A stretch of DNA of 64,000 nucleotides from NCBI RefSeq assembly GCF_900090235.1, contig NZ_LT607750.1:942501-1006500 (forward strand), given 5' to 3'. Under the pieces are notes generated by a model that was not told the origin of the DNA, ran no database searches, and worked only from the letters and a program-made list of their open reading frames with translations. This document shows positions 1 to 64,000 of the stretch, piece after piece. The position numbers and the translations under genes are program-made. The DNA comes from Micromonospora echinaurantiaca. Its GTDB lineage: Bacteria; Actinomycetota; Actinomycetes; Mycobacteriales; Micromonosporaceae. Numbering within the stretch: position 1 is the stretch's first letter; every line of letters begins with the position of its first letter.

Positions 1-423
1 GAAGCCGCTGTCCAGCGTCAGGGCCATGTTCACCGTCGCCGACGTGCGGCCGTTGACGGTCGAAACGTTGACGCCGTTGACCTTGTGGCCGCGGATCTTC
101 GGCTGCTGAGCGACGCCCCGGGCGAACGCGTCCCTCGCGTACCGGCCGCGCGTCTGGCTGCACAACTGTCCGTAGGCCCCGTCCGTATCGCCGGCTTCCA
201 GGTCGGTCACGAACGACTCGGCGGCCTGTCGCGCCGGATCCGTCGCGCCCTTGACCCCCTTGTACAGGAAGAAGCCGCCGACACCGGCGCCACCGCAGCA
301 CAGCACGAGGACCACGCCGACGACGATCAACACGGTCCGTAGCGTCCGCGGTTGCGGCGGTTGCGGCGGTTGCGGCGGTTGCGGCGGCTGGTATGGCTGG
401 TACGGCTGGTGCGGGTGGGTCAT
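1..423 (-). CDS. Membrane-anchored hypothetical protein with Pro-rich N-terminus (C-terminus cut by window edge)
   Basis: Read leftwards from the ATG at 423, the frame stays open to base 1, so 141 residues are visible and the C-terminus lies outside. A cytoplasmic stretch of QPY and QPP repeats (about residues 6-25) is followed by one membrane segment (about 29-53, containing VLIVVGVVLVLCCGG) and an extracytoplasmic part starting near ATDPARQAAESFV. This layout is common in actinobacterial single-pass proteins whose outer part is a DUF4878/lumazine-binding-like fold, but the domain call is inference because the sequence is incomplete. No Shine-Dalgarno is visible. A TACCGT box lies 8 nt before the ATG on the coding strand, so the mRNA may be leaderless. 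Function unknown. Confidence 0.7.
   Translation of the reverse strand, partial: MTHPHQPYQPYQPPQPPQPPQPPQPRTLRTVLIVVGVVLVLCCGGAGVGGFFLYKGVKGATDPARQAAESFVTDLEAGDTDGAYGQLCSQTRGRYARDAFARGVAQQPKIRGHKVNGVNVSTVNGRTSATVNMALTLDSGF
352..387. repeat. Four tandem copies of a 9-nt repeat (TTGCGGCGG)
   Basis: Four exact copies of TTGCGGCGG lie end to end inside the first gene. On the coding strand each encodes Pro-Pro-Gln, giving the QPP run at the N-terminus. The unit is a multiple of three, so copy-number change would keep the frame. Confidence 0.9.
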
Positions 424-607
424 AGGGAGCGACGGTAGGGGATGCGAGAAGTTCTCGATGCCCTGTCGACGTGAATCCGGCGTACCGGTCGACTCGCGTC
501 CGTGCTGCTGGGGCCGGCGCGGTGCCGTCGGGGTCAGCCGTCGCCGGCAGAGAAAAGTCGACGCCCCTATATGGACGGTTACCCCTCCCTGAGCGGTACC
601 GGACCCG
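424..607. other. Intergenic region upstream of the partial membrane-protein gene
   Basis: No coding signal. It contains a perfect odd palindrome CGAGAAGTTCTCG (445-457) close upstream of the possible TACCGT -10 box of the leftward gene, which could be an operator. An AT-rich tatat patch lies near 569. No regulator can be assigned. Confidence 0.4.
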
Positions 608-641
608 TTGACCGGCCGGCCACCCCCGGCCGGCCGGTCAA
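608..641 (-). terminator. Hairpin downstream of the VOC/ArsR operon
   Basis: TTGACCGGCCGG (608-619) pairs with CCGGCCGGTCAA (630-641). Two further base pairs close inside, giving about a 14-bp stem with a 6-nt loop. It lies 63-96 nt beyond the stop of the leftward VOC gene, so it is a plausible transcription terminator. No long T run follows, as is usual in high-GC actinobacteria. Confidence 0.6.
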
Positions 642-703
642 AACGCGGGCCACCACCGTCACCGTTGCGGCTCGTGACGTCCGCCGTCCGGGTCGGGTGT
701 CGA

Positions 704-1090
704 CTACTTCGGCTGCGCGATCTGGATCAGGTTGCCGCAGGTGTCGTCGAACACAGCGGTGATCACCGCACCCATGTCGGCGGGCTCCTGCGTGAACACC
801 ACCCCGAGCTGCTTCAGCCTCTTGTGCTCAGCGTCGATGTCGTCCACGGCGAACTGCGTGAGGGGGATGCCGTCGCTGACCAGGGCCTCCTTGAACGCCT
901 TGGCGGCCGGGTGCGCGTCGGGCTCCAGCAGCAGTTCGACCCCGTCCGGCTGGTCCGGCGAGACGACGGTCAACCAGCGGTACTCACCCACCGGCACGTC
1001 GGTCTTCTTCACGAAGCCCAGCACCTCGGTGTAGAAGCGCAGCGCGTTGGCCTGATCGTCGACGTACACGCTGGTCAGGTGGATCTTCAT
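704..1090 (-). CDS. VOC-superfamily (glyoxalase/bleomycin-resistance-like) protein
   Basis: A 128-residue single VOC module opening MKIHLTSVYVDDQANALRFY and containing FYTEVLGF, the typical first beta-alpha unit. The C-terminal part (VFDDTCGNLIQIAQ) carries the D-x-x-G-N signature of the family. The ATG at 1090 is chosen because a strong SD (AGAGGAG) lies 6 nt upstream. This start overlaps the stop of the upstream ArsR gene as ATGA, so the two are translationally coupled. ArsR/VOC pairs are common in actinobacteria; here the VOC protein is probably the main target of ArsR control. Its substrate cannot be read from sequence. Catalytic metal ligands are not certain, so a binding or sequestering role is as likely as an enzymatic one. 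Confidence 0.88.
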   Translation of the reverse strand: MKIHLTSVYVDDQANALRFYTEVLGFVKKTDVPVGEYRWLTVVSPDQPDGVELLLEPDAHPAAKAFKEALVSDGIPLTQFAVDDIDAEHKRLKQLGVVFTQEPADMGAVITAVFDDTCGNLIQIAQPK

Positions 1091-1377
1091 GTCGTCTCCT
1101 CTGGGGTTTCGGGCCGCAACCATCGCTCGGCGATGGAGTGCAACGGCCGGACATCGATGTGGTGGAACTTGTAGCGACCCTGCCGGCGCGTGACGATCAG
1201 GCCGGCGGCCTCCAGGACGTCAAGGTGCTGGGAGATCGCCTGGCGCGACGACGTGACCTGGTGCTTGGTGGCCAGCCGGCCGCAGATCTCGAACAGGGTC
1301 TGGCCGTCACGGTCGGTCAGCTCGTCGAGGATCTGCCGGCGCGTGGGATCGGCCAGTGCCTGGTACAGGTCACCCAT
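1087..1377 (-). CDS. ArsR-family winged-helix transcriptional regulator
   Basis: A 96-residue protein with the ArsR winged helix: LADPTRRQILDEL at the N-terminus, then the recognition helix region SSRQAISQHLDVLEAAGLI and the wing VTRRQGRYKFHHID. There is no CxC metal-binding motif in the recognition helix, so this is not an arsenic or metal sensor of the classical type. It resembles the metal-independent ArsR proteins that control adjacent VOC, SRPBCC or SnoaL-like enzymes. The ATG at 1377 sits 6 nt after a -10 box, so the message is probably leaderless. Longer in-frame starts to 1413 would run into the promoter and are rejected. It is first in a two-gene operon with the VOC gene. Confidence 0.9.
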   Translation of the reverse strand: MGDLYQALADPTRRQILDELTDRDGQTLFEICGRLATKHQVTSSRQAISQHLDVLEAAGLIVTRRQGRYKFHHIDVRPLHSIAERWLRPETPEETT

Positions 1378-1383
1378 GCGGCC

Positions 1384-1413
1384 ACTATAGGCAAGCGACG
1401 ACTTGCATATCAA
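1384..1413 (-). promoter_or_regulatory. Promoter and likely ArsR operator of the ArsR/VOC operon
   Basis: On the minus strand: -35 TTGATA (1408-1413), an 18-nt spacer, -10 TATAGT (1384-1389), then 6 nt to the ATG at 1377. The spacer is filled by the inverted repeat GCAAG-N6-CTTGC (1391-1406). A repressor bound there would block polymerase, so autorepression by ArsR is the simplest reading. Confidence 0.75.
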
Positions 1414-1534
1414 GGCTGCGCGTCGTCACGGCGCCACTCGTCGGCCAGCTCCGCCGCCCGCGAGGGTTGGGCGTTCCCCGACTACCCCGCAGGCGTCATG
1501 TGCTGCACTCCACACCTAGTCTCATTATGTAGTT

Positions 1535-1551
1535 GCCTAAAGAGATTAGGC
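1535..1551. promoter_or_regulatory. Inverted repeat upstream of the FBP-domain gene
   Basis: GCCTAA-N5-TTAGGC lies 8 nt before the ATG at 1560, in an unusually AT-rich stretch for this genome. It may be an operator. No regulator gene next to it can be tied to the site, other than the divergently placed ArsR gene. Confidence 0.45.
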
Positions 1552-1559
1552 TGATTCCT

Positions 1560-2045
1560 ATGCAACCCCTCACCGAGTCCGCCATCCGCGCCTCCTTCGT
1601 CAACTGCACGAAGGGCGAGGCGAAGCGCCTGGCCGTGCCGAAGGATCTGGCCGAGCGCCCCTGGGACGACCTCGACTTCCTCGGGTGGCGGGACGGGTCG
1701 GCGACGGAGCGGGCCTACCTGGTCGCCGAGTCCGGTGCCGGGCCGGTCGGGGTGGCGCTGCGGGTGGCCCCGCAGACCGGGCGGGTGCGGCGCAGCATGT
1801 GCTCGTTCTGCCTGACCACCCACACCGGAGACGGCGTCTCGCTGATGACCGCGCGCAAGGCCGGGAAGGACGGGCGGCAGGGGAACTCCGTGGGCGCGTA
1901 CATCTGCACCGACCTGGGCTGCTCGCTCTACCTGCGGGGGAAGAAGAACGCCGGACGGCGGATCGACGAGTCGATCACGCTGGCCGAGAAGGTCGAGCGC
2001 ACCCTGGCCACCGTCACCGCCTTCCTGCACAAGGTGGTCGAGTGA
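1560..2045 (+). CDS. FBP-domain (EF-G-binding-like, treble-clef zinc finger) protein
   Basis: A 161-residue protein with a C-terminal treble-clef zinc finger: C81-x2-C84 in RRSMCSFC and a second pair C116/C121 in YICTDLGC. The spacing matches the C-terminal zinc-finger domain of the FusB/FBP family. In staphylococci FusB binds EF-G and frees ribosomes stalled by fusidic acid. Actinobacterial members of this length are usually called FBP-domain proteins, and their physiological role is not established. The ATG at 1560 gives MQPLTESAIR and lies just after an inverted repeat, with no strong SD. The gene stands alone between the ArsR operon and a VOC gene. Protection from fusidic acid is possible but only inferred. 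Confidence 0.8.
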   Translation: MQPLTESAIRASFVNCTKGEAKRLAVPKDLAERPWDDLDFLGWRDGSATERAYLVAESGAGPVGVALRVAPQTGRVRRSMCSFCLTTHTGDGVSLMTARKAGKDGRQGNSVGAYICTDLGCSLYLRGKKNAGRRIDESITLAEKVERTLATVTAFLHKVVE

Positions 2046-2108
2046 GCCGACCAGGCCGGCCCGGACGGGGACGGACAGGGCCGGCCCGAGCCACTACGCT
2101 TGCGTCGC

Positions 2109-2489
2109 ATGCATCGCAGCCGGGTCTACGCCCTCCTCATCGACACCCCCGAAGCCGAAGCCGCCCAGGCGACCGCGTTCTGGTCCGCCGCACTCGGCGT
2201 CCGCAGTGAGGTCGACCCTCAGTACCCGCAGTTCATCGGCCTGCACGACGCGCTGCCCGGGATCGTCACCGCGGTGCAGTCGGTCGACGACGCGCCTCGC
2301 TTCCACCTCGACTTCGAGACCGACGACGTCGAGGCCGAGACGGCGCGGCTGGTCGCCATCGGCGCCACCGAGGTGACGCGGTGGCAGGAGTGCCGGGTGC
2401 TGCGGGTGCCGGGCGGGCACCTGGTCTGCGTTCTGCCCGTGGAGAGCCCGCCGGAGGTCTTCGACGCCCAGGCCAAGACCTGGCCCTGA
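2109..2489 (+). CDS. VOC-superfamily protein
   Basis: A 126-residue VOC protein starting MHRSRVYALLIDTPE, with FWSAALGV as the first conserved helix and FHLDFETDDVEAE and CRVLRVPGGHLVCVLPV in the second half. This is the glyoxalase_6-type version often annotated only as VOC family protein. The start could also be the ATG three codons upstream (2100). A TACGCT box lies 8 nt before the chosen ATG, compatible with a leaderless message. It converges with the rRNA methyltransferase gene, with only 19 nt between the two stops and no hairpin there. Substrate unknown. Confidence 0.82.
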   Translation: MHRSRVYALLIDTPEAEAAQATAFWSAALGVRSEVDPQYPQFIGLHDALPGIVTAVQSVDDAPRFHLDFETDDVEAETARLVAIGATEVTRWQECRVLRVPGGHLVCVLPVESPPEVFDAQAKTWP

Positions 2490-2508
2490 CCTCGGGCCTC
2501 CGCCGCGG

Positions 2509-3336
2509 CTACCCCTGCCTGGCTCGCTGCCGGGCGGCCTCGTACAGCACGACGGTTCCGGCTGCCGCTGCGTTCAGCGAACTGGCGGCACCGACGATGG
2601 GGATGCGGACCATCCGGTCACTCGCCTCCTGCCAACCGGCGCTGAGTCCGTGTGTCTCGTTGCCAACGAGAAGGAGTGTGGGGCACGTCAGGTCGTGCTC
2701 GGCGACATCCACCTCGCCATGCTCGTCCGTGCCGATGATCTGAACCCGCGGCAGGCCGGCCGCACGCACCGCAGCTATCCAATCGAGAACCTCCCGATGG
2801 CTGGCGACTCGCACCACCGGGAGGGCGAACAAGGATCCCGTGCTGGCCCGGACCGCCTTCGGGTCGTACGGGTCGGCCGCGTGGCCGGTGACGATGACAC
2901 CGGAGGCTCCGAAGGCGTCCGCGGAACGGATCAGTGTGCCGACGTTGCCCGGGGTCTTCGGGCGATCGAAGACCACGACGAGCATCTTCGGGCCGACCGG
3001 GACGCGATCCAGGCTGTCCTCGGGCTGCGCCACCACAGCCAGCAGCTCGGGCGACTCTTCCTCCTTGCCACCAAGTTCACGCATCAGCTCGGGTGCAAGA
3101 GCAACCCGAGTAGTCGAGACCTGATCGAGGAGATCCCGACACCACCGGGACAGGATCTGCCGGTCGGGATAGAGGAGAGCCCGAACCTCCCATCCGTGTT
3201 CCAGGGCCAGGCTGATCGGGCGCACCCCCTGCACCAGGAACTCCCGCAGACGCTGGCGCTTGTTCCGGTTGGTCAGCAGTGCCTGCCACTGCTGGAAACT
3301 CGCGTTCCGGGCGGTGATCTTCAAGGTCTTCGCCAC
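2509..3336 (-). CDS. SpoU/TrmH-family 23S rRNA 2'-O-ribose methyltransferase, AviRb-like
   Basis: A 275-residue SPOUT methyltransferase. An N-terminal substrate-binding part (about 1-110, with RNASFQQWQALLTNRNKR) precedes the catalytic domain. The three SpoU motifs are present: RPKTPGNVGTLIRSAD (N131, R137), LLLVGNETHGLS (225-232) and IPIVGAASSLNAAAAG (253-255 SLN). From memory, wording such as FQQWQALL-NRNKR, QGVRPISLA-EHGW and TGSLF-LPVVRV closely follows AviRb, the avilamycin-resistance enzyme that methylates the ribose of a 23S rRNA uridine in helix 91. Thiostrepton-resistance TsnR proteins read differently. No antibiotic cluster surrounds it, so it may be housekeeping or cryptic orthosomycin resistance. 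Specificity is inferred. Confidence 0.85.
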   Translation of the reverse strand: MAKTLKITARNASFQQWQALLTNRNKRQRLREFLVQGVRPISLALEHGWEVRALLYPDRQILSRWCRDLLDQVSTTRVALAPELMRELGGKEEESPELLAVVAQPEDSLDRVPVGPKMLVVVFDRPKTPGNVGTLIRSADAFGASGVIVTGHAADPYDPKAVRASTGSLFALPVVRVASHREVLDWIAAVRAAGLPRVQIIGTDEHGEVDVAEHDLTCPTLLLVGNETHGLSAGWQEASDRMVRIPIVGAASSLNAAAAGTVVLYEAARQRARQG

Positions 3337-3404
3337 GGAGCCGATTCAACACCATCCGCCTGTCCATGGGCCGTTTCCCTGGGACGCTCCGGACGGCACA
3401 GCCC

Positions 3405-4199
3405 TCACTCCGCGATACCGCTGATCTCGGCGAGCACGCGCCGCTGGAAGGCGCGGGCTTCGGGGCCGCTCGGTGCCGGGCCACCGGCGCGGGCCGCGAT
3501 CGACCGTTCGATCAGGCCGGCCGGCTCGCCCGCGTCGGCCGCCCAGTCGTCGGCGAGCAGCCGGCGGCCGGCCTCGGCCTTCGACAACCACCGGCCGTGC
3601 CGGACCTTCGCCAGCGACCGGCAGGCGCCGAGCACCGCGTCCTCGGCGCCGGGGGCCGGACCGTCGCCGGGCGGGGTGGGCAGGGCCAGCCACCAGCGCA
3701 GCGCGTCGACCAGCAGCCGGCGCAGGTCCGCCGGGGACAGGTCGGCGAACGCCTCGGCGGCCGGCGGCCCGAGCAGGGCCTGCCCGCACTCGTGCAGGAT
3801 GCTGCGGTCCAGGCCGTACCAGAACCGGCCGTCCGCCGCGGGCCGCTCGTCCGCGTCCCAGGTGACCCGGAAGTCCATCCGCGCCCCGGTGTTCAGCTCC
3901 ACCTCGAAGCCGGGCTCCGGGGTGCCGGAGCGGGCAGCCGCGGCGGTGTAGACGACCAGTTCCAGGCCGCGCGCCGGGCAGGGCAGCGCCTCGTACCGCA
4001 GCCCGGCGACCAGCCGGCGCTTGCGGTCCGGGTCCAGCGGCCGCGCGCAGACCAGCGCCACGTCGACGTCGCTGCGGCCCGGCTGGTATGCCCCCAGGCC
4101 GACCGAGCCGGCGGCGTACGCGCCGACCAGATCGTCGCCGAGCACGTCACGGGCCACCCCGACCAGGTCGGTCAGGTAGCGGCGCACCTCGCTGTCCAC
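3405..4199 (-). CDS. Nucleotidyltransferase with AadA-like C-terminal domain
   Basis: A 264-residue protein with a Pol-beta-type nucleotidyltransferase fold: AGSVGLGAYQPGRSDVDVAL gives the G-S-x(n)-D-x-D signature (GS about 31-32, DVD 44-46). The second half, with VLGACRSLAKVRHGRWLSKA, resembles the helical DUF4111 domain of aminoglycoside 3''-adenylyltransferases (AadA/ANT(3'')). The GTG at 4199 is used because the residues before it lie in unrelated GC-rich sequence. Such genes are common in actinobacterial chromosomes and most have not been shown to confer resistance. Streptomycin/spectinomycin adenylylation is therefore possible but unproven. The Nudix gene is transcribed in the same direction 46 nt upstream. 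Confidence 0.8.
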   Translation of the reverse strand: MDSEVRRYLTDLVGVARDVLGDDLVGAYAAGSVGLGAYQPGRSDVDVALVCARPLDPDRKRRLVAGLRYEALPCPARGLELVVYTAAAARSGTPEPGFEVELNTGARMDFRVTWDADERPAADGRFWYGLDRSILHECGQALLGPPAAEAFADLSPADLRRLLVDALRWWLALPTPPGDGPAPGAEDAVLGACRSLAKVRHGRWLSKAEAGRRLLADDWAADAGEPAGLIERSIAARAGGPAPSGPEARAFQRRVLAEISGIAE

Positions 4200-4245
4200 G
4201 CCACATTGTGGCCCGCCGGTTCGGCGGGGTCGCTCCCAGGGGCGG

Positions 4246-4737
4246 TCAGTCGTCGGTCCACGTCGTGCCCGGCGGCAGGTACCAGGTCGCGGACTCGTCG
4301 GCCAGGGCGTGCGCGACGACCGTACGGGCGTGCGCGTCCAGCGCCGGCAGCGCGTCCATCGCAAACCAGCGCACGGCCAGCGACTCGTCGTCGTTGACCC
4401 GGGCCGTGCCGCCCAGCAGCCGGCAGTGGAAGCCCAGGTTCAGGTACTCGCAGCGGTCGCCGTTGGGATAGCTGTGCAGGTGCGAGACGACGCTGCTCAG
4501 CCGCACCGGCTCGACGTCCAGGCCGGTCTCCTCGTACACCTCGCGGACCACCGCTGTGGCCGGCTGCTCGCCGGGCTCGACGAAGCCGCTGACCACCGAC
4601 CAGCGCCCGTCGTCGGCGCGCTGGCCGAGCAGCAGCTCGCCGGCGGCGTTGCGGACCACCGCGCTGACGCTCGGCAGCCAGAGCAGGTCGTGGCCGACGT
4701 GCTTGCGCATCCGCAGGATGTAGTCCGGTACGCCCAT
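4246..4737 (-). CDS. Nudix hydrolase
   Basis: A 163-residue protein with a complete Nudix box, G51-FVEPG-E57-QPATAVV-R65-E66-V-Y-E69-E70-T-G72, which binds the divalent metals and cleaves a nucleoside-diphosphate-linked substrate. Flanking features (VVRNAAGELLLGQRADDGRW, LSSVVSHLHSYPNGD) fit the NUDIX/MutT-like group annotated as NUDIX domain-containing hydrolase in actinobacteria. The substrate cannot be assigned. The ATG at 4737 is the first start. It lies between the AadA-like gene and the M48 protease, all leftward, and could share their transcript. Confidence 0.88.
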   Translation of the reverse strand: MGVPDYILRMRKHVGHDLLWLPSVSAVVRNAAGELLLGQRADDGRWSVVSGFVEPGEQPATAVVREVYEETGLDVEPVRLSSVVSHLHSYPNGDRCEYLNLGFHCRLLGGTARVNDDESLAVRWFAMDALPALDAHARTVVAHALADESATWYLPPGTTWTDD

Positions 4738-4767
4738 CGGCCGACCCTAACCCCCGACGATCAGCGG

Positions 4768-6041
4768 TCAGCCGGACCAGCTGATGTTCCGGCGGACCCG
4801 CTCGTACTCGCGGGCCAGCTCGGCGTCGATGCGGGCCGAGCGTTCCTCGTCGAGCACCACCGCCGGCTCGTACGCCGGCCGGCTCGCCAGCATCCGGTGG
4901 CGCAGCCCGCTCGGCGGGTGGGAGGCGAACAGCGACGTCTCCTCGCGCACGGACAGTTGGCGACGCCGGGGCAGCGGGTCGGCCGCCGCCACCCGTGCCT
5001 CGGTCACCGCCGCCCGCCAGCGCTGCGGCCCGTGCCCGGCCCGCGCCTCCCGGCGTACGGCGAGTGCGATGGAGTCCACCGCCACAGTGGCGTCCAGCAG
5101 GCTGGTCGCGGCGGCGGTTCCGGCGGCCCGCGCGGACATCTCGTCGGCCAGGTACTCGGCCCGCTGGATGTCCCGGAGCGCGACGCAGACCAGCGCCACG
5201 TGCACGGCGAACAACAGCCGCGCCAGCGTCCACTGGAACGCCCGGGCCAGCGCCGCACCGAGCAGTTCGAAGATGCCGGCGCCGGAGACGGTGTCCACCG
5301 GACGGACCAGGTTCGCCGCCGAGCCGAGCGTGGTGAACGCGGGCTGGGTGAGCAGCGCCCGGCGCGGATCGCCGTTGACGAAGTGCCCGAGTTCGTGGCC
5401 GAGCAACGCCACCCGCTCCGGCGGGGTGAGCGAGCCCCAGTACGGCAACCCCAGGCAGAGCACCGCCCGACGCCGCAGCCCGACCCGGCCGGCGTACGCG
5501 TTGAGGTCGCCGTCCACGCCAACCACCTCGGGAACGGGTGCGCCGACCGCCGCCGCCACCTCGTCAACGAGCCGGAACAGCTCCGGCGCCCGGGCGCGGT
5601 CGAGCACCTCCAGGTCCTCGTCCAACCGGCCGAACCGGGGACGCAGCGCGACGGCCAGCCCGAGCAGCGCGACGCCGAGCACGATCGACGGGTTGGGGAA
5701 CCGGAACGCCACGATCAGCCAGATGCCGGTGCCGGCGAGCGCGAAGACGCCGGCGAGCAGCACCAGCGAGGCGGCCCCGGTGACCACCCGGGCGACGCCC
5801 GCGCCGGTGGCCGCCGGCGGCCGGCGACCAGTCGCGCGAACTGCCGCCGCGTCGCCCGGTAGGCGAGCCGGTGGGTCCACCGGTCCACCCACCGCCAGCC
5901 GAACTCCGGAGCCCGCCGGTCCACCTGGTACGCGTCGAGATTCCACTCGCAGTCGGCGCACCAGGACAGCGCGCCGGGCAGCGACACCGTCCCGGCGCCG
6001 CAGTCCGGACAGCCGCTTTGGTCGGCCACCGTGTCGATCAT
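4768..6041 (-). pseudogene. M48-family zinc metalloprotease with N-terminal zinc ribbon, broken by a frameshift
   Basis: The N-terminal part, from the ATG at 6041, reads MIDTVADQSGCPDCGAG and contains a C-P-D-C / W-C-A-D-C zinc ribbon, then an aromatic linker to LAYRATRRQFARLVAG. The protease part (two membrane segments near VVTGAASLVLLAGVF and NPSIVLGVALLG, then GHELGHF at about 5380-5400 with the HExxH zinc site) continues in another frame to 4768. Joining the two needs a -1 shift at about 5809-5830, exactly at the palindrome GGCCGCCGGCGGCC (5809-5822). The protease frame is open through to 6162, but its N-terminal reading there is not protein-like. This is either a real inactivating deletion, an alternative internal start giving a shorter protease, or a base-call error in a strong hairpin. 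Confidence 0.65.
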
Positions 6042-6236
6042 GAGGTCCGATGGTGCTGGTGGCCGCGGCGTACCGGAACCGGCCGTTCGGCCGATCCCGT
6101 CTCGCCCCGGGCTTCGGCCGGCACCTGTTTCCGCAGTTCCGGCCCACTCCGCGAGGTAGCACGTCTACTGTGGAGACGAACGGACATTTGCGGTGTTCCG
6201 GTGGCGGCCGGGCGATTCGCGGTGCACAGTGATCTC

Positions 6237-6440
6237 ATGAGCGACAGCGGGAGTGGTGGGCACTACTACTGGTGCACCCGACACCACCGGGTCGAGACCG
6301 ATGCCGACGTGTGCCCTGCCAAGCACGTTCTCGGACCGTACGCCTCAGCCGCCGACGCGGAGAACGCCCTGCAGCGGGTGCGGGAGCGTAACGAAGCGTG
6401 GGACGCCGAGGACGCCCGTTGGGCCGGGGAGGACAGATGA
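6237..6440 (+). CDS. Small conserved hypothetical protein (67 aa)
   Basis: A 67-residue protein beginning MSDSGSGGHYYWCTRHHRVE, with one cysteine pair spaced widely (C13, C26), a hydrophobic middle (HVLGPYASAADAENALQRV) and a charged C-terminus (AEDARWAGEDR). The YYWCxxHHxVE...C pattern suggests a small zinc-knuckle-like fold, but I do not recognise a named family. It is divergent from the M48 gene and followed 76 nt later by the histone-like gene in the same direction. No strong SD is visible. Coding status rests on codon bias and on the high-quality amino-acid pattern. Confidence 0.65.
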   Translation: MSDSGSGGHYYWCTRHHRVETDADVCPAKHVLGPYASAADAENALQRVRERNEAWDAEDARWAGEDR

Positions 6441-6516
6441 GCGGCGCGGGACGGCCCGCGTCGAGGTACCGCGTGCTCCGCGAGGGCGAGAGCACGTCCC
6501 CAAGGAGGGAACCGAG

Positions 6517-7353
6517 ATGGCCGTAACACCGAAGGCCACCCGCCCGGCCGCGAAACGGACCACCGCGAAGAAGACCGCCGCGGCGGAGCGGAACACCGGC
6601 GCGAGCCGCACCACGCCCGCGCGCCGGGCCGCCTCGACGACGGCGGCCAAGAAGGCGACCACGGGCGCCGGCCGGGCACCGGCGAAGAAGACCGCCAAGA
6701 CGACCCCCGCCCGCAAGGCCGGCGCCAAGGCCACCACCGCGGCGAAGAAGGCCGCCGCCAAGGCGCCGGCCAAGAAGGCGGCGACCCGGACCACCGGCCC
6801 CGCGAAGAAGACCGCGGCAGCGGCGAAGAAGGCGCCCGCCAAGACCTCGACCGCGGCCCGGAAGGTCAGCTCCACGGCGAAGAAGACCACCGCGGCCGCC
6901 AAGAAGACCACCACGGCGGCGAAGAGGACCACGACGGCCGCGGCGAAGAAGACCACCACCGCGGCGAAGGCTCCGGCCAAGAAGGCCACCACGGCGGCGA
7001 AGGCTCCGGCGAAGAAGGCCACCACGGCGGCGAAGGCTCCGGCGAAGAAGACCACCACGGCGGCGAAGGCTCCGGCGAAGAAGGCCGCCGCCAAGAAGAC
7101 CGCCGCCAAGAAGACGGCGCCGACCCGCCCCACCGGCACCGCCCGCAAGGCCGCGGCGAAGACCGCCCCGGCCCGCAAGGCACCCGCGAAGAAGGCGACG
7201 GCGACCTCCTCGACCACGGCCCGCAAAGCGGCCACAGCCAAGAAGGCTCCGGCGAAGCGGACCACGGCGGCCAAGGCGCCGGCGAAGAAGGCCACCACGC
7301 GTACGGGGGTGGCCCGCGGCACCCGGACCACGGCCCGGAAGGCCACCGGCTGA
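6517..7353 (+). CDS. Histone-H1-like Lys/Ala-rich repeat protein
   Basis: A 278-residue protein made almost wholly of AAKK/APAKK/TTAKK units from MAVTPKATRPAAKRTTAKK to the C-terminus, with no globular domain. It lacks the HU fold that precedes such tails in HupB proteins, so it resembles free-standing histone-H1-like proteins (HctB/AlgP type) that bind DNA through lysine charge. The start is fixed by a strong SD, AAGGAGGGA (6502-6510), 6 nt before the ATG. A hairpin follows the stop. Likely a nucleoid-associated protein; activity is inferred from composition only. Four in-frame 33-nt repeats lie in the middle. Confidence 0.85.
   Translation: MAVTPKATRPAAKRTTAKKTAAAERNTGASRTTPARRAASTTAAKKATTGAGRAPAKKTAKTTPARKAGAKATTAAKKAAAKAPAKKAATRTTGPAKKTAAAAKKAPAKTSTAARKVSSTAKKTTAAAKKTTTAAKRTTTAAAKKTTTAAKAPAKKATTAAKAPAKKATTAAKAPAKKTTTAAKAPAKKAAAKKTAAKKTAPTRPTGTARKAAAKTAPARKAPAKKATATSSTTARKAATAKKAPAKRTTAAKAPAKKATTRTGVARGTRTTARKATG
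6955..7086 (+). repeat. Four tandem 33-nt repeats in the histone-like gene
   Basis: Copies at 6955, 6988, 7021 and 7054 each encode T-T-A-A-K-A-P-A-K-K-(A/T). They differ by only a few bases, so they arose by recent in-frame duplication. Eleven codons per unit keep the reading frame when copy number changes. Confidence 0.9.
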
Positions 7354-7364
7354 CCTGCCGCGCC

Positions 7365-7390
7365 GGCCGGTCGGCGCCGACCGACCGGCC
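7365..7390 (+). terminator. Hairpin after the histone-like gene
   Basis: GGCCGGTCGG (7365-7374) pairs perfectly with CCGACCGGCC (7381-7390) around a 6-nt loop, starting 12 nt after the stop codon. Likely a T-less terminator. Confidence 0.65.
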
Positions 7391-7450
7391 CGCTTCGACC
7401 GGCCCGCGCCGGGGAAGCGGATCAACCGCCGCGCTGTCAGGATGGACCCC

Positions 7451-8884
7451 GTGGTCATCCGACGCGTACTCGCGCCCCGCATCGACTTCGGCGCGCTGCG
7501 CCGCGAGCTGGGACTCCCCGAGGAGTTCCCGGTCGCGGCGCAGCGCGAGGCGGACGCCGCGGCGGCCGGGCCACCCCGCCCGAGCGTCGACCGCACCGAC
7601 GTGCCGTTCGTGACCCTGGACCCGGCCGAGTCGCGCGACCTGGACCAGGCGATGTGCCTCACCCGCCGGCCCGGCGGCGGCTTCCGGGTGCGGTACGCGA
7701 TCGCCGACGTGGCCGCGCACGTCCGCCCCGGCGGCGCGCTGGAGGAGGAGACCTGGCGGCGGGGGCAGACCGTCTACCTGCCCGACGGCAACGTGCCGCT
7801 GCACCCGGAGACGCTCAGCGAGGGCGCGGCGAGCCTGCTGCCGGACGTCGACCGGGCCGCCGTGGTGTGGACGATCGACCTGGACGCCGACGGCGACACC
7901 GTCGCCGTCCACCTGGAACGGGCGCTGGTGCGCAGCCGGGCCAAGCTCGACTACGCCGGCGTCCAGGCCGACGCCGACGCCGGCCGGCTGCCCGACCCGA
8001 TCGCCCTGCTGCCCGAGCTCGGCGCGCTGCTCACCGCCCGCGGGCTGCGCCGGGGCGCGATCAACCTGCCGCTGCCCGAGCAGGACGTGGAGGCCGACGG
8101 CGACGGTTGGCGGTTGGTGCTGCGCGGCCCGGTGCCGATGGAGGAGCACAACGCCCAGATCTCGCTGCTGACCGGAATGGCCGCCGCCGACATCATGCTG
8201 GCCGGCGGGGTCGGCCTGCTCCGCACGATGCCGGCGCCGAAGCCCGAGGCGGTCCAGCGGCTGCGGGCCGCCGCCGCCCCGCTGGGCGTGCACTGGCCGG
8301 ACGGCGCCGGCCCCGGTGAGGTGCTCGCCGGGCTGGACGCCGGGCAACCCCGGGCGGCCGCCTTCGTCGACCAGGCCGCCGAGCTGATGCGCGGCGCCGC
8401 GTACACCGCGTTCGACGGCGAGGTCCCCGAGCAGCCGCGGCACGGCGGCGTCGCGGCCGCGTACGCCCACGTCACGGCGCCGCTGCGGCGGCTGGCCGAC
8501 CGGTACGCCACGGAGGTCTGCCTGGCGTTGCACGCCGGCCGGCCGGTGCCGGACTGGGTGCGCGCGGCGCTGCCCCGGCTGCCCGAGGCGATGGCCGTGA
8601 CCGACCGGACCGCCTCGGCGGCCACCCGCGGCGCCATCGAGCTGGCCGAGGCGGTGCTGCTGGCGCACCGGGTGGGGGAGACCTTCGACGCCGCGGTGCT
8701 GGACGTCGACGCGCCGCCAAACGGCCGCGGCCGGCCGGGCCGGCCGCCGGGCGGCACGGTGGCGCTGGACGACCCGCCGGTGCGGGCCCGCTGCCTCGGC
8801 GAGCTGCCGCTCGGCGAGCGGATCCGGGTCCGGCTGGTCACCGCCGACCCGGCCGCCCGCTCGGTGGTCTTCGAACGCGCCTGA
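7451..8884 (+). CDS. RNB-domain ribonuclease (RNase II/R superfamily, short actinobacterial form)
   Basis: A 477-residue protein consisting mainly of the RNB catalytic domain, without the N-terminal cold-shock and C-terminal S1 domains of full-length RNase R. The signature is FVTLDPAESRDLDQAM followed by YAIADVAAHV and RGQTVYLPDGNVPLHP, as in RNB hydrolytic 3'-5' exonucleases. The metal-binding cluster reads D-x(5)-D-x-D-Q, so the last of the four usual aspartates is Gln. The GTG at 7451 follows a CAGGAT box by 7 nt and suits a leaderless message; an ATG at 7442 adds three residues. The gene is alone on its strand between the histone-like gene and a repeat-rich gap. Confidence 0.85.
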   Translation: MVIRRVLAPRIDFGALRRELGLPEEFPVAAQREADAAAAGPPRPSVDRTDVPFVTLDPAESRDLDQAMCLTRRPGGGFRVRYAIADVAAHVRPGGALEEETWRRGQTVYLPDGNVPLHPETLSEGAASLLPDVDRAAVVWTIDLDADGDTVAVHLERALVRSRAKLDYAGVQADADAGRLPDPIALLPELGALLTARGLRRGAINLPLPEQDVEADGDGWRLVLRGPVPMEEHNAQISLLTGMAAADIMLAGGVGLLRTMPAPKPEAVQRLRAAAAPLGVHWPDGAGPGEVLAGLDAGQPRAAAFVDQAAELMRGAAYTAFDGEVPEQPRHGGVAAAYAHVTAPLRRLADRYATEVCLALHAGRPVPDWVRAALPRLPEAMAVTDRTASAATRGAIELAEAVLLAHRVGETFDAAVLDVDAPPNGRGRPGRPPGGTVALDDPPVRARCLGELPLGERIRVRLVTADPAARSVVFERA

Positions 8885-8941
8885 CCCGCGCCGCACCGAC
8901 GCGCGCCGTGCAGCCCGCGGGACTTTGGACCGCAGCGCGTG

Positions 8942-9123
8942 GCGCGCTGCCCGCCGGTGTCCGTCGACCCTGACCGCCGCAGGCTTCCCCGCAAACGCGC
9001 TGCCCGCCGAACCGGGCCGCCGCACGCTTGCGCGTGGTGCCCTGCCCGCCCGGCCTTGGCCGCCGCACGCCTGCGTGCGGCGCGCTGCCGGCCGGGGTCG
9101 GTCGACCCGGACCGCCGGGGCGG
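8942..9123. repeat. Degenerate GC-rich repeat array in the gap before the F420 oxidoreductase gene
   Basis: Four imperfect copies start at about 8942, 8995, 9037 and 9080, each opening with a version of GCGCGCTGCCCGCCG and containing (G/A)CCGCCGCACGCTT. Spacing is 42-53 nt. The surrounding gap (8885-9211) has no convincing gene; long open frames there are by-products of the repeats. It resembles the array at 15682 in style but not in unit. Confidence 0.6.
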
Positions 9124-9211
9124 TGCGCCGCACTCGGGCCGCTCGGGGCAGCGGGGTTTGTCACAGCGCCGGACGGTGCTGCCGGGACACCGGGTTTGCG
9201 AGGATGACCGC

Positions 9212-9910
9212 ATGGCATACGACGCGAGCGCACTGCCCGACGTGTCCGGGCTGACCGTCGGCATCATCGGCGGGACCGGCGACCAGGGGCGGGGTCTCGC
9301 CTACCGGTTCGCCCGGGCCGGCCAGCGGGTGCTGATCGGCTCCCGGTCGGCCGAGCGGGCCGCGCGGTCAGCCGAGGAGATCGCCGCCCTGCCCGGCGTA
9401 CCGGCGGGGACGAGCGTCACCGGGGCCGGCAACGACGAGGTGGCCCGCGGCAGCGACATCGTCATCATCGCGGTGCCGTGGGACGGGCACGCCGCCACCG
9501 TCGCCGCGCTCGCCGAGCCGCTCGCCGGCAAGATCGTCGTCGACTGCGTCAACCCGCTCGGCTTCGACAAGCAGGGCCCGTACGCCCTGCCGGTGCCCGA
9601 GGGCAGCGCCGTCCAGCAGGCCGCCGGGCTGCTGCCGTCCTCCCGGGTCTGCGCGGCGTTCAACCACGTCAGCGCCCCGCTGCTGGCCGACCCGGAGATC
9701 GACCGGATCGACCTGGACGTGCTGATCTGCACCGAGGACCGGGAGGTGGCCGGGGTGGTCGCGGCGCTCGCCGCGCGGATCCCCGGGATGCGCGGCATCT
9801 ACGCCGGCCGGCTGCGTAACGCCCACCAGATCGAGGCGTTCACCGCCAACCTGATCGCCATCAACAAGCGCTACAAGGCGCACGCCGGCATCCGCGTCAC
9901 CGACCTCTGA
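9212..9910 (+). CDS. npdG: NADPH-dependent F420 reductase (F420H2:NADP oxidoreductase)
   Basis: A 232-residue cytoplasmic enzyme that transfers hydride between F420 and NADP. The N-terminal Rossmann motif is VGIIGGTGDQGRGLAYRFA, followed by IGSRSAERA at the NADP phosphate-binding turn, DIVIIAVPWDGH, and VNPLGFDKQGP. The C-terminal helical part ends NAHQIEAFTANLIAINKRYK, typical of the Fno/NpdG family and close to the usual length of about 230. The ATG at 9212 has AGGA about 10 nt upstream. Together with the F420-type LLM oxidoreductase at 50.8-51.7 kb it shows that this organism uses F420. Confidence 0.9.
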   Translation: MAYDASALPDVSGLTVGIIGGTGDQGRGLAYRFARAGQRVLIGSRSAERAARSAEEIAALPGVPAGTSVTGAGNDEVARGSDIVIIAVPWDGHAATVAALAEPLAGKIVVDCVNPLGFDKQGPYALPVPEGSAVQQAAGLLPSSRVCAAFNHVSAPLLADPEIDRIDLDVLICTEDREVAGVVAALAARIPGMRGIYAGRLRNAHQIEAFTANLIAINKRYKAHAGIRVTDL

Positions 9911-9919
9911 CGAACCCGG

Positions 9920-9982
9920 TGATCCACTGACGCTGAGCAGGGCGGATCAGCCGCTCCGCGCCTGCCCAGCAGCAGACGATCA
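9920..9982. repeat. Family A palindromic element, copy 1 (63 nt)
   Basis: The element opens TGATCCACTGACGCTGAGCA and ends GCAGACGATCA. Copies of the same 63-nt length occur at 33389 and 49344. Inner arms (GCTGAGCAGGGCGG and CCTGCCCAGC) can pair, and the outer arms match better in copy 2. It lies in the convergent junction between the F420 oxidoreductase and panB genes. Confidence 0.8.
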
Positions 9983-9987
9983 TGGCG

Positions 9988-10027
9988 TTGTCCCCCGGCG
10001 GGGCGTGAGCGACCCGCCGGGGGACAA
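9988..10027. terminator. Bidirectional hairpin between npdG and panB
   Basis: TTGTCCCCCGGCGGG (9988-10002) pairs perfectly over 15 bp with CCCGCCGGGGGACAA (10013-10027), with a 10-nt loop. It stands just before the panB stop codon and directly after family A copy 1, so it can end transcripts from both sides. Confidence 0.8.
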
Positions 10028-10031
10028 GGGG

Positions 10032-10877
10032 TCAGAAGGTGTGGTCGGGGGTGGGGAAGTCGCCGCCGCGTACCTCGTCGGCGAAGCGGCGGGTGGCGTC
10101 GGCGAGGGTGCCGGCCAGGTCGGCGTAGCGCTTCACGAAGCGCGGCGCCTTGCCGGCGCGCAGCCCGGCCATGTCCTGCCAGACCAGCACCTGGGCGTCG
10201 GTGTCCGGGCCGGCGCCGATGCCCACGGTCGGGATCCGCAGCTCGTGCGTGATCCGCTTGGCCACCTCGCCGGGCACCATCTCCAGCACCACCGCGAACG
10301 CGCCCGCCTCGGCCACCGCGTGGGCGTCGGCGATCACCTCGTCGGCGGCGTCGCCGCGGCCCTGCACCCGGTAGCCGCCGAGGGCGTGCTCGCTCTGCGG
10401 GGTGAAGCCGATGTGCGCCATCACCGGGATGCCGGCGCCGGTGATCGCCGCGATCTGCGCCGCGCAGCGCCGGCCGCCCTCGAGCTTCACCGCGTGGCAG
10501 CCGCCCTCCTTCATGAACCGCACGGCGGTGCGCAGCGCCTGCGTCGGGCCCTCCTCGTACGAGCCGAAGGGCAGGTCACCGACGACCAGCGTGTGCCGGG
10601 TGGCCCGGACCACCGCGCGGACCAGCGGCAGCAGCTCCTCGGCGGTCACCGGGACGGTCGTCTCGTAGCCGAACACGTTGTTCGCCGCCGAGTCGCCGAC
10701 CAGCAGTACCGGGATGCCGGCCTGGTCGAAGATCGACGCGGTGTACTGGTCGTACGAGGTGAGCATCGGCCACCGCTCGCCGCGCTCCTTGGCGGCGATC
10801 AGGTCGCGGGTGCGGATCCGGCGGGTGGCCGGGCCGCCGTAGAGGGCGGTCACCTCGGTCGGGGTGGACTCCACCAT
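10032..10877 (-). CDS. panB: 3-methyl-2-oxobutanoate hydroxymethyltransferase
   Basis: PanB (281 residues) adds a hydroxymethyl group from methylene-THF to alpha-ketoisovalerate, the first committed step to pantothenate and CoA. Conserved stretches: [39 protein letters not shown] (metal ligands near GDS), [21 protein letters not shown] and VQGRGDAA. The ATG at 10877 ([15 protein letters not shown]) is chosen because GAAGGAGAG stands 4-12 nt upstream; a longer frame adds an unlikely Arg-rich leader. It follows the NAD synthetase gene on the same strand (135-nt gap), bringing two cofactor pathways together. Confidence 0.95.
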
Positions 10878-11012
10878 GACTCTCTCCTTCCTCGAGGCCG
10901 CGTACGCGGTCCCCGGGTTCCGCCGCGATCGTCGCACCGGACGGCCCGCCGGCGGCAGGGCGCAGTGGAGGATTTCACTCCCGGATCCGGTCCCGACCGG
11001 ACCGGTGTGGGC

Positions 11013-12773
11013 TCAGCCCTTCTCCCGCCACCGGTTGGTGATCGGCAGCCGCCGGTCCCGGCCGAACGCCTTCATCGAGATCTTCGTGCCCGGCGCGGAC
11101 TGCCGCCGCTTGTACTCGGCGGTATCCACCATCCGCAGCACCTTGTCGACCACCGCCGGATCGTGGCCGGACTCGACCAGCCCGTCCCGGCCCAGGTCAC
11201 CGTCCACGTAGCCGATCAGGATCGGGTCGAGCACGTCGTAGTCGGGCAGGGTGTCGCTGTCCAGCTGGCCCGGGCTCAGCTCGGCGCTCGGCGGCTTGCC
11301 GATCGAGTTCTCCGGGATCGGCGGGGTCTCGCCCCGGCGGGCCGCGTCGGCGTTGCGCCACTTCGCCAGCCGCCAGATCAGCGTCTTCCAGACGTCCTTG
11401 ACCGGGTTGAAGCCGCCCACCGAGTCGCCGTAGAGGGTGGAGTAGCCGACCGCCAGCTCGCTCTTGTTGCCGGTGGTCAGCACCAGGTGGCCCTCCTGGT
11501 TCGACAGCGCCATCAGGATCACCCCGCGCACCCGGGCCTGGAGGTTCTCTACCGTCACCCCGGACAGCGACATGTTGGCCAGGAAGGTGTCCACCATCGG
11601 CTGGATCGGCTCGGTCCGGTAGTCCAGCCCGGTGCGCTTGGCCAGCTCCGCCGCGTCCTCCCGGCTGTGCTCGGAGGAGTGCTGGCTGGGCAGCGACACC
11701 CCGACCACCCGGTCGGGCCCGAGCGCGTCCACGGCCAGCGCGGCCACCACCGCCGAGTCGATGCCGCCGGAGAGGCCGAGCACCACCGAGGGGAACCGGT
11801 TCTTGTTGACGTAGTCGCGCAGGCCGAGCACCAGCGCGTGCCACACCTCGGCCTCGTCGGCCACCGGGGCGATCAGCCCGCCGGCGACCGCCGGCCCGGT
11901 CGGCGCCGGCGGCAGCTCGCCCACCGCGGCGCGTACCACCCGCAGCCCGTCGGCCAGTTCGGTGTCCGCGGCGGCCGGCTCGGCCGCCGCGGGCAGCTCC
12001 AGGTCGTGCACCAGCAGGTGCTCGACGAACTGCGGCGCCCGGGCGAGCAGCTCGCCGTCCGCGCCGACCACCATCGAGTCGCCCTCGAAGACCAGCTCGT
12101 CCTGGCCGCCGATCATGTTGACGTACGCGATGGCCGCGCCCGCCTCGGCGGCCCGGCGGCGGACCAGCGGCAGCCGGATGTCGTCCTTGTTCAACTCGTA
12201 CGGCGAGCCGTTGATGTTGACGACCAGCCCGACGCCGGCCTGCCGGGCGGCGGCGAACGGGCCGCCGGCCTGCCACAGGTCCTCGCAGATGGTCAGCGCC
12301 ACGTCCACCCCGCCGACCCGGACCACTGTCAGCATGTCGCCCGGCAGGAAGTAACGGTCCTCGTCGAACACCCCGTAGTTGGGCAGGTGGTGCTTGAAGT
12401 AGGTGGCGACCACCTCGCCCCGGTGCAGCAGCGCGGCGGCGTTGCGGGCGCCCCGCCCCGGTTCGGCGTCCCCGGCGACCTGCGGCGGGCCGTCGGCGTC
12501 CAGGTAGCCGACCACCACCGCCAGGTCGCCCAGCCCGTCCGCGGCCAGGTCGGCGGCGAGCCGGCGCAGGGCCGCCTGCGAGGCCGCCACGAACGACCGC
12601 CGGAAGACCAGGTCCTCGACCGGGTAGCCGGTGAGCGCCATCTCCGGGAACGCGACGAGCTGGGCGTCGGCGTCGGCGGCCTGGCGCGTCCAGTCGCGGA
12701 CCAGGGCGGCGTTGCCGGCGAGGTCGCCGACGGTCGGGTTGACCTGGCACAGGGCGAGACGCAGGGTGGGCAT
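11013..12773 (-). CDS. nadE: Glutamine-dependent NAD+ synthetase
   Basis: A 586-residue two-domain enzyme that amidates nicotinate adenine dinucleotide to NAD+. The N-terminal nitrilase-like glutaminase domain has the Glu (AFPEMALTGYP, E44), Lys (YFKHHLPNYGVFDE) and Cys (ALTICEDLWQ) triad. The C-terminal ATP-pyrophosphatase domain has LGLSGGIDSAVVAALA and downstream SSEHSREDAAELAKRTG. The length fits the actinobacterial glutamine-dependent form rather than the short ammonia-dependent one. The ATG at 12773 (MPTLRLALCQVNP) is the family start. It is divergent from glnA2, which links two glutamine-handling enzymes. Confidence 0.95.
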   Translation of the reverse strand: MPTLRLALCQVNPTVGDLAGNAALVRDWTRQAADADAQLVAFPEMALTGYPVEDLVFRRSFVAASQAALRRLAADLAADGLGDLAVVVGYLDADGPPQVAGDAEPGRGARNAAALLHRGEVVATYFKHHLPNYGVFDEDRYFLPGDMLTVVRVGGVDVALTICEDLWQAGGPFAAARQAGVGLVVNINGSPYELNKDDIRLPLVRRRAAEAGAAIAYVNMIGGQDELVFEGDSMVVGADGELLARAPQFVEHLLVHDLELPAAAEPAAADTELADGLRVVRAAVGELPPAPTGPAVAGGLIAPVADEAEVWHALVLGLRDYVNKNRFPSVVLGLSGGIDSAVVAALAVDALGPDRVVGVSLPSQHSSEHSREDAAELAKRTGLDYRTEPIQPMVDTFLANMSLSGVTVENLQARVRGVILMALSNQEGHLVLTTGNKSELAVGYSTLYGDSVGGFNPVKDVWKTLIWRLAKWRNADAARRGETPPIPENSIGKPPSAELSPGQLDSDTLPDYDVLDPILIGYVDGDLGRDGLVESGHDPAVVDKVLRMVDTAEYKRRQSAPGTKISMKAFGRDRRLPITNRWREKG

Positions 12774-13007
12774 GCCCTCATCTTGCCCCAGCGACCGGAG
12801 CCCGACACGGCGGGCGGCGCGAGACGGCGCCCACCCCCGCGGCGCCGCGCGGGCCCTGGCCGGCACGGGCGGTCCGCGCGGCGGGACGCGGCGGGACGCC
12901 CGGCGGGAGGTTCGCGTAACGTCGGCGTAACGAGGCCGGTGGAGACTGGTCGGTCAGGCCGGGCCGGGGCCCATCCGGTGGCCGACGAGGTGTCGCGAGG
13001 AGTGGAA
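12774..13007. promoter_or_regulatory. Divergent promoter region nadE / glnA2
   Basis: No gene. It contains two GTAAC pentamers separated by exactly 6 nt (12916-12920 and 12927-12931), the spacing used in GlnR boxes, about 80 nt before glnA2. The flanking pentamers do not fit the full four-part GlnR pattern, so this is a weak candidate only. Confidence 0.35.
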
Positions 13008-14357
13008 GTGGACCGTCAGCAGGAGTTCGTCCTCCGTACGCTGGAAGAGCGGGACATCCGGTTCGTCCGGCTCTGGTTCACCGACGTGCTCGGCACCCTG
13101 AAGAGCGTGTCGGTGGCGCCCGCCGAGCTGGAGGCGGCGTTCGAGGAGGGCATCGGGTTCGACGGCTCGGCGATCGAGGGCTTCGCCCGGGTCTTCGAGT
13201 CCGACATGGTGGCCATGCCCGACCCGACCACCTTCCAGGTCTTCCCGTTCGAGGGCGGGGTCAGCGGCGAGAGCGCCCGGATGTTCTGCGACATCCTGCT
13301 CCCCGACGGCGGGCCGTCCTGGGCCGACCCGCGGCACGTGCTGCGCCGGGCGTTGTCCAAGGCTGCGGAGAAGGGCTTCACCTTCTACACCCACCCCGAG
13401 ATCGAGTTCTTCCTGCTGGAGAACGGCCCGCTGGACGGCTCGGTGCCCACGCCGGTGGACACCGGCGGCTACTTCGAGCACACCACCCACGCGGTGGCCC
13501 GCGACTTCCGCCGCCAGGCGGTGCTGGCGCTGGAGCGGATCGGCATCTCGGTGGAGTTCAGCCACCACGAGGTGGCCCCCGGCCAGCAGGAGATCGACCT
13601 GCGCTACGCCGACGCGCTCACCACCGCCGACAACATCATGACCTTCCGGCACGTGGTGAAGGAGGTGGCGCTCTCCACCGGCGTGCAGGCCACCTTCATG
13701 CCGAAGCCGTTCACCGACCAGCCGGGCAGCGGGATGCACACCCACCTGTCGCTGTTCGAGGGGGAGCGCAACGCGTTCCACGACGCCGGCGACCCGATGA
13801 AGCTGTCCAAGGTGGCCCGCGCGTTCATCGCCGGGCTGCTGGTGCACGCCCGCGAGTACACGGCGGTCACCAACCAGTGGGTGAACTCCTACAAGCGACT
13901 CTTCCCGCAGGCCCTGCCGGACCGGGTCACCGAGAGCCCGGCGTACGTCTGCTGGGGTCACCTGAACCGGTCCGCGCTGGTCCGGGTGCCCGCGTACGGC
14001 AAGCCGAACTCGGCCCGGGTCGAGGTCCGCTCGCCGGACTCGGCGGCCAACCCGTACCTGGCCTTCGCGGTGCTGCTCGGCGCCGGCCTCAAGGGCATCG
14101 AGGAGGGCTACGAGCTGCCGCCGGGCGCCGAGGACGACGTCTGGTCGCTGACCAGCGCCGAGCGGCGGGCGATGGGCTACGAGCCGCTGCCGGAGAACCT
14201 CGCCGAGGCGATCGACGTGATGGCGGGCTCGGAGCTGGTCGCCGAGGTGCTCGGCGAGCACGTCTTCGACTTCTTCCTGCGCAACAAGCGCGCCGAGTGG
14301 GAGCAGTACCGCCGCGAGGTCACCCCGTACGAGCGGCAGCGTTACCTGTCGCTGTAG
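13008..14357 (+). CDS. glnA2: Type I glutamine synthetase family protein, GlnA2-type
   Basis: A 449-residue GS-I homologue. It shows the beta-grasp domain (MDRQQEFVLRTLEERDIRF, FDGSAIEGFARVFESD) and the catalytic domain (THPEIEFFL, FSHHEVAPGQQEIDLRYADA, MPKPF-GSGMHTHLS, NRSALVRVP, ARVEVRSPDSAANPYL). The NLYDLPP-type adenylylation loop of GlnA is replaced by EGYELPPGAEDDVW, so GlnE control is not expected. In Streptomyces the GlnA2 orthologue has been reported to glutamylate polyamines rather than ammonia; a role in polyamine use is therefore possible here. The GTG at 13008 has GAGGAG 5 nt upstream. A DUF350 gene follows 89 nt later. Confidence 0.9.
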   Translation: MDRQQEFVLRTLEERDIRFVRLWFTDVLGTLKSVSVAPAELEAAFEEGIGFDGSAIEGFARVFESDMVAMPDPTTFQVFPFEGGVSGESARMFCDILLPDGGPSWADPRHVLRRALSKAAEKGFTFYTHPEIEFFLLENGPLDGSVPTPVDTGGYFEHTTHAVARDFRRQAVLALERIGISVEFSHHEVAPGQQEIDLRYADALTTADNIMTFRHVVKEVALSTGVQATFMPKPFTDQPGSGMHTHLSLFEGERNAFHDAGDPMKLSKVARAFIAGLLVHAREYTAVTNQWVNSYKRLFPQALPDRVTESPAYVCWGHLNRSALVRVPAYGKPNSARVEVRSPDSAANPYLAFAVLLGAGLKGIEEGYELPPGAEDDVWSLTSAERRAMGYEPLPENLAEAIDVMAGSELVAEVLGEHVFDFFLRNKRAEWEQYRREVTPYERQRYLSL

Positions 14358-14446
14358 CCGGGGCTGCCGGCGGTGGCGCGCTGCCGCTATCGTCTCGATC
14401 ACCGCGCCGGCACCCCCGCCGGGCGTAGCCGGTCGGGAGGCAGTCG

Positions 14447-14872
14447 GTGCTGGAGGATCTGCTCAGCGGAGCCTGGCAGAGTGTGGTGTTCGGGGTCGTC
14501 GGGGTGGCCCTGATGGCGGCCGGATTCCTGTTGGTCGACCTGCTGACCCCGGGGCGGCTGCGGGAGCTGATCTGGGTGCGCCGCAACGGCAACGCCGCGC
14601 TGCTGCTCGCCGCCAACCAGCTCGGCATCGCCGGGATCGTCTTCACCGCGATCCTGACCAGCTACAGCGACTTCACCAAGGGGTTGGCGTCCACGCTGAT
14701 CTTCGGGCTGATCGGGTTGGCCATCATGGCGCTGGCCTTCTTCGTGCTGGACCTGCTCACCCCGGGCCGGCTCGGGGAGATCATCTGCGCGGATGAGCCG
14801 CACCCGGCGGCTCGGGTCAGCGCCGCCACCCACTTCGGCGCCGCGCTGATCGTCTGCGCCTGCATCGCCTGA
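14447..14872 (+). CDS. DUF350 family membrane protein
   Basis: A 141-residue integral membrane protein with four predicted helices arranged as two related halves. Each half ends with a similar stretch (LVDLLTPGRLRELIW and VLDLLTPGRLGEIIC) followed by a second helix, the internal duplication typical of DUF350. The GTG at 14447 has GGGAGG 6 nt upstream. It follows glnA2 and precedes a WYL regulator. Function unknown. DUF350 proteins often accompany polyamine-aminopropyltransferase-like genes elsewhere, which would fit the suggested polyamine role of GlnA2, but that link is inference. Confidence 0.85.
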   Translation: MLEDLLSGAWQSVVFGVVGVALMAAGFLLVDLLTPGRLRELIWVRRNGNAALLLAANQLGIAGIVFTAILTSYSDFTKGLASTLIFGLIGLAIMALAFFVLDLLTPGRLGEIICADEPHPAARVSAATHFGAALIVCACIA

Positions 14873-14907
14873 GCCGGCCTGTCGTACCCGCGGCCTAGGG
14901 TCGCGGG

Positions 14908-15606
14908 GTGAACCGCACGGACCGTCTCTACGCGCTGGTCGAGGAGTTGCGCGCGGTGTCGCCGCGGCCCCGCAGCGCCCGCTGGCTGGCCGAGCGATTC
15001 GAGGTCAGCACCCGCACCATCGAGCGCGACATCGGCGCCCTGCAACAGTCCGGGGTGCCGATCTGGGCCGAGCCGGGCCGCACCGGCGGCTACGCGGTCG
15101 ACCGCGCCCGCACCCTGCCGCCGGTGAACCTCACCCCCGGCGAGGCGGTGGCGATGGCGGTGGCGCTGCACCGGCTGCGCGGCACGCCGTTCGCCGCGGC
15201 GGCCGGCACCGCGCTGCGCAAGCTGCTCGCGGTGATGCCCGCCGCCGACGCCGCCGAGGCGCACCGGCTGGCCGCGCGGGTGCACCTGATCGGCGACGGG
15301 CCGGTGACGCCCGTCCCGGCCACCGTCGCCGACGCGGTGCCCGCCGGGCGGGTGCTGCGGATCCGGTACGCCGACCGCGCCGGCGCCGGGACGCTGCGCG
15401 AGGTCGAGCCGCTCGGCTACCTCGGCAACCCGCGGCACTGGTACCTGCTGGCCTGGTGCCGGCTGCGCGACGGCATCCGGGCGTTCCGCACCGACCGGAT
15501 CGTCTCGGTGACCACTCTCGCCGAGCGGGTCCCGCAGCGGGACCTCGACCTGGACACCGCCTGCGACATCCCGCGGGAGCGACTCCGCCGCCTCACCCTG
15601 GTCTGA
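14908..15606 (+). CDS. YafY-type HTH/WYL-domain transcriptional regulator
   Basis: A 232-residue regulator. The N-terminal DeoR-like winged helix reads MNRTDRLYALVEELRA, then SARWLAERFEVSTRTIERDI with GVPIWAEPGRTGGYAV. The WYL domain (about 130-215) contains LRIRYADRAG, EPLGYLGNPRHWYLLAWCR and FRTDRI; the W-Y-L triplet is intact in HWYLLAW. WYL domains bind ligands (nucleotides or oligonucleotides in some cases). The GTG at 14908 follows the DUF350 stop by 35 nt. Its target is not visible from the sequence. It sits just before a repeat-rich gap. Confidence 0.88.
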   Translation: MNRTDRLYALVEELRAVSPRPRSARWLAERFEVSTRTIERDIGALQQSGVPIWAEPGRTGGYAVDRARTLPPVNLTPGEAVAMAVALHRLRGTPFAAAAGTALRKLLAVMPAADAAEAHRLAARVHLIGDGPVTPVPATVADAVPAGRVLRIRYADRAGAGTLREVEPLGYLGNPRHWYLLAWCRLRDGIRAFRTDRIVSVTTLAERVPQRDLDLDTACDIPRERLRRLTLV

Positions 15607-15681
15607 CTGACGACGACGGCCGTCTCGGCACGGTTCGGCTCGACGACGCCGCCGCTCGACGGACGGCAGCGCTGGCCGGAT

Positions 15682-15880
15682 TTGCTGGGTCGCGCTGCCG
15701 GGCGCGAGGTGCTGCCGGGTGCTTGCTGGGGGCGCTGCCGGGCGCATGCTGGGCCGCGCGGCCGGTTGCGCGGTGCCGCCGGGTGCTTGCTGGGTCGCCG
15801 GGCTGCCGGGTGCGGGGTGCTACCGGGTGCTTGCTGGGCCACCGCGCTGCCGGGTGCGCGGTGCCGCCGGGCGTCCGGTG
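15682..15880. repeat. Degenerate GC-rich repeat array after the WYL regulator
   Basis: Within the gap 15607-15994, three copies of GGGTGCTTGCTGGG (15717, 15781, 15825) alternate with copies of GCGCTGCCGGGTGC-like sequence (15692, 15732, 15799, 15845). The long open frames here come from the repeats and are not read as genes. No promoter or hairpin was recognised other than the SD of the following VOC gene. Confidence 0.65.
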
Positions 15881-15994
15881 GTGGTGCCGGGATCGGGGCG
15901 GGAAACACCGACAGGGGGCTGTCGCGGGCGGGGCGAAAGCTGGGGATCGACGGCGCCGGCCGACCGGCCGGCGCGTGGATCCGGGAGGCACCAC

Positions 15995-16369
15995 ATGACC
16001 ATCAGCAACGGCGTGACCTGGTTCGAGATCGGCACCGAGCGGCCGGACGAGGCCGAGCGGTTCTACGGCGACCTGTTCGGCTGGAGCTTCACCGAGGAGG
16101 GCGCTGGCGGCGCCACGTACCGGACGACCGGAGCCGGCGGGAGCGAGGGGATCGGCGGCGCGATCCGGGGCACCGGCGGCACCGGCCCGAACTACGCCAT
16201 CTTCTACGTACAGGTGGCCGACGTGGCGGCGACCTGCCGACGGGCGGAGGCGGCCGGCGGCAAGGTGCTGGTGCCGCGTAAGCAGAACGACAACGGGCTC
16301 AGCTTCGCCCACCTGCTCGACCCGGCCGGCAACCACGTCGGCGTTTTCACCCCGCCGCCGGCCGGCTGA
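15995..16369 (+). CDS. VOC-superfamily protein
   Basis: A 124-residue VOC protein beginning MTISNGVTWFEIGTERPDEA, with RFYGDLFGWSF as the first conserved unit, NYAIFYVQVADV as the second strand set and LLDPAGNHVGVFTP at the end. The FGW and DPAGN(H/R)-x-G motifs mark the group often annotated as glyoxalase/bleomycin resistance protein found fused in tandem in other actinobacteria (27-kDa antigen Cfp30B type). Here only one module is present. An SD (GGGAGG) lies 7 nt before the ATG. It converges with the exported-protein gene. Substrate unknown. Confidence 0.85.
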   Translation: MTISNGVTWFEIGTERPDEAERFYGDLFGWSFTEEGAGGATYRTTGAGGSEGIGGAIRGTGGTGPNYAIFYVQVADVAATCRRAEAAGGKVLVPRKQNDNGLSFAHLLDPAGNHVGVFTPPPAG

Positions 16370-16420
16370 GCCGGACCGGCCGGTCCGTACCGCTCGGAAC
16401 GCGCGGACTCGTCGCCGGGC

Positions 16421-16462
16421 CGTGATGCCTGGGAGTCATCACGATGACTCCCAGGCATCACG
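16421..16462. repeat. Family D palindromic element, copy 1 (42 nt)
   Basis: CGTGATGCCTGGGAGTCATC, then AC, then its exact reverse complement: a perfect 20-bp inverted repeat. A second member with the same length and layout lies at 50342. It is in the convergent junction between the VOC gene and the exported-protein gene, where it could end both transcripts. Confidence 0.85.
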
Positions 16463-16534
16463 GCGGGAAGGGGCACCCGAACCGGGCGACCGGTGGGCAG
16501 ACCCGGGTCGAGCGCGTGGGGCGTCAGCCCGATC

Positions 16535-17002
16535 TCACTTACCGGCCGGGCCGCCGTGCCCGCCGCGGCCGCCCGGGCCGCCCTGGCCGTGGCCGGCCGG
16601 GCCGCCGGGGAAGACGCCGGCCTCGCCCGCCGCGGTGATCGCGTCGGCCTGCTCCTGGGTGAGCTTGCCGTCCTCGACGGCCTGCGCCAGCCGCTCCTTC
16701 AGCGCCGCCTGCCGGTCCTCGGCGGACGGGCGCTCCGGCCGGTCGGCCGGCTTGCGTTCCTCGCGGATCTTCTCCAGCGCGGCGGTCACCTTGTCGGTGG
16801 AAACGCCCAGCTCCTTCGCGAGCGCCTCGGCGAACTCGGCCTGGCGGTCGGCCCGCTGCTGCTGCCGGTCGTCGTTGGCGCTCGCGCTCGGTGCCGGGTC
16901 GGTGCCGTCGGCGGCGAAGGCGACCGTCGGGGCGGCGACCCCGAGGCCGAGCACGCCGGCCGTCGCCAGCCCCGCGATCAGGTGCTTCCTCGTCATGGCC
17001 AT
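16535..17002 (-). CDS. Exported hypothetical protein, charged-helical with Gly-rich tail
   Basis: A 155-residue secreted protein. The Sec signal peptide (MAMTRKHLIAGLATAGVLG, then GVAAPTVAFAAD) has a cleavage site near AFA-AD. The mature part is an acidic/basic helical region with two related motifs, LAKELGVSTDKVTAALEKI and LKERLAQAVEDGKLTQEQAD, then a Gly/His-rich tail (GHGQGGPGGRGGHGG). The motif pair resembles DUF2680/YckD-like and ClpN-like repeats seen in many exported actinobacterial proteins. The ATG at 17002 has GGAGG at 5-nt spacing; an upstream TTG and an ATG at 16996 are alternatives. Role unknown; the tail could bind metal. Confidence 0.8.
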   Translation of the reverse strand: MAMTRKHLIAGLATAGVLGLGVAAPTVAFAADGTDPAPSASANDDRQQQRADRQAEFAEALAKELGVSTDKVTAALEKIREERKPADRPERPSAEDRQAALKERLAQAVEDGKLTQEQADAITAAGEAGVFPGGPAGHGQGGPGGRGGHGGPAGK

Positions 17003-17197
17003 GCTGTCCTCCAACTCGTCGGTACGTGTTGCGCTGACCTCACCGACGGTGACCAGCCGACCTGGGGGCGCCCCATGGCGAACCTGTCAGCGAGCTGGCA
17101 ATCCAGGCCGCCCGGCCCGGACAAACCGGTTGCTCCCGGACGCCCCAGCGGTAAGGGCGGACGGTCGCCCGACCCGACCCTCGCCCGTCCCCGGCGC

Positions 17198-17258
17198 GTT
17201 GATCATGAGGTTAGCGGTGCCGATTCCGGCATTTCGCGCCGCTAACCTCATGATCAAC
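17198..17258. repeat. Family B palindromic element, copy 1 (61 nt)
   Basis: GTTGATCATGAGGTTAGCGG and its exact reverse complement (17239-17258) enclose 21 nt. This is the most symmetrical of four family B copies, all 61 nt long. It lies downstream of the LD-carboxypeptidase stop, in the gap before the exported-protein promoter. Confidence 0.88.
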
Positions 17259-17294
17259 CAGCGGTGGAGGAGGGGAGGTGGGGGAGGGAGGGGG

Positions 17295-18242
17295 TTAGTG
17301 GACGGCGGGGGTGGCGGTGAGGGTTTCGGTGTCGGTGTCGAGGGTGGCTTCGGTGCCGACGGGGACGGTGAGCTGGCCGGGGCCGTGGCCGATGGGGAGG
17401 CCGCCGAGGACCGGGACGCCGAGGTCGCCGAGGCGCTCGGCGAGCACGTCGGCGACGGTGACCGACCAGCCGTCCGCGCAGTCGGTGAACTGGCCCACCG
17501 CCACCCCGGCCAACCCGTCCAACGCGCCGGCCCGGCGCAGCTGGGTGAGCATCCGGTCCACCTTGTACGGCGGTTCCCCCACGTCCTCGATCAGCAGCAC
17601 CGCCCCGGTCAGGTCCGGCATGTCCGGGGTGCCGAGCGACGCCACGATCAGGCAGAGGTTCCCGCCGAGCAGCCGGCCGGTGGCCCGGCCGGGCACCCGT
17701 ACCGGGTAGGTCTCCTCACCGGGCACCGCGGTCACCGTGACCGGCTCGGTGGTCATCAGTGCGGCGTGCAGGGACTCGGCGGACCGGGGCGGGGTGCGGT
17801 CGTCCGTCCAGGCCGCGCCGGGGCCGTGCACGCTGGCCAGCCGGGCGCCCCGCCAGAGCGCGAACTGCAACGCGGTGATGTCCGAGAAGCCGGCCACCAC
17901 CTTCGGGTCCCGGCGTACGGCGGCCATGTCGATCGCGTCCACCACCCGCTGCGCGCCGTACCCGCCCCGGGTGCAGATCACCCCGCGTACCTCGGGGTCG
18001 GCGAACGCCGCGTTCAGGTCGGCGGCCCGCAACTCGTCCGCGCCGGCCAGGTAGCCCTGCCGGGCGTACGCGTTGGGCGCCAGCTTCGGCCGCAGCCCCC
18101 AGCCGGTGAGCAGCTCGATGCCGCGGGCCACCCGTTCCGGCCGGGTCGGCCCGGACGGCGACACCAGCATCACCGTGTCGCCGGGGCGCAGCACCGGCGG
18201 GCGGAGGACGGACGGCTGCTCGGGCGTGGTGTGGTCGGGCAC
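17295..18242 (-). CDS. LD-carboxypeptidase (peptidase family S66)
   Basis: A 315-residue cytoplasmic S66 serine peptidase, which removes the terminal D-Ala from murein tetrapeptides during recycling, or in MccF-type members cleaves microcin-like nucleotide amides. Landmarks: TVMLVSPSGPTRPERV near the start, ICTRGGYGAQRVV, the nucleophile region VAGFSDITAL, the Glu region LLIEDVGEPPYKVDRML and the His region GLPIGHGPGQLT. All three triad positions are present. The GTG at 18242 is the first start. The gene stands back to back with a VOC gene on the same strand (28 nt between that stop and this start). Confidence 0.9.
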   Translation of the reverse strand: MPDHTTPEQPSVLRPPVLRPGDTVMLVSPSGPTRPERVARGIELLTGWGLRPKLAPNAYARQGYLAGADELRAADLNAAFADPEVRGVICTRGGYGAQRVVDAIDMAAVRRDPKVVAGFSDITALQFALWRGARLASVHGPGAAWTDDRTPPRSAESLHAALMTTEPVTVTAVPGEETYPVRVPGRATGRLLGGNLCLIVASLGTPDMPDLTGAVLLIEDVGEPPYKVDRMLTQLRRAGALDGLAGVAVGQFTDCADGWSVTVADVLAERLGDLGVPVLGGLPIGHGPGQLTVPVGTEATLDTDTETLTATPAVH

Positions 18243-18270
18243 AGCGGCAGAGCCTAGTCGCGCCGGGGAC

Positions 18271-18687
18271 CTATCCGGTGACGTACCGCTGCGCCCACTC
18301 GCCGGTCGGCGGGATGGGGGTGATGACGTCGATCAGGACGCCGTCCGGGGCGGCCAGGATGAAGTGCCGCTGGCCGAAGTCCTCGCTGCGCAGCTCCAGT
18401 TCGACGGGGAGGCCGGCCCGGACGGCGAGGCGCTCCCACTCGGCGTCGACGTCGCTCACCTCGAGGTTGAGCAGCAGCCCGCGCACCGGAGCCCGGTACG
18501 CCGCCGGCAGGGTCGGGTGCCGGTGGTCGAGCAGGGCCAGCTCGCACTCCGGCGGGCCGGGGCGGCGCAGGCTCACGTACCAGTCGGCCTCGAAGGTCGG
18601 CTCGAAGCCCAGGTGTTCCTGGTAGAAGTCGCGAGCCTCGGTGAGCCGGCCGGTGCAGACGACCGGATAGAAGCTGGTCAGGTTCAT
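18271..18687 (-). CDS. VOC-superfamily protein controlled by divergent TetR
   Basis: A 138-residue VOC protein: [40 protein letters not shown], then [19 protein letters not shown] and [16 protein letters not shown]. This is the glyoxalase group seen with TetR regulators in actinobacteria. The ATG at 18687 follows AAAGGGGA. It is divergent from the TetR gene across a 78-nt gap that holds two near-identical operators, so its expression is very probably TetR-repressed. Substrate unknown; a stress or detoxification role is only inferred from family habit. Confidence 0.87.
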
Positions 18688-18704
18688 GGGGGAATCCCCT
18701 TTCG

Positions 18705-18751
18705 CATACCATCGGTATGTGAAGGACGCTAATTCGCGTACCGTTGGTATG
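18705..18751. promoter_or_regulatory. Two TetR-type operators between VOC and tetR genes
   Basis: CATACC-ATC-GGTATG (18705-18719) is a perfect 15-bp dyad. CGTACC-GTT-GGTATG (18737-18751) is a second copy with one arm mismatch. Centres are 32 bp apart, about three helical turns, and both lie between the divergent starts. Confidence 0.8.
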
Positions 18752-18765
18752 TCAATGGAGGGTCG

Positions 18766-19377
18766 ATGACGCAGGGGATCCGGGCCCGGCAGCGCGCACA
18801 GACCCGGGCGGCGCTGGTGCGCCAGGGGCGGCGGCTCTTCGCCACCCAGGGCTACGCGGCCGTCGGGCTGGCGGAGCTGGTCGAGGCCGCCGGGGTCACG
18901 AAGGGCGCGCTCTACCACCACTTCACCGGCAAACCCGACCTGTTCCGGGCGGTCCTCGCGGAGGTGCAGCAGGAGGTCGCCGACCGGGTGGCGGCCGCCG
19001 CCGACGCCCACCACGACCCGTGGTCCCGGTTCACCGCCGGCTGCCGGGCCTTCCTCACCGCGAGCACCGATCCGCAGCTGCAACGGATCATGCTGGTCGA
19101 CGGCCCGGCGGTGCTCGGCTGGAACGAGTGGCGCGCGCTGGACGAGGCGACCTCCGGCCGGCACCTGGCCGAGGCGCTGACCGAGCTGGTCGACTCCGGG
19201 ACGATCGGCCGGCAGCCGGTCGCGCCACTGGCCCGGCTGCTCTCCGGCGCCATGAACGAGGCGGCGCTCTGGCTGGCCGGGACGACGGATCCGGCTGCCC
19301 TCAACGACACCTGGGCGGCGCTGTCCCGAATGCTGGCCGCCCTGCGCACCCCGAGCCCCGCCGGCTCCGCCGGGTGA
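18766..19377 (+). CDS. TetR/AcrR-family transcriptional regulator
   Basis: A 203-residue TetR protein. The DNA-binding domain covers about residues 8-60: [20 protein letters not shown], then [20 protein letters not shown] and [19 protein letters not shown]. The ligand-binding part (about 70-195) contains [28 protein letters not shown] and [17 protein letters not shown]. The ATG at 18766 follows GGAGG with 5-nt spacing. It almost certainly binds the two dyads in the 78-nt divergent gap and represses both itself and the VOC gene. Inducer unknown. Confidence 0.92.
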
Positions 19378-19449
19378 CGGCACCGGCGTGTGCGTGCCGC
19401 CCGTGGAGCCGCTCCGGGGTTCGGCGGGGCACCGGCTAGCCTCGACGGC

Positions 19450-20220
19450 GTGGCAACCGCGCTGGTGATCGAGAACGACCCGACCGACGACGCCCGCCGG
19501 CTGGGCGAGTGGCTGACCGAGGCCGGGCTGGAGCTGTGGGTGGTACGGCCGCACGCCGGTGACGAGCTCCCCGCCGACCTGGCGGGGTACGCGGCGCTGG
19601 TGGTGCTCGGCGGCGAGCAGCAGGCGTACCCGCTGCCGGACGGATCACCGGGCGCGCCCTGGTTCCCGGCGGTGGAGGGGCTGCTCCGCAAGGCTGTCCG
19701 GCACCGCGTGCCCACCCTGGCCATCTGCCTGGGCGCGCAGCTGCTGGCCACCGCGCACGCCGGTCAGGTGGAGCGCAGCCCGTCCGGGCCGGAGATCGGC
19801 CCGGCCGTGGTCGGTCGCCGGGACGCCGCCGAGGCCGACCCGCTCTTCCGGTACGTGCCGCTGATCCCGGACGTGCTCCAGTGGCACGCCGACGAGATCA
19901 CCGAACTGCCCCGTGGCGCCACCCTGCTGGCCGCCTCCACCCGCTACCCGCACCAGGCGTTCCGCCTCGGCGACCGGGCCTGGGGGCTGCAGTTCCACAT
20001 CGAGTGCGACACCGCGATGATCGCCGACTGGGCCGCCGACTCCACCATGCTGGCCGAGCTGGGCTACGACCCGGAGCTGGTGGTGGCCGCCTGCCACGGG
20101 GTGATGGTCGACGTCGAGGAGGTCTGGCAGCCGTTCGCCGCCCGGTTCGCCGCGCTGGCCCTCGGCGAACTGGACGACAGCGGGCCGCGGCGCAGCCTGC
20201 CGCTGCTCGGGCAGGGATGA
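19450..20220 (+). CDS. Class I glutamine amidotransferase-like protein
   Basis: A 256-residue GATase-1 domain protein. The nucleophile elbow is [13 protein letters not shown] (Cys in ICLG), with the oxyanion strand [15 protein letters not shown] and the His-x-Glu end [10 protein letters not shown]. Cys, His and Glu of the triad are present. Stand-alone members of this type resemble GMP-synthase-like or gamma-glutamyl-gamma-aminobutyrate hydrolase-like proteins. The GTG at 19450 follows TAGCCT by 8 nt, suggesting a leaderless message. Its stop overlaps the glnE start as ATGA, so it is translationally coupled to glnE; that places it in glutamine metabolism, although its substrate is unknown. 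Confidence 0.85.
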
Positions 20221-23200
20221 GCCGGCCGACCAGGGCCGCCGGGCGGCTGGCCCGCTACGGCTTCGGGATCGGCGAGGACGACGGCGGGGCACGGGCGGCC
20301 GACCTGCTCGGCCCGGACGGGCTGGGCCTGTGGCGGCCGGACACCCAGGAGCCGGCCGACGAGGCGGCGGCGGAGCTGCTGGCGGCGCTGTCCCGGGCCG
20401 CCGACCCCGACCTGGCGCTGCGCCAACTGCACCGCCTGGTGGAGGCCGAGCGCCGGGCGAGCGCGACCGACAACCGCGCCGCGGCCGCCACCGTCAGTCA
20501 GCGCGGGGGTACCGGTCGGGCCGCGGCCGCCGGCCAGCGCGGGGGCACCGGCGCGGCAGCGGACCCGGCCGGCGGCGCGGCGGAATCCGCGGCCGGGATC
20601 GGTGCCGGGTCGGCCCTGCTGGCCGCGCTCGGCGACGACCCGGGGCTGCGGCGCCGGCTGCTCGCGGTGCTCGGCGCCTCGTCGGCGCTCGGCGACCACC
20701 TGGTGGCCAACCCGGACCAGTGGACCGCGCTGCGCACCGCCCCGGACGGGCTCGCACCGACCGCCGAGGGGCGGCTCGACCTGACCGGCGACGGCAACCC
20801 GATCGCGGTGCTGCGCCGGGCGTACCGGCTGGCGCTGCTGCGGATCGCGGCGGCCGACCTGACCGGCGGGCGGGGCCTGGAGCAGACCATGGCCGCGCTC
20901 TCCGCGCTGGCCGACGCCACCCTCGCGGCGGCGTACGGGATCGCGGTCGGTGAACTGCCGGCGGGCACGCCCCACCCCCGGCTGGCCGTGGTGGCGATGG
21001 GCAAGTGCGGCGGCGACGAGCTGAACTACGTCTCCGACGTGGACGTGATCTTCGTGGCCGCCGAGGACGCCGATCTCGCCGCGGCGACCACGGTCGCCAC
21101 CCGGCTGATCCACATCTGCGGGCTGGTCGCCTGGCCGGTCGACGCCGCGCTGCGTCCGGAGGGCAACCGGGGGCCGCTGGTGCGTACCCTCGCCAGCCAC
21201 CTGGCCTACTACCGGCGCTGGGCCCGCACCTGGGAGTTCCAGGCCCTGCTCAAGGCGCGGCCGGCCGCCGGCGACCTGGCGCTCGGGCGGGAGTGGATCG
21301 ACCAGCTCGCCCCGCTGCTGTGGCGGGCGGCCGAGCGGCCGGAGGCCGTCGAGGACGTCCGCGCCATGCGCCGCAAGATCATCGACAACATCCCGCCGAA
21401 GGAGCTGGAGCGCGAGATCAAGCGCGGCCCGGGCGGGCTGCGCGACATCGAGTTCGCGGTGCAGCTGCTGCAACTGGTGCACGGGCGGGGCGACGAGTCG
21501 CTGCGGGTGCCCGGCACGATCCCGGCGCTGCGCGCGTTGGTGGCCGGCGGTTACGTGGGCCGGGCCGACGGCGAGGCGCTGCTGCGCGGCTACCGCTTCC
21601 TGCGTACCGTCGAGCACCGCCTCCAGTTGCAGGGCCTGCGCCGCACCCACACCGTGCCGGCCGACCCGGTCGGGCTGCGCTGGCTGGCCGCCGCGCTCGG
21701 CTACCAGGCCACGCCGGGCCGCAGCGCCGTCGAGGAGTTCCGCGCCGAGTGGGTCACCCACGCCACCGAGGTACGCCGGCTGCACGCCAAGCTGCTCTAC
21801 CGGCCGCTGCTGGAGTCGGTGGCCCGGGTGCCCGCCGACGGGCTGCGGCTGACCCCGGAGGCGGCCCGGCACCGGCTGGAGATCCTCGGCTTCGCCGACC
21901 CGGCCGGGGCGCTGCGCCACCTGCAGGCCCTCACCGGCGGGGTGAGCCGCACCGCCGCCATCCAGCGCACCCTGCTGCCGGTGCTGCTCAGCGAGTTCGC
22001 CGACGCCCCCGAACCGGACCGCGGCCTGCTCAACTACCGGCAGGTCTCCGACAAGCTCGGCAGCACCCCCTGGTACCTGCGGCTGCTGCGCGACTCCGGC
22101 CCGGTCGCCCGCCGGCTGGCCCGGGTGCTCTCCTCCTCCCGGTACGCCGCCGACCTGCTCGCCCGGGAGCCGGAGGCGCTGCGGCTGCTGGCCGAGGAGA
22201 GCGAGCTGACCCCGCGCCCGCGGGACGTGCTCCACGAGGGGTTCGCCGCCGCGGCCGCCCGGCACGCCGACCCGGTCGAGGCGACCGGGGCGGTCCGCGC
22301 GTTGCGCCGCCGGGAACTGGTCCGGCTGGCCTGCGCCGACGTGCTGAGCCGGGCCGGTTCCCTGGCTCCCGCCCCACCCCGTCCGGACGGCGCGGGACGC
22401 GCCACGCCGGCGCTGACCGACGTCACCGCGGTCGGCGCGGCGCTGGCCGACGTCACCGACGCCACGCTGGCCGCGGCGCTGCGCGTCGCCCGGGCCAGCC
22501 GGCCCGAGCCGCCGGGGCTGCGGTTCGCGGTGATCGGCATGGGCCGGCTCGGCGGGTACGAGTCGAACTACCTCTCCGACGCCGACGTGCTCTTCGTCTA
22601 CGACCCGCCGGCGGGCGCCGCCGAGAGCGCGGCCAGCGCGGCCGCGCACGCCGTCGCCGAGGAGCTGCGCCGGCTGCTCGCCATGCCCGCCCCCGACCCG
22701 CCGCTGGGTGTGGACGCGGACCTGCGCCCGGAGGGCCGGCAGGGGCCGCTGGTCCGCAGCCTCGCCGCGTACACCCAGTACTACGCCCGCTGGTCGAAGG
22801 TGTGGGAGGCGCAGGCGCTGCTGCGCGCCCGGTTCGTCTGCGGCGACGCCGACCTGGGCGCCGAGTTCGAGGCGCTGGTCGACCCGGTCCGCTATCCGGC
22901 CGAGGGGCTGACCCGCGAGCAGGTGGTGGAGATCCGCCGGATCAAGGCGCGGGTGGAGCACGAGCGGCTGCCCCGCGGCGCCGACCCGGCCACCCACACC
23001 AAGCTGGGCCGGGGCGGGCTGGCCGACGTCGAGTGGGCGGTACAGCTGCTCCAGCTGCGCCACGGCGGGGCGAACCCGGCGCTGCGCGGCACGCGTACCC
23101 TCGACGCCCTCGCGGCGGCCCGGGACGCGGGCCTGGTCGACCCGGCGGACGCCGCCGCGATGGCCGCCGGCTGGACTCTGGCCGCACAGGTGCGTAACGC

Positions 23201-23369
23201 GCTGATGCTGGTCCGCGGCCGGGCCGGCGACCAGCTGCCCCGGCACGGGGTGGAGCTGGCCGGGGTGGTCCGGCTGCTCGGCCGGGACGATCCTGGCGAG
23301 TTCCTCGACGAGTACCTGCGCACCGGCCGACGGTCCCGGGCGGCGATGGAACGGGTGCTCGATGCCTGA
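20217..23369 (+). CDS. glnE: Bifunctional glutamine synthetase adenylyltransferase/deadenylyltransferase
   Basis: A 1050-residue enzyme with two nucleotidyltransferase domains. The N-terminal one (deadenylylating) has MGKCGGDELNYVSDVDVIFV near residue 260; the C-terminal one (adenylylating) has GMGRLGGYESNYLSDADVLF near 774. Each is followed by a helical GlnD-like PII-uridylyltransferase domain (for example GPGGLRDIEFAVQLLQL and GRGGLADVEWAVQLLQL). A Gly/Ala-rich insert (about 95-125) is unusual and probably disordered. The substrate is the GlnA1 tyrosine at 31.3-32.7 kb. The start overlaps the upstream GATase stop (ATGA), and the stop overlaps the next membrane-protein start by 8 nt. Confidence 0.96.
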   Translation: MSRPTRAAGRLARYGFGIGEDDGGARAADLLGPDGLGLWRPDTQEPADEAAAELLAALSRAADPDLALRQLHRLVEAERRASATDNRAAAATVSQRGGTGRAAAAGQRGGTGAAADPAGGAAESAAGIGAGSALLAALGDDPGLRRRLLAVLGASSALGDHLVANPDQWTALRTAPDGLAPTAEGRLDLTGDGNPIAVLRRAYRLALLRIAAADLTGGRGLEQTMAALSALADATLAAAYGIAVGELPAGTPHPRLAVVAMGKCGGDELNYVSDVDVIFVAAEDADLAAATTVATRLIHICGLVAWPVDAALRPEGNRGPLVRTLASHLAYYRRWARTWEFQALLKARPAAGDLALGREWIDQLAPLLWRAAERPEAVEDVRAMRRKIIDNIPPKELEREIKRGPGGLRDIEFAVQLLQLVHGRGDESLRVPGTIPALRALVAGGYVGRADGEALLRGYRFLRTVEHRLQLQGLRRTHTVPADPVGLRWLAAALGYQATPGRSAVEEFRAEWVTHATEVRRLHAKLLYRPLLESVARVPADGLRLTPEAARHRLEILGFADPAGALRHLQALTGGVSRTAAIQRTLLPVLLSEFADAPEPDRGLLNYRQVSDKLGSTPWYLRLLRDSGPVARRLARVLSSSRYAADLLAREPEALRLLAEESELTPRPRDVLHEGFAAAAARHADPVEATGAVRALRRRELVRLACADVLSRAGSLAPAPPRPDGAGRATPALTDVTAVGAALADVTDATLAAALRVARASRPEPPGLRFAVIGMGRLGGYESNYLSDADVLFVYDPPAGAAESAASAAAHAVAEELRRLLAMPAPDPPLGVDADLRPEGRQGPLVRSLAAYTQYYARWSKVWEAQALLRARFVCGDADLGAEFEALVDPVRYPAEGLTREQVVEIRRIKARVEHERLPRGADPATHTKLGRGGLADVEWAVQLLQLRHGGANPALRGTRTLDALAAARDAGLVDPADAAAMAAGWTLAAQVRNALMLVRGRAGDQLPRHGVELAGVVRLLGRDDPGEFLDEYLRTGRRSRAAMERVLDA

Positions 23370-25011
23370 GGCACAAGGACGTGCCCCTACCCATCGGTTC
23401 CCGAGGAGCGTTCTCCCGCTGCTCACCGGGCGCGCCTGGCTGCCCGCGGCCGGCACGGCGCTGCTGCTGGCCGCGGCGTTCCTGCTCGCCCCGCCGATGG
23501 GCACCGACCTCGCCGCCCAGGTGGCCCGGGCGGAGTTCGCCGACCGCTACGCCGCCCCCGTCGACCTCGGCTGGTACGGCGGCGTCGACCAGTACGGTTA
23601 CAGCCTGTTCGTTGCCCGCCTGGCCGCCTGGACCGGGCCCCGGCCGCTCGGGGCGGTCGCCGCGGTGCTCGCCGCCGGGGCGCTGGGCTGGCTGTTCGCC
23701 CGGCACCGGGCCCGCCGCCCCGTGCTGGCCGGGGTACTTGGCGCGGTGGTTCTGGTCGGCAACCTGGTCAGCGGCCGGATCACCTTCGCCGTCGGGCTGG
23801 CGCTCGGCCTGCTCGCTCTCTGCGTGGTCTCCGCTGATCGACCGGCCCGCCCCGGGCGGCTGGTTCTGGCCGGGCTGCTTGCCGCGCTCGCCACCTGGGC
23901 CAGCCCGGTCGCCGGGCTGTTCACCGGCCTGGCTGGCGCGGCCCTGCTGCTGGCCAGCCTGCGCCGGATGCCCGGCCCGGGACGACCGCTGCCCGGCGGC
24001 TGGCGGGTCGACCGCCCGCTCGGTGAGGCACTGACGCTCTGCCTTGCCCCGGCGCTCGCCCTTGCCCCGATGGCGCTGCTGTTCGGCAACGGCGGCAGCC
24101 AGCCGTTCAGTGCCGAGTCGATGCGGATCAACGTGGCGTTGGCTGTGGCGGTGTTCTTCGTGGTGCCGCGCCGCCGCCGGGTGCTGCGGGTCGGCGCCGC
24201 GCTGACCGTGCTGCTGTTGGTCGCCGCCCAGGCGGTGCCCAGCCCGATCGGCTCCAACGCGCTGCGGCTGCCGATGCTCTTCGCCCTTCCGCTGCTCGCC
24301 GGCTACGCTTCGCTGCCCGGTCCGTGGCTGGCTGGGCTCCTTGCCGCCTGCGTCTGGTGGCAGAACCCGGTGATGACCAGCGATCTGGCCCGGGCCGGCT
24401 CGCCGGAGAGTGCCGCCGCGTTCTACCGGCCGCTCGTCGACGAGCTGGACCGCCGGCAGCCGGTGGGCCGGGTTGAGGTGGTGCCGCTGCGCGACCACTG
24501 GGAGTCCGCGTACCTGCCGGCGACCGTGCCGCTGGCCCGGGGCTGGGAGCGGCAGGTCGACACCGACCGCAACGGACTCTTCTACGCCGACGACCTGACC
24601 CCCGAGGAATACGCCAGGTGGCTGCGCCGGGAGGCGGTCGAATACGTCGCGCTGGCCCCGGACAGCCCGCCCGACCGGTACGCCCGGCAGGAGGCTGCCC
24701 TGGTCGCCGCCGGTCAGCCGTATCTGCGCGAGGTGTGGCGGGACGGGACGTGGCGGCTCTACGCGGTGGTCGACCCGACCCCGCTGGTCGGCGCGCCGGC
24801 CCGGCTGGTCAGCTCCGGTCGGGCCGCCGTCCGGTTCGTCACCGACGCCCCCGGTGACGTGCCGGTGCGGGTGCGCTGGTCGCGGTGGCTGTCGCTGCAG
24901 GGGGCGGGCGGGTGTCTGCGGCCCGGCGCAGACGGGTGGACCGAGGTGCGGGTCCGGGTGCCGGGTCAGTTCTCGATCTCCAGCAGCCTCGCCCCGGCGA
25001 ACCACTGCTAA
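23362..25011 (+). CDS. Multi-pass membrane protein, GT-C-like, coupled to glnE
   Basis: A 549-residue protein with about ten hydrophobic segments between residues 20 and 340 and a soluble C-terminal part (about 345-549, starting SPESAAAFYRPLVDELDRR and ending SISSSLAPANHC). The early loop GTDLAAQVARAEFAD and DLGWYGGVDQYGYSLF is laid out like the first periplasmic loop of GT-C glycosyltransferases, but a clear D-D or D-E catalytic pair was not found. Actinobacterial homologues are annotated as hypothetical membrane proteins. The ATG lies inside the glnE end (8-nt overlap), so it is co-expressed with glnE. Function unknown. Confidence 0.8.
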   Translation: MPEAQGRAPTHRFPRSVLPLLTGRAWLPAAGTALLLAAAFLLAPPMGTDLAAQVARAEFADRYAAPVDLGWYGGVDQYGYSLFVARLAAWTGPRPLGAVAAVLAAGALGWLFARHRARRPVLAGVLGAVVLVGNLVSGRITFAVGLALGLLALCVVSADRPARPGRLVLAGLLAALATWASPVAGLFTGLAGAALLLASLRRMPGPGRPLPGGWRVDRPLGEALTLCLAPALALAPMALLFGNGGSQPFSAESMRINVALAVAVFFVVPRRRRVLRVGAALTVLLLVAAQAVPSPIGSNALRLPMLFALPLLAGYASLPGPWLAGLLAACVWWQNPVMTSDLARAGSPESAAAFYRPLVDELDRRQPVGRVEVVPLRDHWESAYLPATVPLARGWERQVDTDRNGLFYADDLTPEEYARWLRREAVEYVALAPDSPPDRYARQEAALVAAGQPYLREVWRDGTWRLYAVVDPTPLVGAPARLVSSGRAAVRFVTDAPGDVPVRVRWSRWLSLQGAGGCLRPGADGWTEVRVRVPGQFSISSSLAPANHC

Positions 25012-25244
25012 CGGGGCCGGCCGCTCACCACTCGGGCAGGGAACCCGCATGCCGGCCAGGACCGGAGAGAACTGCTGACTGTCGCCGCGACCTCGAACGG
25101 TGGCTGCCGTACGAGGCGTAATCGGAAGCAGAGCGGGAATGCGCCGGCCCGCTCACCGCCCCTGACGAGGCGGAGCCGAAAAGGAGAGGACGACGCGGCA
25201 TCGGCCCTGACCGGCGCAGCCCCGCTACCCGTCGGGCGGCAGGA
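25012..25244. other. Gap between two membrane-protein genes
   Basis: 233 nt with no supported gene. Short open frames on both strands lack family features. No clear hairpin, palindrome or promoter was recognised. Confidence 0.4.
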
Positions 25245-26648
25245 ATGATCCTGGCGTGCGGGCTGGCCGCCGCTCTGCTTCGAATGCCCTTCCTCTGGAC
25301 CGGGCTCGGCATGGACGAGGGGGGCTACGCGCACGTCGTACAGCAGTGGTCCCGGGGTGCCCGGTTGTACGGGGAGGCGTGGCTCGACCGCCCGCAAGGG
25401 CTGCTGCTGACGTACCGGCTCCTGCTCTGGCTCGACGACGACGGCTGGACCATCCGGCTCGGTGCGGTGCTCGCGGGTGTGGGCATCACGGTGCTGGTCG
25501 GAATGATCGGTTGGCTGCTCGTGGATTCTCGGACGGGGGTAGCCGCAGCAGGGCTGTACGCGGTGGCAGGCGTCGCCCCGAACATCGAGGGATTCACTCT
25601 CAACGGAGAACTCCTCGCCAGCTTCCCGGCGACCCTGGCCGTGGCCGCTGCCCTGCTCTGGCTCCGGCACCAGTCAGCGATGTGGCTCGTCACGGCCGGC
25701 CTTGCGGCGGGCGTCGCCATGACGATGAAGCTGTCCGGCCTGGACGGGATAGCCGTCGGTCTGGTCGTGGCCCTGCTCCGTCCGCGGTCCGGCCGGGTCA
25801 TCGGGTCACCCCAGGCGCTCTTCCTCGGTGCGTCCGCCGCGCCAGTCGGGTTGTCTGCCCTGCACGGCTGGCACCTGGGCTGGCGCGAGTACTGGACGGC
25901 GCTCGTCGGTTACCAGGTCACCGCGATGGGCGAACCCGCCGCCGGACCCGCTGCCCGCTGGGCCGACTTCACCGGTAGCCTCGGTCCCGCCGCCCGGGAC
26001 CTGGCGGTGGTGGCGGGGGCGGCCGCCGTCGGACTCTGGCTGCTGCGCGGCGCGCGGCCGGCGAGGCGTGTCCTGCTCGCCTGGCTCGGTGGCGCAGCCC
26101 TGGGGGTGAACGTCGGTGGCTCGTACTGGCCGCACTACTACGTACAACTGCTTCCGCCGCTCACGGTGGCGGCCGCGGCAGCGGTCGCCGCTGTCCGCCG
26201 GCCCCGCCTGCGGATGGTGGCAGCCACGTCGGTTCTGCTGCCCCAGCTCATCTGGCTCGGCGCGTTGGTGCCGGCCAGCGCCGAGGAACGGCAGCAGCGG
26301 ATCCCCTACTACGGCCTCGCACGTCGGGACGAACGGATCGCGGCGGTCATCCGGGCCGAGACGTTCCCGGACGACCGCATCTTCGTCCTCGTCTCCAGGA
26401 GCAACATCTACTTCCTCGCGCAGCGAACGACCGACTACCCGTACCTCTGGGGCAAGCCGATAGAGAAGATCCCCGACGCGCTGCCCCGCCTGCGGGCCAT
26501 GCTCGACGGTCCACAGCGCCCGGCGTTGATCGTGCTGGACGGCGACCCGAGAAGGGTGGACAGCTCCGGTGAGCTGAGCCGGATCCTCGCCGAGCACTAC
26601 CGCGTCCGGCGGGTGGTGGAGGGCGTGCCGCTACTGACCACTGCCTAG
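25245..26648 (+). CDS. GT-C-fold (ArnT/PMT-like) membrane glycosyltransferase
   Basis: A 467-residue integral membrane protein with about ten helices. The first outer loop holds the GT-C acidic motif in WTGLGMDEGGYAHVVQQW (the D-E pair near residue 24), then ARLYGEAWLDRPQG, as in PMT/ArnT-type enzymes that take sugar from polyprenyl phosphate. Later features are MTMKLSGLDGIAVG and SYWPHYYVQLLPPLTV. A soluble tail (about 345-467) reads FPDDRIFVLVSRSNIYFLAQ. A stop codon 12 codons upstream rules out a longer N-terminus. Acceptor and sugar are unknown. It lies between the glnE-coupled membrane gene and the two MptB genes. Confidence 0.82.
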   Translation: MILACGLAAALLRMPFLWTGLGMDEGGYAHVVQQWSRGARLYGEAWLDRPQGLLLTYRLLLWLDDDGWTIRLGAVLAGVGITVLVGMIGWLLVDSRTGVAAAGLYAVAGVAPNIEGFTLNGELLASFPATLAVAAALLWLRHQSAMWLVTAGLAAGVAMTMKLSGLDGIAVGLVVALLRPRSGRVIGSPQALFLGASAAPVGLSALHGWHLGWREYWTALVGYQVTAMGEPAAGPAARWADFTGSLGPAARDLAVVAGAAAVGLWLLRGARPARRVLLAWLGGAALGVNVGGSYWPHYYVQLLPPLTVAAAAAVAAVRRPRLRMVAATSVLLPQLIWLGALVPASAEERQQRIPYYGLARRDERIAAVIRAETFPDDRIFVLVSRSNIYFLAQRTTDYPYLWGKPIEKIPDALPRLRAMLDGPQRPALIVLDGDPRRVDSSGELSRILAEHYRVRRVVEGVPLLTTA

Positions 26649-26759
26649 GTTTCCCCGGGGACCGCCGGCGGGCCGCCGCAGCGGAGCGCCGGCCTGTCCG
26701 CCGGGGACAACTGCTGGTCCGGTGCTCACCGTCGGCGGCCGTACTGGCAGCATGTCGGC

Positions 26760-28163
26760 GTGCCTCACCACCTCGCGCGCTGGACCGGTCTCGCGGGTTC
26801 GGCGCTGCTCGCCGTCGCCGCGTTCCTCGGCGGCGCGCTGCCCGACGGAAACCTGCGCCCCACCCCGGTCAACATCTGGCAGGGCCCGAACGGGCCGCTG
26901 ATCATCGCCACCTGGCTGGTCGGCACCGCGCTGATGGCGTACGCCTGGTGGACGCTGTGCGACCGGGTGCCGTCGGCCCGCTGGGCCCTGGTCACCGTCG
27001 GGCTCTGGCTGCTGCCGCTGCTGTTCGCCCCGCCGCTGGGCAGCCGGGACGTCTACGCGTACGCCTGCCAGGGCGCCAGCTACGCGGCCGGGATCAACCC
27101 GTACGAACAGGGCGTGTCGGCGCTGCCCTGCCCGTGGCTGGACACCATCTCCTACATCTGGCGGGACACCCCGGCGCCGTACGGGCCGCTGTTCGTGGTG
27201 CTCGCCGGCGCGGCGGTCAAGGCGACCGGGTCGCTGACCGGCAGTATCGTGCTGTTCCGGCTGATGGCGGTGGTCGGGGTGGCGCTGACCGCGGCCTGCC
27301 TGCCGGTGCTGGCCCGCCGGTGCGGCGTCCCGGCCGGGCGGGCGCTCTGGCTGGCGCTGGCCTGCCCGCTGGTCGCCGTGCACCTGGTCTCCGGCGCGCA
27401 CAACGACGCGCTGATGGTGGGGCTGCTGGTGGCCGGGCTGGCGGTGGTGGTGTCCCGGCCGGGTCGCCCCGGTCCGCTGCTCGCCGGCGGTGTGCTGCTC
27501 GGGCTGGCCGGCGGGGTCAAGGTGACCGCGCTGGTCGTGGTGCCGTTCGCGGCGCTGGTCGCGATCGCCGGGGCGTACTCGATCCGGGCGCTGATCCGCG
27601 ACGGCGGCTGGGTGGTCGGCGGGGCGGTCGCGACGGTGGCGGGCGTGACGCTCGCCGCCGGCCTGGACTTCGGCTGGATCGCCGGGCTGGAGCAGGGCGG
27701 CCTGGTGATCGCCTGGACCTCGCCGTCGACCGCGGTCGGGCAGACCGTGGGCTACCTGGCCGCGCCGTTCGGCTGGCACGGTGATCCGTTGCCGGTCACC
27801 CGGGGCATCGGGATGGCGGTGCTCGCGCTGGTGCTGGTGTGGCTCTGGTGGCGGGCCCGCGCCCGCGACCCGCTGTGGCACGCCGGGCTCGCGCTGGCCG
27901 CCACGGTGGCGCTGGCCCCGCTCTACCACCCCTGGTACTGGATCTGGCCGCTGACGGTGCTCGCGGCCACGGCGCGGCAGCGGATCGGCTGGTTCACGGT
28001 GGTGGCGCTGGTCTCGTCGTTCCTGGTGCTGGCCGACGGCACCGGCCTGCCGAGGTTCACCAAGACGGTCGGTGCGCCGCTGATGACGCTGTTGGTGATC
28101 GTGGTGGCGGTCCGCTTGGTACGGTCGGCTCGGGCGGCCCGCCGGCCGGTCGCCGTCGACTGA
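26760..28163 (+). CDS. mptB: Polyprenol-phosphomannose-dependent alpha-1,6-mannosyltransferase (MptB-like)
   Basis: A 467-residue GT-C enzyme with about 12 membrane segments. The family signature is APPLGSRDVYAYACQGASYA, then GINPYEQGVSALP, WRDTPAPYGPLFV, SGAHNDALMVGLLVA and LAPLYHPWYWIWPLTVLA. MptB builds the proximal alpha-1,6-mannan backbone of lipomannan in mycobacteria and corynebacteria from polyprenyl-phosphomannose. Micromonosporaceae carry related lipoglycans, but whether this one acts on mannan is inference. The GTG at 26760 is the start. A paralogue begins 14 nt after its stop. Confidence 0.9.
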   Translation: MPHHLARWTGLAGSALLAVAAFLGGALPDGNLRPTPVNIWQGPNGPLIIATWLVGTALMAYAWWTLCDRVPSARWALVTVGLWLLPLLFAPPLGSRDVYAYACQGASYAAGINPYEQGVSALPCPWLDTISYIWRDTPAPYGPLFVVLAGAAVKATGSLTGSIVLFRLMAVVGVALTAACLPVLARRCGVPAGRALWLALACPLVAVHLVSGAHNDALMVGLLVAGLAVVVSRPGRPGPLLAGGVLLGLAGGVKVTALVVVPFAALVAIAGAYSIRALIRDGGWVVGGAVATVAGVTLAAGLDFGWIAGLEQGGLVIAWTSPSTAVGQTVGYLAAPFGWHGDPLPVTRGIGMAVLALVLVWLWWRARARDPLWHAGLALAATVALAPLYHPWYWIWPLTVLAATARQRIGWFTVVALVSSFLVLADGTGLPRFTKTVGAPLMTLLVIVVAVRLVRSARAARRPVAVD

Positions 28164-28177
28164 GGGAAGGTGCGCCG

Positions 28178-29767
28178 GTGAGCGATCCCGGCGCCCCACC
28201 CGCCCCGCCGTCCCCCGACGGCCCGGAGCCGTCCGACGCCCCGCCGCCCGGCGCTCCGCCGCCGTCCGACGCTCCGCCGTCGGGTGCCCCGCCGTCGCCC
28301 GGTGCCGCCCGGCTCGCCCGCTGGGCCGGCCTGGTCGGGTCGGTGCTGCTGGCGGTCATCGGCTGGCTCGGTGGCGCGCTGCCGGGCACCGCCACCGCGC
28401 CGATCTGGCGCGCGGACCGCGGCCCGCTGGTCGTCGCCGGGTGGCTGGTCGGCACCGCCCTGCTGGTCGGCGCGTGGTGGGCACTGCGCCGGGGCGCCCC
28501 GTCGACCGGGTGGGCGTACCGCACCGCCGGGCTCTGGGCGGTTCCGCTGCTGCTCACCCCGCCACTGGGCAGCCGGGACGTCTACTCCTACGCCTGCCAG
28601 GGCTGGGCGTACGCGCACGGCGTCGACCCGTACGCGACGGGGGTGGCCGGGGCGGGCTGCCCGTGGGTGGACGCGGTCGCGCCGATCTGGCGGGACACCC
28701 CGGCGCCGTACGGGCCGTTCTTCGTGCTGCTGGCCGCGCTCGCGGTGACCCTGGGCGGGGGACTGGTCGGCACCCTGGTGGTGCTGCGGCTGATCGCGCT
28801 GGCCGGGATGCTGCTGACCGCGCTCTGCCTGCCCGGGCTGGCCCGGGCCGCCGGGGTGCCCACCCGCCGCGCCGGCTGGCTGGTGCTGGCCTGCCCGCTG
28901 GTCGGGGTGCACCTGCTGGCCGGCGCGCACAACGACACGGTGCTGCTCGGCCTGCTGACGTTCGCCCTGCTGGTGCTGGTCCGGCTGCCCGGGCGGCCAC
29001 GGGCGCTGCTGGTCGCCGGGGCGCTGCTCGGGCTGGCGGTGGCGGTGAAGGCCACCGCGCTGGTGGTGCTGCCGTTCGCGGCGCTGGCCGCGGTGCACAG
29101 CCGCTACACGCTCGGGGCGCTGCTGCGGAACGCCGGTTGGCTGGCCGGCGGGGTGCTGGCCGCGCTCGCGGTCACCGCGCTCGCCGCGGGGCTCGGCTTC
29201 GGCTGGGTCGGTGGGCTGGCCCGCAGCGGCGACTCCGAGCAGTGGACCTCACCGCCGACCGCGGTGGGCTTCGTCGTCGACTACGCCGGCGCGCTGGCCG
29301 GCCGGGACCCGCATGCCGTGCCGGTTACCCGGGCGGTGGCGCTGCTGCTGCTCGCCGTGCTGCTGGTGGTGCTCTGGTGGCGGGCCTGGCGGGCGCTGCG
29401 CCGGTTGAACGACGTCCGGCAGCGGGTGGCCCGGATCGAGGCGGCCCGCCCCCGGGTGGCGCTGCGCTCCGCCGGGCTGGCCCTGGCCGCCACCGTCGCC
29501 CTGGCCCCGGTCGTCCATCCCTGGTACCTCACCTGGCCGCTGGCCGTGCTCGCGGTCGCCGCGGCCCGGACCACCTGGTTCGTGCTGCCCTGCGCGCTCG
29601 CCGCGTTCCTCACCCTGCCCGACGGCACCACGCTGGCCCGGTTCACCAAGGCCCCGGGCGCGATCGCGATGACCGCGCTGGTCCTCGCGCTCCTGGTCGT
29701 CCTGACCGTGAACCGCGCCCGAGCGCCCCGCGCTCACGCCTCCGGACCCCCGCCCGGTCGGCCATGA
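28178..29767 (+). CDS. Second MptA/MptB-family alpha-1,6-mannosyltransferase
   Basis: A 529-residue paralogue of the preceding gene. Shared motifs: TPPLGSRDVYSYACQGWAYA, GVDPYATGVAGAG, WRDTPAPYGPFFVLLAALA, AGAHNDTVLLGLLTFA and LAPVVHPWYLTWPLAVLA. It differs by a 45-residue Pro/Ala/Ser N-terminal tail (SDAPPPGAPPPSDAPPSG) and a charged loop inserted near residue 400 (LRRLNDVRQRVARIEAARP). The GTG at 28178 has GGGAAGG 6 nt upstream. Tandem duplication followed by divergence is the likely origin; a split of labour like MptB (proximal) and MptA (distal) is possible but cannot be decided here. Confidence 0.9.
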   Translation: MSDPGAPPAPPSPDGPEPSDAPPPGAPPPSDAPPSGAPPSPGAARLARWAGLVGSVLLAVIGWLGGALPGTATAPIWRADRGPLVVAGWLVGTALLVGAWWALRRGAPSTGWAYRTAGLWAVPLLLTPPLGSRDVYSYACQGWAYAHGVDPYATGVAGAGCPWVDAVAPIWRDTPAPYGPFFVLLAALAVTLGGGLVGTLVVLRLIALAGMLLTALCLPGLARAAGVPTRRAGWLVLACPLVGVHLLAGAHNDTVLLGLLTFALLVLVRLPGRPRALLVAGALLGLAVAVKATALVVLPFAALAAVHSRYTLGALLRNAGWLAGGVLAALAVTALAAGLGFGWVGGLARSGDSEQWTSPPTAVGFVVDYAGALAGRDPHAVPVTRAVALLLLAVLLVVLWWRAWRALRRLNDVRQRVARIEAARPRVALRSAGLALAATVALAPVVHPWYLTWPLAVLAVAAARTTWFVLPCALAAFLTLPDGTTLARFTKAPGAIAMTALVLALLVVLTVNRARAPRAHASGPPPGRP

Positions 29768-29830
29768 GGTCGGCGGATCGACAGCGCCGCACAGCTCCTC
29801 CTGACCGGCGGGCGGGGGCAGGGGCGGGGG

Positions 29831-30793
29831 TCAGCGGGGAGTGAGGCGGGATGACCGGGTCGGGCGACGAAGGGCGAGCGCCAGCGGCAGCAGCGCGGGC
29901 CCGACCACCCCGATCACGACGGCCGTCGCGGCGAGTTCGGACCAGACCGCGACGGTCGTGCCGACCCCGTCCATCGCTCCGGCCAGCGGCTGCAGCGCGA
30001 GCAGGCCGATGGGGGTGAGCAGGATCAGCGCCGCCCAGCTGCCCCGGTGATCGGTGCGCACGGCGAACCCGGCCGCCAGCAGCAGCGCCACCGCGAGCAG
30101 CGCGACGGCGGCAACCGGCAGCACCGGCACGGCCGTCGAGATGTAGTAGCTTCCGCCGAACCTCATCGGGGACAGCAGGTGCAGGGTGGTCCCCGCGAGG
30201 GCGACGACGCCCACGGCGACCGGTGGCGCCGCCCGCAGCGGTGCCGGCAGCGCGTCCGGTAGGCCGAGCGCGACCAGGCCCAACGCGATCTGCGGCAGCA
30301 GGACGAACAGCGGCGGGCGGGGCAGGTCGACCAGCGGGGCGGCGGGAACGAGGCCGAGGGTGAGGAGCAGGGCGAGCGCGACGGCACGGCGGGCCCAGCG
30401 ACCGGGGGCCAGCGCGTACCCGACCGCGGCGAGCAGCCAGCCGATCCACGCCCCGATGCCGAGCGAGACGAACGGCCTCGCGGCGGGCAGGCTGAGGTCG
30501 GCCGGGGGCCGCAGCTCCAGCACCGACCAGGCCGCCGCGAGCGAGGTGGCGGTGACGAACGCGAGGACGGCCGCGAGGCGTACGCCCGCCATCAGGTCGG
30601 CGGCACCGGCGGCCCGCAGCCGCTGGCGCAGGCCGCCGCGCAGCAGGTCCGCGGCGTCCGCGAGGGACGGCCAACGCCGGTCCGGGCCGGCGAGGTCGAG
30701 GTACGTGCCGACGATCTCGGCGCCGCGCGCTCGCCGGTAGTCCGCGGGGTACGCGCGCAGCAATCGCAGGTAGCGCCGCTCCAGCTGGTTCAT
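29831..30793 (-). CDS. Membrane protein partner of PadR regulator
   Basis: A 320-residue protein. The first 65 residues (MNQLERRYLRLLRAYPADY, then RARGAEIVGTYLDLAG) match the soluble N-terminal helix pair common in actinobacterial PadR-linked membrane proteins. About eight hydrophobic segments follow to residue 310. Its start overlaps the PadR stop as ATGA, so the two are translationally coupled and PadR probably controls it. It belongs to the poorly described group annotated as permease or hypothetical protein. It converges with the second mannosyltransferase gene across 63 nt that contain no strong hairpin. Confidence 0.82.
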   Translation of the reverse strand: MNQLERRYLRLLRAYPADYRRARGAEIVGTYLDLAGPDRRWPSLADAADLLRGGLRQRLRAAGAADLMAGVRLAAVLAFVTATSLAAAWSVLELRPPADLSLPAARPFVSLGIGAWIGWLLAAVGYALAPGRWARRAVALALLLTLGLVPAAPLVDLPRPPLFVLLPQIALGLVALGLPDALPAPLRAAPPVAVGVVALAGTTLHLLSPMRFGGSYYISTAVPVLPVAAVALLAVALLLAAGFAVRTDHRGSWAALILLTPIGLLALQPLAGAMDGVGTTVAVWSELAATAVVIGVVGPALLPLALALRRPTRSSRLTPR

Positions 30794-31149
30794 GCCAGCC
30801 CCCCGGCGGTACGCGGCGCGAGCGGTCGGGCGGTGCGGGCGCGCAGCCGGGTGGTGGCCGCCTCGACGTTGCGGCGCAGCCGCTCGGTTTCGGCGGTCAG
30901 GGTGGCGTCGCCGGCGGGGGAGAGGCGGTAGTAGCGGCGCAGCCGGCCGTCCACCACCTCCTCCCGGTCGACCTCGACCAGGTTGGCGTCGACCAGCCGG
31001 TCGAGCGCCCCGTAGAGAGTGCCGGGGCGCAGCGAGACGCGACCCTCGGAGAGGGCGGCCACCTCGCGGATCAGGCCGTAGCCGTGCATCGGCTCGCCGG
31101 CCAGCGCGGTGAGGATCAGGAAGGTTGGTTCGCGTAGCGGTGTGTCCAC
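30790..31149 (-). CDS. PadR-family transcriptional regulator
   Basis: A 119-residue winged-helix protein: REPTFLILTALAGEPMHGYG, LIREVAALSEGRVSLRPGTL with YGALDRLVDANLVEVDREEV as the recognition and wing region, and RLRRYYRLSPAGDATL, then a single C-terminal dimerisation helix. This is the short subfamily-2 PadR layout. The GTG at 31149 lies 6 nt after a TATATT -10 box, so its message is probably leaderless. An inverted repeat around that -10 box suggests autoregulation. It is transcribed together with the downstream membrane protein. Confidence 0.9.
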   Translation of the reverse strand: MDTPLREPTFLILTALAGEPMHGYGLIREVAALSEGRVSLRPGTLYGALDRLVDANLVEVDREEVVDGRLRRYYRLSPAGDATLTAETERLRRNVEAATTRLRARTARPLAPRTAGGLA

Positions 31150-31155
31150 GTCGGC

Positions 31156-31179
31156 AATATAACGGACGCGAAGGTATAT
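31156..31179 (-). promoter_or_regulatory. -10 box and inverted repeat of the PadR operon
   Basis: On the minus strand TATATT (31156-31161) is 6 nt before the GTG. It overlaps an inverted repeat of 7-bp arms (ATATAAC and GGTATAT on plus, one mismatch) spaced by 9 nt at 31157-31179. No consensus -35 is visible. Likely PadR operator. Confidence 0.6.
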
Positions 31180-31238
31180 CGGGGGGCGTTACATGGCGGC
31201 AGGTCGGCGCCGGACGGGGGCCGGACGAGGACGGAAGC

Positions 31239-31277
31239 GGCCGGGCCGGCCCCGCGCGTCGCGGAGCCGGCCCGGCC
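31239..31277 (-). terminator. Terminator hairpin after glnA1
   Basis: GGCCGGGCCGGC (31239-31250) pairs perfectly with GCCGGCCCGGCC (31266-31277). An inner CCGCG/CGCGG stem extends it. It begins 19 nt beyond the glnA1 stop and separates glnA1 from the PadR operon. Confidence 0.75.
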
Positions 31278-31295
31278 GGTGTCGTCAGAGGTGCG

Positions 31296-32720
31296 TCAGC
31301 AGTCGAAGTAGAGCGCGAACTCGTGCGGGGTCGGGCGCAGGCGCACCGGGTCGACCTCGTTGGTCCGCTTCCAGTCGATCCAGGTCGAGATCAGGTCCGG
31401 CGTGAAGACGCCGCCGTCGAGCAGGTAGTCGTGGTCGGCCTCGAGCGAGTCCAGCACGGCGGGCAGCGACCCCGGCACCTGCTTGACGTCGCCCCACTCC
31501 TCCGGCGGCAGGTCGTACAGGTCCTTGTCGATCGGTGCCGGCGGCTCGATCTTGCTCTTGATGCCGTCCAGGCCGGCCATCATCATCGCCGAGAAGGCGA
31601 GGTAGACGTTGGCCGACGGGTCCGGCACCCGGAACTCGACCCGCTTGGCCTTCGGGTTGCTGCCGGTCACCGGGATGCGGGTGCAGGCGGAGCGGTTGCG
31701 CTGCGAGTAGACCAGGTTGACCGGCGCCTCGAAGCCCGGCACCAGCCGGCGGTACGAGTTGACCGTCGGGTTGGTGAAGGCGAGCAGCGACGGGGCGTGG
31801 TGCAGCAGGCCACCGATGTACCAGCGGGCGGTGTCCGAGAGTCCGGCGTAGCCGGTCTCGTCGTAGAACAGCGGCTCGCCGTTCAGCCAGAGGCTCTGGT
31901 GGGTGTGCATGCCGGAGCCGTTGTCGCCGAAGAGCGGCTTGGGCATGAAGGTCGCGGTCTTGCCGTTCGCCCAGGCCTCGTTCTTCACGATGTACTTGAA
32001 GAGCTGGAGCTGGTCGGCCGCGTGCAGCAGGGTGGAGAACCGGTAGTTGATCTCGGACTGGCCGGCGGTGCCCACCTCGTGGTGCGAGCGCTCCACGGTG
32101 AAGCCGGTGTCGACCAGCCGGCGCACGATGCTGTCGCGCAGGTCGGCGTAGTGGTCCACCGGCGGCACCGGGAAGTAGCCGCCCTTGTACGCGGTCTTGT
32201 AACCGCGGTTGCCGCCCTCCTCCTCGCGGCCGGTGTTCCAGGCGCCCTCGATCGAGTCGATGTAGTAGTACGACTGGTGCGCCGAGGTCTCGTGGCGGAT
32301 CGAGTCGAAGATGTAGAACTCCGCCTCCGCGCCGAAGTACGCGGTGTCGGCGATGCCGCTGGCCGCCAGGTAGGCCTCGGCCTTCTTCGCCACGTTGCGC
32401 GGGTCGCGGCTGTAGGGCTCGCGGGTGAACGGGTCGTGGATGAAGAAGTTCAGGGCGAGCGTCTTCTGCGCCCGGAACGGGTCGATGAAGGCGGTGGCGA
32501 CGTCCGGGAGCAGGAGCATGTCCGACTCGTGGATCGCCTGGAAGCCGCGGATCGACGAGCCGTCGAACGCGAGCCCGTCGGTGAAGAGGTCGTCGGCGAC
32601 GGATTCCACCGGCAGGTTGAAGTGCTGCATCACGCCGGGCAGGTCACAGAAACGTACGTCGACGAACTTCACGTCCTCGTTCTTGAGGTATCGCAGGAGT
32701 TCCTCGGGATTGGCGAACAC
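31296..32720 (-). CDS. glnA: Glutamine synthetase type I (ammonia-assimilating, adenylylatable)
   Basis: A 474-residue GS-I-beta dodecamer subunit making glutamine from glutamate, NH4+ and ATP. Landmarks: [66 protein letters not shown] and [10 protein letters not shown]. The adenylylation loop [11 protein letters not shown] is intact (Tyr at about 402), making it the expected GlnE substrate. The start is GTG at 32720 with AGGAGG 4 nt upstream. It has its own terminator, and a four-part GlnR box lies about 60-95 nt upstream, so nitrogen control is likely both transcriptional and by adenylylation. Confidence 0.97.
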
Positions 32721-32777
32721 ACGTCCTCCTGGCACGTCCACGGGTGGCTAGGCTTCTGGCGACGCTATGGCCGCGCG

Positions 32778-32815
32778 GTTGCCCGGCCGTGTCTTGAGTG
32801 TTTCTGCCGTGTTAC
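32778..32815 (-). promoter_or_regulatory. GlnR box upstream of glnA1
   Basis: Read on the minus strand, four pentamers GTAAC, GAAAC, GACAC and GCAAC are each separated by exactly 6 nt. This matches the actinobacterial GlnR consensus gTnAC-n6-GaAAC-n6-GtnAC-n6-GaAAC: the first two fit fully and the last two partly. The position, 58-95 nt before the GTG, suits a GlnR-controlled promoter. Confidence 0.75.
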
Positions 32816-32983
32816 GTCCCTCGCGGAGCGTCATCCGCGCCGGTCAACCGGGGCGGGACCGCCGGCCGCAACCAACCGGCTGTGCCAGTGTATTGACACT
32901 TGGCGCGGTTGGTCCGTTTTTGCGCGGTGGGTCGGCCGGTCCCAGCCGGGAACCGCCCGGAGGGCCTGACTACCCTGACCGCT

Positions 32984-33376
32984 GTGACCACGCCGCATGA
33001 CCGCCCCGTGCCGCCCGCCGCGGATCCCGCCTTCACCCCGCCGAGCCTGGGCCGCCGGTTCGGAGCGTTGATCATCGACTGGGTGCTCTGCCTGCTGGTC
33101 TCGAACTTCTTCGCCGACCCGGTACGCGACGGCTGGGCGCCGGTGCTGGTGCTGGTCATCGAGTACGGCTTCTTCCTCGGCCTGTTCGCGCAGACCCCCG
33201 GCATGTACATCACGAAGATCCGCTGCGTCGCCTGGGCCGACGGCGGCCGGATCGGCCTGCTCCGGGCCCTGCTGCGCGGCCTGCTGCTGGCCCTGGTGGT
33301 GCCGGCGCTGCTGATGGACGGGCACCGCCGCGGCCTGCACGACCGCCTCACCGGCTCGGTCGTCACCGCCGCCTGA
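32984..33376 (+). CDS. RDD-family membrane protein
   Basis: A 130-residue protein with an N-terminal Pro-rich tail and three membrane segments. The RDD hallmarks are LGRRFGALIIDWVLCLLVSN (Arg and Asp in the first helix region), QTPGMYITKIRCV after the second helix and RRGLHDRLTGSVV at the end. RDD proteins are small membrane proteins of mostly unknown function; some act as Na+/H+ antiporters. The GTG at 32984 follows TACCCT by 7 nt, so it is probably leaderless. It is divergent from glnA1 and converges with the DUF4191 gene. Confidence 0.88.
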   Translation: MTTPHDRPVPPAADPAFTPPSLGRRFGALIIDWVLCLLVSNFFADPVRDGWAPVLVLVIEYGFFLGLFAQTPGMYITKIRCVAWADGGRIGLLRALLRGLLLALVVPALLMDGHRRGLHDRLTGSVVTAA

Positions 33377-33388
33377 CGCAGAGCACCG

Positions 33389-33451
33389 TGATCGTCTGTC
33401 CCTGAACAGGGCGGAAACGGCCACTTCTCCCTGCCCACCGTCAGACGATCA
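33389..33451. repeat. Family A palindromic element, copy 2 (63 nt)
   Basis: It opens TGATCGTCTGTCCCTGAACA and ends CGTCAGACGATCA; outer arms TGATCGTCTG and CAGACGATCA are exact reverse complements. Same length as copies at 9920 and 49344. It sits in the RDD/DUF4191 convergent junction beside a separate strong hairpin. Confidence 0.88.
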
Positions 33452-33466
33452 GGAGCACAGGGTTCT

Positions 33467-33507
33467 TACGCGAGGAGCCGGGCCCACCGGGCCCGGCTCC
33501 TCGCGTA
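33467..33507. terminator. Strong bidirectional hairpin between RDD and DUF4191 genes
   Basis: TACGCGAGGAGCCGGGCCC (33467-33485) pairs over 19 bp without mismatch with 33489-33507, around a 3-nt loop. It lies 10 nt beyond the DUF4191 stop, so it is probably that gene's terminator and may serve the RDD gene too. Confidence 0.85.
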
Positions 33508-33516
33508 CGTCTCGGG

Positions 33517-34206
33517 TCAGCGGCCGCGCGTCTGGCGGAAGGCGCCCCGCGGGGGCCGCATGTTCTTCGGGATCGCGCCCTTGGGCATCTGCGGCCGGGC
33601 GGTGAGCGCCTTGAGCCGCTTGTCCAGCGAGTTGACGTCCTTGCCGCTGAGGTTGCGCGGTAGCCGCATCAACGTCATCCGCAGCTTGCGGATGGGCAGC
33701 TCGCCCTCGTCCTGGCCGATCACGTAGTCGTAGATCGGCGCCGAGCCGATCACCTTGGCCAGCCGGCGCTTCTCCTGGCCGAGCAGACCGCGCACCCGCT
33801 GCGGGTTGCCCTCGGCCAGCAGGATCACCCCGGGACGGCCGATGACCAGGTGCACCATGTCCATCTGGGTGGTGGAGCTGACGGCCGGCGTCACCCGCCA
33901 GTCGCCGCGCATGCTCTCCATGATCTGGGCCGCCGCCCCCGGCTGGCCCTCGGCGGCGTTCATCATCGCCTTGTTGGACCGCAGGTTGAGCACGATCAGC
34001 AGCGCGAGCAGCGCCAGCAGGATGCCGATCGGCAGCCAGATCCAGCCCCACAGGACCACCGCGACCACGGTGAGCGCGAGCGGGATCAGCACCGCGGCGG
34101 CGGCCAGCGGCGCGAACCACCTGTCCTGCTTGGCGGTGAACTTGAACACCAACCCGATCTGCTTCAGCCGCTGGCCGAACGAGACCTTCTCCTGGGGCTT
34201 TGCCAT
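33517..34206 (-). CDS. DUF4191 family membrane protein
   Basis: A 229-residue protein with two adjacent membrane segments (about 31-75: APLAAAAVLIPLALTVVAVV and WLPIGILLALLALLIVLNL) and a soluble C-terminal domain (about 95-229) containing GDWRVTPAVSSTTQMDMVHL, VILLAEGNPQRVRGLLGQEK and KALTARPQMPKGAIPKNMRP. DUF4191 genes sit near lipA in many actinobacteria, as here (5.4 kb away, with the LuxR and GT-C genes between). Function unknown; a link to lipoate or membrane handling is only suggested by neighbourhood. The ATG at 34206 is the first start. Confidence 0.88.
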   Translation of the reverse strand: MAKPQEKVSFGQRLKQIGLVFKFTAKQDRWFAPLAAAAVLIPLALTVVAVVLWGWIWLPIGILLALLALLIVLNLRSNKAMMNAAEGQPGAAAQIMESMRGDWRVTPAVSSTTQMDMVHLVIGRPGVILLAEGNPQRVRGLLGQEKRRLAKVIGSAPIYDYVIGQDEGELPIRKLRMTLMRLPRNLSGKDVNSLDKRLKALTARPQMPKGAIPKNMRPPRGAFRQTRGR

Positions 34207-34415
34207 GCCCCAGAGTCTAGTGGTCGGCGCCGGCCGGGTTGATCCGCGGCCGGTGGTCGGTGGGCTGAGTACCTTACGCCGCCGACCGGCCGGGTGAGCG
34301 CCGGCGTAAGGAGGGGAAGCGGGCGAAGATCAGGCAGCGTGCCCATGCCCCGGGGCCACCTTCGCGCGGAGAGTCAAGGTCAGCAGATGACCGAGACGCA
34401 CGACAGGAGCCCGAC

Positions 34416-34586
34416 ATGTTCGGCAACGACGCGGAATTCATCCTCTCCCTGCACCGTACCCACGCCGCCGAGCTGCGTGCCGAGGCGGCCGCCGACCGGC
34501 TCGCCCGGTCACTGGCCCGCCGCGGCGGACGCGGCTGGCTGGGTCGCCGCCACCAGGCGGGCCGCACCGACGACGCCCGCCGGTGA
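34416..34586 (+). CDS. Small conserved hypothetical protein (56 aa)
   Basis: A 56-residue protein opening MFGNDAEFILSLHRTHAAEL and continuing as one amphipathic Ala/Arg/Glu helix (RAEAAADRLARSLARRGGRG) to a basic C-terminus. The start has CAGGAG 6 nt upstream. It ends just where GC-rich Pro/Ala-coding repeats begin, ahead of the LuxR-type regulator. Codon bias and SD support it as real. It is likely co-transcribed with the regulator; function unknown. Confidence 0.65.
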   Translation: MFGNDAEFILSLHRTHAAELRAEAAADRLARSLARRGGRGWLGRRHQAGRTDDARR

Positions 34587-34594
34587 CCGCCCCC

Positions 34595-34745
34595 GCCCCG
34601 CCGGCGGCCGGCGCTGCCCGCCCGGCCGCCGGCCCCACGACCCCGGCCGCCGGTGACCACTCGCCGGCGGCCGGTGTCGTACCGGCGCCGGACCGGCCCG
34701 CCGAGACGGGAGTGGCTGGCCACCCGCCGGCGGCCGGCCGGTCGA
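34595..34745. repeat. Scattered CCGGCGGCCGG repeats before the LuxR-type gene
   Basis: Several copies of GCCGGCGGCCGG-like sequence recur over 150 nt. The frame of the LuxR gene stays open through them, giving a Pro-Ala-Ala-Gly-rich extension, but this looks like repeat DNA rather than a conserved protein domain. Confidence 0.5.
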
Positions 34746-34789
34746 TCGCCGTGGACGGCGGCGGCGCCGGCCGTGGCATGCTCGGAGCC

Positions 34790-37684
34790 GTGACCGTACG
34801 CGCCGCCAGCACCGTCCTCGTCGGCCGTCAGAGCGAGCTGACGGCCCTGCGCGACGCCCTCGCCCGGGCGCGCACCGGGGAGCCGACCACAGTGCTGGTC
34901 GGCGGCGAGGCCGGGGTGGGCAAGACCCGGCTGCTGGAGGAGTTCGGCGGGCTGGCCACCGCCGCCGGGGCGCGGCTGCTCGTCGGCCAGTGCCTGGAGC
35001 TGGGCGAGGCGGGCCTGCCGTTCGCGCCGTTCGCCGCCGCGCTGCGCGACGTGCTGCGCCACGACGGCCCCGCCGTCCTCGACGGATACGAGGCGGAGTT
35101 CGCCCGACTGCTGCCGGAGCTGGCCCGGGTCCCCGTCGGGGTCGCCGCGCCCGCTGCCGTACCGGCCTCCGACGCCCCGCGCGGCTACCTGTTCGACCTG
35201 GTCGCCGGGCTGTTCCACCGGCTCGCCGCGGCGCAGCCGCTGGTGCTGGTGATCGAGGACCTGCACTGGGCCGACCGGTCCACCCGGGACCTGATCGGCT
35301 TCCTGGTCCGGGCCGCCCGCACCGCCCGGCTGCTGCTGGTCTGCACCTACCGCACCGACGAACTGCACCGCGGGCACCCGCTGCGCCCCTTCCTCGCCGA
35401 GCTGGACCGCGTCCGCGGCGTCGAGCGGGTCGAGCTGGGTCGCCTGGACCGGGACGGGACCGCCGCGATCCTGGCCGACCTGCTCGGCGCCGAGCCGGCC
35501 GCCCGGGCCGTCGACGACGTGCACGACCGCACCCAGGGCAACCCCTTCTTCATCGAGGAACTGGCCGCCGCCGGTGACCCGATCGGCTGCGCCGCGCTGC
35601 CCGACACCCTGCGCGACCTGCTGCTGGCCCGGGTGGACCGGCTGCCCGACGCGGCCCAGCGGGTGCTCCGGATCGCCGCGGCCGGCGGCACCCGCTTCGC
35701 CCACCAGCTGATCGCCGAGGTGGCTGGCCTGCCCGAGGCGGAGCTGGAGGACGCCCTGCGCGCCGCCGTCGCCGCCCAGCTGGTGGTGGCCGACCCGGAC
35801 GGCGACTACGAGTTCCGGCACGCGCTGGTCCGCGAGGCGGTGCACGACGAGCTGCTGCCCGGCGAGCACGCCCGGCTGCACGCCCGGTTCGCGGCCGCCA
35901 TCGAGGCGCAGCCGCACCTGGTTCCCGCCGGCCGCGCGCCGGCCGAGATCGCCCACCACTGGTACGCCGCGCACGACCACCCCCGGGCGCTGGTGACCGC
36001 CCGAGCCGCCGCCCGCGCCGCCGGCGAGCGGTACGCGTACGCGGAGCAGAGCCGGCTGCTGGAACGGGTGCTGGAGCTGTGGGAGCTGGTGCCCGACGCG
36101 GCCGACCGGCTCGGCATGGACCACCTGGCGGTGCTGGAGGAGACGCTGGCCGCCGCCACCACCGCCGGTGACTACAAGCGGGCACTCACCCTGGCCCGGG
36201 CCGCGCTGGCCGAGGTCGACGCCGACGCCGAGCCGCTGCGCGCCGCCGGGCTGCTCGACCGGCACGCCCGGATGCTGGCCATGCTCGGCAAGGCCGATGG
36301 TGCCGCCGAGCTGCGGGAGGCGTACCGGCTGGCGGGGCGGGTGCCGGACGGGCCGGAGCGGCTGCGGCTGCTCGCCGGGATCACCGCCCAGCTCGCCCGG
36401 ATCGACCCGGTGGACGGCACCCGACTGGCGGCCGAGGTGCTGGCCGCGGCGCAGGAGTCCGGGATCGACCAGATGCTGCTGCCGGTGCAACTGGCGGTGC
36501 TCTGCCACCGGCAGGGCTCGGCCGACCTGGGGCTGGCCGAGGTGGACCGCGCCGAGCGGCTGGCCCGCGCGGCCGGCAACGCGGAGAGCCTGGTCACCGC
36601 GCTGGTCTACCGCTCCGACGTGCTCTACGAACTCGGCCGGTACGCCGAGTCGGCGCAGGCCGCCGCGGACGGGGTGACCGAGGCTCGCCGGGTCGGGATC
36701 AGCCGGTCCACCGGCGCGTACCTGCTGTCCAACCAGGCCGAGGCGCTGCTCGCGCTGGGTCGGTGGACGGAGGCCGAGGAGATCTGCGCCGAGGCGGCCC
36801 GGATCGACCCGCCGGGCGTCTCCGGCCTGCACTGGCTGCAACTGCGCGCCGGGCAGCGGCTGGCCCAGGGGCACCCGGGCGCGGACGAGGCGGTCGGCCG
36901 GGCGTTGAGTTTCCTGAACCGCCCCTACCTGCACGCGCACCAACGGCTGCCGCTGCTGGAGCTGCGGCTGGAGGTGGCGCTGGCCGCCGACGACCGTACC
37001 GAGGCGCGGCGCGCGGCCGAGGCGGCGCTGGTCGACCCCGACCTGCCCGGCTGCCCCCGGTACGCCTGGCCGGTGCTGACCGCGCTGGCCCGGGCCGCCC
37101 GGCAGCTCGACGACGGGTCGCTGGTCGCCCGGGTCGCCGCGCTCGCCACGAACGTACCGGTCCGGTTCCCCGCCGAGCGGGCGCACGCCGCCGAACTGGC
37201 CGCCACCGTCGCCGCCGGGGACGACCCGCTGGCCGCGTGGCGGACGGCGGTGAGCGCGTGGCGCGCCGACGGGCAGCCCTGGCCGCTCGGCCGGGCTCTG
37301 CTCTCGCTGGCCGAGGCGGCCGCCGCGGCCGGCGAGCGGGACGAGGTGTCGACCGCGGTGGCCGAGGCCGCCGCGATCGCCGACCGGCTCGGTGCGCCGC
37401 CGCTGGCCGAGCGGGCGGCCACCCTGGCCCGCCGGGTCGGGCTGCGCGGCGCGACCCGGGGCCGCCCCGGCGCCGACCTGCTCACCCTGCGCGAACGCGA
37501 GGTGCTGCGGCTGGTCGCCGAGGGGCACAGCAACAGCCGGATCGCCGAGGAGCTGTTCATCTCGCCGAAGACGGCGAGCGTGCACGTCTCCCGGATCATC
37601 GCCAAGCTGGACGTGAGCAACCGGGTCGAGGCCGCCGCGCTCGCCCACCGCCTCGGCCTCCTCGCCGAACCCGCCACCCGCTGA
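34790..37684 (+). CDS. LuxR-family regulator with AAA ATPase domain (LAL/MalT-like)
   Basis: A 964-residue regulator. The N-terminal STAND-type ATPase has Walker A VLVGGEAGVGKTRLLEEF (about 36-52), Walker B LVLVIEDLHWADRSTR (about 150) and NPFFIEELA as sensor region. A long helical TPR-like middle follows, and the C-terminal LuxR HTH reads LTLREREVLRLVAEGHSNSR with IAEELFISPKTASVHVSRII. Such proteins bind an unknown signal, hydrolyse ATP and activate target promoters. The GTG at 34790 fits the first conserved residues (VRAASTVLVGRQSEL) and follows a CATGCT box by 7 nt; the frame is open back to a GTG at 34583 that overlaps the small gene's stop. Target unknown. Confidence 0.9.
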   Translation: MTVRAASTVLVGRQSELTALRDALARARTGEPTTVLVGGEAGVGKTRLLEEFGGLATAAGARLLVGQCLELGEAGLPFAPFAAALRDVLRHDGPAVLDGYEAEFARLLPELARVPVGVAAPAAVPASDAPRGYLFDLVAGLFHRLAAAQPLVLVIEDLHWADRSTRDLIGFLVRAARTARLLLVCTYRTDELHRGHPLRPFLAELDRVRGVERVELGRLDRDGTAAILADLLGAEPAARAVDDVHDRTQGNPFFIEELAAAGDPIGCAALPDTLRDLLLARVDRLPDAAQRVLRIAAAGGTRFAHQLIAEVAGLPEAELEDALRAAVAAQLVVADPDGDYEFRHALVREAVHDELLPGEHARLHARFAAAIEAQPHLVPAGRAPAEIAHHWYAAHDHPRALVTARAAARAAGERYAYAEQSRLLERVLELWELVPDAADRLGMDHLAVLEETLAAATTAGDYKRALTLARAALAEVDADAEPLRAAGLLDRHARMLAMLGKADGAAELREAYRLAGRVPDGPERLRLLAGITAQLARIDPVDGTRLAAEVLAAAQESGIDQMLLPVQLAVLCHRQGSADLGLAEVDRAERLARAAGNAESLVTALVYRSDVLYELGRYAESAQAAADGVTEARRVGISRSTGAYLLSNQAEALLALGRWTEAEEICAEAARIDPPGVSGLHWLQLRAGQRLAQGHPGADEAVGRALSFLNRPYLHAHQRLPLLELRLEVALAADDRTEARRAAEAALVDPDLPGCPRYAWPVLTALARAARQLDDGSLVARVAALATNVPVRFPAERAHAAELAATVAAGDDPLAAWRTAVSAWRADGQPWPLGRALLSLAEAAAAAGERDEVSTAVAEAAAIADRLGAPPLAERAATLARRVGLRGATRGRPGADLLTLREREVLRLVAEGHSNSRIAEELFISPKTASVHVSRIIAKLDVSNRVEAAALAHRLGLLAEPATR

Positions 37685-37706
37685 CCCCTCCGCAGAATGA
37701 CGCGCA

Positions 37707-37760
37707 CGTTCACGGAAAGAGTGGCCATTCCGCGCGGAACAGCCACTCTTTCCGTGAACG
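37707..37760. repeat. Family C palindromic element, copy 1 (54 nt)
   Basis: CGTTCACGGAAAGAGTGGC (37707-37725) and its exact reverse complement (37742-37760) form a 19-bp stem. The second member (58877) has the same 54-nt length. It lies in the convergent junction between the LuxR-type and GT-C genes. Confidence 0.88.
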
Positions 37761-37780
37761 AGCGGGCGGCCGGGGGGGGG

Positions 37781-39565
37781 TCAGGGGTGGGGGAGGTAGA
37801 TGCGCCAGCCGTCGATGGTGACCGGGGTCAGGCGGCCCGGCTCGGCGCGGGTCCGATCGTCGAGGCGGGTGGCCAGCGGCGAGCCGACGGGCGCGACCCA
37901 GGCGGGAGCCGCCGCCTGCCGCACCGCCCGCCGGTACGGCAGGTAGCGGTCGTGGCCGGGGCTCAGGTCGTCGTCGATAACCGCGCAGACCACGTCCTCG
38001 GCGCTGGCGAAGGTGAGCCGGTTGCAGGTCCAGTAGCCGGCGTAGACGTGCCGGACGCCGCGTTCGCGCAGCGCGGCCACGAGCGCGGTGTGCCGGGCCT
38101 CGGCGGCCTGCGCGGCCGGGGCGGTGCCGATCGCGCCGGCCGTGGCGACGACGGCGGTGCCGGCGGTCGCCGCGAGTACGCCGACCGCCGCGACCCGGAG
38201 CACGCCAGCCCGCCTGCCCGACCCGGCCGACCCGGACACGTCCCGTCCGGCGCCTGCCCCCCAGCCAGCGCCCCGAGCGGCGGTCCAGAGCGGCCAGAGC
38301 AGAGCGGGCAGGGAGATCAGCAGGCAGGACAGGTAGCGCGAGCTCTCCACCGGGGTCCGTCCGGCGGCGCTGCTGACGGCGTAGACGGCGAGCGTGGCGA
38401 CACCGCCCAGCACGAGCGCGAGCCGGATTGCCGCCCCCACCCGCGGATCCCCGTCGGCGTCGCAACGGCGCCGTTCACCGGGGGCGTCGGTCCCGCCCAG
38501 GCCCAATCCGGCGGGTCGGTTGCTGCCCGCGCCGAACGCCGACCTTGCCGCGCCGGATCGTGCGGCAGCGGGCGGACCACCGGGAGCGGCCGGCTCGGCG
38601 CCGAGGGTGCGCAGGGTGCGCCAGGCGGTGACGCCGGCCGCCGCGAGCAGCACCGGCAGGGCCGCGGCCCACCAGAGCTGCCAGGTGGCGCAGTGGCTGG
38701 GCGAGCAGAAGCCCATGCCCAGCGGTGGGCCGAGCACCAGCGCGCCGTGCAGCCGGTCGGCCCAGCCGGCGCTCTGGTCGCCGCCGCCGGCGGCGAGCAC
38801 GGCGGCGAGCGGGTTGCGGCCGGTCAGCAGGCTGTGCCCGAGCAGCGGCGCGGCGCCGAGCGCGGCGGCGAGCCCGAGCAGCGCGCCGGCCGGGCCGCGC
38901 AGCTCGCCCCAGCGGAACCCGAGCAGCACCGCCCCGGTGGCCGCCACGTACGGCAGCACCAGCGGGTCCACCCAGGCCATCAGCCCGGCCAGGAAGCCCC
39001 ACGCCGCCCAACGCGGCAGCCGGCGGCCCGGCCGGCCGGCGGCCAGGTCGTACGCGAGCAGGGCGAGCGCCATCCCGGCCGGGTTCATCTCGGGGTAGCC
39101 GCCACCGGCGATGAGCTGGTTCTTGACGATCCGGTCGGAGCCGAGCGCGAGCAGCGCCACCACCAGCAGGGCGAACCACCGGTCCCCGGTGAGCCGCAGC
39201 GTCAGCCGCCAGGCGAGCAGCACGAACAGCGCGTACAGCGCCAGGGTGGGCAGCCGCAGTCCGAGCACGGACGGCCCGGCCAGCGCGAACACCGGCGCGG
39301 CCAGGTACGCCTCCAGCGGCCCCATGTACTCCTGGCCGTAGAACCAGACCGGGAACTGGCGGCCCTGGGCGATGTGCAGCGCGGCCAGGCCCATGGTGGC
39401 CTCGTCGCTGTTGGTCGGCGGCGTGTCGTGCAGCAGCAGCCAGAGGCGGTAGCCGACCCCGGCCACGATCGCCGCCACGGTGAGCGGGCCGGCCAGCCGG
39501 GTCCACCGGGTGCCCGGCAGCGCGCACGGCGCGGCGCGGCGCTGCTGGCGTACCCCCGTGGTCAT
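37781..39565 (-). CDS. GT-C-type membrane glycosyltransferase
   Basis: A 594-residue protein with about eleven membrane helices. The first outer loop TPPTNSDEATMGLAALHIAQ carries a D-E pair, followed by QFPVWFYGQEYMGPLEAYLA, the layout of PMT/ArnT-like polyprenyl-phosphosugar transferases. A Gly/Ala/Arg-rich loop (about 330-375) is low-complexity and probably cytoplasmic. The C-terminal soluble part includes GVRHVYAGYWTCNRLTFASA and a final TIDGWRIYLPHP. The ATG at 39565 is the first start. It lies 52 nt before the left end of lipA on the same strand. Substrate unknown. Confidence 0.82.
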   Translation of the reverse strand: MTTGVRQQRRAAPCALPGTRWTRLAGPLTVAAIVAGVGYRLWLLLHDTPPTNSDEATMGLAALHIAQGRQFPVWFYGQEYMGPLEAYLAAPVFALAGPSVLGLRLPTLALYALFVLLAWRLTLRLTGDRWFALLVVALLALGSDRIVKNQLIAGGGYPEMNPAGMALALLAYDLAAGRPGRRLPRWAAWGFLAGLMAWVDPLVLPYVAATGAVLLGFRWGELRGPAGALLGLAAALGAAPLLGHSLLTGRNPLAAVLAAGGGDQSAGWADRLHGALVLGPPLGMGFCSPSHCATWQLWWAAALPVLLAAAGVTAWRTLRTLGAEPAAPGGPPAAARSGAARSAFGAGSNRPAGLGLGGTDAPGERRRCDADGDPRVGAAIRLALVLGGVATLAVYAVSSAAGRTPVESSRYLSCLLISLPALLWPLWTAARGAGWGAGAGRDVSGSAGSGRRAGVLRVAAVGVLAATAGTAVVATAGAIGTAPAAQAAEARHTALVAALRERGVRHVYAGYWTCNRLTFASAEDVVCAVIDDDLSPGHDRYLPYRRAVRQAAAPAWVAPVGSPLATRLDDRTRAEPGRLTPVTIDGWRIYLPHP

Positions 39566-39617
39566 GGGCCGATCATGGCACCTGCCCGGCGGGTGGCCGG
39601 GCAGCGGTGCCGGCGGG

Positions 39618-40613
39618 TCAGCCGGCGGTGCCCACCGCGGCGCCCTCGCGGGCCTCCAGGGCCTGCCGGTAGAGCCGGCCGGCCCGGTACGACGAGCGCA
39701 CCAGCGGCCCGCTCATCACCCCGGCGAAGCCGATCTCCTCGGCCTCCTCGCGTAGCTCGACGAACTCCTCCGGCTTGACCCAGCGGGTGACCGGGTGGTG
39801 CCGGGGGGAGGGGCGCAGGTACTGGGTGATGGTGATCAGCTCGCAGCCGGCCTCGTGCAGGTCGCGCAGCGCCTGGGAGACCTCGGCCCGCTCCTCGCCC
39901 ATGCCCAGGATCAGGTTGCTCTTGGTGACCAGGCCGGCGGCGCGGGCCTGCCGGATGACGTCCAGCGAGCGCTCGTAGCGGAACGCCGGGCGGATCCGCT
40001 TGAAGATCCGCGGCACGGTCTCGACGTTGTGCGCGAGCACCTCGGGCCGGGAGCCGAACACCTCGGCGAGCTGCTCCGGGTCGGCGTTGAAGTCAGGAAT
40101 CAGCAGCTCCACGCCGCAGCCGGCCTGGAGCGCGTGGATCTGCCGCACGGTCTCGGCGTAGAGCCAGGCGCCGCCGTCGGGCAGGTCGTCGCGAGCCACG
40201 CCGGTGACGGTGGCGTAGCGCAGGCCCATCGCGGCCACCGACTCGGCGACCCGGCGCGGTTCGTCGGCGTCGAACTCGGCCGGCTTTCCGGTGTCGATCT
40301 GGCAGAAGTCGCAGCGCCGGGTGCACTGGTCGCCACCGATGAGGAAGGTGGCCTCCCGGTCCTCCCAGCATTCGTAGATGTTGGGACAGCCGGCCTCCTG
40401 GCACACGGTGTGCAGCCCCTCGCGCGAGACGAGCCCGCGCAGCTGGGTGTACTCCGGGCCCATCTTGGCCTTGACCTTGATCCACGGCGGCTTGCGCTCG
40501 ATCGGCGTCTCGGCGTTGCGCGCCTCGATCCGCAGCATGCGCCGCCCCTCGGGGGCGGGCGTCGCGGTACGCGCGGCCGGGCCGGTCGTCGGCGCGGAGT
40601 GCTCGATCGTCAC
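39618..40613 (-). CDS. lipA: Lipoyl synthase (radical SAM)
   Basis: A 331-residue radical-SAM enzyme that inserts two sulfurs into protein-bound octanoate. The auxiliary [4Fe-4S] cluster motif is C71-QEAG-C76-PNIYE-C82; the radical-SAM motif is C97-TRR-C101-DF-C104. The C-terminal RSSYRAG provides the conserved cluster-binding serine. The GTG at 40613 ([11 protein letters not shown]) follows TAGGCT by 7 nt, so the message appears leaderless. Its substrate is octanoyl-E2 or octanoyl-GcvH made by LipB (42.8 kb). It is divergent from the T-box-controlled aspS. Confidence 0.96.
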
Positions 40614-40740
40614 GAATCCGAGCCTACGCCCGACGGCCGCCGTCGATGTACGTCGGGCGACCGGCGTCACGCCGCGGGGGTTGTGACGGTGGACACCCGC
40701 CGCTCCGGAAAAGGCGTCACATCCGGGCCGGCCGACCTGC

Positions 40741-40746
40741 TACCGT
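40741..40746 (+). promoter_or_regulatory. Putative -10 box of the aspS leader
   Basis: TACCGT, placed about 25 nt before the first T-box Stem I features. No consensus -35 was found. Transcription would begin near 40753. Confidence 0.4.
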
Positions 40747-40752
40747 GCCCGG

Positions 40753-41029
40753 CAACGCTGTGACGGAGCCGAGTAACGGGCCGATCCGCCAGTTGAAGAG
40801 AGCCGCCGGTTGCTGCGAGGCGGTCTGGCGCCGGGCCGCGAAGACCCTCCCGAGCCGCGGGAAGAACGGCGCTCGCGCGCCCACTAGACCCCGCCCGGCT
40901 GGCCCCGGTGAAAAGGCGACGAAACGAGGCCCCCGCTCGCGGGGGCGAAGGTGTGGTGGCACCGCGAGGATCCCGCTCGCCCACGCCTCCCTGGGGATCG
41001 CGTTGCGATTGATCGAGGAGGTAACCGCC
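40753..41029 (+). promoter_or_regulatory. T-box riboswitch (Asp-specific, translational) upstream of aspS
   Basis: The T-box consensus is clear: TGGTGGCACCGCG (40954-40966). Stem I has AGTA (40772-40775) facing GAA (40840-40842); the codon right after GAA is GAC (40843-40845), the Asp specifier. Inside, CGCCAG/CTGGCG (40787-40792/40825-40830) and CCGCC/GGCGG stems form. TGGC (40957-40960) can pair with GCCA at the tRNA-Asp 3' end (discriminator G). CCTCC (40986-40990) can mask the SD GGAGG (41017-41021), so control is likely at translation: uncharged tRNA-Asp binding frees the SD. The aspS product matches the specifier. Confidence 0.85.
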
Positions 41030-42316
41030 GTGCAACGCATCCTTTCCGCCCAACTCTCCGCCCATGTCGGCGAACCTGTCCGGATCGCCGGCTGGGTGCA
41101 CCGCCGCCGGCTGCTCAAGTCGGTGGCCTTCCTGATCGTCCGGGACGCCGCCGGGCTCGCCCAGGTGGTGGTCACCGACCCGGCCGTGCGCGCCCACCTG
41201 GCGGCGCTGACCGAGGAGACCGTCGTCGAGGTCACCGGCACGGCGGTCGCGAACGCCACCGCGCCCGCCGGGGTCGAGGTCACCGCGCCGGTGGTACGAC
41301 CGCTCGGCCCGCCCGCCGCGCCGCCCCCGTTCGACCTCTACCGGCCGGAGCTGACCGCGAGCCTGCCCACCCAGCTCGACCACGCGCCGGTCGCGCTGCG
41401 CCACCCGACCCGGTCGGCGGCGCTGCGCGTCTCGGCGGCGGCCGTGGCGGGCTTCCGCGCCGCGCTCGACGCCCGGGACTTCGTGGAGATCCACACTCCG
41501 AAGGTGGTCGCCTCGTCCACCGAGAGCGGGGCGAACGTGTTCGCGCTGGACTGGTTCGACCGGCCCGCGTACCTGGCCCAGTCGCCGCAGTTCTACAAGC
41601 AGCTGATGGTGGGCGTGTTCGAGCGGGTCTACGAGGTCGGGCCGGTGTTCCGGGCCGAGCCGCACGACACCGTCCGGCACCTGGCGCAGTACACCTCGCT
41701 CGACGCCGAGCTGGGCTTCGTCACCGACCACCGGGACGTGATGGCCGTGCTGCGGCACACCCTGGCCGGCATGCTCGACGCGGTGCGGGAGCGCGCCGGT
41801 GGGGCGCTGGCCACCCTCGGGGTGTCGGTGCCGGACGTGCCGGCGGAGATCCCGGCCGTGCATTTCACCGAGGCGCTGAAGATCGCCGGCGCGCCGGCCG
41901 ACGAGCCGGACCTGGCCCCGGCGCACGAGCGGGCGCTGGGGGAGTGGGCGCGGCGGGAGCACGGCTGCGAGTTCCTCTTCGTCACCGGCTACCCGATGGC
42001 GAAGCGGCCGTTCTACACCCACCCGGACCCGGCGCGGCCGGCCTACTCCAACGGCTTCGACCTGCTGTTCCGGGGGTTGGAGCTGGTGACCGGCGGGCAG
42101 CGGCTGCACCGGCACGCCGACTATCTGGCCGCGCTCGCGGCCCGCGGTGAGCCGGTCGAGCCGTACGCGGGCTACGTCGACGCGTTCCGCCACGGCATGC
42201 CGCCGCACGGCGGCTTCGCCATCGGCCTGGAACGCTTCGTCGCCCGCCTCCTGACCCTCCCCAACATCCGCCAGGCCACCCCCTTCCCCCGCGACCTCCA
42301 CCGCCTCACCCCGTAG
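41030..42316 (+). CDS. aspS: Aspartyl-tRNA synthetase, archaeal-type (aspartate--tRNA(Asn) ligase-like)
   Basis: A 428-residue class IIb synthetase. The N-terminal OB-fold anticodon-binding domain (EPVRIAGWVHRRRLLKSVAF) is followed by the catalytic core: motif 1 near RDFVEIHTPKVVASSTESGA, motif 2 with VYEVGPVFRAEPHDTVRH and motif 3 GGFAIGLERFVARLL. There is no GAD insertion, so it is the short archaeal/eukaryotic form, unlike the ~590-residue bacterial AspRS that actinobacteria also carry. Such enzymes are often non-discriminating and can charge tRNA-Asn. The GTG at 41030 has GAGGAGG 8 nt upstream, masked by the T-box leader. Confidence 0.93.
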   Translation: MQRILSAQLSAHVGEPVRIAGWVHRRRLLKSVAFLIVRDAAGLAQVVVTDPAVRAHLAALTEETVVEVTGTAVANATAPAGVEVTAPVVRPLGPPAAPPPFDLYRPELTASLPTQLDHAPVALRHPTRSAALRVSAAAVAGFRAALDARDFVEIHTPKVVASSTESGANVFALDWFDRPAYLAQSPQFYKQLMVGVFERVYEVGPVFRAEPHDTVRHLAQYTSLDAELGFVTDHRDVMAVLRHTLAGMLDAVRERAGGALATLGVSVPDVPAEIPAVHFTEALKIAGAPADEPDLAPAHERALGEWARREHGCEFLFVTGYPMAKRPFYTHPDPARPAYSNGFDLLFRGLELVTGGQRLHRHADYLAALAARGEPVEPYAGYVDAFRHGMPPHGGFAIGLERFVARLLTLPNIRQATPFPRDLHRLTP

Positions 42317-42328
42317 CGCCCGTCTCCC

Positions 42329-42389
42329 GTTGATCATGAGGTTGGCGGCAGTGCAGGAGATCGACTCCGCCGTCAACCTCATGATCGAC
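42329..42389. repeat. Family B palindromic element, copy 2 (61 nt)
   Basis: It opens GTTGATCATGAGGTTGGCGG and ends CGTCAACCTCATGATCGAC. It has the same length as copies at 17198, 46897 and 61844, and its spacer shares GGAGATCGAC with copy 4. It is located in the aspS/VOC convergent junction. Confidence 0.88.
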
Positions 42390-42416
42390 GGGCGGGGTGG
42401 CGGGCGGGGGTGGGGT

Positions 42417-42815
42417 TCAGGTGGGGCCTAGGAGGTCCCAGGGGTTGCCGGCGAGGTCGCGGAAGACGGCTACCCGGCCGTAGGGCTCGGTGCGCGGGGG
42501 CTTCACGAACTCCACCTTCGCCTCGACCATCCGGCGGTAGGTGGCGTCGAAGTCGTCGACCCGGAGGAAGAAACCGACCCGGCCGGCGACCTGGTCGCCC
42601 ACCGCCGCCTGCTGCCGGTCGCCGTCGGCGCGGGCGAGCAGCAGCCCTGTGCCGCCGCCGGGCGGGCGGACCACCACCCAGCGCTTGGGCCGGCCGTCGT
42701 TGGTCAGCGACGGCGAGTCCTCGGCCAGTTCGAAGCCGAGCACCTCGGTGAAGAACGCGATCGCCGGGTCGTACTCGGCGACGACGAGGGTGACCAGGTC
42801 GATCCGGGCGGCCAC
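42417..42815 (-). CDS. VOC-superfamily protein downstream of lipB
   Basis: A 132-residue VOC protein: ARIDLVTLVVAEYDPAIAFF, TEVLGFELAEDSP, then RWVVVRPPGGGTGLLLARAD and RVAVFRDLAGNPWDLLGP. The DLAGNPWDLL ending matches the glyoxalase group often annotated as lactoylglutathione lyase-like; the glyoxalase I metal ligands cannot be confirmed by eye. The GTG at 42815 starts 6 nt after the lipB stop, so it is the second gene of a lipB operon. A link to lipoate metabolism is not established; the pairing may only be positional. Confidence 0.87.
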   Translation of the reverse strand: MAARIDLVTLVVAEYDPAIAFFTEVLGFELAEDSPSLTNDGRPKRWVVVRPPGGGTGLLLARADGDRQQAAVGDQVAGRVGFFLRVDDFDATYRRMVEAKVEFVKPPRTEPYGRVAVFRDLAGNPWDLLGPT

Positions 42816-42821
42816 GGGCGG

Positions 42822-43460
42822 TCAGGCCAGCAGCGTCGGCAGCCGGCGCTCGACCACCGGGAGCACGTCGGCCACGGTGACCGGGCGGCCCAGCTCGGCG
42901 GTGAGCGAGGTGACCCCGGCGTCGCGGATGCCGCACGGCACGATCCGGTCGAAGTGGCCCAGGTCGCAGTCGCAGTTGATGGAGAAGCCGTGCAGGGTCA
43001 CCCCGCGGGCGACCCGGATGCCGATGGCGGCGACCTTGCGGGCCGGGCCCCGGTCGTCCGCCGGCACCCACACCCCGCTGCGCCCCTCGACCCGGCCGGC
43101 GGCCAGCCCGAACTCGGCGCACACGTCGATCAGCAGCTGCTCGGTGCGGCGGACGTAGGCGACCACGTCCACCGGGTCGGGCAGGCGCAGGATCGGGTAG
43201 CCGACCAGCTGCCCCGGACCGTGCCAGGTGATCTTGCCGCCACGGTCGACGTCGACGACCGGGGTGCCGTCCAGCGGGCGGTCCCACGGCTCGGTCCGCT
43301 TGCCCGCGGTGTAGACGCTCGGGTGCTCCAGCAGCAGCACGGTGTCGCCGCGCTCGCCGGCCACCACCGACTCATGCAGCCGGCGCTGCTCGTCCCAGGC
43401 GGCCTGGTAGTCGAGGACACCGGCGCGGACGGCCGTGAGGCCGGGGGTCGTCGTGGTCAC
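42822..43460 (-). CDS. lipB: Lipoyl(octanoyl) transferase
   Basis: LipB (212 residues) moves octanoate from acyl carrier protein to the lipoyl-domain lysine of E2 or GcvH. Active-site residues are K142 in [11 protein letters not shown] and C176 in [13 protein letters not shown]. Other conserved parts are [32 protein letters not shown] and THGFS-like [12 protein letters not shown]. The GTG at 43460 is the only reasonable start. A VOC gene follows at 6 nt. LipA, the next enzyme in the pathway, is 2.2 kb away, with aspS and its T-box inserted between them. Confidence 0.96.
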
Positions 43461-43594
43461 GCGTCCAGCCTAGACCCGTACTCGCCGGTCACCTGGGGTG
43501 AGCCGGCTCACCGCGGGCCACGTCCCGGCGGCCGTCCGAGCGCCATTCCCGCCCGGTGACGCCGGCGGGGCGCGGTCGGGGCCGACGGGCGCGA

Positions 43595-45415
43595 TCAGGC
43601 CGGCGGGACCCGCCACAGCCAAACGTCGTCCACCCGCTGCGGCTCGCCGAGCAGCGCGGTCACGGTGCGGCGCACGGCGTCCTCGTGCACGTCGAACTTC
43701 GCCCCGTGCACCCGGTCCGGCAGCACCACGATCTCGACGCGCCAGTACCGCAGGTCGGCCCGGGCCTCGGTGATGGAGCCCTCGGTGATGATCGGCACCA
43801 GGCCGTACCGGCCGGCCTGGTCCACCAGCGCACCGAACGGGCGGGGGACCGGGCCGATCCGGCCCCGGCCGTCCGGCCCGCCCGGTCCCAGGAAGAACCC
43901 CGACGGGATGGCGAACTCCCCCTGCCGATGCGCGAGGGCGTACGCCTGCCAGCGCTGGCCGTCCGGGTAGATGTCCAGGGTCAGCGGCACCGGGGTGAGC
44001 ACCCCGCCCGGCGAGACGTACTCCCGCCAGGTGCCGGCGGTGATGAACCGCGGGATCGGCTCCCGCTCGACGGTCAGCAGCGGGGTCGGCACCAGCGGCA
44101 CCAGCGCGGCGGCGAAGCCGATGCCCCAGGCCAGCCGCGTCGATCGGCGCCGGGGCGCGTGGGCCCGCAACTGGTCGACGGCGTACGCCAGCAGCAGCCC
44201 GATGATCGGGGTCACCACCAGCGCCAGCCGCGCCGGCAGGGCGGCGTTCACCACCGGCAGTTGCCCGACCAGGTCGAAGGGCATCGGCAGGTCGGTGCGG
44301 CGGCCGTCGACCTTGGCCTCCGGCCCGAAGGAGAGCACGGTGAAGACCACAGCGGTCACGCCGATCGCCCACAGCGTGGCCCGCCGGCCCGGGTCCGCGC
44401 GCCGCCACAGCGCCACGAAGCAGGCCACCGCCAGCACCAGCAGCGGTACGCCGAAGAACGAGTTCTCCTCGGTCGGGTTCGGCGCCAGCCAGCTGCCCAG
44501 CCCCACCTCGCCGGCCAGCGAGCGGCGCGGGTACGCCCCGAACGACACCACGTCCTCGGAGTGGATCACCGCGTCGAAGCCGGTGCCGTGGAACCGCTGC
44601 GGGCCGGCGAAGTGCAGCCAGAGCGGGTAGGCCAGCAGCACCCCGGCCACCACGGCGGTGACCGCCAGCCCACGCAGGAGGTTGGGCAGCGCGGCCCGGG
44701 CCTCGGCGCGGCGGGCCGGGTGCAGCGCCCAGACGGCGAGGAAGACGCCGAGCGCGAGCGCGGTGAAGAAGAGCCCCTCGGCCGCGATGGAGAAGGCGAC
44801 GGCGACGAGCACGCCGAGCACCACCCCGTTGCGCAGCAGGTGCTCCCGGCGGCGCAGCGCGAAGACCCGCCAGACCAGCAGCGGTACCAGCCAACCGGCG
44901 GTCCAGTTCAGATGGGCGTTGGCGTGCGAGACCATGCCGGGGGAGAAGGCGATGAACAGCGCGCCGACCGCGGCGGCGAGCGGGCTGCGTACCAGCTGCC
45001 GGGAGAGCAGCCAGTACCAGGCCAGCGCGGTGGCGACCAGGTTGAGGGTGAGGATCACCAGGAACGTCGCGGGCGGCCCGATCAGGTAGGTCAGCGGGGC
45101 GAAGACCGCCGCGTACACCGTGATCGACGTGTTGACCGCGAGGTTCACCCCGTCCGGCACGTTGATCAGGTAGGTGAAGAACGGGTTCTCCCCGTGGGTC
45201 AGCGCGTGCCCGCCGAAGGCCAGCAGCCACTCGAACAGCGCCTGGTCGCTGGAGTTGACGGTGATGGTGCGGACGTTCGGGTTCCGCCACAGACCGCTGG
45301 TCACCCAGAGGGCGAGCGCCAGCGCGGCCAGCGCCACGTACAGGTCGGCCCGCCGGTCGCGGGCGACGCGCGGCGGCGAGGCGGGCGAGGGCGCCAGAGA
45401 CGGGGAGATCGGCAC
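43595..45415 (-). CDS. Large membrane protein, GT-C-type glycosyltransferase-like
   Basis: A 606-residue protein with about twelve membrane segments. The first outer loop NPNVRTITVNSSDQALFEWL with ALTHGENPFFTYLINVPDGV has the Asp and the ENPF/P-x-G-V-N features of the DUF2079/YfhO-like GT-C group (NVPDGVNLAVN is typical). The C-terminal outer domain (about 440-606) reads EREPIPRFITAGTWREYVSP and DLRYWRVEIVVLPDRVHGAK. The ATG at 45415 gives a short Pro/Ser cytoplasmic tail. It is alone between lipB (same strand) and the divergent esterase gene. Substrate unknown. Confidence 0.82.
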   Translation of the reverse strand: MPISPSLAPSPASPPRVARDRRADLYVALAALALALWVTSGLWRNPNVRTITVNSSDQALFEWLLAFGGHALTHGENPFFTYLINVPDGVNLAVNTSITVYAAVFAPLTYLIGPPATFLVILTLNLVATALAWYWLLSRQLVRSPLAAAVGALFIAFSPGMVSHANAHLNWTAGWLVPLLVWRVFALRRREHLLRNGVVLGVLVAVAFSIAAEGLFFTALALGVFLAVWALHPARRAEARAALPNLLRGLAVTAVVAGVLLAYPLWLHFAGPQRFHGTGFDAVIHSEDVVSFGAYPRRSLAGEVGLGSWLAPNPTEENSFFGVPLLVLAVACFVALWRRADPGRRATLWAIGVTAVVFTVLSFGPEAKVDGRRTDLPMPFDLVGQLPVVNAALPARLALVVTPIIGLLLAYAVDQLRAHAPRRRSTRLAWGIGFAAALVPLVPTPLLTVEREPIPRFITAGTWREYVSPGGVLTPVPLTLDIYPDGQRWQAYALAHRQGEFAIPSGFFLGPGGPDGRGRIGPVPRPFGALVDQAGRYGLVPIITEGSITEARADLRYWRVEIVVLPDRVHGAKFDVHEDAVRRTVTALLGEPQRVDDVWLWRVPPA

Positions 45416-45671
45416 GCAGCGGACGTTACCAATCGGACCTGGACACGCCGGTCAGACCCGAAAGCTGGGCGGCGCGGTGTCGGGGGCGTCCTCTCAAGCC
45501 GGCGGGCCGACCAAGCGGAACGCCTGCTCGCGGTCGCTGCGGGGGCTGCTGGCGCACATCTCGACGACAGTGAATGTGTGAACGTGCCCCATGTCACACC
45601 GTCGACTCATCGACGTAACGTCGCGGCAATTCGCGGGTGACCCAGTTCACATTCCCCGACAGGAGGCCCCC
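45416..45671. other. Divergent region between GT-C and secreted esterase genes
   Basis: 256 nt without a supported gene. It holds a small dyad CGACG-TAA-CGTCG near 45617-45629 and ends with the esterase SD AGGAGG. No consensus promoter was recognised. Confidence 0.4.
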
Positions 45672-46874
45672 GTGCGCCGCTCTCCATCCCTGCTCGCCCG
45701 GCTCACCGGCGCTGTCGCCGGGGCCGTACTCGTCGCCGCGGCGGCGCTGACCGTCGCCGCACCCGCCCAGGCCGCCAGCCTCACCCAGGTCGCCGGCTTC
45801 GGTTCGAACCCCGGCAACCTCGCCATGTACGCCTACCGGCCGGACAACCTGCCGGCGAACGCCCCGGCCGTGGTGCTGCTGCACGGCTGCACCCAGAACG
45901 CCGCCGGCTACTTCGCCAACTCCGGCTGGCAGAAGTACGCCGACCAGTGGAAGTTCGCCCTGATCGTGCCGCAGCAGTCCAGCGCCAACCAGCCGTTGAG
46001 CTGCTTCAACTGGTTCGTCGAGGGGGACATCACCCGGGGCCAGGGCGAGGCGCTGTCGATCAAGCAGATGGTCGACCACGCCAAGAACACCTACGGCACC
46101 GACCCCGGCCGGGTCTTCGTCAGCGGGCTCTCCGCCGGTGGGGCGATGAGCGCCGTCATGCTCGCCACCTATCCGGACGTCTTCGCCGCCGGCTCGGTCA
46201 TCGCCGGCCTGCCGTACCGCTGCTCGCCGCCGGCGTCCACCAGCACCTGCCAGTACAGCGGGGTGAACAAGACCCCGGCGGCCTGGGGTGACCTGGTCCG
46301 CGCCGCCCACCCCGGCTACTCCGGCAGCCGACCGCGGGTGGCCATCTGGCACGGCACCTCCGACTCGACGGTGGTGCCGGCCAACGCGGTCGAGCTGCGC
46401 GACCAGTGGACCAACGTCCGGGGCGTCTCGCAGACCCCGACCAGCACCGCGTCGCTCACCGGCGGCACCAGCCTCGAGGTGTACGGCAACGACGACGTCC
46501 GCCTCTACCGGGTCTCCGGGATGGGGCACGGCACCCCGGTCGACCCCGGCTCCGGCGCCGAGCAGTGCGGCAGCGCCGCCGCGTACTTCCTGGACACCAT
46601 CTGCTCGTCCTACCGGGACGCGGTCTTCTTCGGCCTGAACGGCGGCGGCACCGACCCGACCACCAGCCCCACGGTCAGCCCGACCAGCAGCCCGACCACC
46701 CCGCCCACCTGCGTCACCGCCAGCAACTACGCGCACGTCACCGCCGGCCGCGCCTACCACTCCGGCGGCTACGCCTACGCCAACGGCTCCAACCAGCGGA
46801 TGGGCCTCTACAACACCTTCTACACGACCACCCTCAAGCAGACCGCCCCCAACCACTGGGTAATCGGCTGCTGA
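45672..46874 (+). CDS. Secreted PHB-depolymerase-type esterase with C-terminal accessory domain
   Basis: A 400-residue extracellular alpha/beta hydrolase. The signal peptide (MRRSPSLLARLTGAVAGAVL onward) is cleaved near AQA-AS. The catalytic domain (about 37-320) is the Esterase_PHB family: YRPDNLPANAPAVVLLHGCT, QQSSANQPLSCFNWF, nucleophile VSGLSAGGAMSAVM and the His in VSGMGHGTPVD. A Thr/Ser/Pro linker (SPTVSPTSSPTTPPT) leads to a 55-residue Cys-bounded domain (CVTASNYAHVTAGRAYHSGG) likely to bind substrate. Short-chain PHA depolymerase or feruloyl/acetylxylan esterase activity is possible. The GTG at 45672 has AGGAGG at 5-nt spacing. It is monocistronic. Confidence 0.9.
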   Translation: MRRSPSLLARLTGAVAGAVLVAAAALTVAAPAQAASLTQVAGFGSNPGNLAMYAYRPDNLPANAPAVVLLHGCTQNAAGYFANSGWQKYADQWKFALIVPQQSSANQPLSCFNWFVEGDITRGQGEALSIKQMVDHAKNTYGTDPGRVFVSGLSAGGAMSAVMLATYPDVFAAGSVIAGLPYRCSPPASTSTCQYSGVNKTPAAWGDLVRAAHPGYSGSRPRVAIWHGTSDSTVVPANAVELRDQWTNVRGVSQTPTSTASLTGGTSLEVYGNDDVRLYRVSGMGHGTPVDPGSGAEQCGSAAAYFLDTICSSYRDAVFFGLNGGGTDPTTSPTVSPTSSPTTPPTCVTASNYAHVTAGRAYHSGGYAYANGSNQRMGLYNTFYTTTLKQTAPNHWVIGC

Positions 46875-46896
46875 CCCACTCCACCCGGCCTGAAGC

Positions 46897-46957
46897 GTTG
46901 ATCATGAAGTTGTTGCCCGCCGCACCGGCGCGTCGCGGCAACAGCTTCATGATCAAC
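46897..46957. repeat. Family B palindromic element, copy 3 (61 nt)
   Basis: It opens GTTGATCATGAAGTTGTTGC and ends with GCAACAGCTTCATGATCAAC, so base changes in one arm are mostly matched in the other. It directly abuts the stop codon of the TIGR01777 gene, in the convergent junction with the esterase gene. Confidence 0.88.
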
Positions 46958-47863
46958 TCATTCGGTGAGGGCGGCGTGGAGGGCGCTGGCCAGGTCCGGG
47001 TGGCGGTAGGTGAAGCCGGCGGCGGTGAGGGCGGCGGGGAGGACGCGGGAGCTGGAGAGGGCCTCGACGGAGAAGCCGCCGAGCACCACCTTCAGCGCCA
47101 GTGCCGGGATCGGCATGAACGCCGGGCGGTGCAGCTGCCGGGCCAGCTCGCGGGTGAACTCGGCGTTGGTCGACGGCGCCGGACCGACCACGTTGACCGG
47201 TCCGGCGACGGTGTCGGAGTCGAGCAGGAACCGGGTCGCCGCCAGCCAGTCCGCCATCGAGATCCAGGGCCACCACTGCCGGCCGCTGCCCAGCTTGCCG
47301 GAGATGCCCAGCCGCATCGGCAGCAGCTGCGGCTTGAGCATCCCGCCGTCGCGGTGCAGCGGCAGCCCGATCCGCATCCGCACCACCCGTACGCCCGCGT
47401 CCTCGGCCGGCCGGGTGGCGGCCTCCCAGACCCGGCAGACGTCGGCCAGGAAGCCCTCGCCGGCCGGCGCGTCCTCCTCCACCGCCTGGTCGCCGGTGTC
47501 GCCGTACCAGCCGACGGCCGACGCGTTGAGCAGCGCCTTCGGCCGGTCCGCCGCCGGCAGGCCGGCGATGGTGATCGCCAGCGTGGTGGTGGTGTCCACC
47601 CGGCTGGACCGGATGAGTTGCCGGTACGCGTCGTTCCAGCGCCGGTCGCCGACCCCGGCGCCGGCCAGGTTGACCACCGCGTCGGACTCGCCGACCACCG
47701 CCGGGTCGAGCTGCGCCGCCGACGGGTTCCACTGCCGCTCGTCCGCGCCGCGGGGTGGACGCCGGACCAGCCGGGTGACCTGGTGCCCGTCGGCGACGAG
47801 CCGGTCGGCCAGGCGGGTGCCGAGGAAGCCGGACGCGCCGGCCATCAGGATCCGCATGCTCAT
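46958..47863 (-). CDS. TIGR01777-family NAD(P)-dependent epimerase/oxidoreductase
   Basis: A 301-residue extended-SDR-like protein. The Rossmann motif is MRILMAGASGFLGTRLADRL; other family marks are DAVVNLAGAGVGDRRWNDAY, LLNASAVGWYGDTGDQAVEE and MRIGLPLHRDGGMLKPQLLP. The C-terminal DUF1731 part includes AFMPIPALALKVVLGGFS. Orthologues lie near lipB/sucB in many actinobacteria; the reaction is unknown. An ATG two codons in (47857) is an equally good start. It follows the aldo-keto reductase gene (52-nt gap) on the same strand. Confidence 0.9.
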   Translation of the reverse strand: MSMRILMAGASGFLGTRLADRLVADGHQVTRLVRRPPRGADERQWNPSAAQLDPAVVGESDAVVNLAGAGVGDRRWNDAYRQLIRSSRVDTTTTLAITIAGLPAADRPKALLNASAVGWYGDTGDQAVEEDAPAGEGFLADVCRVWEAATRPAEDAGVRVVRMRIGLPLHRDGGMLKPQLLPMRLGISGKLGSGRQWWPWISMADWLAATRFLLDSDTVAGPVNVVGPAPSTNAEFTRELARQLHRPAFMPIPALALKVVLGGFSVEALSSSRVLPAALTAAGFTYRHPDLASALHAALTE

Positions 47864-47915
47864 ATCTTCGGATACGGGCGGCGAACCGGATGCGTTGAGT
47901 CGGGTGGAGCTTCTC

Positions 47916-48917
47916 TCAGCCCACCGGTGACGGCTGCCGCAGATCGGCCAGCAGTCGCTCGACCTCCGCGTACGCGTCGTCGGGCAGCGGGCCGAGGGCG
48001 AGCGTGGCGAAGTTCTCCGCGGCCTGGGCCACCGTGCGGCAGCCCGGGATCGGCACCGTCCGCGGGCTGCGGGCCAGCAGCCAGCCGAGCGCGCCCTGGC
48101 CGAGGGTACGGCCGTCAGCGGTGAGCGCCGCCCGGATCTGCTCGACCCGGGCCGCCCAGGCCGGCGTCGGCCGCCCGTCGGTGAACCACACCAGCCACTC
48201 CGGCGCCATCCCGCGTACGTCGTCCCGCCCGACCGCCCGGGTCGAGCCGGTGAGCAGCCCCATCGCCAGCGGCCCGCGGTTCAGGCTGGCCAGGCCGTAC
48301 GCCTCGCAGACGGCCAGCGTCGCGGCGTTGTCCAGCAGCACCGACTGGTCGTGCTGGATCGCCGCGCAGTGCGGGCCGGTCTGCGCGAACGCCTCCGCCG
48401 AGGCGGGGTTGTCGGTGCTCCACCCGTACGCCCGGATCTTGCCCTGGCCGACCAGGTCCTCCAGCGTGTCGACCAGGTCGAGCGCGGCGGTGGCCGGCAG
48501 GTCGTTGATGTGCAGTTGGTAGAGGTCGACGTGGTCGGTGCCGAGCCGGCGCAGCGACTCCTCCAGGCTCTGCACGCAGTAGGCGGGGCTGGCGTCGGTG
48601 CCGGTCCATCGCCGGGACGCCTCGTCGGCGCGGTTGCCGAACTTGGTGGCGATCACCGCCCGGTCTCGGCGGCCGGCGAGCGCCCGGCCGAGGATCCGCT
48701 CGCTGTGCCCGGCGCCGTAGTTGCTGGCCGTGTCGAAGAGCGTCACGCCTGCGTCGAGCGCGGCGTGGATGGTGCGGACGGACTCGTCGTCGTCGACCTC
48801 GCCCCAGCCGAACGGCTGGCCCCCGTCGCCCCACAGTGGTCCACCGATCGCCCAGCACCCCATGCCGAGCGCGCTGACCTCGATTCCGCTGCGACCCAGT
48901 GTCCGTGTCATCGTCAT
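47916..48917 (-). CDS. Aldo/keto reductase controlled by MerR-type promoter
   Basis: A 333-residue NADPH-dependent aldo/keto reductase: RTLGRSGIEVSALGMGCWAI, the catalytic Asp and Tyr in VTLFDTASNYGAGHSERILG, Lys in VIATKFGNR, His in DLYQLHINDLP, and the NADPH-binding end WLLARSPRTVPIPGCRTVAQ. The ATG at 48917 lies 6 nt after the -10 box, giving a leaderless mRNA; a second ATG two codons later is also possible. Its promoter has the 19-bp spacer and dyad that MerR activators need, and the merR gene is divergent. Redox or electrophile detoxification is likely; substrate unknown. Confidence 0.93.
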   Translation of the reverse strand: MTMTRTLGRSGIEVSALGMGCWAIGGPLWGDGGQPFGWGEVDDDESVRTIHAALDAGVTLFDTASNYGAGHSERILGRALAGRRDRAVIATKFGNRADEASRRWTGTDASPAYCVQSLEESLRRLGTDHVDLYQLHINDLPATAALDLVDTLEDLVGQGKIRAYGWSTDNPASAEAFAQTGPHCAAIQHDQSVLLDNAATLAVCEAYGLASLNRGPLAMGLLTGSTRAVGRDDVRGMAPEWLVWFTDGRPTPAWAARVEQIRAALTADGRTLGQGALGWLLARSPRTVPIPGCRTVAQAAENFATLALGPLPDDAYAEVERLLADLRQPSPVG

Positions 48918-48923
48918 GTGCCA

Positions 48924-48954
48924 AGCCTTCAACCTGGAGCGCGCTCCAGGTCAA
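48924..48954 (-). promoter_or_regulatory. MerR-type promoter of the aldo/keto reductase
   Basis: Minus strand: -35 TTGACC (48949-48954), a 19-nt spacer, -10 AAGGCT (48924-48929). The perfect 20-bp palindrome ACCTGGAGCGCGCTCCAGGT (48932-48951) fills the spacer. Over-long spacers with a central dyad are the mark of MerR-activated promoters. Confidence 0.85.
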
Positions 48955-48970
48955 GCGTTACGCTGCCGCC

Positions 48971-49327
48971 ATGTCCGGCTACGCACCCTCCGAGGCCGCC
49001 CGGCGCAGTGGCTTCAGCCTCGACACCCTCCGGTACTACGAGAAGATCGGCCTGCTCAGCGGCGTCGGCCGCACCTCGGGTGGGCGGCGGGTCTTCACTG
49101 ACGAGGACCTCAGCTGGCTGGTGCTGTTCCGCTGCCTGCGCGACACCGGCATGCCGATCGCCGAGATGTGCCGCTACGCCGAACTCGCCCGGGCGGGCGA
49201 CCACACCACCGACGAGCGGAAGGCGCTGCTCCTGCGGCACGCCGAGCGGGTCGAGGAGCAGATGCGCCTGCTCCAGCGCCAGTACGACCACCTCCGCGAG
49301 AAGATCCGCTTTTACGACCGCCTGTGA
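48971..49327 (+). CDS. MerR-family transcriptional regulator
   Basis: A 118-residue MerR protein: SEAARRSGFSLDTLRYYEKI as helix-turn-helix, TSGGRRVFTDEDLSWLVLFR as the wing, then GMPIAEMCRYAELARAG and a C-terminal coiled-coil dimerisation helix (ERVEEQMRLLQRQYDHLREK). No metal-binding cysteines are present, so the signal is probably an organic electrophile or redox state rather than a metal. The ATG at 48971 follows TACGCT by 6 nt, compatible with a leaderless message. The dyad between it and the aldo/keto reductase is the expected binding site for both promoters. Confidence 0.92.
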   Translation: MSGYAPSEAARRSGFSLDTLRYYEKIGLLSGVGRTSGGRRVFTDEDLSWLVLFRCLRDTGMPIAEMCRYAELARAGDHTTDERKALLLRHAERVEEQMRLLQRQYDHLREKIRFYDRL

Positions 49328-49343
49328 ACGGCCTGCCCCCCGC

Positions 49344-49406
49344 TAATCGGATGACGCTCAGCAGGGGCTGATCCCGCCCTGCGCCCTGCCCGCCATCAGA
49401 CGATCA
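49344..49406. repeat. Family A palindromic element, copy 3 (63 nt)
   Basis: It opens TAATCGGATGACGCTCAGCA and ends CATCAGACGATCA, aligned without gaps to copies at 9920 and 33389. It is located in the merR/methyltransferase convergent junction. Confidence 0.82.
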
Positions 49407-49418
49407 TGTGGTGACGCG

Positions 49419-50234
49419 TTATCTGACTGCGGCCGAGGCGAGCAGGGCCGCCGTGGGGAGGGCCAGGAGGCCGCCGTCGGCGCGGAAGTCGGCGGTGAGG
49501 CGGTCGTACTGGGCGCGGATGCGGGCGACCGCGTCCGGTGGCTGGTTTTCCATCAGCAGCCCCAGCGCGCCGATGCCGTTGACCGGGCCGCTCCACCAGT
49601 CCTCGGGGTCGGTGCGGTGCACCCAGCTGAGCGTCTCGCACCGCACGTCGGCCAGCCCGACCCCGGTCAGCAGGCCGGACACGCCCTCGGCGGTGCGCGG
49701 GAAGTCCTTGTCCGCATCGAGCCTCGGCATCACCGCCGGACGCTCGACGCCCGCCGCGTCGAATACCTGGCCCCAGAGCCGCTGAAGCGGCGGCTGAGGG
49801 TACGGCCAGATGGTCACCGCGATCCGGCCCGGAGCGCGCACCACGCGGCGCAACTCGGCCAACGCTGCCGCGGGATCCCCCACGTGGTTGAGCACGAAGT
49901 TGGCGACGGCCGCATCGACGTGGTCATCAGGGAACGGCAGGTGGGGCAGCGCCGCCTGCCGCACCTCCTCGGCCGCGGGGACCCGCCGGCGGGCCGCCGC
50001 CACCATGCTGGGCTCGGCGTCCACGGCGATGACGGTGGCGCCGCGGGCGCACGCCAGCGCGGCCACCGTCCCGGTCCCGGTCCCGGCGTCCAGCACCCGC
50101 GTGCCGGCGACGACGCCGGCGGCGTCCAGCAACGACGCTGCCGGCTGGGCGCAGAGGGCGGCGAAGCTGCGCTGGTACGCCGCGGCACGCCCTGCCCAGC
50201 GGGACCGTTCGTGGTCGTCGAACGCTGTCGTCAC
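49419..50234 (-). CDS. SAM-dependent class I methyltransferase
   Basis: A 271-residue methyltransferase (Methyltransf_11/25 type). SAM-binding motif I is TRVLDAGTGTGTVAALACAR, the acidic end of strand 2 is IAVDAEPSMV, motif II is LPFPDDHVDAAVANFVLNHV and motif III is LRRVVRAPGRIAVTIWPYPQ. It starts at GTG 50234 (TTAFDDHERSRWAGRAAAY); the longer frame adds Arg-rich non-conserved residues. It resembles UbiE/phosphatidylethanolamine N-methyltransferase-like enzymes, but the acceptor is unknown. It is alone, converging with merR. Confidence 0.88.
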   Translation of the reverse strand: MTTAFDDHERSRWAGRAAAYQRSFAALCAQPAASLLDAAGVVAGTRVLDAGTGTGTVAALACARGATVIAVDAEPSMVAAARRRVPAAEEVRQAALPHLPFPDDHVDAAVANFVLNHVGDPAAALAELRRVVRAPGRIAVTIWPYPQPPLQRLWGQVFDAAGVERPAVMPRLDADKDFPRTAEGVSGLLTGVGLADVRCETLSWVHRTDPEDWWSGPVNGIGALGLLMENQPPDAVARIRAQYDRLTADFRADGGLLALPTAALLASAAVR

Positions 50235-50341
50235 TGGCCACCCCCCCGGAACAGATCTTGAGGGAGTCAACCTAGCGGACCGCCGGCCACCTGCGGGCGT
50301 GCGACGACGACCGGTGCCGGCCCGGCGGCCGCTCTGATCGT

Positions 50342-50383
50342 GTCGATACCTCTGAGGCATCAATATGACTCAGAGGTATCACG
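50342..50383. repeat. Family D palindromic element, copy 2 (42 nt)
   Basis: GATACCTCTGAG (50345-50356) pairs exactly with CTCAGAGGTATC (50369-50380); inner CAT/ATG pairs continue the stem. Same length and layout as the perfect copy at 16421. Unlike most elements it is not at a convergent junction, but next to the sigma-factor remnant. Confidence 0.78.
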
Positions 50384-50488
50384 CTCCACCGCCACAATCC
50401 CGCCGGGAAGACGGCAGAATTTCCACCTTGGCCGACAACCGGATCCTGGTGCGGCGCCGATAGAAGGGTGCCGAAGAGAGGAGTCCAG

Positions 50489-50717
50489 TTGTCGGCAGCA
50501 GAGGACGAGGAGTACGTCGAGTACGTCTCGGTGGCGCTGAGCAGGCTGCGGCGTTCCGCGTACTTGCTGTGCGGTGACGTGCATCGCGCCGACGACATCG
50601 TGCAGTCCGCCCTGGTGACGGTCTACTTGCGCTGGTCGAAGATCAGGAGGGTCGAGAACCTCGACGGATATGTGCACCGGATCCTGGTGCGCCGCTACCT
50701 CGACGAACACCTCCGCC
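50489..50717 (+). pseudogene. Truncated SigE-like ECF sigma factor (region 2 only)
   Basis: From a TTG at 50489 with GAGAGGAG 5 nt upstream, the frame encodes SAAEDEEYVEYVSVALSRLR, RSAYLLCGDVHRADDIVQSA, LVTVYLRWSKIRRVENLDGY and VHRILVRRYLDEHLRR. This is sigma region 2 of the actinobacterial SigE-family ECF factors. After about 50717 the family match stops abruptly and region 4 (promoter -35 recognition) is absent. The frame runs on only as GC-rich noise overlapping the next gene. The break coincides with the start of an unrelated in-frame protein end, so a deletion removed region 4. Confidence 0.8.
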
Positions 50718-50804
50718 GCTGCCCTCAACGACGAAGGCACGCAGGTCGCCGGTCTGAGTGGGCACAAGCCGGTGCTGTGGAGCTGCCCGACAGGTGCGGA
50801 CTGA
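50718..50804 (+). pseudogene. C-terminal remnant of a second gene joined at the deletion
   Basis: In a different frame, bases 50718-50804 encode 28 residues, starting AALNDEGTQVAGLSGHKPVL, then a stop. The D-E-G-T-x-V-A-G pattern looks like the last blade of a beta-propeller/WD40-like protein of the kind often encoded just after SigE-type sigma genes. No start codon belongs to it. The parent gene identity is inferred. Confidence 0.55.
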
Positions 50805-50823
50805 GGGCCGAAGGGCCGATCAC

Positions 50824-51744
50824 TCACCCGGTGCTGGCCAGGCGGGCCAGCACCGGGGTGAGCGGGTCGAGCGCGTCGACGCGTACGACGAAGCGGGTGA
50901 CGCCCCAGCGGCGCCGGTGCTCGGCGACCGCCGCGACGATCTCGTCCTCGGTGCCGATCAGCACGAACGGGGTGGCCAGCAGTTCGGCGACGGTCAAGCC
51001 GGTCTCCTCGGCGGTCTTCGCGGCGGCCGCCTCGGCGTCGTCGGTCACCACGACCTGCTGCACCAGCGCCTCCAGCGCCGGCGGCTCGGCCCGCCCGGCC
51101 GCCCCGGCGGCCACGCACGCCAACTGGTGCTCGATCTCCGCCGCCCGCCAGCGCACCTCGTGCTGGTGCCCGTCGGGCAGCGTACGGCCCAGCCCGGCCA
51201 GCCCGACGACGTCGGCGTGGGCGCCCGCCCAGCGCAGCAGCGTGGAGTTCGCCCCGCCGAAGGTGAGCGGGATCCGCCGTACCGGGCGCGGGGTCTCCAG
51301 CCGGGCCGCCCGCATCGCCAGCTCCGGGGTGTCGACGGTGACCTCGTCGCCGTCGAGCAGGGCCCGGACCGCCTCGGCGACGGCCACGCAGCGGCGGACC
51401 CGACCGGCGACGTCGGGGCGCTCGCGGCCGATCCCGCGCCATTCCGCCGGCGTGTGACCGGCACCGAGACCGAGCCGCGCCCGGCCGCCGGAGAGCAGGT
51501 CGAGGGTGGCCACGTCCGAGGCGAGCAGCATCGGCTCGCGGACACCGGCGTTCGACACGTACGACCCGAGGCCGATCGTGGAGGTCACCGCGGCCGCGGC
51601 GGCCAGCGCGACGAACGGCGACGCGACCGCGCCGGGGTGGTCGGCGGCGAGCAGCGCGTCGTAGCCGGCCGCCTCGGCCCGCCGGGCCAGGTCCAGCCAG
51701 CCCGGGCCGTCGGTCGGCTGGGCCTGGAGGGAGAAGATCGCCAT
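50824..51744 (-). CDS. LLM-class F420-dependent oxidoreductase
   Basis: A 306-residue TIM-barrel luciferase-like protein: WLDLARRAEAAGYDALLAAD, TSTIGLGSYVSNAGVREPML, ATLDLLSGGRARLGLGAGHT and IPLTFGGANSTLLRWAGAHA. The GLGAGHTPAEW stretch matches the TIGR03621 F420-dependent subgroup. The cofactor is predicted to be F420 rather than FMN, consistent with npdG in the same window. The substrate is unknown; many members reduce or oxidise hydrophobic or xenobiotic compounds. The ATG at 51744 is the start. LtrA lies 75 nt upstream on the same strand. Confidence 0.9.
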   Translation of the reverse strand: MAIFSLQAQPTDGPGWLDLARRAEAAGYDALLAADHPGAVASPFVALAAAAAVTSTIGLGSYVSNAGVREPMLLASDVATLDLLSGGRARLGLGAGHTPAEWRGIGRERPDVAGRVRRCVAVAEAVRALLDGDEVTVDTPELAMRAARLETPRPVRRIPLTFGGANSTLLRWAGAHADVVGLAGLGRTLPDGHQHEVRWRAAEIEHQLACVAAGAAGRAEPPALEALVQQVVVTDDAEAAAAKTAEETGLTVAELLATPFVLIGTEDEIVAAVAEHRRRWGVTRFVVRVDALDPLTPVLARLASTG

Positions 51745-51819
51745 TCGCCCACCCTGCCGCCCGTCCGCCCCGGGTGGCCAGCCGAACCACCCCGTTTCTG
51801 CTACCGGCAGACCCGCGGC

Positions 51820-53154
51820 TCAGGTGGAGGGCTCGTGCTCGGCGTGGTCGTGCCAGCGGGCGCGGACGGCGGCCTCGTGCGCCTCGTGCTCGGCCTTCTC
51901 CTGGAAGACCACGTCACGCAGGGCGCGCCGGGAGTCGGCCAGCACCACCACCTCTACGGTCACCAGCCCCACGCAGATCGCGGTCAGCAGGGCGAGCGCG
52001 GCGAGCCCGGGCAGCCGCCCGGCGACCGGGATGGCGGCGATCAGCAGCACCACCGTGCCGAGCCGGCTCCAGGAGAGCGTGCGCAGGGTGCGCAGCTGGA
52101 AGAGCATGTTGGCGGAGAGGTAGCAGGCCACCCCGCCGAAGAGCAGCGGTACGCCCGGGCCGTGCGGCGCCTCGGACAGCGGCACGTCGGGGTCGGCGAT
52201 GTCGTGCACGATCTCCTCGGCGCCCAGCGCGAACAGGATGATGCCGGCGATCATCACCAGGTAGAAGTAGGCGTAGGCGTCCCGCGCCATGGCGACCCGG
52301 GAGCGGCCCTTCGCCACGTGCAGCGCGATCCGGGCGGCCGGCCCGACCACGTCGTAGTGCGCCCACCAGAGCGCGGCGGTGAAGAAGATGCCGAGCACCG
52401 CCGCCGCGACGGCCGGCCAGGTCGGCGGCTGGCCGAGCAGGTTGCTGCCGACGCCGACCGAGATCACCGACTCGCCCAGGGCGATGATCAGGATGAGGTC
52501 GTACCGCTCGGTCCAGTGTTCCGCCGAGGTCACCGTCCAGCCCCAGGCCCCGGCGACCAGACCCATGCCGTACTGGAGCACGACCACGCTGACCCAGAGG
52601 CCGTCCCGCACCCCGTCGGCGAGGCCGGGATCGTCGATCAGCGGTGGGATCAGCGCGGCGCCGACGAGCAGCAGCGTGCTGGCCACCAGTTCGGGCGAGT
52701 ACTTCAGCAGCAGCCGGCGCTCGCCGGGCCGCTCCTTGGCGACGTGCCAGTAGAGCAGCAGGTGCACGGCCCGGATCACCAGGTAGCTGATCGCGACCAC
52801 CATCGGCCCGGCGGCCATCTCCTGGGTCGGGCCGAACGCCTGGGGCAGCGAGAGCGCGAAGCAGAACAGGGCCGCCATGGCGAGGACCATCAGCGCGGGG
52901 ACGAAGCCCTCGCCGAGCCGGACCCGGGTGGCCACCACGCAGTGCACCACCCAGACCCACCAGAGCACGGCGAGCACCAGCATGGCGTGCAGCAGGCTGC
53001 GGCCGGTGACGTCCATCGCGGTGGCCCGGGTGATGATGAAGAACGAGAAGACGAAGACCAGGTCGAAGAAGACCTCGAACCGGTCCACCCGGGCGCCGGG
53101 GGCGATCGAGATGGCCGGGCCCAACCGTCCGCGCCGCCGGTCTCCGCCCATCAA
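51820..53154 (-). CDS. Low temperature requirement protein A (LtrA) family membrane protein
   Basis: A 444-residue membrane protein with about twelve helices. LtrA-family marks are RFEVFFDLVFVFSFFIITRA in the first helix, LHAMLVLAVLWWVWVVHCVV, TERYDLILIIALGESVISVG and ALWWAHYDVVGPAARIALHV. The charged tail HEAHEAAVRARWHDHAEHEP is rich in His and Glu. LtrA was named from a cold-sensitive Listeria mutant; its biochemical role is not known. The ATG at 53154 is the first in frame. The divergent or overlapping alternatives in this stretch show no family features. Confidence 0.92.
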   Translation of the reverse strand: MMGGDRRRGRLGPAISIAPGARVDRFEVFFDLVFVFSFFIITRATAMDVTGRSLLHAMLVLAVLWWVWVVHCVVATRVRLGEGFVPALMVLAMAALFCFALSLPQAFGPTQEMAAGPMVVAISYLVIRAVHLLLYWHVAKERPGERRLLLKYSPELVASTLLLVGAALIPPLIDDPGLADGVRDGLWVSVVVLQYGMGLVAGAWGWTVTSAEHWTERYDLILIIALGESVISVGVGSNLLGQPPTWPAVAAAVLGIFFTAALWWAHYDVVGPAARIALHVAKGRSRVAMARDAYAYFYLVMIAGIILFALGAEEIVHDIADPDVPLSEAPHGPGVPLLFGGVACYLSANMLFQLRTLRTLSWSRLGTVVLLIAAIPVAGRLPGLAALALLTAICVGLVTVEVVVLADSRRALRDVVFQEKAEHEAHEAAVRARWHDHAEHEPST

Positions 53155-53198
53155 CCCACTGTCGCAGCGCGCCCACCACCGGGGAGGCGAAATCCGGC

Positions 53199-53777
53199 TC
53201 AGCCCGGGGACCGGTACCGCAGTCCGTCCATCAACAGATCGAGCAGTCGGCTCGCCTGCTCCCGCTGGGCTGGCTCACCGGCGGCGAGGGAGACCCCGCT
53301 CAGCCCGGCCAGCACGTCCTCCGGCCGGACGTCCGGCCGCACCGCGCCGGCCGCGGCGGCCGCGTCGAGCAGCCGGGTGAGCGTGGCGATCAGCCGGTCG
53401 CGGCTCTGCGCGTACGGGTTGCTGCCGGCGACGATCACCATCCGCAGCGCGTCGGCCATGCCGCGCTTGGTGGCGAGGTAGTCGACGAACCGGTCCATCC
53501 AGGCCCGGGTGGCCGCATCGGGCGGCAACTGCCCGAGCAGGTCCTCCGCCGAGTCGCAGAGCTTGGCCAACTCGTTGCGGTACGCCGCCTCGACCAGCGC
53601 CTCCCGGGTGGGGAAGTGGCGGTAGAGGGTGCCGATGCCGACCCCGGCGTCCTTGGCGACGGCGTCCAGGGTTACCTCCGCGCCGGGTCGGGAAAACGCC
53701 CGTACCGCGGCGTCGAGCAGTCGCTCGCGGTTGCGTCGCGCGTCGGCGCGCAACGGTCGGGGGGCGATCTCCGGCAC
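53199..53777 (-). CDS. TetR-family transcriptional regulator
   Basis: A 192-residue TetR protein: LRADARRNRERLLDAAVRAF, TLDAVAKDAGVGIGTLYRHF and PTREALVEAAYRNELAKLCD form the DNA-binding domain; the C-terminal ligand domain includes WMDRFVDYLATKRGMADALR and RLLDLLMDGL. The C-terminal part matches the TetR_C_49/SbtR-like group. The GTG at 53777 has GGAGGAG 3 nt upstream. It is divergent from the SDR gene, with two operators between, so it most likely represses the SDR gene and itself. Confidence 0.92.
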   Translation of the reverse strand: MPEIAPRPLRADARRNRERLLDAAVRAFSRPGAEVTLDAVAKDAGVGIGTLYRHFPTREALVEAAYRNELAKLCDSAEDLLGQLPPDAATRAWMDRFVDYLATKRGMADALRMVIVAGSNPYAQSRDRLIATLTRLLDAAAAAGAVRPDVRPEDVLAGLSGVSLAAGEPAQREQASRLLDLLMDGLRYRSPG

Positions 53778-53863
53778 GGCTCCTCCTGGTGTCGTCCACG
53801 GCCTGCAGGCCGGCGTCCACGGCCCGCAGGCCGGCGTTCACGCCCGCGGGGCCGGTTGGCAAA

Positions 53864-53908
53864 CGGAGGCTCCTCCGGTTAGCCTCGGTCGTAACGGAGG
53901 ATCCTCCG
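53864..53908. promoter_or_regulatory. Two TetR operators between tetR and SDR genes
   Basis: CGGAGG-CT-CCTCCG (53864-53877) and CGGAGG-AT-CCTCCG (53895-53908) are perfect dyads 31 bp apart, each inside a wider AACGGAGGNTCCTCCG context. The pairing and spacing suit two TetR dimers on one face of the DNA. Confidence 0.82.
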
Positions 53909-53963
53909 CTTCTCATCGTAGCGGCCGGGTGCGGGTCCGCGCCGGGCCGGACAAGGACGGATC

Positions 53964-54911
53964 ATGACCACCAGCACACCTGTCAACACGCCCTTCACCA
54001 GCGAGAGCACGGCCCTGGAGGTGGTGCGGGGCATCGACCTCGCCGGGCGGCGAGCCGTCGTCACCGGCGGCGCCTCCGGCATCGGCGTGGAGACCGCCCG
54101 CGCGCTCGCCGCCGCCGGAGCCGACGTCACCCTGGCGGTACGCAACCCCGAGGCCGGCCAGCGGGCCGCCGCGGAGATCACCGGCAGCACCGGCAACGAC
54201 CGGGTCCTCGTCGCCCCGCTCGACCTGGCCGACCTGGCGTCGGTGGCCACCTTCGTGTCGACCTGGGACGGCCCGTTGCACATCCTGGTCAACAACGCCG
54301 GCATCATGGCCTCCCCGGAGATGCGCACCCCGCAGGGCTGGGAGATGCAGTTCGCCACCAACCACCTGGGCCACTTCGCGCTGACCACCGGGCTGCACCG
54401 GTCGCTGGCCGCGGCCGGCGGCGCGCGCGTCGTCTCGGTCAGCTCGGCCGCCCACCTGCGCTCGCCGGTGGTCTTCGAGGACATCCATTTCGAGCGCCGC
54501 CCGTACGACCCGTGGCTGGCGTACGGGCAGTCCAAGACGGCCAACGTGCTCTTCGCGGTGGACGCGACCCGACGCTGGGCCGACGACGGCATCCTGGTCA
54601 ACGCGCTGATGCCGGGCGCGATCCGGACCAACCTGCAGCGCTACGTCAGCGACGAGGACCTGGCCCGGATGCGGGCGCAGAGCGGCGGCGGGGCCGCGCA
54701 GTGGAAGACCCCGGAGCGGGGCGCCGCCACCTCGGTGCTGGTCGCCACGTCGCCGCTGCTGAACGGCGTCGGCGGCCGCTACTTCGAGGACTGCCAGGAG
54801 GCCGGCCCGAACCAGCCGGGCACCCGCACCGGCTACGCCCCGTACGCCCGGGACCCGGAGGCGGCCGGGCGGCTCTGGCAGGTCTCGGAGGAGACCCTGC
54901 GGGCGGCCTGA
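53964..54911 (+). CDS. Short-chain dehydrogenase/reductase (SDR), TetR-controlled
   Basis: A 315-residue SDR of the retinol-dehydrogenase/WW-oxidoreductase-like group. NAD(P) motif: AVVTGGASGIGVETARALAA; NNAG motif: HILVNNAGIMASPE; catalytic Ser in VVSVSSAAHLRSP; Tyr and Lys in WLAYGQSKTANVLFA. All four catalytic residues are present. The ATG at 53964 begins with a 20-residue Thr/Ser-rich tail. It is divergent from tetR across two operators and ends at a strong hairpin shared with sucB. Substrate unknown. Confidence 0.93.
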   Translation: MTTSTPVNTPFTSESTALEVVRGIDLAGRRAVVTGGASGIGVETARALAAAGADVTLAVRNPEAGQRAAAEITGSTGNDRVLVAPLDLADLASVATFVSTWDGPLHILVNNAGIMASPEMRTPQGWEMQFATNHLGHFALTTGLHRSLAAAGGARVVSVSSAAHLRSPVVFEDIHFERRPYDPWLAYGQSKTANVLFAVDATRRWADDGILVNALMPGAIRTNLQRYVSDEDLARMRAQSGGGAAQWKTPERGAATSVLVATSPLLNGVGGRYFEDCQEAGPNQPGTRTGYAPYARDPEAAGRLWQVSEETLRAA

Positions 54912-54930
54912 CCGCCCGCCGAGACGACGA

Positions 54931-54961
54931 AAAGGGCGCCCCGGTCACCGGGGCGCCCTTT
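54931..54961. terminator. Bidirectional terminator between SDR and sucB
   Basis: AAAGGGCGCCCCGGT (54931-54945) pairs with ACCGGGGCGCCCTTT (54947-54961), a near-perfect stem with A and T ends on both sides. This is the most classical intrinsic terminator in the window. Confidence 0.9.
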
Positions 54962-54975
54962 CGCGTACTACCGAA

Positions 54976-56823
54976 CTACAGGCCCAGCTCGGCCTCGAAG
55001 TTGCCGGCCTCCAGCCGCTCCTTGACCGCGGCCAGGAAGCGGGCCGCGTCCGCGCCGTCGATCAGCCGGTGGTCGTAGGAGAGGGCCAGGTAGATCATCG
55101 ACCGGACCGCGACGACCTCGCCCAGCTCCGGGTCGTTGACCACGACCGGGCGCTTGACCACGGCACCCGTGCCGAGCATCGCCGACTGCGGCGACGGCAC
55201 GATCGGGGTGTCGAACAGGGCGCCCCGGCTGCCGGTGTTGGTCAGCGTGAAGGTCGCCCCGGCGATCTCGTCCGGGCTGATCTTGTTGGTCCGGGTGCGC
55301 TCGGCCAGGTCGGCCACCCGCTTGGCGATCCCGCCCAGGTTCAGGTCACCGGCGTTGTGGATGACCGGCACCAGCAGACCCCGCTCGGTGTCCACGGCGA
55401 TGCCGAGGTGCTCCGCGTCCGGGTAGGTGATCGTCCCGCCCTCGAGGTCCATCCGCGCGTTGACGATCGGGTACGTCTGCAGCGCCTCGACCGCGGCGAG
55501 GGCGAAGAACGGCAGGAAGGACAGCTTCACGCCGTGCCGCTGGAGGAAGGAGTCCTTGGCCCGGGCCCGCAGCTTGGCGATCTTGGTGACGTCCACCTCG
55601 ACCACCGTGGTGAGCTGCGCCATCTCGTGCAGCGACTCGTGCATCCGCTTGGCGATGGCCGCGCGGATCCGCGGCAGCTTCTCAGTGGTGCCCCGCTTCG
55701 TGCTCGGGGTCGGCTTCGCGGCCGGCTTGGCCGGGGCCGCCGCCGGGGCGGGCTGCGCCGGAGCCGCCTTCGCCGCCTTGGCCCGCTCGGCCGCCTCCAG
55801 CACGTCCTGCTTGCGGATCCGGCCACCCACGCCGGTGCCGTTCACCGAGGACAGGTCGACGCCGTGCTCGCTGGCCAGCTTGCGCACCAGCGGGGTCACG
55901 TAGCCGGCCGCCTCCTCGCCGCCACCCTGGGCGGGCGCGGACGGGCGCTGCGGCGTCGCCGTGGGGGCCGGGGGAGTGGCCCGCTGCTCGGCCTGCGCCG
56001 GCTGGGCAGCGATCTCGGCCTCCGCCGCCGGCTCGTTGTAGGACAGGCCCGGCGTCGGCTCCTGCACCTGCGGCTCGGGCTTCGGCTCCGGCTTGGGCTC
56101 GGGCTTGGCCTCGGCCTTGGGCTCCGGCTTCGCCTTGGGCTCCGGCTTCGCCTCGGGCTGCGGCTTCGGCTCGGGCTTCGCCTCGGCCGGAGCCGCGCCG
56201 GCGGCACCGATCACGGCCAGCTCCGCACCGACCGCGGCGGTCTCGTCCTCGGCGACCTTGATCTCCAGCACGGTGCCGGCGACCGGGGACGGGATCTCGG
56301 TGTCCACCTTGTCGGTGGAGACCTCCAGCAGCGGCTCGTCCACCTCGACGGTCTCGCCGACCTGCTTGAGCCAGCGGGTGACCGTACCCTCGGTGACGCT
56401 CTCGCCGAGGGCCGGCATGGTGACCGGGGTGCCTCCGCCCGACGGCGCCGGGGCGGCCTGGGCCGGCGCCGGCTCCTCGACGGCCGGCTGCTCGGCCTCG
56501 GCCTGCGGCTCCGCGGCCGCCTCGGCGGCCTGCTCGGCCGGCTGCTCCTGCGGCGGGGCGGCCTCGCCGCCGCCGGCGGCCTCGCCCTCACCGGAGATCA
56601 CCGCCAGCTCGCTGCCGACCTCGGCAGTCTCGTCCTCGCCGACCACGATCCGGCTCAGCACGCCCGCCGCGGGGGACGGGATCTCGGTGTCGACCTTGTC
56701 CGTCGACACCTCGAGCAGCGGCTCGTCGACCTCGACGGTGTCGCCCTCCTGCTTGAGCCAGCGCGTGACGGTGCCCTCGGTGACGCTCTCGCCGAGCCGG
56801 GGCATGGTGACCGATACCGGCAT
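54976..56823 (-). CDS. sucB: Dihydrolipoamide acyltransferase E2 (SucB, actinobacterial type)
   Basis: A 615-residue E2. Two lipoyl domains carry lysines K43 and K172 in the same [14 protein letters not shown] motif. Ala/Pro/Glu linkers join them, including a KPEPK repeat tract (about 215-255). Next come the E3-binding domain ([20 protein letters not shown], about 312-347) and the acyltransferase core ending in the active-site His of [21 protein letters not shown]02927-type proteins are named succinyltransferase, but in corynebacteria and mycobacteria the same protein is the E2 shared by pyruvate and oxoglutarate dehydrogenases. An SD (AAGGAG) precedes the ATG. It follows lpdA (73 nt) on one transcript. 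Confidence 0.94.
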
Positions 56824-56896
56824 CTCTTAAGACTCCTTCATTCCCCTGGTGCGATCTCGCCCGTCTGCCGCCGGACGCCGCGGAATCAATTCTCGA

Positions 56897-58288
56897 TCAG
56901 GCGTGCGCGTGCAGCGGCTTGCCGGCGAGGGCCAGGTGCGCCTCGCCCAGGGCCTCGTTCTGCGTCGGGTGGGCGTGCACGAGCTGCGCCACCTCGGCCG
57001 GGTACGCCTCCCAGTTGTAGATGAGCTGCGCCTCGCCGACCAGCTCACCGACCCGGGCGCCGACCATGTGCACGCCGACCACCGGGCCGTCCTCCACCCG
57101 GACCAGCTTCACGAAGCCGGCCGTCTTGAGGATCTGACTCTTGCCGTTGCCACCCAGGTTGTAGTTGTACGTCTTGACCTTGTCGGCGCCGTACTGCTCC
57201 TTGGCCTTCGCCTCGGTGAGGCCGACCGACGCCAGCTCCGGGTCGGAGTAGGTGACCCGCGGGATGCCGGCCTCGTCGATCACGGCCGGGTTCTGGCCGG
57301 CGATCTCCTCGGCCACGAAGATGCCCTGCTGGAAGCCGCGGTGCGCGAGCTGGAGGCCGGGCACGATGTCGCCGACCGCGTAGACGTTCGGCACGCTGGT
57401 ACGCAGCCGCTCGTCGGTCAACACGTAGCCGCGGTCCATCTTGACGCCCTGCTCCTCGTAGCCGAGGTTGGCGGTGTTCGGGCCGCGGCCGACGGCCACC
57501 AGCAGCAGTTCGGCCTCGACGGTCTCGCCGCCGGCGATGGTCACCTTGACGCCGTTCTCGGTCTTCTCGACCTTCTCGAACGGCTTGCCGACCTTGAAGT
57601 TGATCTTCCGCTTCCGGAAGGCCCGCTCCAGCGCCTTCGACGACTCCTCGTCCTCGGCGGCCACCAGCCGGGGCAGCGCCTCGATGATCGTCACGTCCAC
57701 GCCGAAGGACTTCCACACGCTGGCGAACTCGACGCCGATCACGCCGCCACCGAGCACGATCGCCGAGGCCGGGACCCGGTCCAGGGTCAGCGCGTGGTCG
57801 CTGGTGATGACCCGCTCGCCGTCGATCTCCAGGCCGGGCAGGCTCTTGGCGTACGAGCCGGAGGCCAGCACGACGTTGCGGCCGGTGTAGCGCTTGCCGT
57901 CGACCTCGACGACGTTCTTGCCGACCAGCTTGCCGGCGCCAGCCACGAAGGTGATGTTCTTGGCGCCGCCGACCAGGCCCTGCAGACCCTTGTAGAGCCG
58001 GGCGACGACGCCGTCCTTGTACGAGTTGACCGCCGCCATGTCGATGCCGACCAGCTCGGCCTTCACGCCGAACTGCTCCGACTCGCGGGTCTGGTCGGCG
58101 ATCTCGGCGGCGTGCAGCAGGGCCTTGGTCGGGATGCAGCCGTTGTGCAGGCAGGTGCCGCCGAGCTTGCCCTTCTCGACCAGCGCGACGGAGAGGTTCA
58201 GCTGGGCGGCCCGCAGCGCCGCCGCGTAGCCGCCGCTGCCACCTCCGAGGATGACGATGTCGAAGGTTGCGTCGTTCGGCTCGCTCAC
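56897..58288 (-). CDS. lpdA: Dihydrolipoyl dehydrogenase (E3)
   Basis: A 463-residue FAD enzyme that reoxidises the dihydrolipoyl groups of E2 and GcvH with NAD+. FAD site: FDIVILGGGSGGYAAALRAA; redox disulfide C46-LHNG-C51 in GGTCLHNGCIPTK; NAD site: SAIVLGGGVIGVEFASVWKS; second FAD site: NVYAVGDIVPGLQLAHRG; catalytic His-Glu: VHAHPTQNEALGEAH. The GTG at 58288 is chosen because GGGAG lies 7 nt upstream; a TTG two codons earlier is less likely. It is transcribed into sucB, so E3 and E2 are made together, with lipA and lipB elsewhere in the window. Confidence 0.96.
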   Translation of the reverse strand: MSEPNDATFDIVILGGGSGGYAAALRAAQLNLSVALVEKGKLGGTCLHNGCIPTKALLHAAEIADQTRESEQFGVKAELVGIDMAAVNSYKDGVVARLYKGLQGLVGGAKNITFVAGAGKLVGKNVVEVDGKRYTGRNVVLASGSYAKSLPGLEIDGERVITSDHALTLDRVPASAIVLGGGVIGVEFASVWKSFGVDVTIIEALPRLVAAEDEESSKALERAFRKRKINFKVGKPFEKVEKTENGVKVTIAGGETVEAELLLVAVGRGPNTANLGYEEQGVKMDRGYVLTDERLRTSVPNVYAVGDIVPGLQLAHRGFQQGIFVAEEIAGQNPAVIDEAGIPRVTYSDPELASVGLTEAKAKEQYGADKVKTYNYNLGGNGKSQILKTAGFVKLVRVEDGPVVGVHMVGARVGELVGEAQLIYNWEAYPAEVAQLVHAHPTQNEALGEAHLALAGKPLHAHA

Positions 58289-58467
58289 GTCCAACTCCCA
58301 GGTCGCGTCGCTGCATCGGGGGTCACGGCGGGGTCACACGGACACACCCCACCTCGGTCATCTTGTCACCACCGGGCACAGGGCGCGTAGTGAGGTGCCC
58401 AACGACACGTCCGTGACACGTACGCTTGGCGCGACCTTCGATGGACGCACTGTGGGGAGACGGGTCG

Positions 58468-58797
58468 GTGGGACTGTTCCGACGACGCAAGCAGGCGCGC
58501 GCGACGAGCCTCGACCGCGCCGCCGATAGCGCCGATCTGGAGCATCTTGAGAACTTTGTCCGGACCAGGCGCGGGGTCGAGGCGTACATCGAGCCGCGGA
58601 CCACGGTCACCGAGACCACGGTGATGCTGATCGCCGACGACGGGGAGTGGACCCGCCGCCGGATCGACGGCCCGGACGGCGCCCGCCGGTTCGCCCACCG
58701 GATGGGCATCCCGATCTACGACGTCCGCCTGATGGGCTATCCCCAACGGATGCGCGACTTCAACGAGCGCCGCAAGCGCCGCCCCGACCTGTACTGA
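58468..58797 (+). CDS. Conserved hypothetical protein (109 aa)
   Basis: A 109-residue soluble protein: a basic N-terminus (MGLFRRRKQARATSLD), then DLEHLENFVRTRRGVEAYIE and TTVTETTVMLIADDGEWTRR, ending MGIPIYDVRLMGYPQRMRDF. Orthologues are widespread in actinobacteria beside lpdA or pepA, often mis-named oxidoreductase. Function is unknown; the fold looks alpha/beta. The GTG at 58468 has GGGGAG 9 nt upstream and matches the conserved MGLF start; ATGs at 58441 and 58426 would add poor residues. It is divergent from lpdA and converges with pepA. Confidence 0.8.
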   Translation: MGLFRRRKQARATSLDRAADSADLEHLENFVRTRRGVEAYIEPRTTVTETTVMLIADDGEWTRRRIDGPDGARRFAHRMGIPIYDVRLMGYPQRMRDFNERRKRRPDLY

Positions 58798-58876
58798 CCC
58801 GCCGCGCCGCACCGCCGCACACCGCGAGACCGCCGCGCACCCGGCCGGGCGCCGCGCCGCCCGCCGGAAGGCGGCT

Positions 58877-58930
58877 CAGACACGGAAAGAGTGGCCATCC
58901 CGCCCGGGATGGCCACTCTTTCGGTGAACG
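58877..58930. repeat. Family C palindromic element, copy 2 (54 nt)
   Basis: CACGGAAAGAGTGGCCATCC (from 58881) pairs with GGATGGCCACTCTTTCGGTG (to 58926) with one mismatch. It aligns over its full 54 nt with the copy at 37707. It is located in the convergent junction before pepA. Confidence 0.88.
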
Positions 58931-58963
58931 TGCGCGGGTCGTCAGCCCGCCGACGGGGCTGGG

Positions 58964-60535
58964 TCAGCCGTTGGCGGCGATGTCGTCGACCAGGTGGACC
59001 AGGGTGCGGACCGGGACGCCGGTGCCGCCCTTGGTCCAGTAGCCGGTCGGCTCGCCCGAGTGGTAGCCCGGCCCGGCGATGTCGATGTGCGCCCAGGCCA
59101 CGTCGTCGGCGACGAACTCGCGCAGGAACACGCCGCCCTGCAGCATGTGGCCGGCCCGGTCCATCCCGGCGTTGACCTGCGAGATGTCGGCGACGTCGGA
59201 GTCCATGCCCTTGCGCACGTCGTCCGGCAGCGGCATCGGCCAGGCCGGCTCGCCGGTCGCCTCGCCGGCGGCCTTCACCCGCTCGCACAGCTCCGGGCTG
59301 CCCATCACGCCGGCGATCTTCTTGCCCAGCGCGATGACCTGCCCGCCGGTCAGGGTGGAGGTCTCGAAGAGGTAGTCGCAGCCGTCCGCGCAGGCCCGGG
59401 CGATCGCGTCGGCCAGGATCATCCGGCCCTCGGCGTCGGTGTTGAGCACCTCCACCTTCTTGCCGTTGAACATGCTGATCACGTCGCCCGGCCGGTACGA
59501 CGTGCCGGACGGCATGTTCTCCGCCATCGGCAGGTACCCGGTCACCGCCACGGACGGCTTGAGCGCGGCGATCGCCAGCATGGCGGCGCCCACCGCGGCG
59601 GCCCCGGCCATGTCGGACTTCATCTCCCACATGCCCTGCGCCGGCTTGATCGAGATGCCGCCGGTGTCGAAGGTGATGCCCTTGCCGACCAGCGCGACCC
59701 GCTTGCCGCTGCCACCGCCGGCCGGGGTGTAGCTGAGCTTCACCAGCCGCGGCGGAGCCTCCGAGCCCTGGCCGACGGCGATGATGCCGCCGTAGCCGCC
59801 GGCGCGCAGCGCCGCCTCGTCCAGCACCTCGACCTCCAGCCCGGCCTCCCGGGCGGCGGTGGCCACCGCGTCGGCGAAGGCCGGCGGGCGCAGCTCGTTC
59901 GGGGCGGTGTTGACCCAGTCCCGGCTGCGCCGGACGGCGTCGGCGACCGCCTGGGCGCGGGCCACCTCGGCCTGGGCGGCGGCGTCGCCCGCGTCCGGCA
60001 CGGCGATCAGCACCTCGGCCACCGGCTCCCGGCGGGTCGGCTGCGGCCGGGTCTTGTAGCCGGCGAACCGGTAGCCGCCGAGCAGCGCGCCCTCGGCCAC
60101 CGCGCGCAGCGCGGTCGCGGCGTCGGCGTCGTCGGGCACCGGCAGGGCGAGAGCCACCCGGGGCGCGCCGGCCAGGGCCCGGACGGCCGCGCCGGCGGCC
60201 CGGCGCAGGGTCTCCGGAGCCGGGGCGGCGCCGGAGGGCTCCGGGCCGAGCCCGACGGCGGCGATCACCGGGGCGGTCACCGTGCCCAGGGTGGCCAGCT
60301 TGACCACCTCGCCGGGGCCGCCGGTCGCGCCGAGCAGCGCCAGCGTCTCGGTCAGCTTGCCGTCGAAGGCGGCGGCGATGCTCTCCGCGCCGCTGGCGAG
60401 CAGCAGGGTGCCGGCGAGGCCGCTGGTGGCGTCCTGCTCTCCGGTCTGGCTGTGCACGCCGATCACGATCGCGTCGACGGCAAGCTCGGCGGGGTCGGTG
60501 TCGACCAGGCTCAGGGTGGTGCTGGGCGATGTCAC
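58964..60535 (-). CDS. pepA: Leucyl aminopeptidase (M17)
   Basis: A 523-residue cytosolic aminopeptidase with two metals per active site. The C-terminal catalytic domain has VALVGKGITFDTGGISIKPA (first metal/Lys site), MWEMKSDMAGAAAVGAAMLA and the M17 signature NTDAEGRMILADA, with the bicarbonate-binding Arg in it. The N-terminal macro-like domain (about 1-180) is typical. The GTG at 60535 gives VTSPSTTLSLVDTD; upstream in-frame residues belong to the divergent promoter region. It removes N-terminal residues from peptides. It is divergent from gcvT. Confidence 0.95.
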   Translation of the reverse strand: MTSPSTTLSLVDTDPAELAVDAIVIGVHSQTGEQDATSGLAGTLLLASGAESIAAAFDGKLTETLALLGATGGPGEVVKLATLGTVTAPVIAAVGLGPEPSGAAPAPETLRRAAGAAVRALAGAPRVALALPVPDDADAATALRAVAEGALLGGYRFAGYKTRPQPTRREPVAEVLIAVPDAGDAAAQAEVARAQAVADAVRRSRDWVNTAPNELRPPAFADAVATAAREAGLEVEVLDEAALRAGGYGGIIAVGQGSEAPPRLVKLSYTPAGGGSGKRVALVGKGITFDTGGISIKPAQGMWEMKSDMAGAAAVGAAMLAIAALKPSVAVTGYLPMAENMPSGTSYRPGDVISMFNGKKVEVLNTDAEGRMILADAIARACADGCDYLFETSTLTGGQVIALGKKIAGVMGSPELCERVKAAGEATGEPAWPMPLPDDVRKGMDSDVADISQVNAGMDRAGHMLQGGVFLREFVADDVAWAHIDIAGPGYHSGEPTGYWTKGGTGVPVRTLVHLVDDIAANG

Positions 60536-60696
60536 TGAAGCTACTCCGGGCGGGCCGGGCCGGCCGCGTCGTCGCGTACCGGCGATGAAGGTCTCCGGCG
60601 GACCGTACCCGCCGGACGTCGGGGCTGTCCCGCCGACGGCTCCGGCGGGTCCCGCCGATGCTAACCAGCCGGTCCGCTGCCGGTAAGTTGCCACCC

Positions 60697-61827
60697 ATGA
60701 CCGACGTGACCTCCGACGCCGCCGCGACCCGGCTGCGCCGTTCCCCGCTGCACGAGCGGCACACCGCTCTCGGCGCCAAGTTCGCCCCGTTCGGTGGCTG
60801 GGAGATGCCCCTGGAGTACGCCGGCGGCGGGGTGCTCAAGGAGCACACCGCGGTGCGTACCGCGGTCGGCGTCTTCGACGTCTCGCACCTGGGCAAGGCG
60901 CGGGTGACCGGCCCCGGCGCGGCGGAGTTCGTCAACGCCTGCCTGAGCAACGACCTGGGCCGGATCGGGCCGGGCCGGGCGCAGTACACGCTCTGCTGCG
61001 ACGACGACACCGGCGGCGTGGTGGACGACATCATCGCCTACCTGCACGGCGACGACCACGTCTTCCTCATCCCGAACGCCGCGAACACCGCCGAGGTGGT
61101 GCGCCGGCTGCGCGCCGCCGCGCCGGCGTCGGTCACGGTCACCGACGAGCACGAGGCGTACGCGGTCCTCGCTGTGCAGGGGCCGCGCTCGGCCGAGCTG
61201 CTCGACGCGCTCGGCCTGCCCACCGGGCACGAGTACATGAGCTTCTCCACCGCCACCCTGGACGGGGTGCCGCTGACCGTCTGCCGCACCGGCTACACCG
61301 GCGAGCTGGGCTACGAGCTGGTGGTGCCGGCCGAGCACGCCGTCGCGGTCTGGGACGCGCTCTTCGCCGCCGGCGCGGCGTACGAGCTGCGCGCCTGCGG
61401 GCTGGCCGCCCGGGACACCCTGCGCACCGAGATGGGCTACCCGCTGCACGGGCAGGACCTGTCGCTGGAGATCAGCCCGGTGCAGGCGCGCTCCGGCTGG
61501 GCGGTCGGCTGGGACAAGCCGGCCTTCTGGGGCCGGGACGCGCTGCGCGCCGAGAAGGCGGCCGGCCCCCGGCGTACGTTGCGCGGCCTGGAGGCCGTCG
61601 ACCGGGCGATCCCGCGCCCTGGCATGACGGTGCACGTCGGCGACACGGCGGTCGGCACCGTCACCAGCGGCACCTTCTCGCCGACGAAGAAGCAGGGCAT
61701 CGCCCTGGCCCTGCTGGACACCGCCGCCAACCTTTCCGACGGCGACCTGGTCGAGGTCGACATCCGCGGCCGCCGCGCCCAGATGCGCGTCACCCGCCCC
61801 CCCTTCATCCACCCCTCCGTCAAGTAA
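60697..61827 (+). CDS. gcvT: Aminomethyltransferase (glycine cleavage T protein)
   Basis: A 376-residue T protein. It moves the methylene group from the aminomethyl-lipoyl arm of H protein to tetrahydrofolate, releasing ammonia. Conserved parts: [59 protein letters not shown], the catalytic Asp region [11 protein letters not shown], and [20 protein letters not shown]. The ATG at 60697 follows TAAGTT by 7 nt, so it is probably leaderless. No glycine riboswitch is seen upstream. It depends on lipoate made by LipA/LipB and on LpdA for recycling. A family B element follows the stop. Confidence 0.95.
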
Positions 61828-61843
61828 CCCGCCCTCTCACCTC

Positions 61844-61904
61844 GTTGATCATGAGGTTAGCGGCGCTAACGGAGATCGACATCGCCGTCAACCTCATGAT
61901 CAAC
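61844..61904. repeat. Family B palindromic element, copy 4 (61 nt)
   Basis: It opens GTTGATCATGAGGTTAGCGG and ends CGTCAACCTCATGATCAAC; the spacer shares GGAGATCGAC with copy 2. It begins 16 nt after the gcvT stop, in the junction with the DUF2314 gene. Confidence 0.88.
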
Positions 61905-61934
61905 GCCGAGGGGGGGGGCGGGGGTGGGGGCGGG

Positions 61935-63224
61935 TCAGGGGGTGGGGGGTTCGCCGGAGTCCAGGACGGCCTGGGTCCACCCGCCTTCGATGACGCCGGT
62001 GCCGTCGAGCAGGGCCCAGTCGACGACGTCGGCGGCTTCCACCACCACGGGGGCGCCGATCCGGACGGTCGGGTCGGTGTGCGCGTCGCTGGCGCTGGCG
62101 CCGACGATCCGCTCCGGCGACTCCCACGCGGTCACCCCGGCCCAGACGAACTCCGGGCCGTCGTCGCCGGGCAGGCCGTACTTGACCACCAGCTGGGTCT
62201 CCGGCGGCAGTTGGCCGGTGACGAACCGGGCCCGGATGTCGCCGAGCCCGGCGCGGGCGGTCGCGATCGCCCGGCTCATCGCGTCGCCCGAGCGGGCGTA
62301 GCGCACGTCCGGCTGGATGCCGGAGAAGAGGGTGGCGCAGGCGGCGGCGTAGTAGCGCCCGGCCGGCCCGGGATGACCGGCGGGCGGGTGCAGGCTGAGG
62401 AACGAGTCGGCGTCCGGGTCGGTGGCCGGGTCCAGCTCCAGCCGCAGCAGCACCGGCGCGGTCGCCCCGTGCTGCTCCGGATTGCCGTACGCCACCGCGA
62501 TGTCGTGCCCGGTCACCGTGGCCAGCACGGGCAGCTGCACGAACGCCGGCACCTCCTCGCCGGCCAGCCCGTCGGTCCAGTCCCGCAGCAGCCGCCGTGC
62601 GGCGCCGGTCATCACCGCGCCCCAGGCCCGGGTGAGGTGGTCCGGCACCCCCTGGGTCTGCAGTTCCAGCAGCCCGAACCGGCGCAGCCCCTTGGTGGTG
62701 AACCAGAGCCCTTCGGCGTCCGAGGAGTACGGCACCAGCACCCAGTCGACCAGCCGGATCCGCCCCCGCTCGTCGGGGAGCGACCGCAACGCCGTCGCCG
62801 GGTCGAGGAACTGCAACCCGAAGACGTCCACCACGTCGCCGTGCACCGACTCGGCGACCGCGGCGGCCACCGCCCGCGCCGCCCACTCGTGCGCCGGCGG
62901 CCAGCCGGGCCGGTACTCGGCCTGCACCACCACCAGGTGGCTGGCCGCGGCCAGCCGGTCCAGCTGCGCCTTGCTGGCGCCGAACGCGGTGAGCAGGTCC
63001 GGCGGCAGCTCGGGGAACTCGCCCACCGACCGGGTGTCCACGCTCATCAGCGGGCTGTCCAGCATCTGCCGGGCCAGGCCGTACACGGGATCGGCCAGCC
63101 GGCCCTTCAACGCCTCCACCGCGGTCTTCGGACGGACCCTCGGCAACCCGGCCATCGGCACCAGGTAGGTGGCGCTCAGCGACTCCGGCACCGGTACGGG
63201 CAGGAAGTCGTCCGTGATGAGCAT
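61935..63224 (-). CDS. DUF2314-domain hypothetical protein
   Basis: A 429-residue soluble protein. The N-terminal two thirds (MLITDDFLPVPVPESLSATY onward, with LDRLAAASHLVVVQAEYRPG and DVVDVFGLQFLDPATALRSL) resemble DUF4026-type N-terminal regions. The C-terminal part (ARFVTGQLPPETQLVVKYGL, EFVWAGVTAWESPERIVGAS, PVVVEAADVVDWALLDG) matches DUF2314. The function of the family is unknown. The ATG at 63224 has GGGGGAA 5 nt upstream; eight in-frame codons before it are less likely. It lies 67 nt downstream of cobS on the same strand. Confidence 0.8.
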   Translation of the reverse strand: MLITDDFLPVPVPESLSATYLVPMAGLPRVRPKTAVEALKGRLADPVYGLARQMLDSPLMSVDTRSVGEFPELPPDLLTAFGASKAQLDRLAAASHLVVVQAEYRPGWPPAHEWAARAVAAAVAESVHGDVVDVFGLQFLDPATALRSLPDERGRIRLVDWVLVPYSSDAEGLWFTTKGLRRFGLLELQTQGVPDHLTRAWGAVMTGAARRLLRDWTDGLAGEEVPAFVQLPVLATVTGHDIAVAYGNPEQHGATAPVLLRLELDPATDPDADSFLSLHPPAGHPGPAGRYYAAACATLFSGIQPDVRYARSGDAMSRAIATARAGLGDIRARFVTGQLPPETQLVVKYGLPGDDGPEFVWAGVTAWESPERIVGASASDAHTDPTVRIGAPVVVEAADVVDWALLDGTGVIEGGWTQAVLDSGEPPTP

Positions 63225-63291
63225 GATCGTTCCCCCGGTCGGCCGCACCGTGCTGTCGTGGGAGAACGCTACCCGCCGCGGCGCGCCGGAC

Positions 63292-64000
63292 TCAGCTGGA
63301 CAGCACGAGTCCCAGGTAGACCAGCGTGGTGACCAGCTCCACGGTGGCGCCGAGCACGTCGCCGGTGATCCCGCCGAGGCGGCGTACCACGTGCCGCAGC
63401 AGGGCCGCCGCCACGGCGACGGCGGCGAGCACGGCGAGCGGCCCCTGCCACGGGCGGTCCGGCACCGCGGCGACCGCCACCAGCGCGACGGCGGCCGTGC
63501 CGGCGACCAGCGCGACCGGTCCGACGGTCCCGGCGACCAGCGCGCCCAGCCCTTCCGGCCGGGCCGCCGGCACGCCCCGCCGGCAGGCCACGGCGACGCC
63601 GAGCCGGCCGGCGGCGGTCGCCGCCACCACCGCCGCGAGCGCCGCCGGCCACGACCGCCCGGCCAGCTCCGCGAGCGTCGCGGCCTGCACCAGCAGGACG
63701 ACCACCAGCGCGACCACCCCGAACGGCCCCACGTCCGGCTTCTTCATGATCTCCAGCGCGGCCGCCCCCCGCCGGTACGACCCCAGCGCGTCGACCGTGT
63801 CGGCCAGCCCGTCCAGGTGCAGACCCCGGGTGAGCAGCGCGCCCGCGCCAACGGTCACCCCGGCGGCGACCAGCGGCGGCGCGACCGCGACCAGGAGCAG
63901 CAGCAGCCCGGCGAGCAGCGCGCCCAGCAGCGCCCCCACCGCCGGGGCCAGGGCCATCGCGGTGCCCGCCACCGACCGGTCGATCCGGCCGGCGCGCACC
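63292..64000 (-). CDS. cobS: Adenosylcobinamide-GDP ribazoletransferase (N-terminus beyond window)
   Basis: At least 235 residues are visible, lacking only the first few. CobS is an integral membrane enzyme that joins adenosylcobinamide-GDP and alpha-ribazole in the last steps of cobalamin synthesis. Marks: TRGLHLDGLADTVDALGSY (acidic metal-binding motif), RRGAAALEIMKKPDVGPFGV, and RRLGGITGDVLGATVELVTT near the C-terminus. About seven hydrophobic segments are present. The gene continues past base 64000, so its start and any cob operon partner are unseen. Confidence 0.94.
   Translation of the reverse strand, partial: VRAGRIDRSVAGTAMALAPAVGALLGALLAGLLLLLVAVAPPLVAAGVTVGAGALLTRGLHLDGLADTVDALGSYRRGAAALEIMKKPDVGPFGVVALVVVLLVQAATLAELAGRSWPAALAAVVAATAAGRLGVAVACRRGVPAARPEGLGALVAGTVGPVALVAGTAAVALVAVAAVPDRPWQGPLAVLAAVAVAAALLRHVVRRLGGITGDVLGATVELVTTLVYLGLVLSS

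Follow-up and report, generated by a model that had tools for sequence, protein, structure and literature searches.

A T-box leader, probably for tRNA-Asp and apparently translational, before an archaeal-type aspartyl-tRNA synthetase gene of Micromonospora

The leader of aspS2, a gene for a second aspartyl-tRNA synthetase (AspRS) in Micromonospora echinaurantiaca, is confirmed by its sequence as a genuine T-box riboswitch, with a resemblance to known T-boxes far beyond chance, and it very probably acts as a tRNA-Asp-dependent translational ON switch. We infer a mechanism in which uncharged tRNA-Asp(GUC) would be bound in preference to the charged form, pairing with the GAC codon of Stem I and, through its GCCA end, with the UGGC of the T-box bulge. 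The bound tRNA would hold the antisequestrator helices A1 and A2, the 3' strand of A1 overlapping the anti-Shine-Dalgarno sequence, and the ribosome site would thereby be freed and the second, archaeal-type AspRS made; with charged tRNA, or with none, GCCUCC would pair with GGAGGU and initiation would be blocked. What is apparently new is an Asp T-box with a long Stem I, seemingly translational in action, before an archaeal-type AspRS in the Actinobacteria, the T-box itself being a known element; searches of open-access papers listed no Asp T-box from Micromonospora or other Actinobacteria.

The window, by which is meant the whole 64,000-nucleotide stretch of DNA that was analysed, had previously been given a sequence-only reading that proposed a T-box at this place. 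A sensitive scan of 40650-41100 (451 bases) with RF00230, the Rfam T-box model, bears this out, with a match at 40751-40987 on the forward strand (46.9 bits, E 2.5e-9) in which model positions 1-219, the full length, are aligned. It is the sole T-box match at E<=0.001 in the 7.2 Mb one-contig genome, where its E is 9.4e-9. The score lies below the curated gathering score of 93 bits, so that the leader is missed by a default scan, and a gathering-level Rfam scan of the whole 64-kb window gave no hits; since the gathering score is a rule for inclusion in the database, the leader is not filed as a curated Rfam member. RF00230 gave no match at the gathering score in any of 101 Micromonospora genomes, and default annotation therefore overlooks the T-boxes of this genus.

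The gene aspS2 (41030-42316, forward strand) encodes an archaeal-type aspartate--tRNA(Asp/Asn) ligase of 428 aa, which scores 529.4 bits against NF003483 (cut-off 353) and 340.7, under the cut-off of 368.4, against TIGR00458 (aspS_nondisc). Its best solved relative is 1n9w, the AspRS-2 of Thermus thermophilus (397 bits, residues 3-428 aligned), and in the alignment with 1n9w a His and a Pro stand where the T. kodakarensis AspRS has Trp26 and Lys85, a pair that marks non-discriminating enzymes; AspS2 is probably an archaeal-type, non-discriminating AspRS. Thermus AspRS-2, of the same archaeal, non-discriminating type, serves Asn-tRNA synthesis in Thermus and is not known to be under T-box control. 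A GatCAB complex is mentioned in connection with that enzyme in PMC4206432. The sequence-only reading had taken aspS2 for an extra gene beside a bacterial-type aspS, and a full AspRS of bacterial type is indeed encoded elsewhere in the genome (842.8 bits), as is a bacterial AspRS in 101 of 101 genus genomes. No AsnRS over the cut-off was found in any of these 101, with 7 of 14 control genomes positive. The divergent neighbour of aspS2 is lipA (lipoyl synthase, 39618-40670, reverse strand); aspS2 sits between lipA and lipB, on the opposite strand to them (39618-43460), and by eye a lipA-like sequence lies upstream of aspS2 in several relatives too. In the protein tree AspS2 clusters with named Micromonospora, and the aspS2 loci of Micromonospora and Verrucosispora are 80-96% identical.

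The enzyme is probably an inducible reserve, called on when charging of tRNA-Asp by the bacterial AspRS falls short, be it through shortage of Asp or through an AspRS inhibitor. It is also possible, and we put it forward tentatively, that the purpose is resistance, aspS2 being a target variant induced by AspRS-directed antibiotics and not a starvation reserve. The gene is accessory and sporadic, occurring in 21 of 394 class-level genomes (3 of these Micromonospora) and giving no match in 13 of the 101 genus genomes, the lineage of AspS2 differs from that of the bacterial AspRS, and there is a parallel in Bacillus cereus, whose second LysRS, a class I enzyme, also has a T-box (PMC2916919), all of which would suit such a purpose. 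However, aspS2 adjoins lipA, and a search of open-access papers on AspRS and self-resistance listed no such case by title.

All parts of the leader lie on the forward strand. Stem I is long (40757-40855, 99 nt, from the RF00230 alignment and covariation), with a base helix and K-turn halves, a specifier internal loop and a distal motif. The 5' side of the specifier loop is AGTA (40772-40775, invariant columns in the 40-sequence Stem I alignment), and GAA (40840-40842) directly precedes the specifier codon GAC (Asp, 40843-40845, from the sequence and the relatives), after which stands C (40846) where the Rfam consensus has A. Stem II (40857-40894) was placed from the sequence, the RF00230 alignment and leader comparison and carries the S-turn-like pair AAGAAC (40862-40867) and TAGAC (40885-40889). 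Both this S-turn and the distal elbow-binding motif of the IDTM type in Stem I, AGAGA (40797-40801) with GCTG (40812-40815), were assigned from sequence only. There follow a putative Stem IIA/B pseudoknot-like region (40895-40918), placed by the RF00230 alignment and by the described anatomy of T-boxes, and Stem III (40929-40946, from the fold and the RF00230 alignment), flanked by ACGAGG on its 5' and GAAGG on its 3' side; judged by eye, these flanks are purine-rich in the window and in the leaders of relatives alike. The antisequestrator, placed by covariation, consists of A1 (40950-40956/40981-40987) and A2 (40964-40968/40976-40980), between which lies the T-box bulge UGGCACC (40957-40963), whose TGGC (40957-40960) is complementary to the GCCA of tRNA-Asp; the T-box core TGGTGGCACCGCG occupies 40954-40966. 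Downstream are CCTCC (40986-40990), the Shine-Dalgarno sequence GGAGG (41017-41021) and the GTG start of aspS2 at 41030. Every motif named in the sequence-only reading, from AGTA through to the GTG start, is present, and the long, apparently IDTM-bearing Stem I goes beyond what had been claimed there. The hallmarks of class I are all found, namely a long Stem I with a distal IDTM, a specifier in an internal loop and a Stem II with an S-turn; the class III arrangement, a short Stem I without IDTM and with an apical-loop specifier, is not that of the window.

Control at the ribosome site had been proposed from the CCTCC that could hide the Shine-Dalgarno sequence, and the lowest-energy fold (-50.8 kcal/mol) agrees, with GCCUCC (40985-40990) paired to GGAGGU (41017-41022) in a predicted sequestrator spanning 40985-41022. 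When the antisequestrator is forced the fold has -48.2 kcal/mol, the sequestrator form being lower by 2.6 kcal/mol, and the probability of being unpaired is 0.17-0.19 at G41017-G41018 and 0.31-0.99 at the next four bases; in this model the Shine-Dalgarno sequence is opened only partly, G41017-G41018 mostly still being paired. The higher energy of the antisequestrator and the partial opening are as expected for a switch that would require its ligand to turn on. Of 152 distinct leaders, 103 have a CCUCC that runs into the end of A1, and the sequestrator pairing, scored by duplex energy (with the partial genes L265 and L267 excluded for their distance), is better than 95% of shuffles (p<=0.05) in only 25 of the 152, a weak statistic; native duplexes are barely better than those with swapped strands (-12.6 against -11.9 kcal/mol). 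No intrinsic terminator-like hairpin with a U-run was found in 40600-41100, so that the class I tendency toward control by transcription termination is not seen here, and a transcriptional terminator, considered as a candidate, was rejected on that ground. It is improbable that the Asp T-box nevertheless acts on transcription, through an unrecognised or Rho-dependent terminator, and not on ribosome access: class I T-boxes, with long Stem I and Stem II, are generally transcriptional in the available account (PMC10482949), and the weakness of the sequestrator statistic points the same way, but the lack of a terminator-like hairpin in that interval, the pairing of the Shine-Dalgarno sequence in the minimum-energy fold and the frequent overlap of CCUCC with A1 all favour a translational platform, which is supported, as the weakest of the supported claims.

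The specifier was read in the relatives as the triplet after GAA, without presuming its identity. Of 247 distinct leaders the pattern left 54 unread, and the other 193 all have GAC. By eye, some of the unread leaders keep GAC in a long Stem I whose surround is slightly altered, others carry it in a short Stem I hairpin, and in a few (L130, L151, L159, L206, L315, L318) no Stem I adjoins the core. The tRNA-Asp of the genome has the anticodon GUC, complementary to GAC, and ends in G73-CCA, its GCCA complementary to the UGGC of the bulge, which is UGGC in 205 and UGGU in 42 of the 247 distinct leaders. The alignment fixes no codon other than that for Asp, and the proposed Asp specificity holds, while tRNA-Asn, which had been allowed for as an alternative, is unlikely. 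A leader that reads tRNA-Asn, or two tRNAs in the manner of the T-box before aspS2-gatCAB of Clostridium acetobutylicum (Saad 2012, 2013, cited in PMC4206432), which reportedly has an Asn/Glu specifier and stands in an operon with gatCAB, might be thought of, since AspS2 is probably non-discriminating and no AsnRS passes the cut-off, and the enzyme could therefore serve Asn-tRNA synthesis. However, the codon here is GAC, fixed wherever it is readable, the two identified neighbours, lipA and lipB, are not gat genes, and the GAA before GAC belongs to the general loop consensus and so does not indicate a second codon; the tRNA-Asn or two-codon reading was rejected on the conservation of GAC and is most improbable.

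Conservation of the leader is extensive. Of 80 named aspS2 loci 78 have the exact T-box core and one more (L159, with the bulge UGGCAUC) a one-base variant, and a GAA-GAC Stem I is readable in 76; the family leaders that were fetched, six matches having been passed over as incomplete, duplicated or just 40% identical, have the core in 80 of 80. Overall the core or a one-base variant stands before 269 of 276 aspS2 loci, a count in which some places occur twice and which leaves out the partial genes L265 and L267. It is absent from seven of the 276 (L090, L097, L270, L272, L276 and the partial matches L268 and L288), so aspS2 can occur without a T-box. In family f29 it is present at 16 of 20 newly fetched loci, four of which (L271, L273, L274, L279) have UGGCACA in place of UGGCACC, with a long Stem I otherwise normal and no Stem II.

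Within the genus a T-box match is found in 94 of 101 genomes and a protein match at E<=1e-60 in 88, some of the latter partial and two only 39% identical; these two, in the Micromonospora genomes G062 and G084, have that relative only (G062:C1:1580959-1582257 and G084:C36:20106-21404). The seven genomes without a T-box match are all without an AspS2 match as well, and six further genomes have a T-box match and no AspS2 match. Judged by eye, some of the genus matches, six of them shorter and several of about 210 nt, belong to ileS-like genes. Two other kinds of Micromonospora T-box are seen by eye before IleRS-like frames (L009, L010, L019, L028 and others; L344-L349), one about 210 nt long, the other about 160 nt, its Stem I short and with AUC in the loop. 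A palindromic repeat like GGAAGGGCCCCCTNTTAAC concerns the leaders L097, L098, L114, L130, L151 and L159. In some Micromonospora leaders it occupies the loop of Stem II; in L130, L151 and L159 it goes along with a lost Stem I, and in L097 with the loss of the entire T-box. The repeat is dispersed, 11 of 31 genus genomes matching the pattern, one of them with as many as 17 copies.

Covariation in relatives, on which the proposal of a T-box had been staked, is present in both Stem I and the antisequestrator. For Stem I, 159 long leaders were taken, of which 13 misfitted the cutting pattern; thinning reduced the other 146 to 42, and removal of two over-long cuts left 40 distinct rows. In these, 94.6% of cells are paired, against 78.7% in shuffles and 31-46% in slid structures, and two-sided changes occur in 19 of 26 pairs, a figure that 0 of 500 shuffles equalled. 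For A1/A2, cutting yielded 74 distinct cores, with none from L086, and 68 rows were left after six truncated ones had been dropped; in these rows 98.8% of cells are paired against 93.2% in shuffles, with two-sided changes in 6 of 12 pairs, a figure that 3 of 500 shuffles equalled. That the leader is a chance resemblance or a decayed remnant without function can practically be dismissed, for although among the 80 named loci L097 has no core and L130, L151 and L159 have a disrupted Stem I, the E of 2.5e-9 and the strong covariation across several actinobacterial families already contradict it.

The base after the specifier varies with the architecture. In 199 distinct leaders with a long Stem I it is C in 105 and A in 94. 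All 105 leaders with C have an insert of at least 100 nt, the size of Stem II, between specifier and core, the S-turn-like motif being recognised by pattern in 87 and not in 18, and 91 of the 94 with A have a shorter insert, Stem II being present in the other three (L224, L228, L231); L252 and L253, counted as having the shorter insert, carry a small hairpin in the place of Stem II. All 69 tree rows, 35 and 34 of the two kinds, agree with this link and none is an exception, and they are phylogenetically clustered; on supported branches there are only 4 independent pairs, all 4 pointing one way (sign test, p 0.125), and with so few the test cannot attain significance. A review (PMC7583486) attributes the absence of Stem II from glycine T-boxes to strong codon-anticodon pairing, with tR37 stacked above it and R90 below. 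The coupling of base and Stem II seen here fits a compensation for the missing S-turn clamp.

At least four classes of T-box are described in the available text of PMC10482949: class I, generally transcriptional, with a long, IDTM-bearing Stem I and an S-turn Stem II; class II, glycine-specific, with a linker replacing Stem II; class III, with a short Stem I and an apical-loop specifier, in which Stem II is required; and class IV, with an intermediate Stem I. As judged from their sequences, the relatives of the aspS2 leader span several such architectures, more than the sequence-only reading had claimed. The class I form is that of the window, of Micromonospora, of Plantactinospora and of others, and the class II form, with GAC, is that of an Actinoplanes-type genus (g29), of several other genera and of a second family; in g29, where 63 genomes have a match, 60 leaders were inspected, of which 57 have a long Stem I and 56 of these 47-64 nt from there to the core. 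A class III-like form with an S-turn is found in L235, L236, L242, L222 and L257. In a further type Stem I is a short hairpin whose loop contains UGAC, and no S-turn is recognisable (the L172 group, L212/L223, L229/L230, the L233 group, L232/L239/L240, the L259 group, L261, L264 and L286). Covariation is slight in two groups of this type (1 of 27 and 5 of 18 pairs), whose fold details are therefore provisional, and some of these leaders could be decaying.

In the best tree of 96 AspS2 proteins, a quick, midpoint-rooted one on which architectures were labelled by eye and by pattern and L252 and L253, with a short Stem II and no S-turn, were grouped with the rows lacking Stem II, the architectures require a minimum of 9 switches of Stem I between long and short, and of 10 changes in the Stem II domain. 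L257, with a short Stem I, is sister to L260, with a long one, and L212/L223 (genes L363/L364) fall among Actinoplanes leaders without Stem II. We lean somewhat towards regarding the aspS2 Asp T-box as one switch that would have crossed the borders between classes repeatedly, with GAC and the discriminator retained throughout. Where Stem II was lost, the base after the specifier would have changed from C to A, as if the clamp that Stem II provides had given way to a purine stacked beneath the codon-anticodon helix; such a switch would break the glycine-only rule for T-boxes without Stem II, and some lineages with a short UGAC-loop hairpin and no S-turn would lie outside the four classes.

Comparison with known systems places the leader among several of them. 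With class I T-boxes of the B. subtilis tyrS type, in the classes as given in PMC10482949, the window's leader shares the long Stem I, the IDTM-type motif, the internal-loop specifier, the S-turn Stem II, Stem III and the UGGN bulge, but it is apparently translational, has C and not the Rfam-consensus A after the specifier and scores under the Rfam cut-off. The translational class III ileS T-boxes of Nocardia farcinica and Mycobacterium belong to the same phylum, likewise precede a synthetase gene and follow the same logic of Shine-Dalgarno sequestration, but they have a short Stem I, an apical-loop specifier and no IDTM, whereas the leader in the window probably reads Asp and its Stem I is long; a short Stem I is, however, shared with them by some of its relatives. 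The Actinoplanes-type relatives share with class II (glyQS) a long Stem I and a short linker replacing Stem II, but carry GAC (Asp), where class II is glycine-specific as described in that same available text (PMC10482949). In C. acetobutylicum one of three aspS genes is under a T-box, according to the available part of PMC2494555, and there as here a T-box stands before one of several AspRS genes. The B. cereus T-box before a class I lysyl-tRNA synthetase (PMC2916919) likewise belongs to an extra synthetase whose type is known from archaea, with a different amino acid and in a different host phylum. These two are precedents for T-boxes on extra synthetases.

The aspS2 switch extends the actinobacterial T-boxes beyond ileS and provides a long-Stem-I T-box that appears to act on translation. 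Its relatives form a natural series, with the same tRNA, codon and gene and with leaders that have or lack Stem II and have a long or a short Stem I, which makes it possible to test what contacts with its tRNA a T-box depends on, and whether codon strength explains the glycine-only rule for T-boxes lacking Stem II. For the organism, a second AspRS with a charging sensor of its own suggests an inducible defence of the Asp-tRNA supply.
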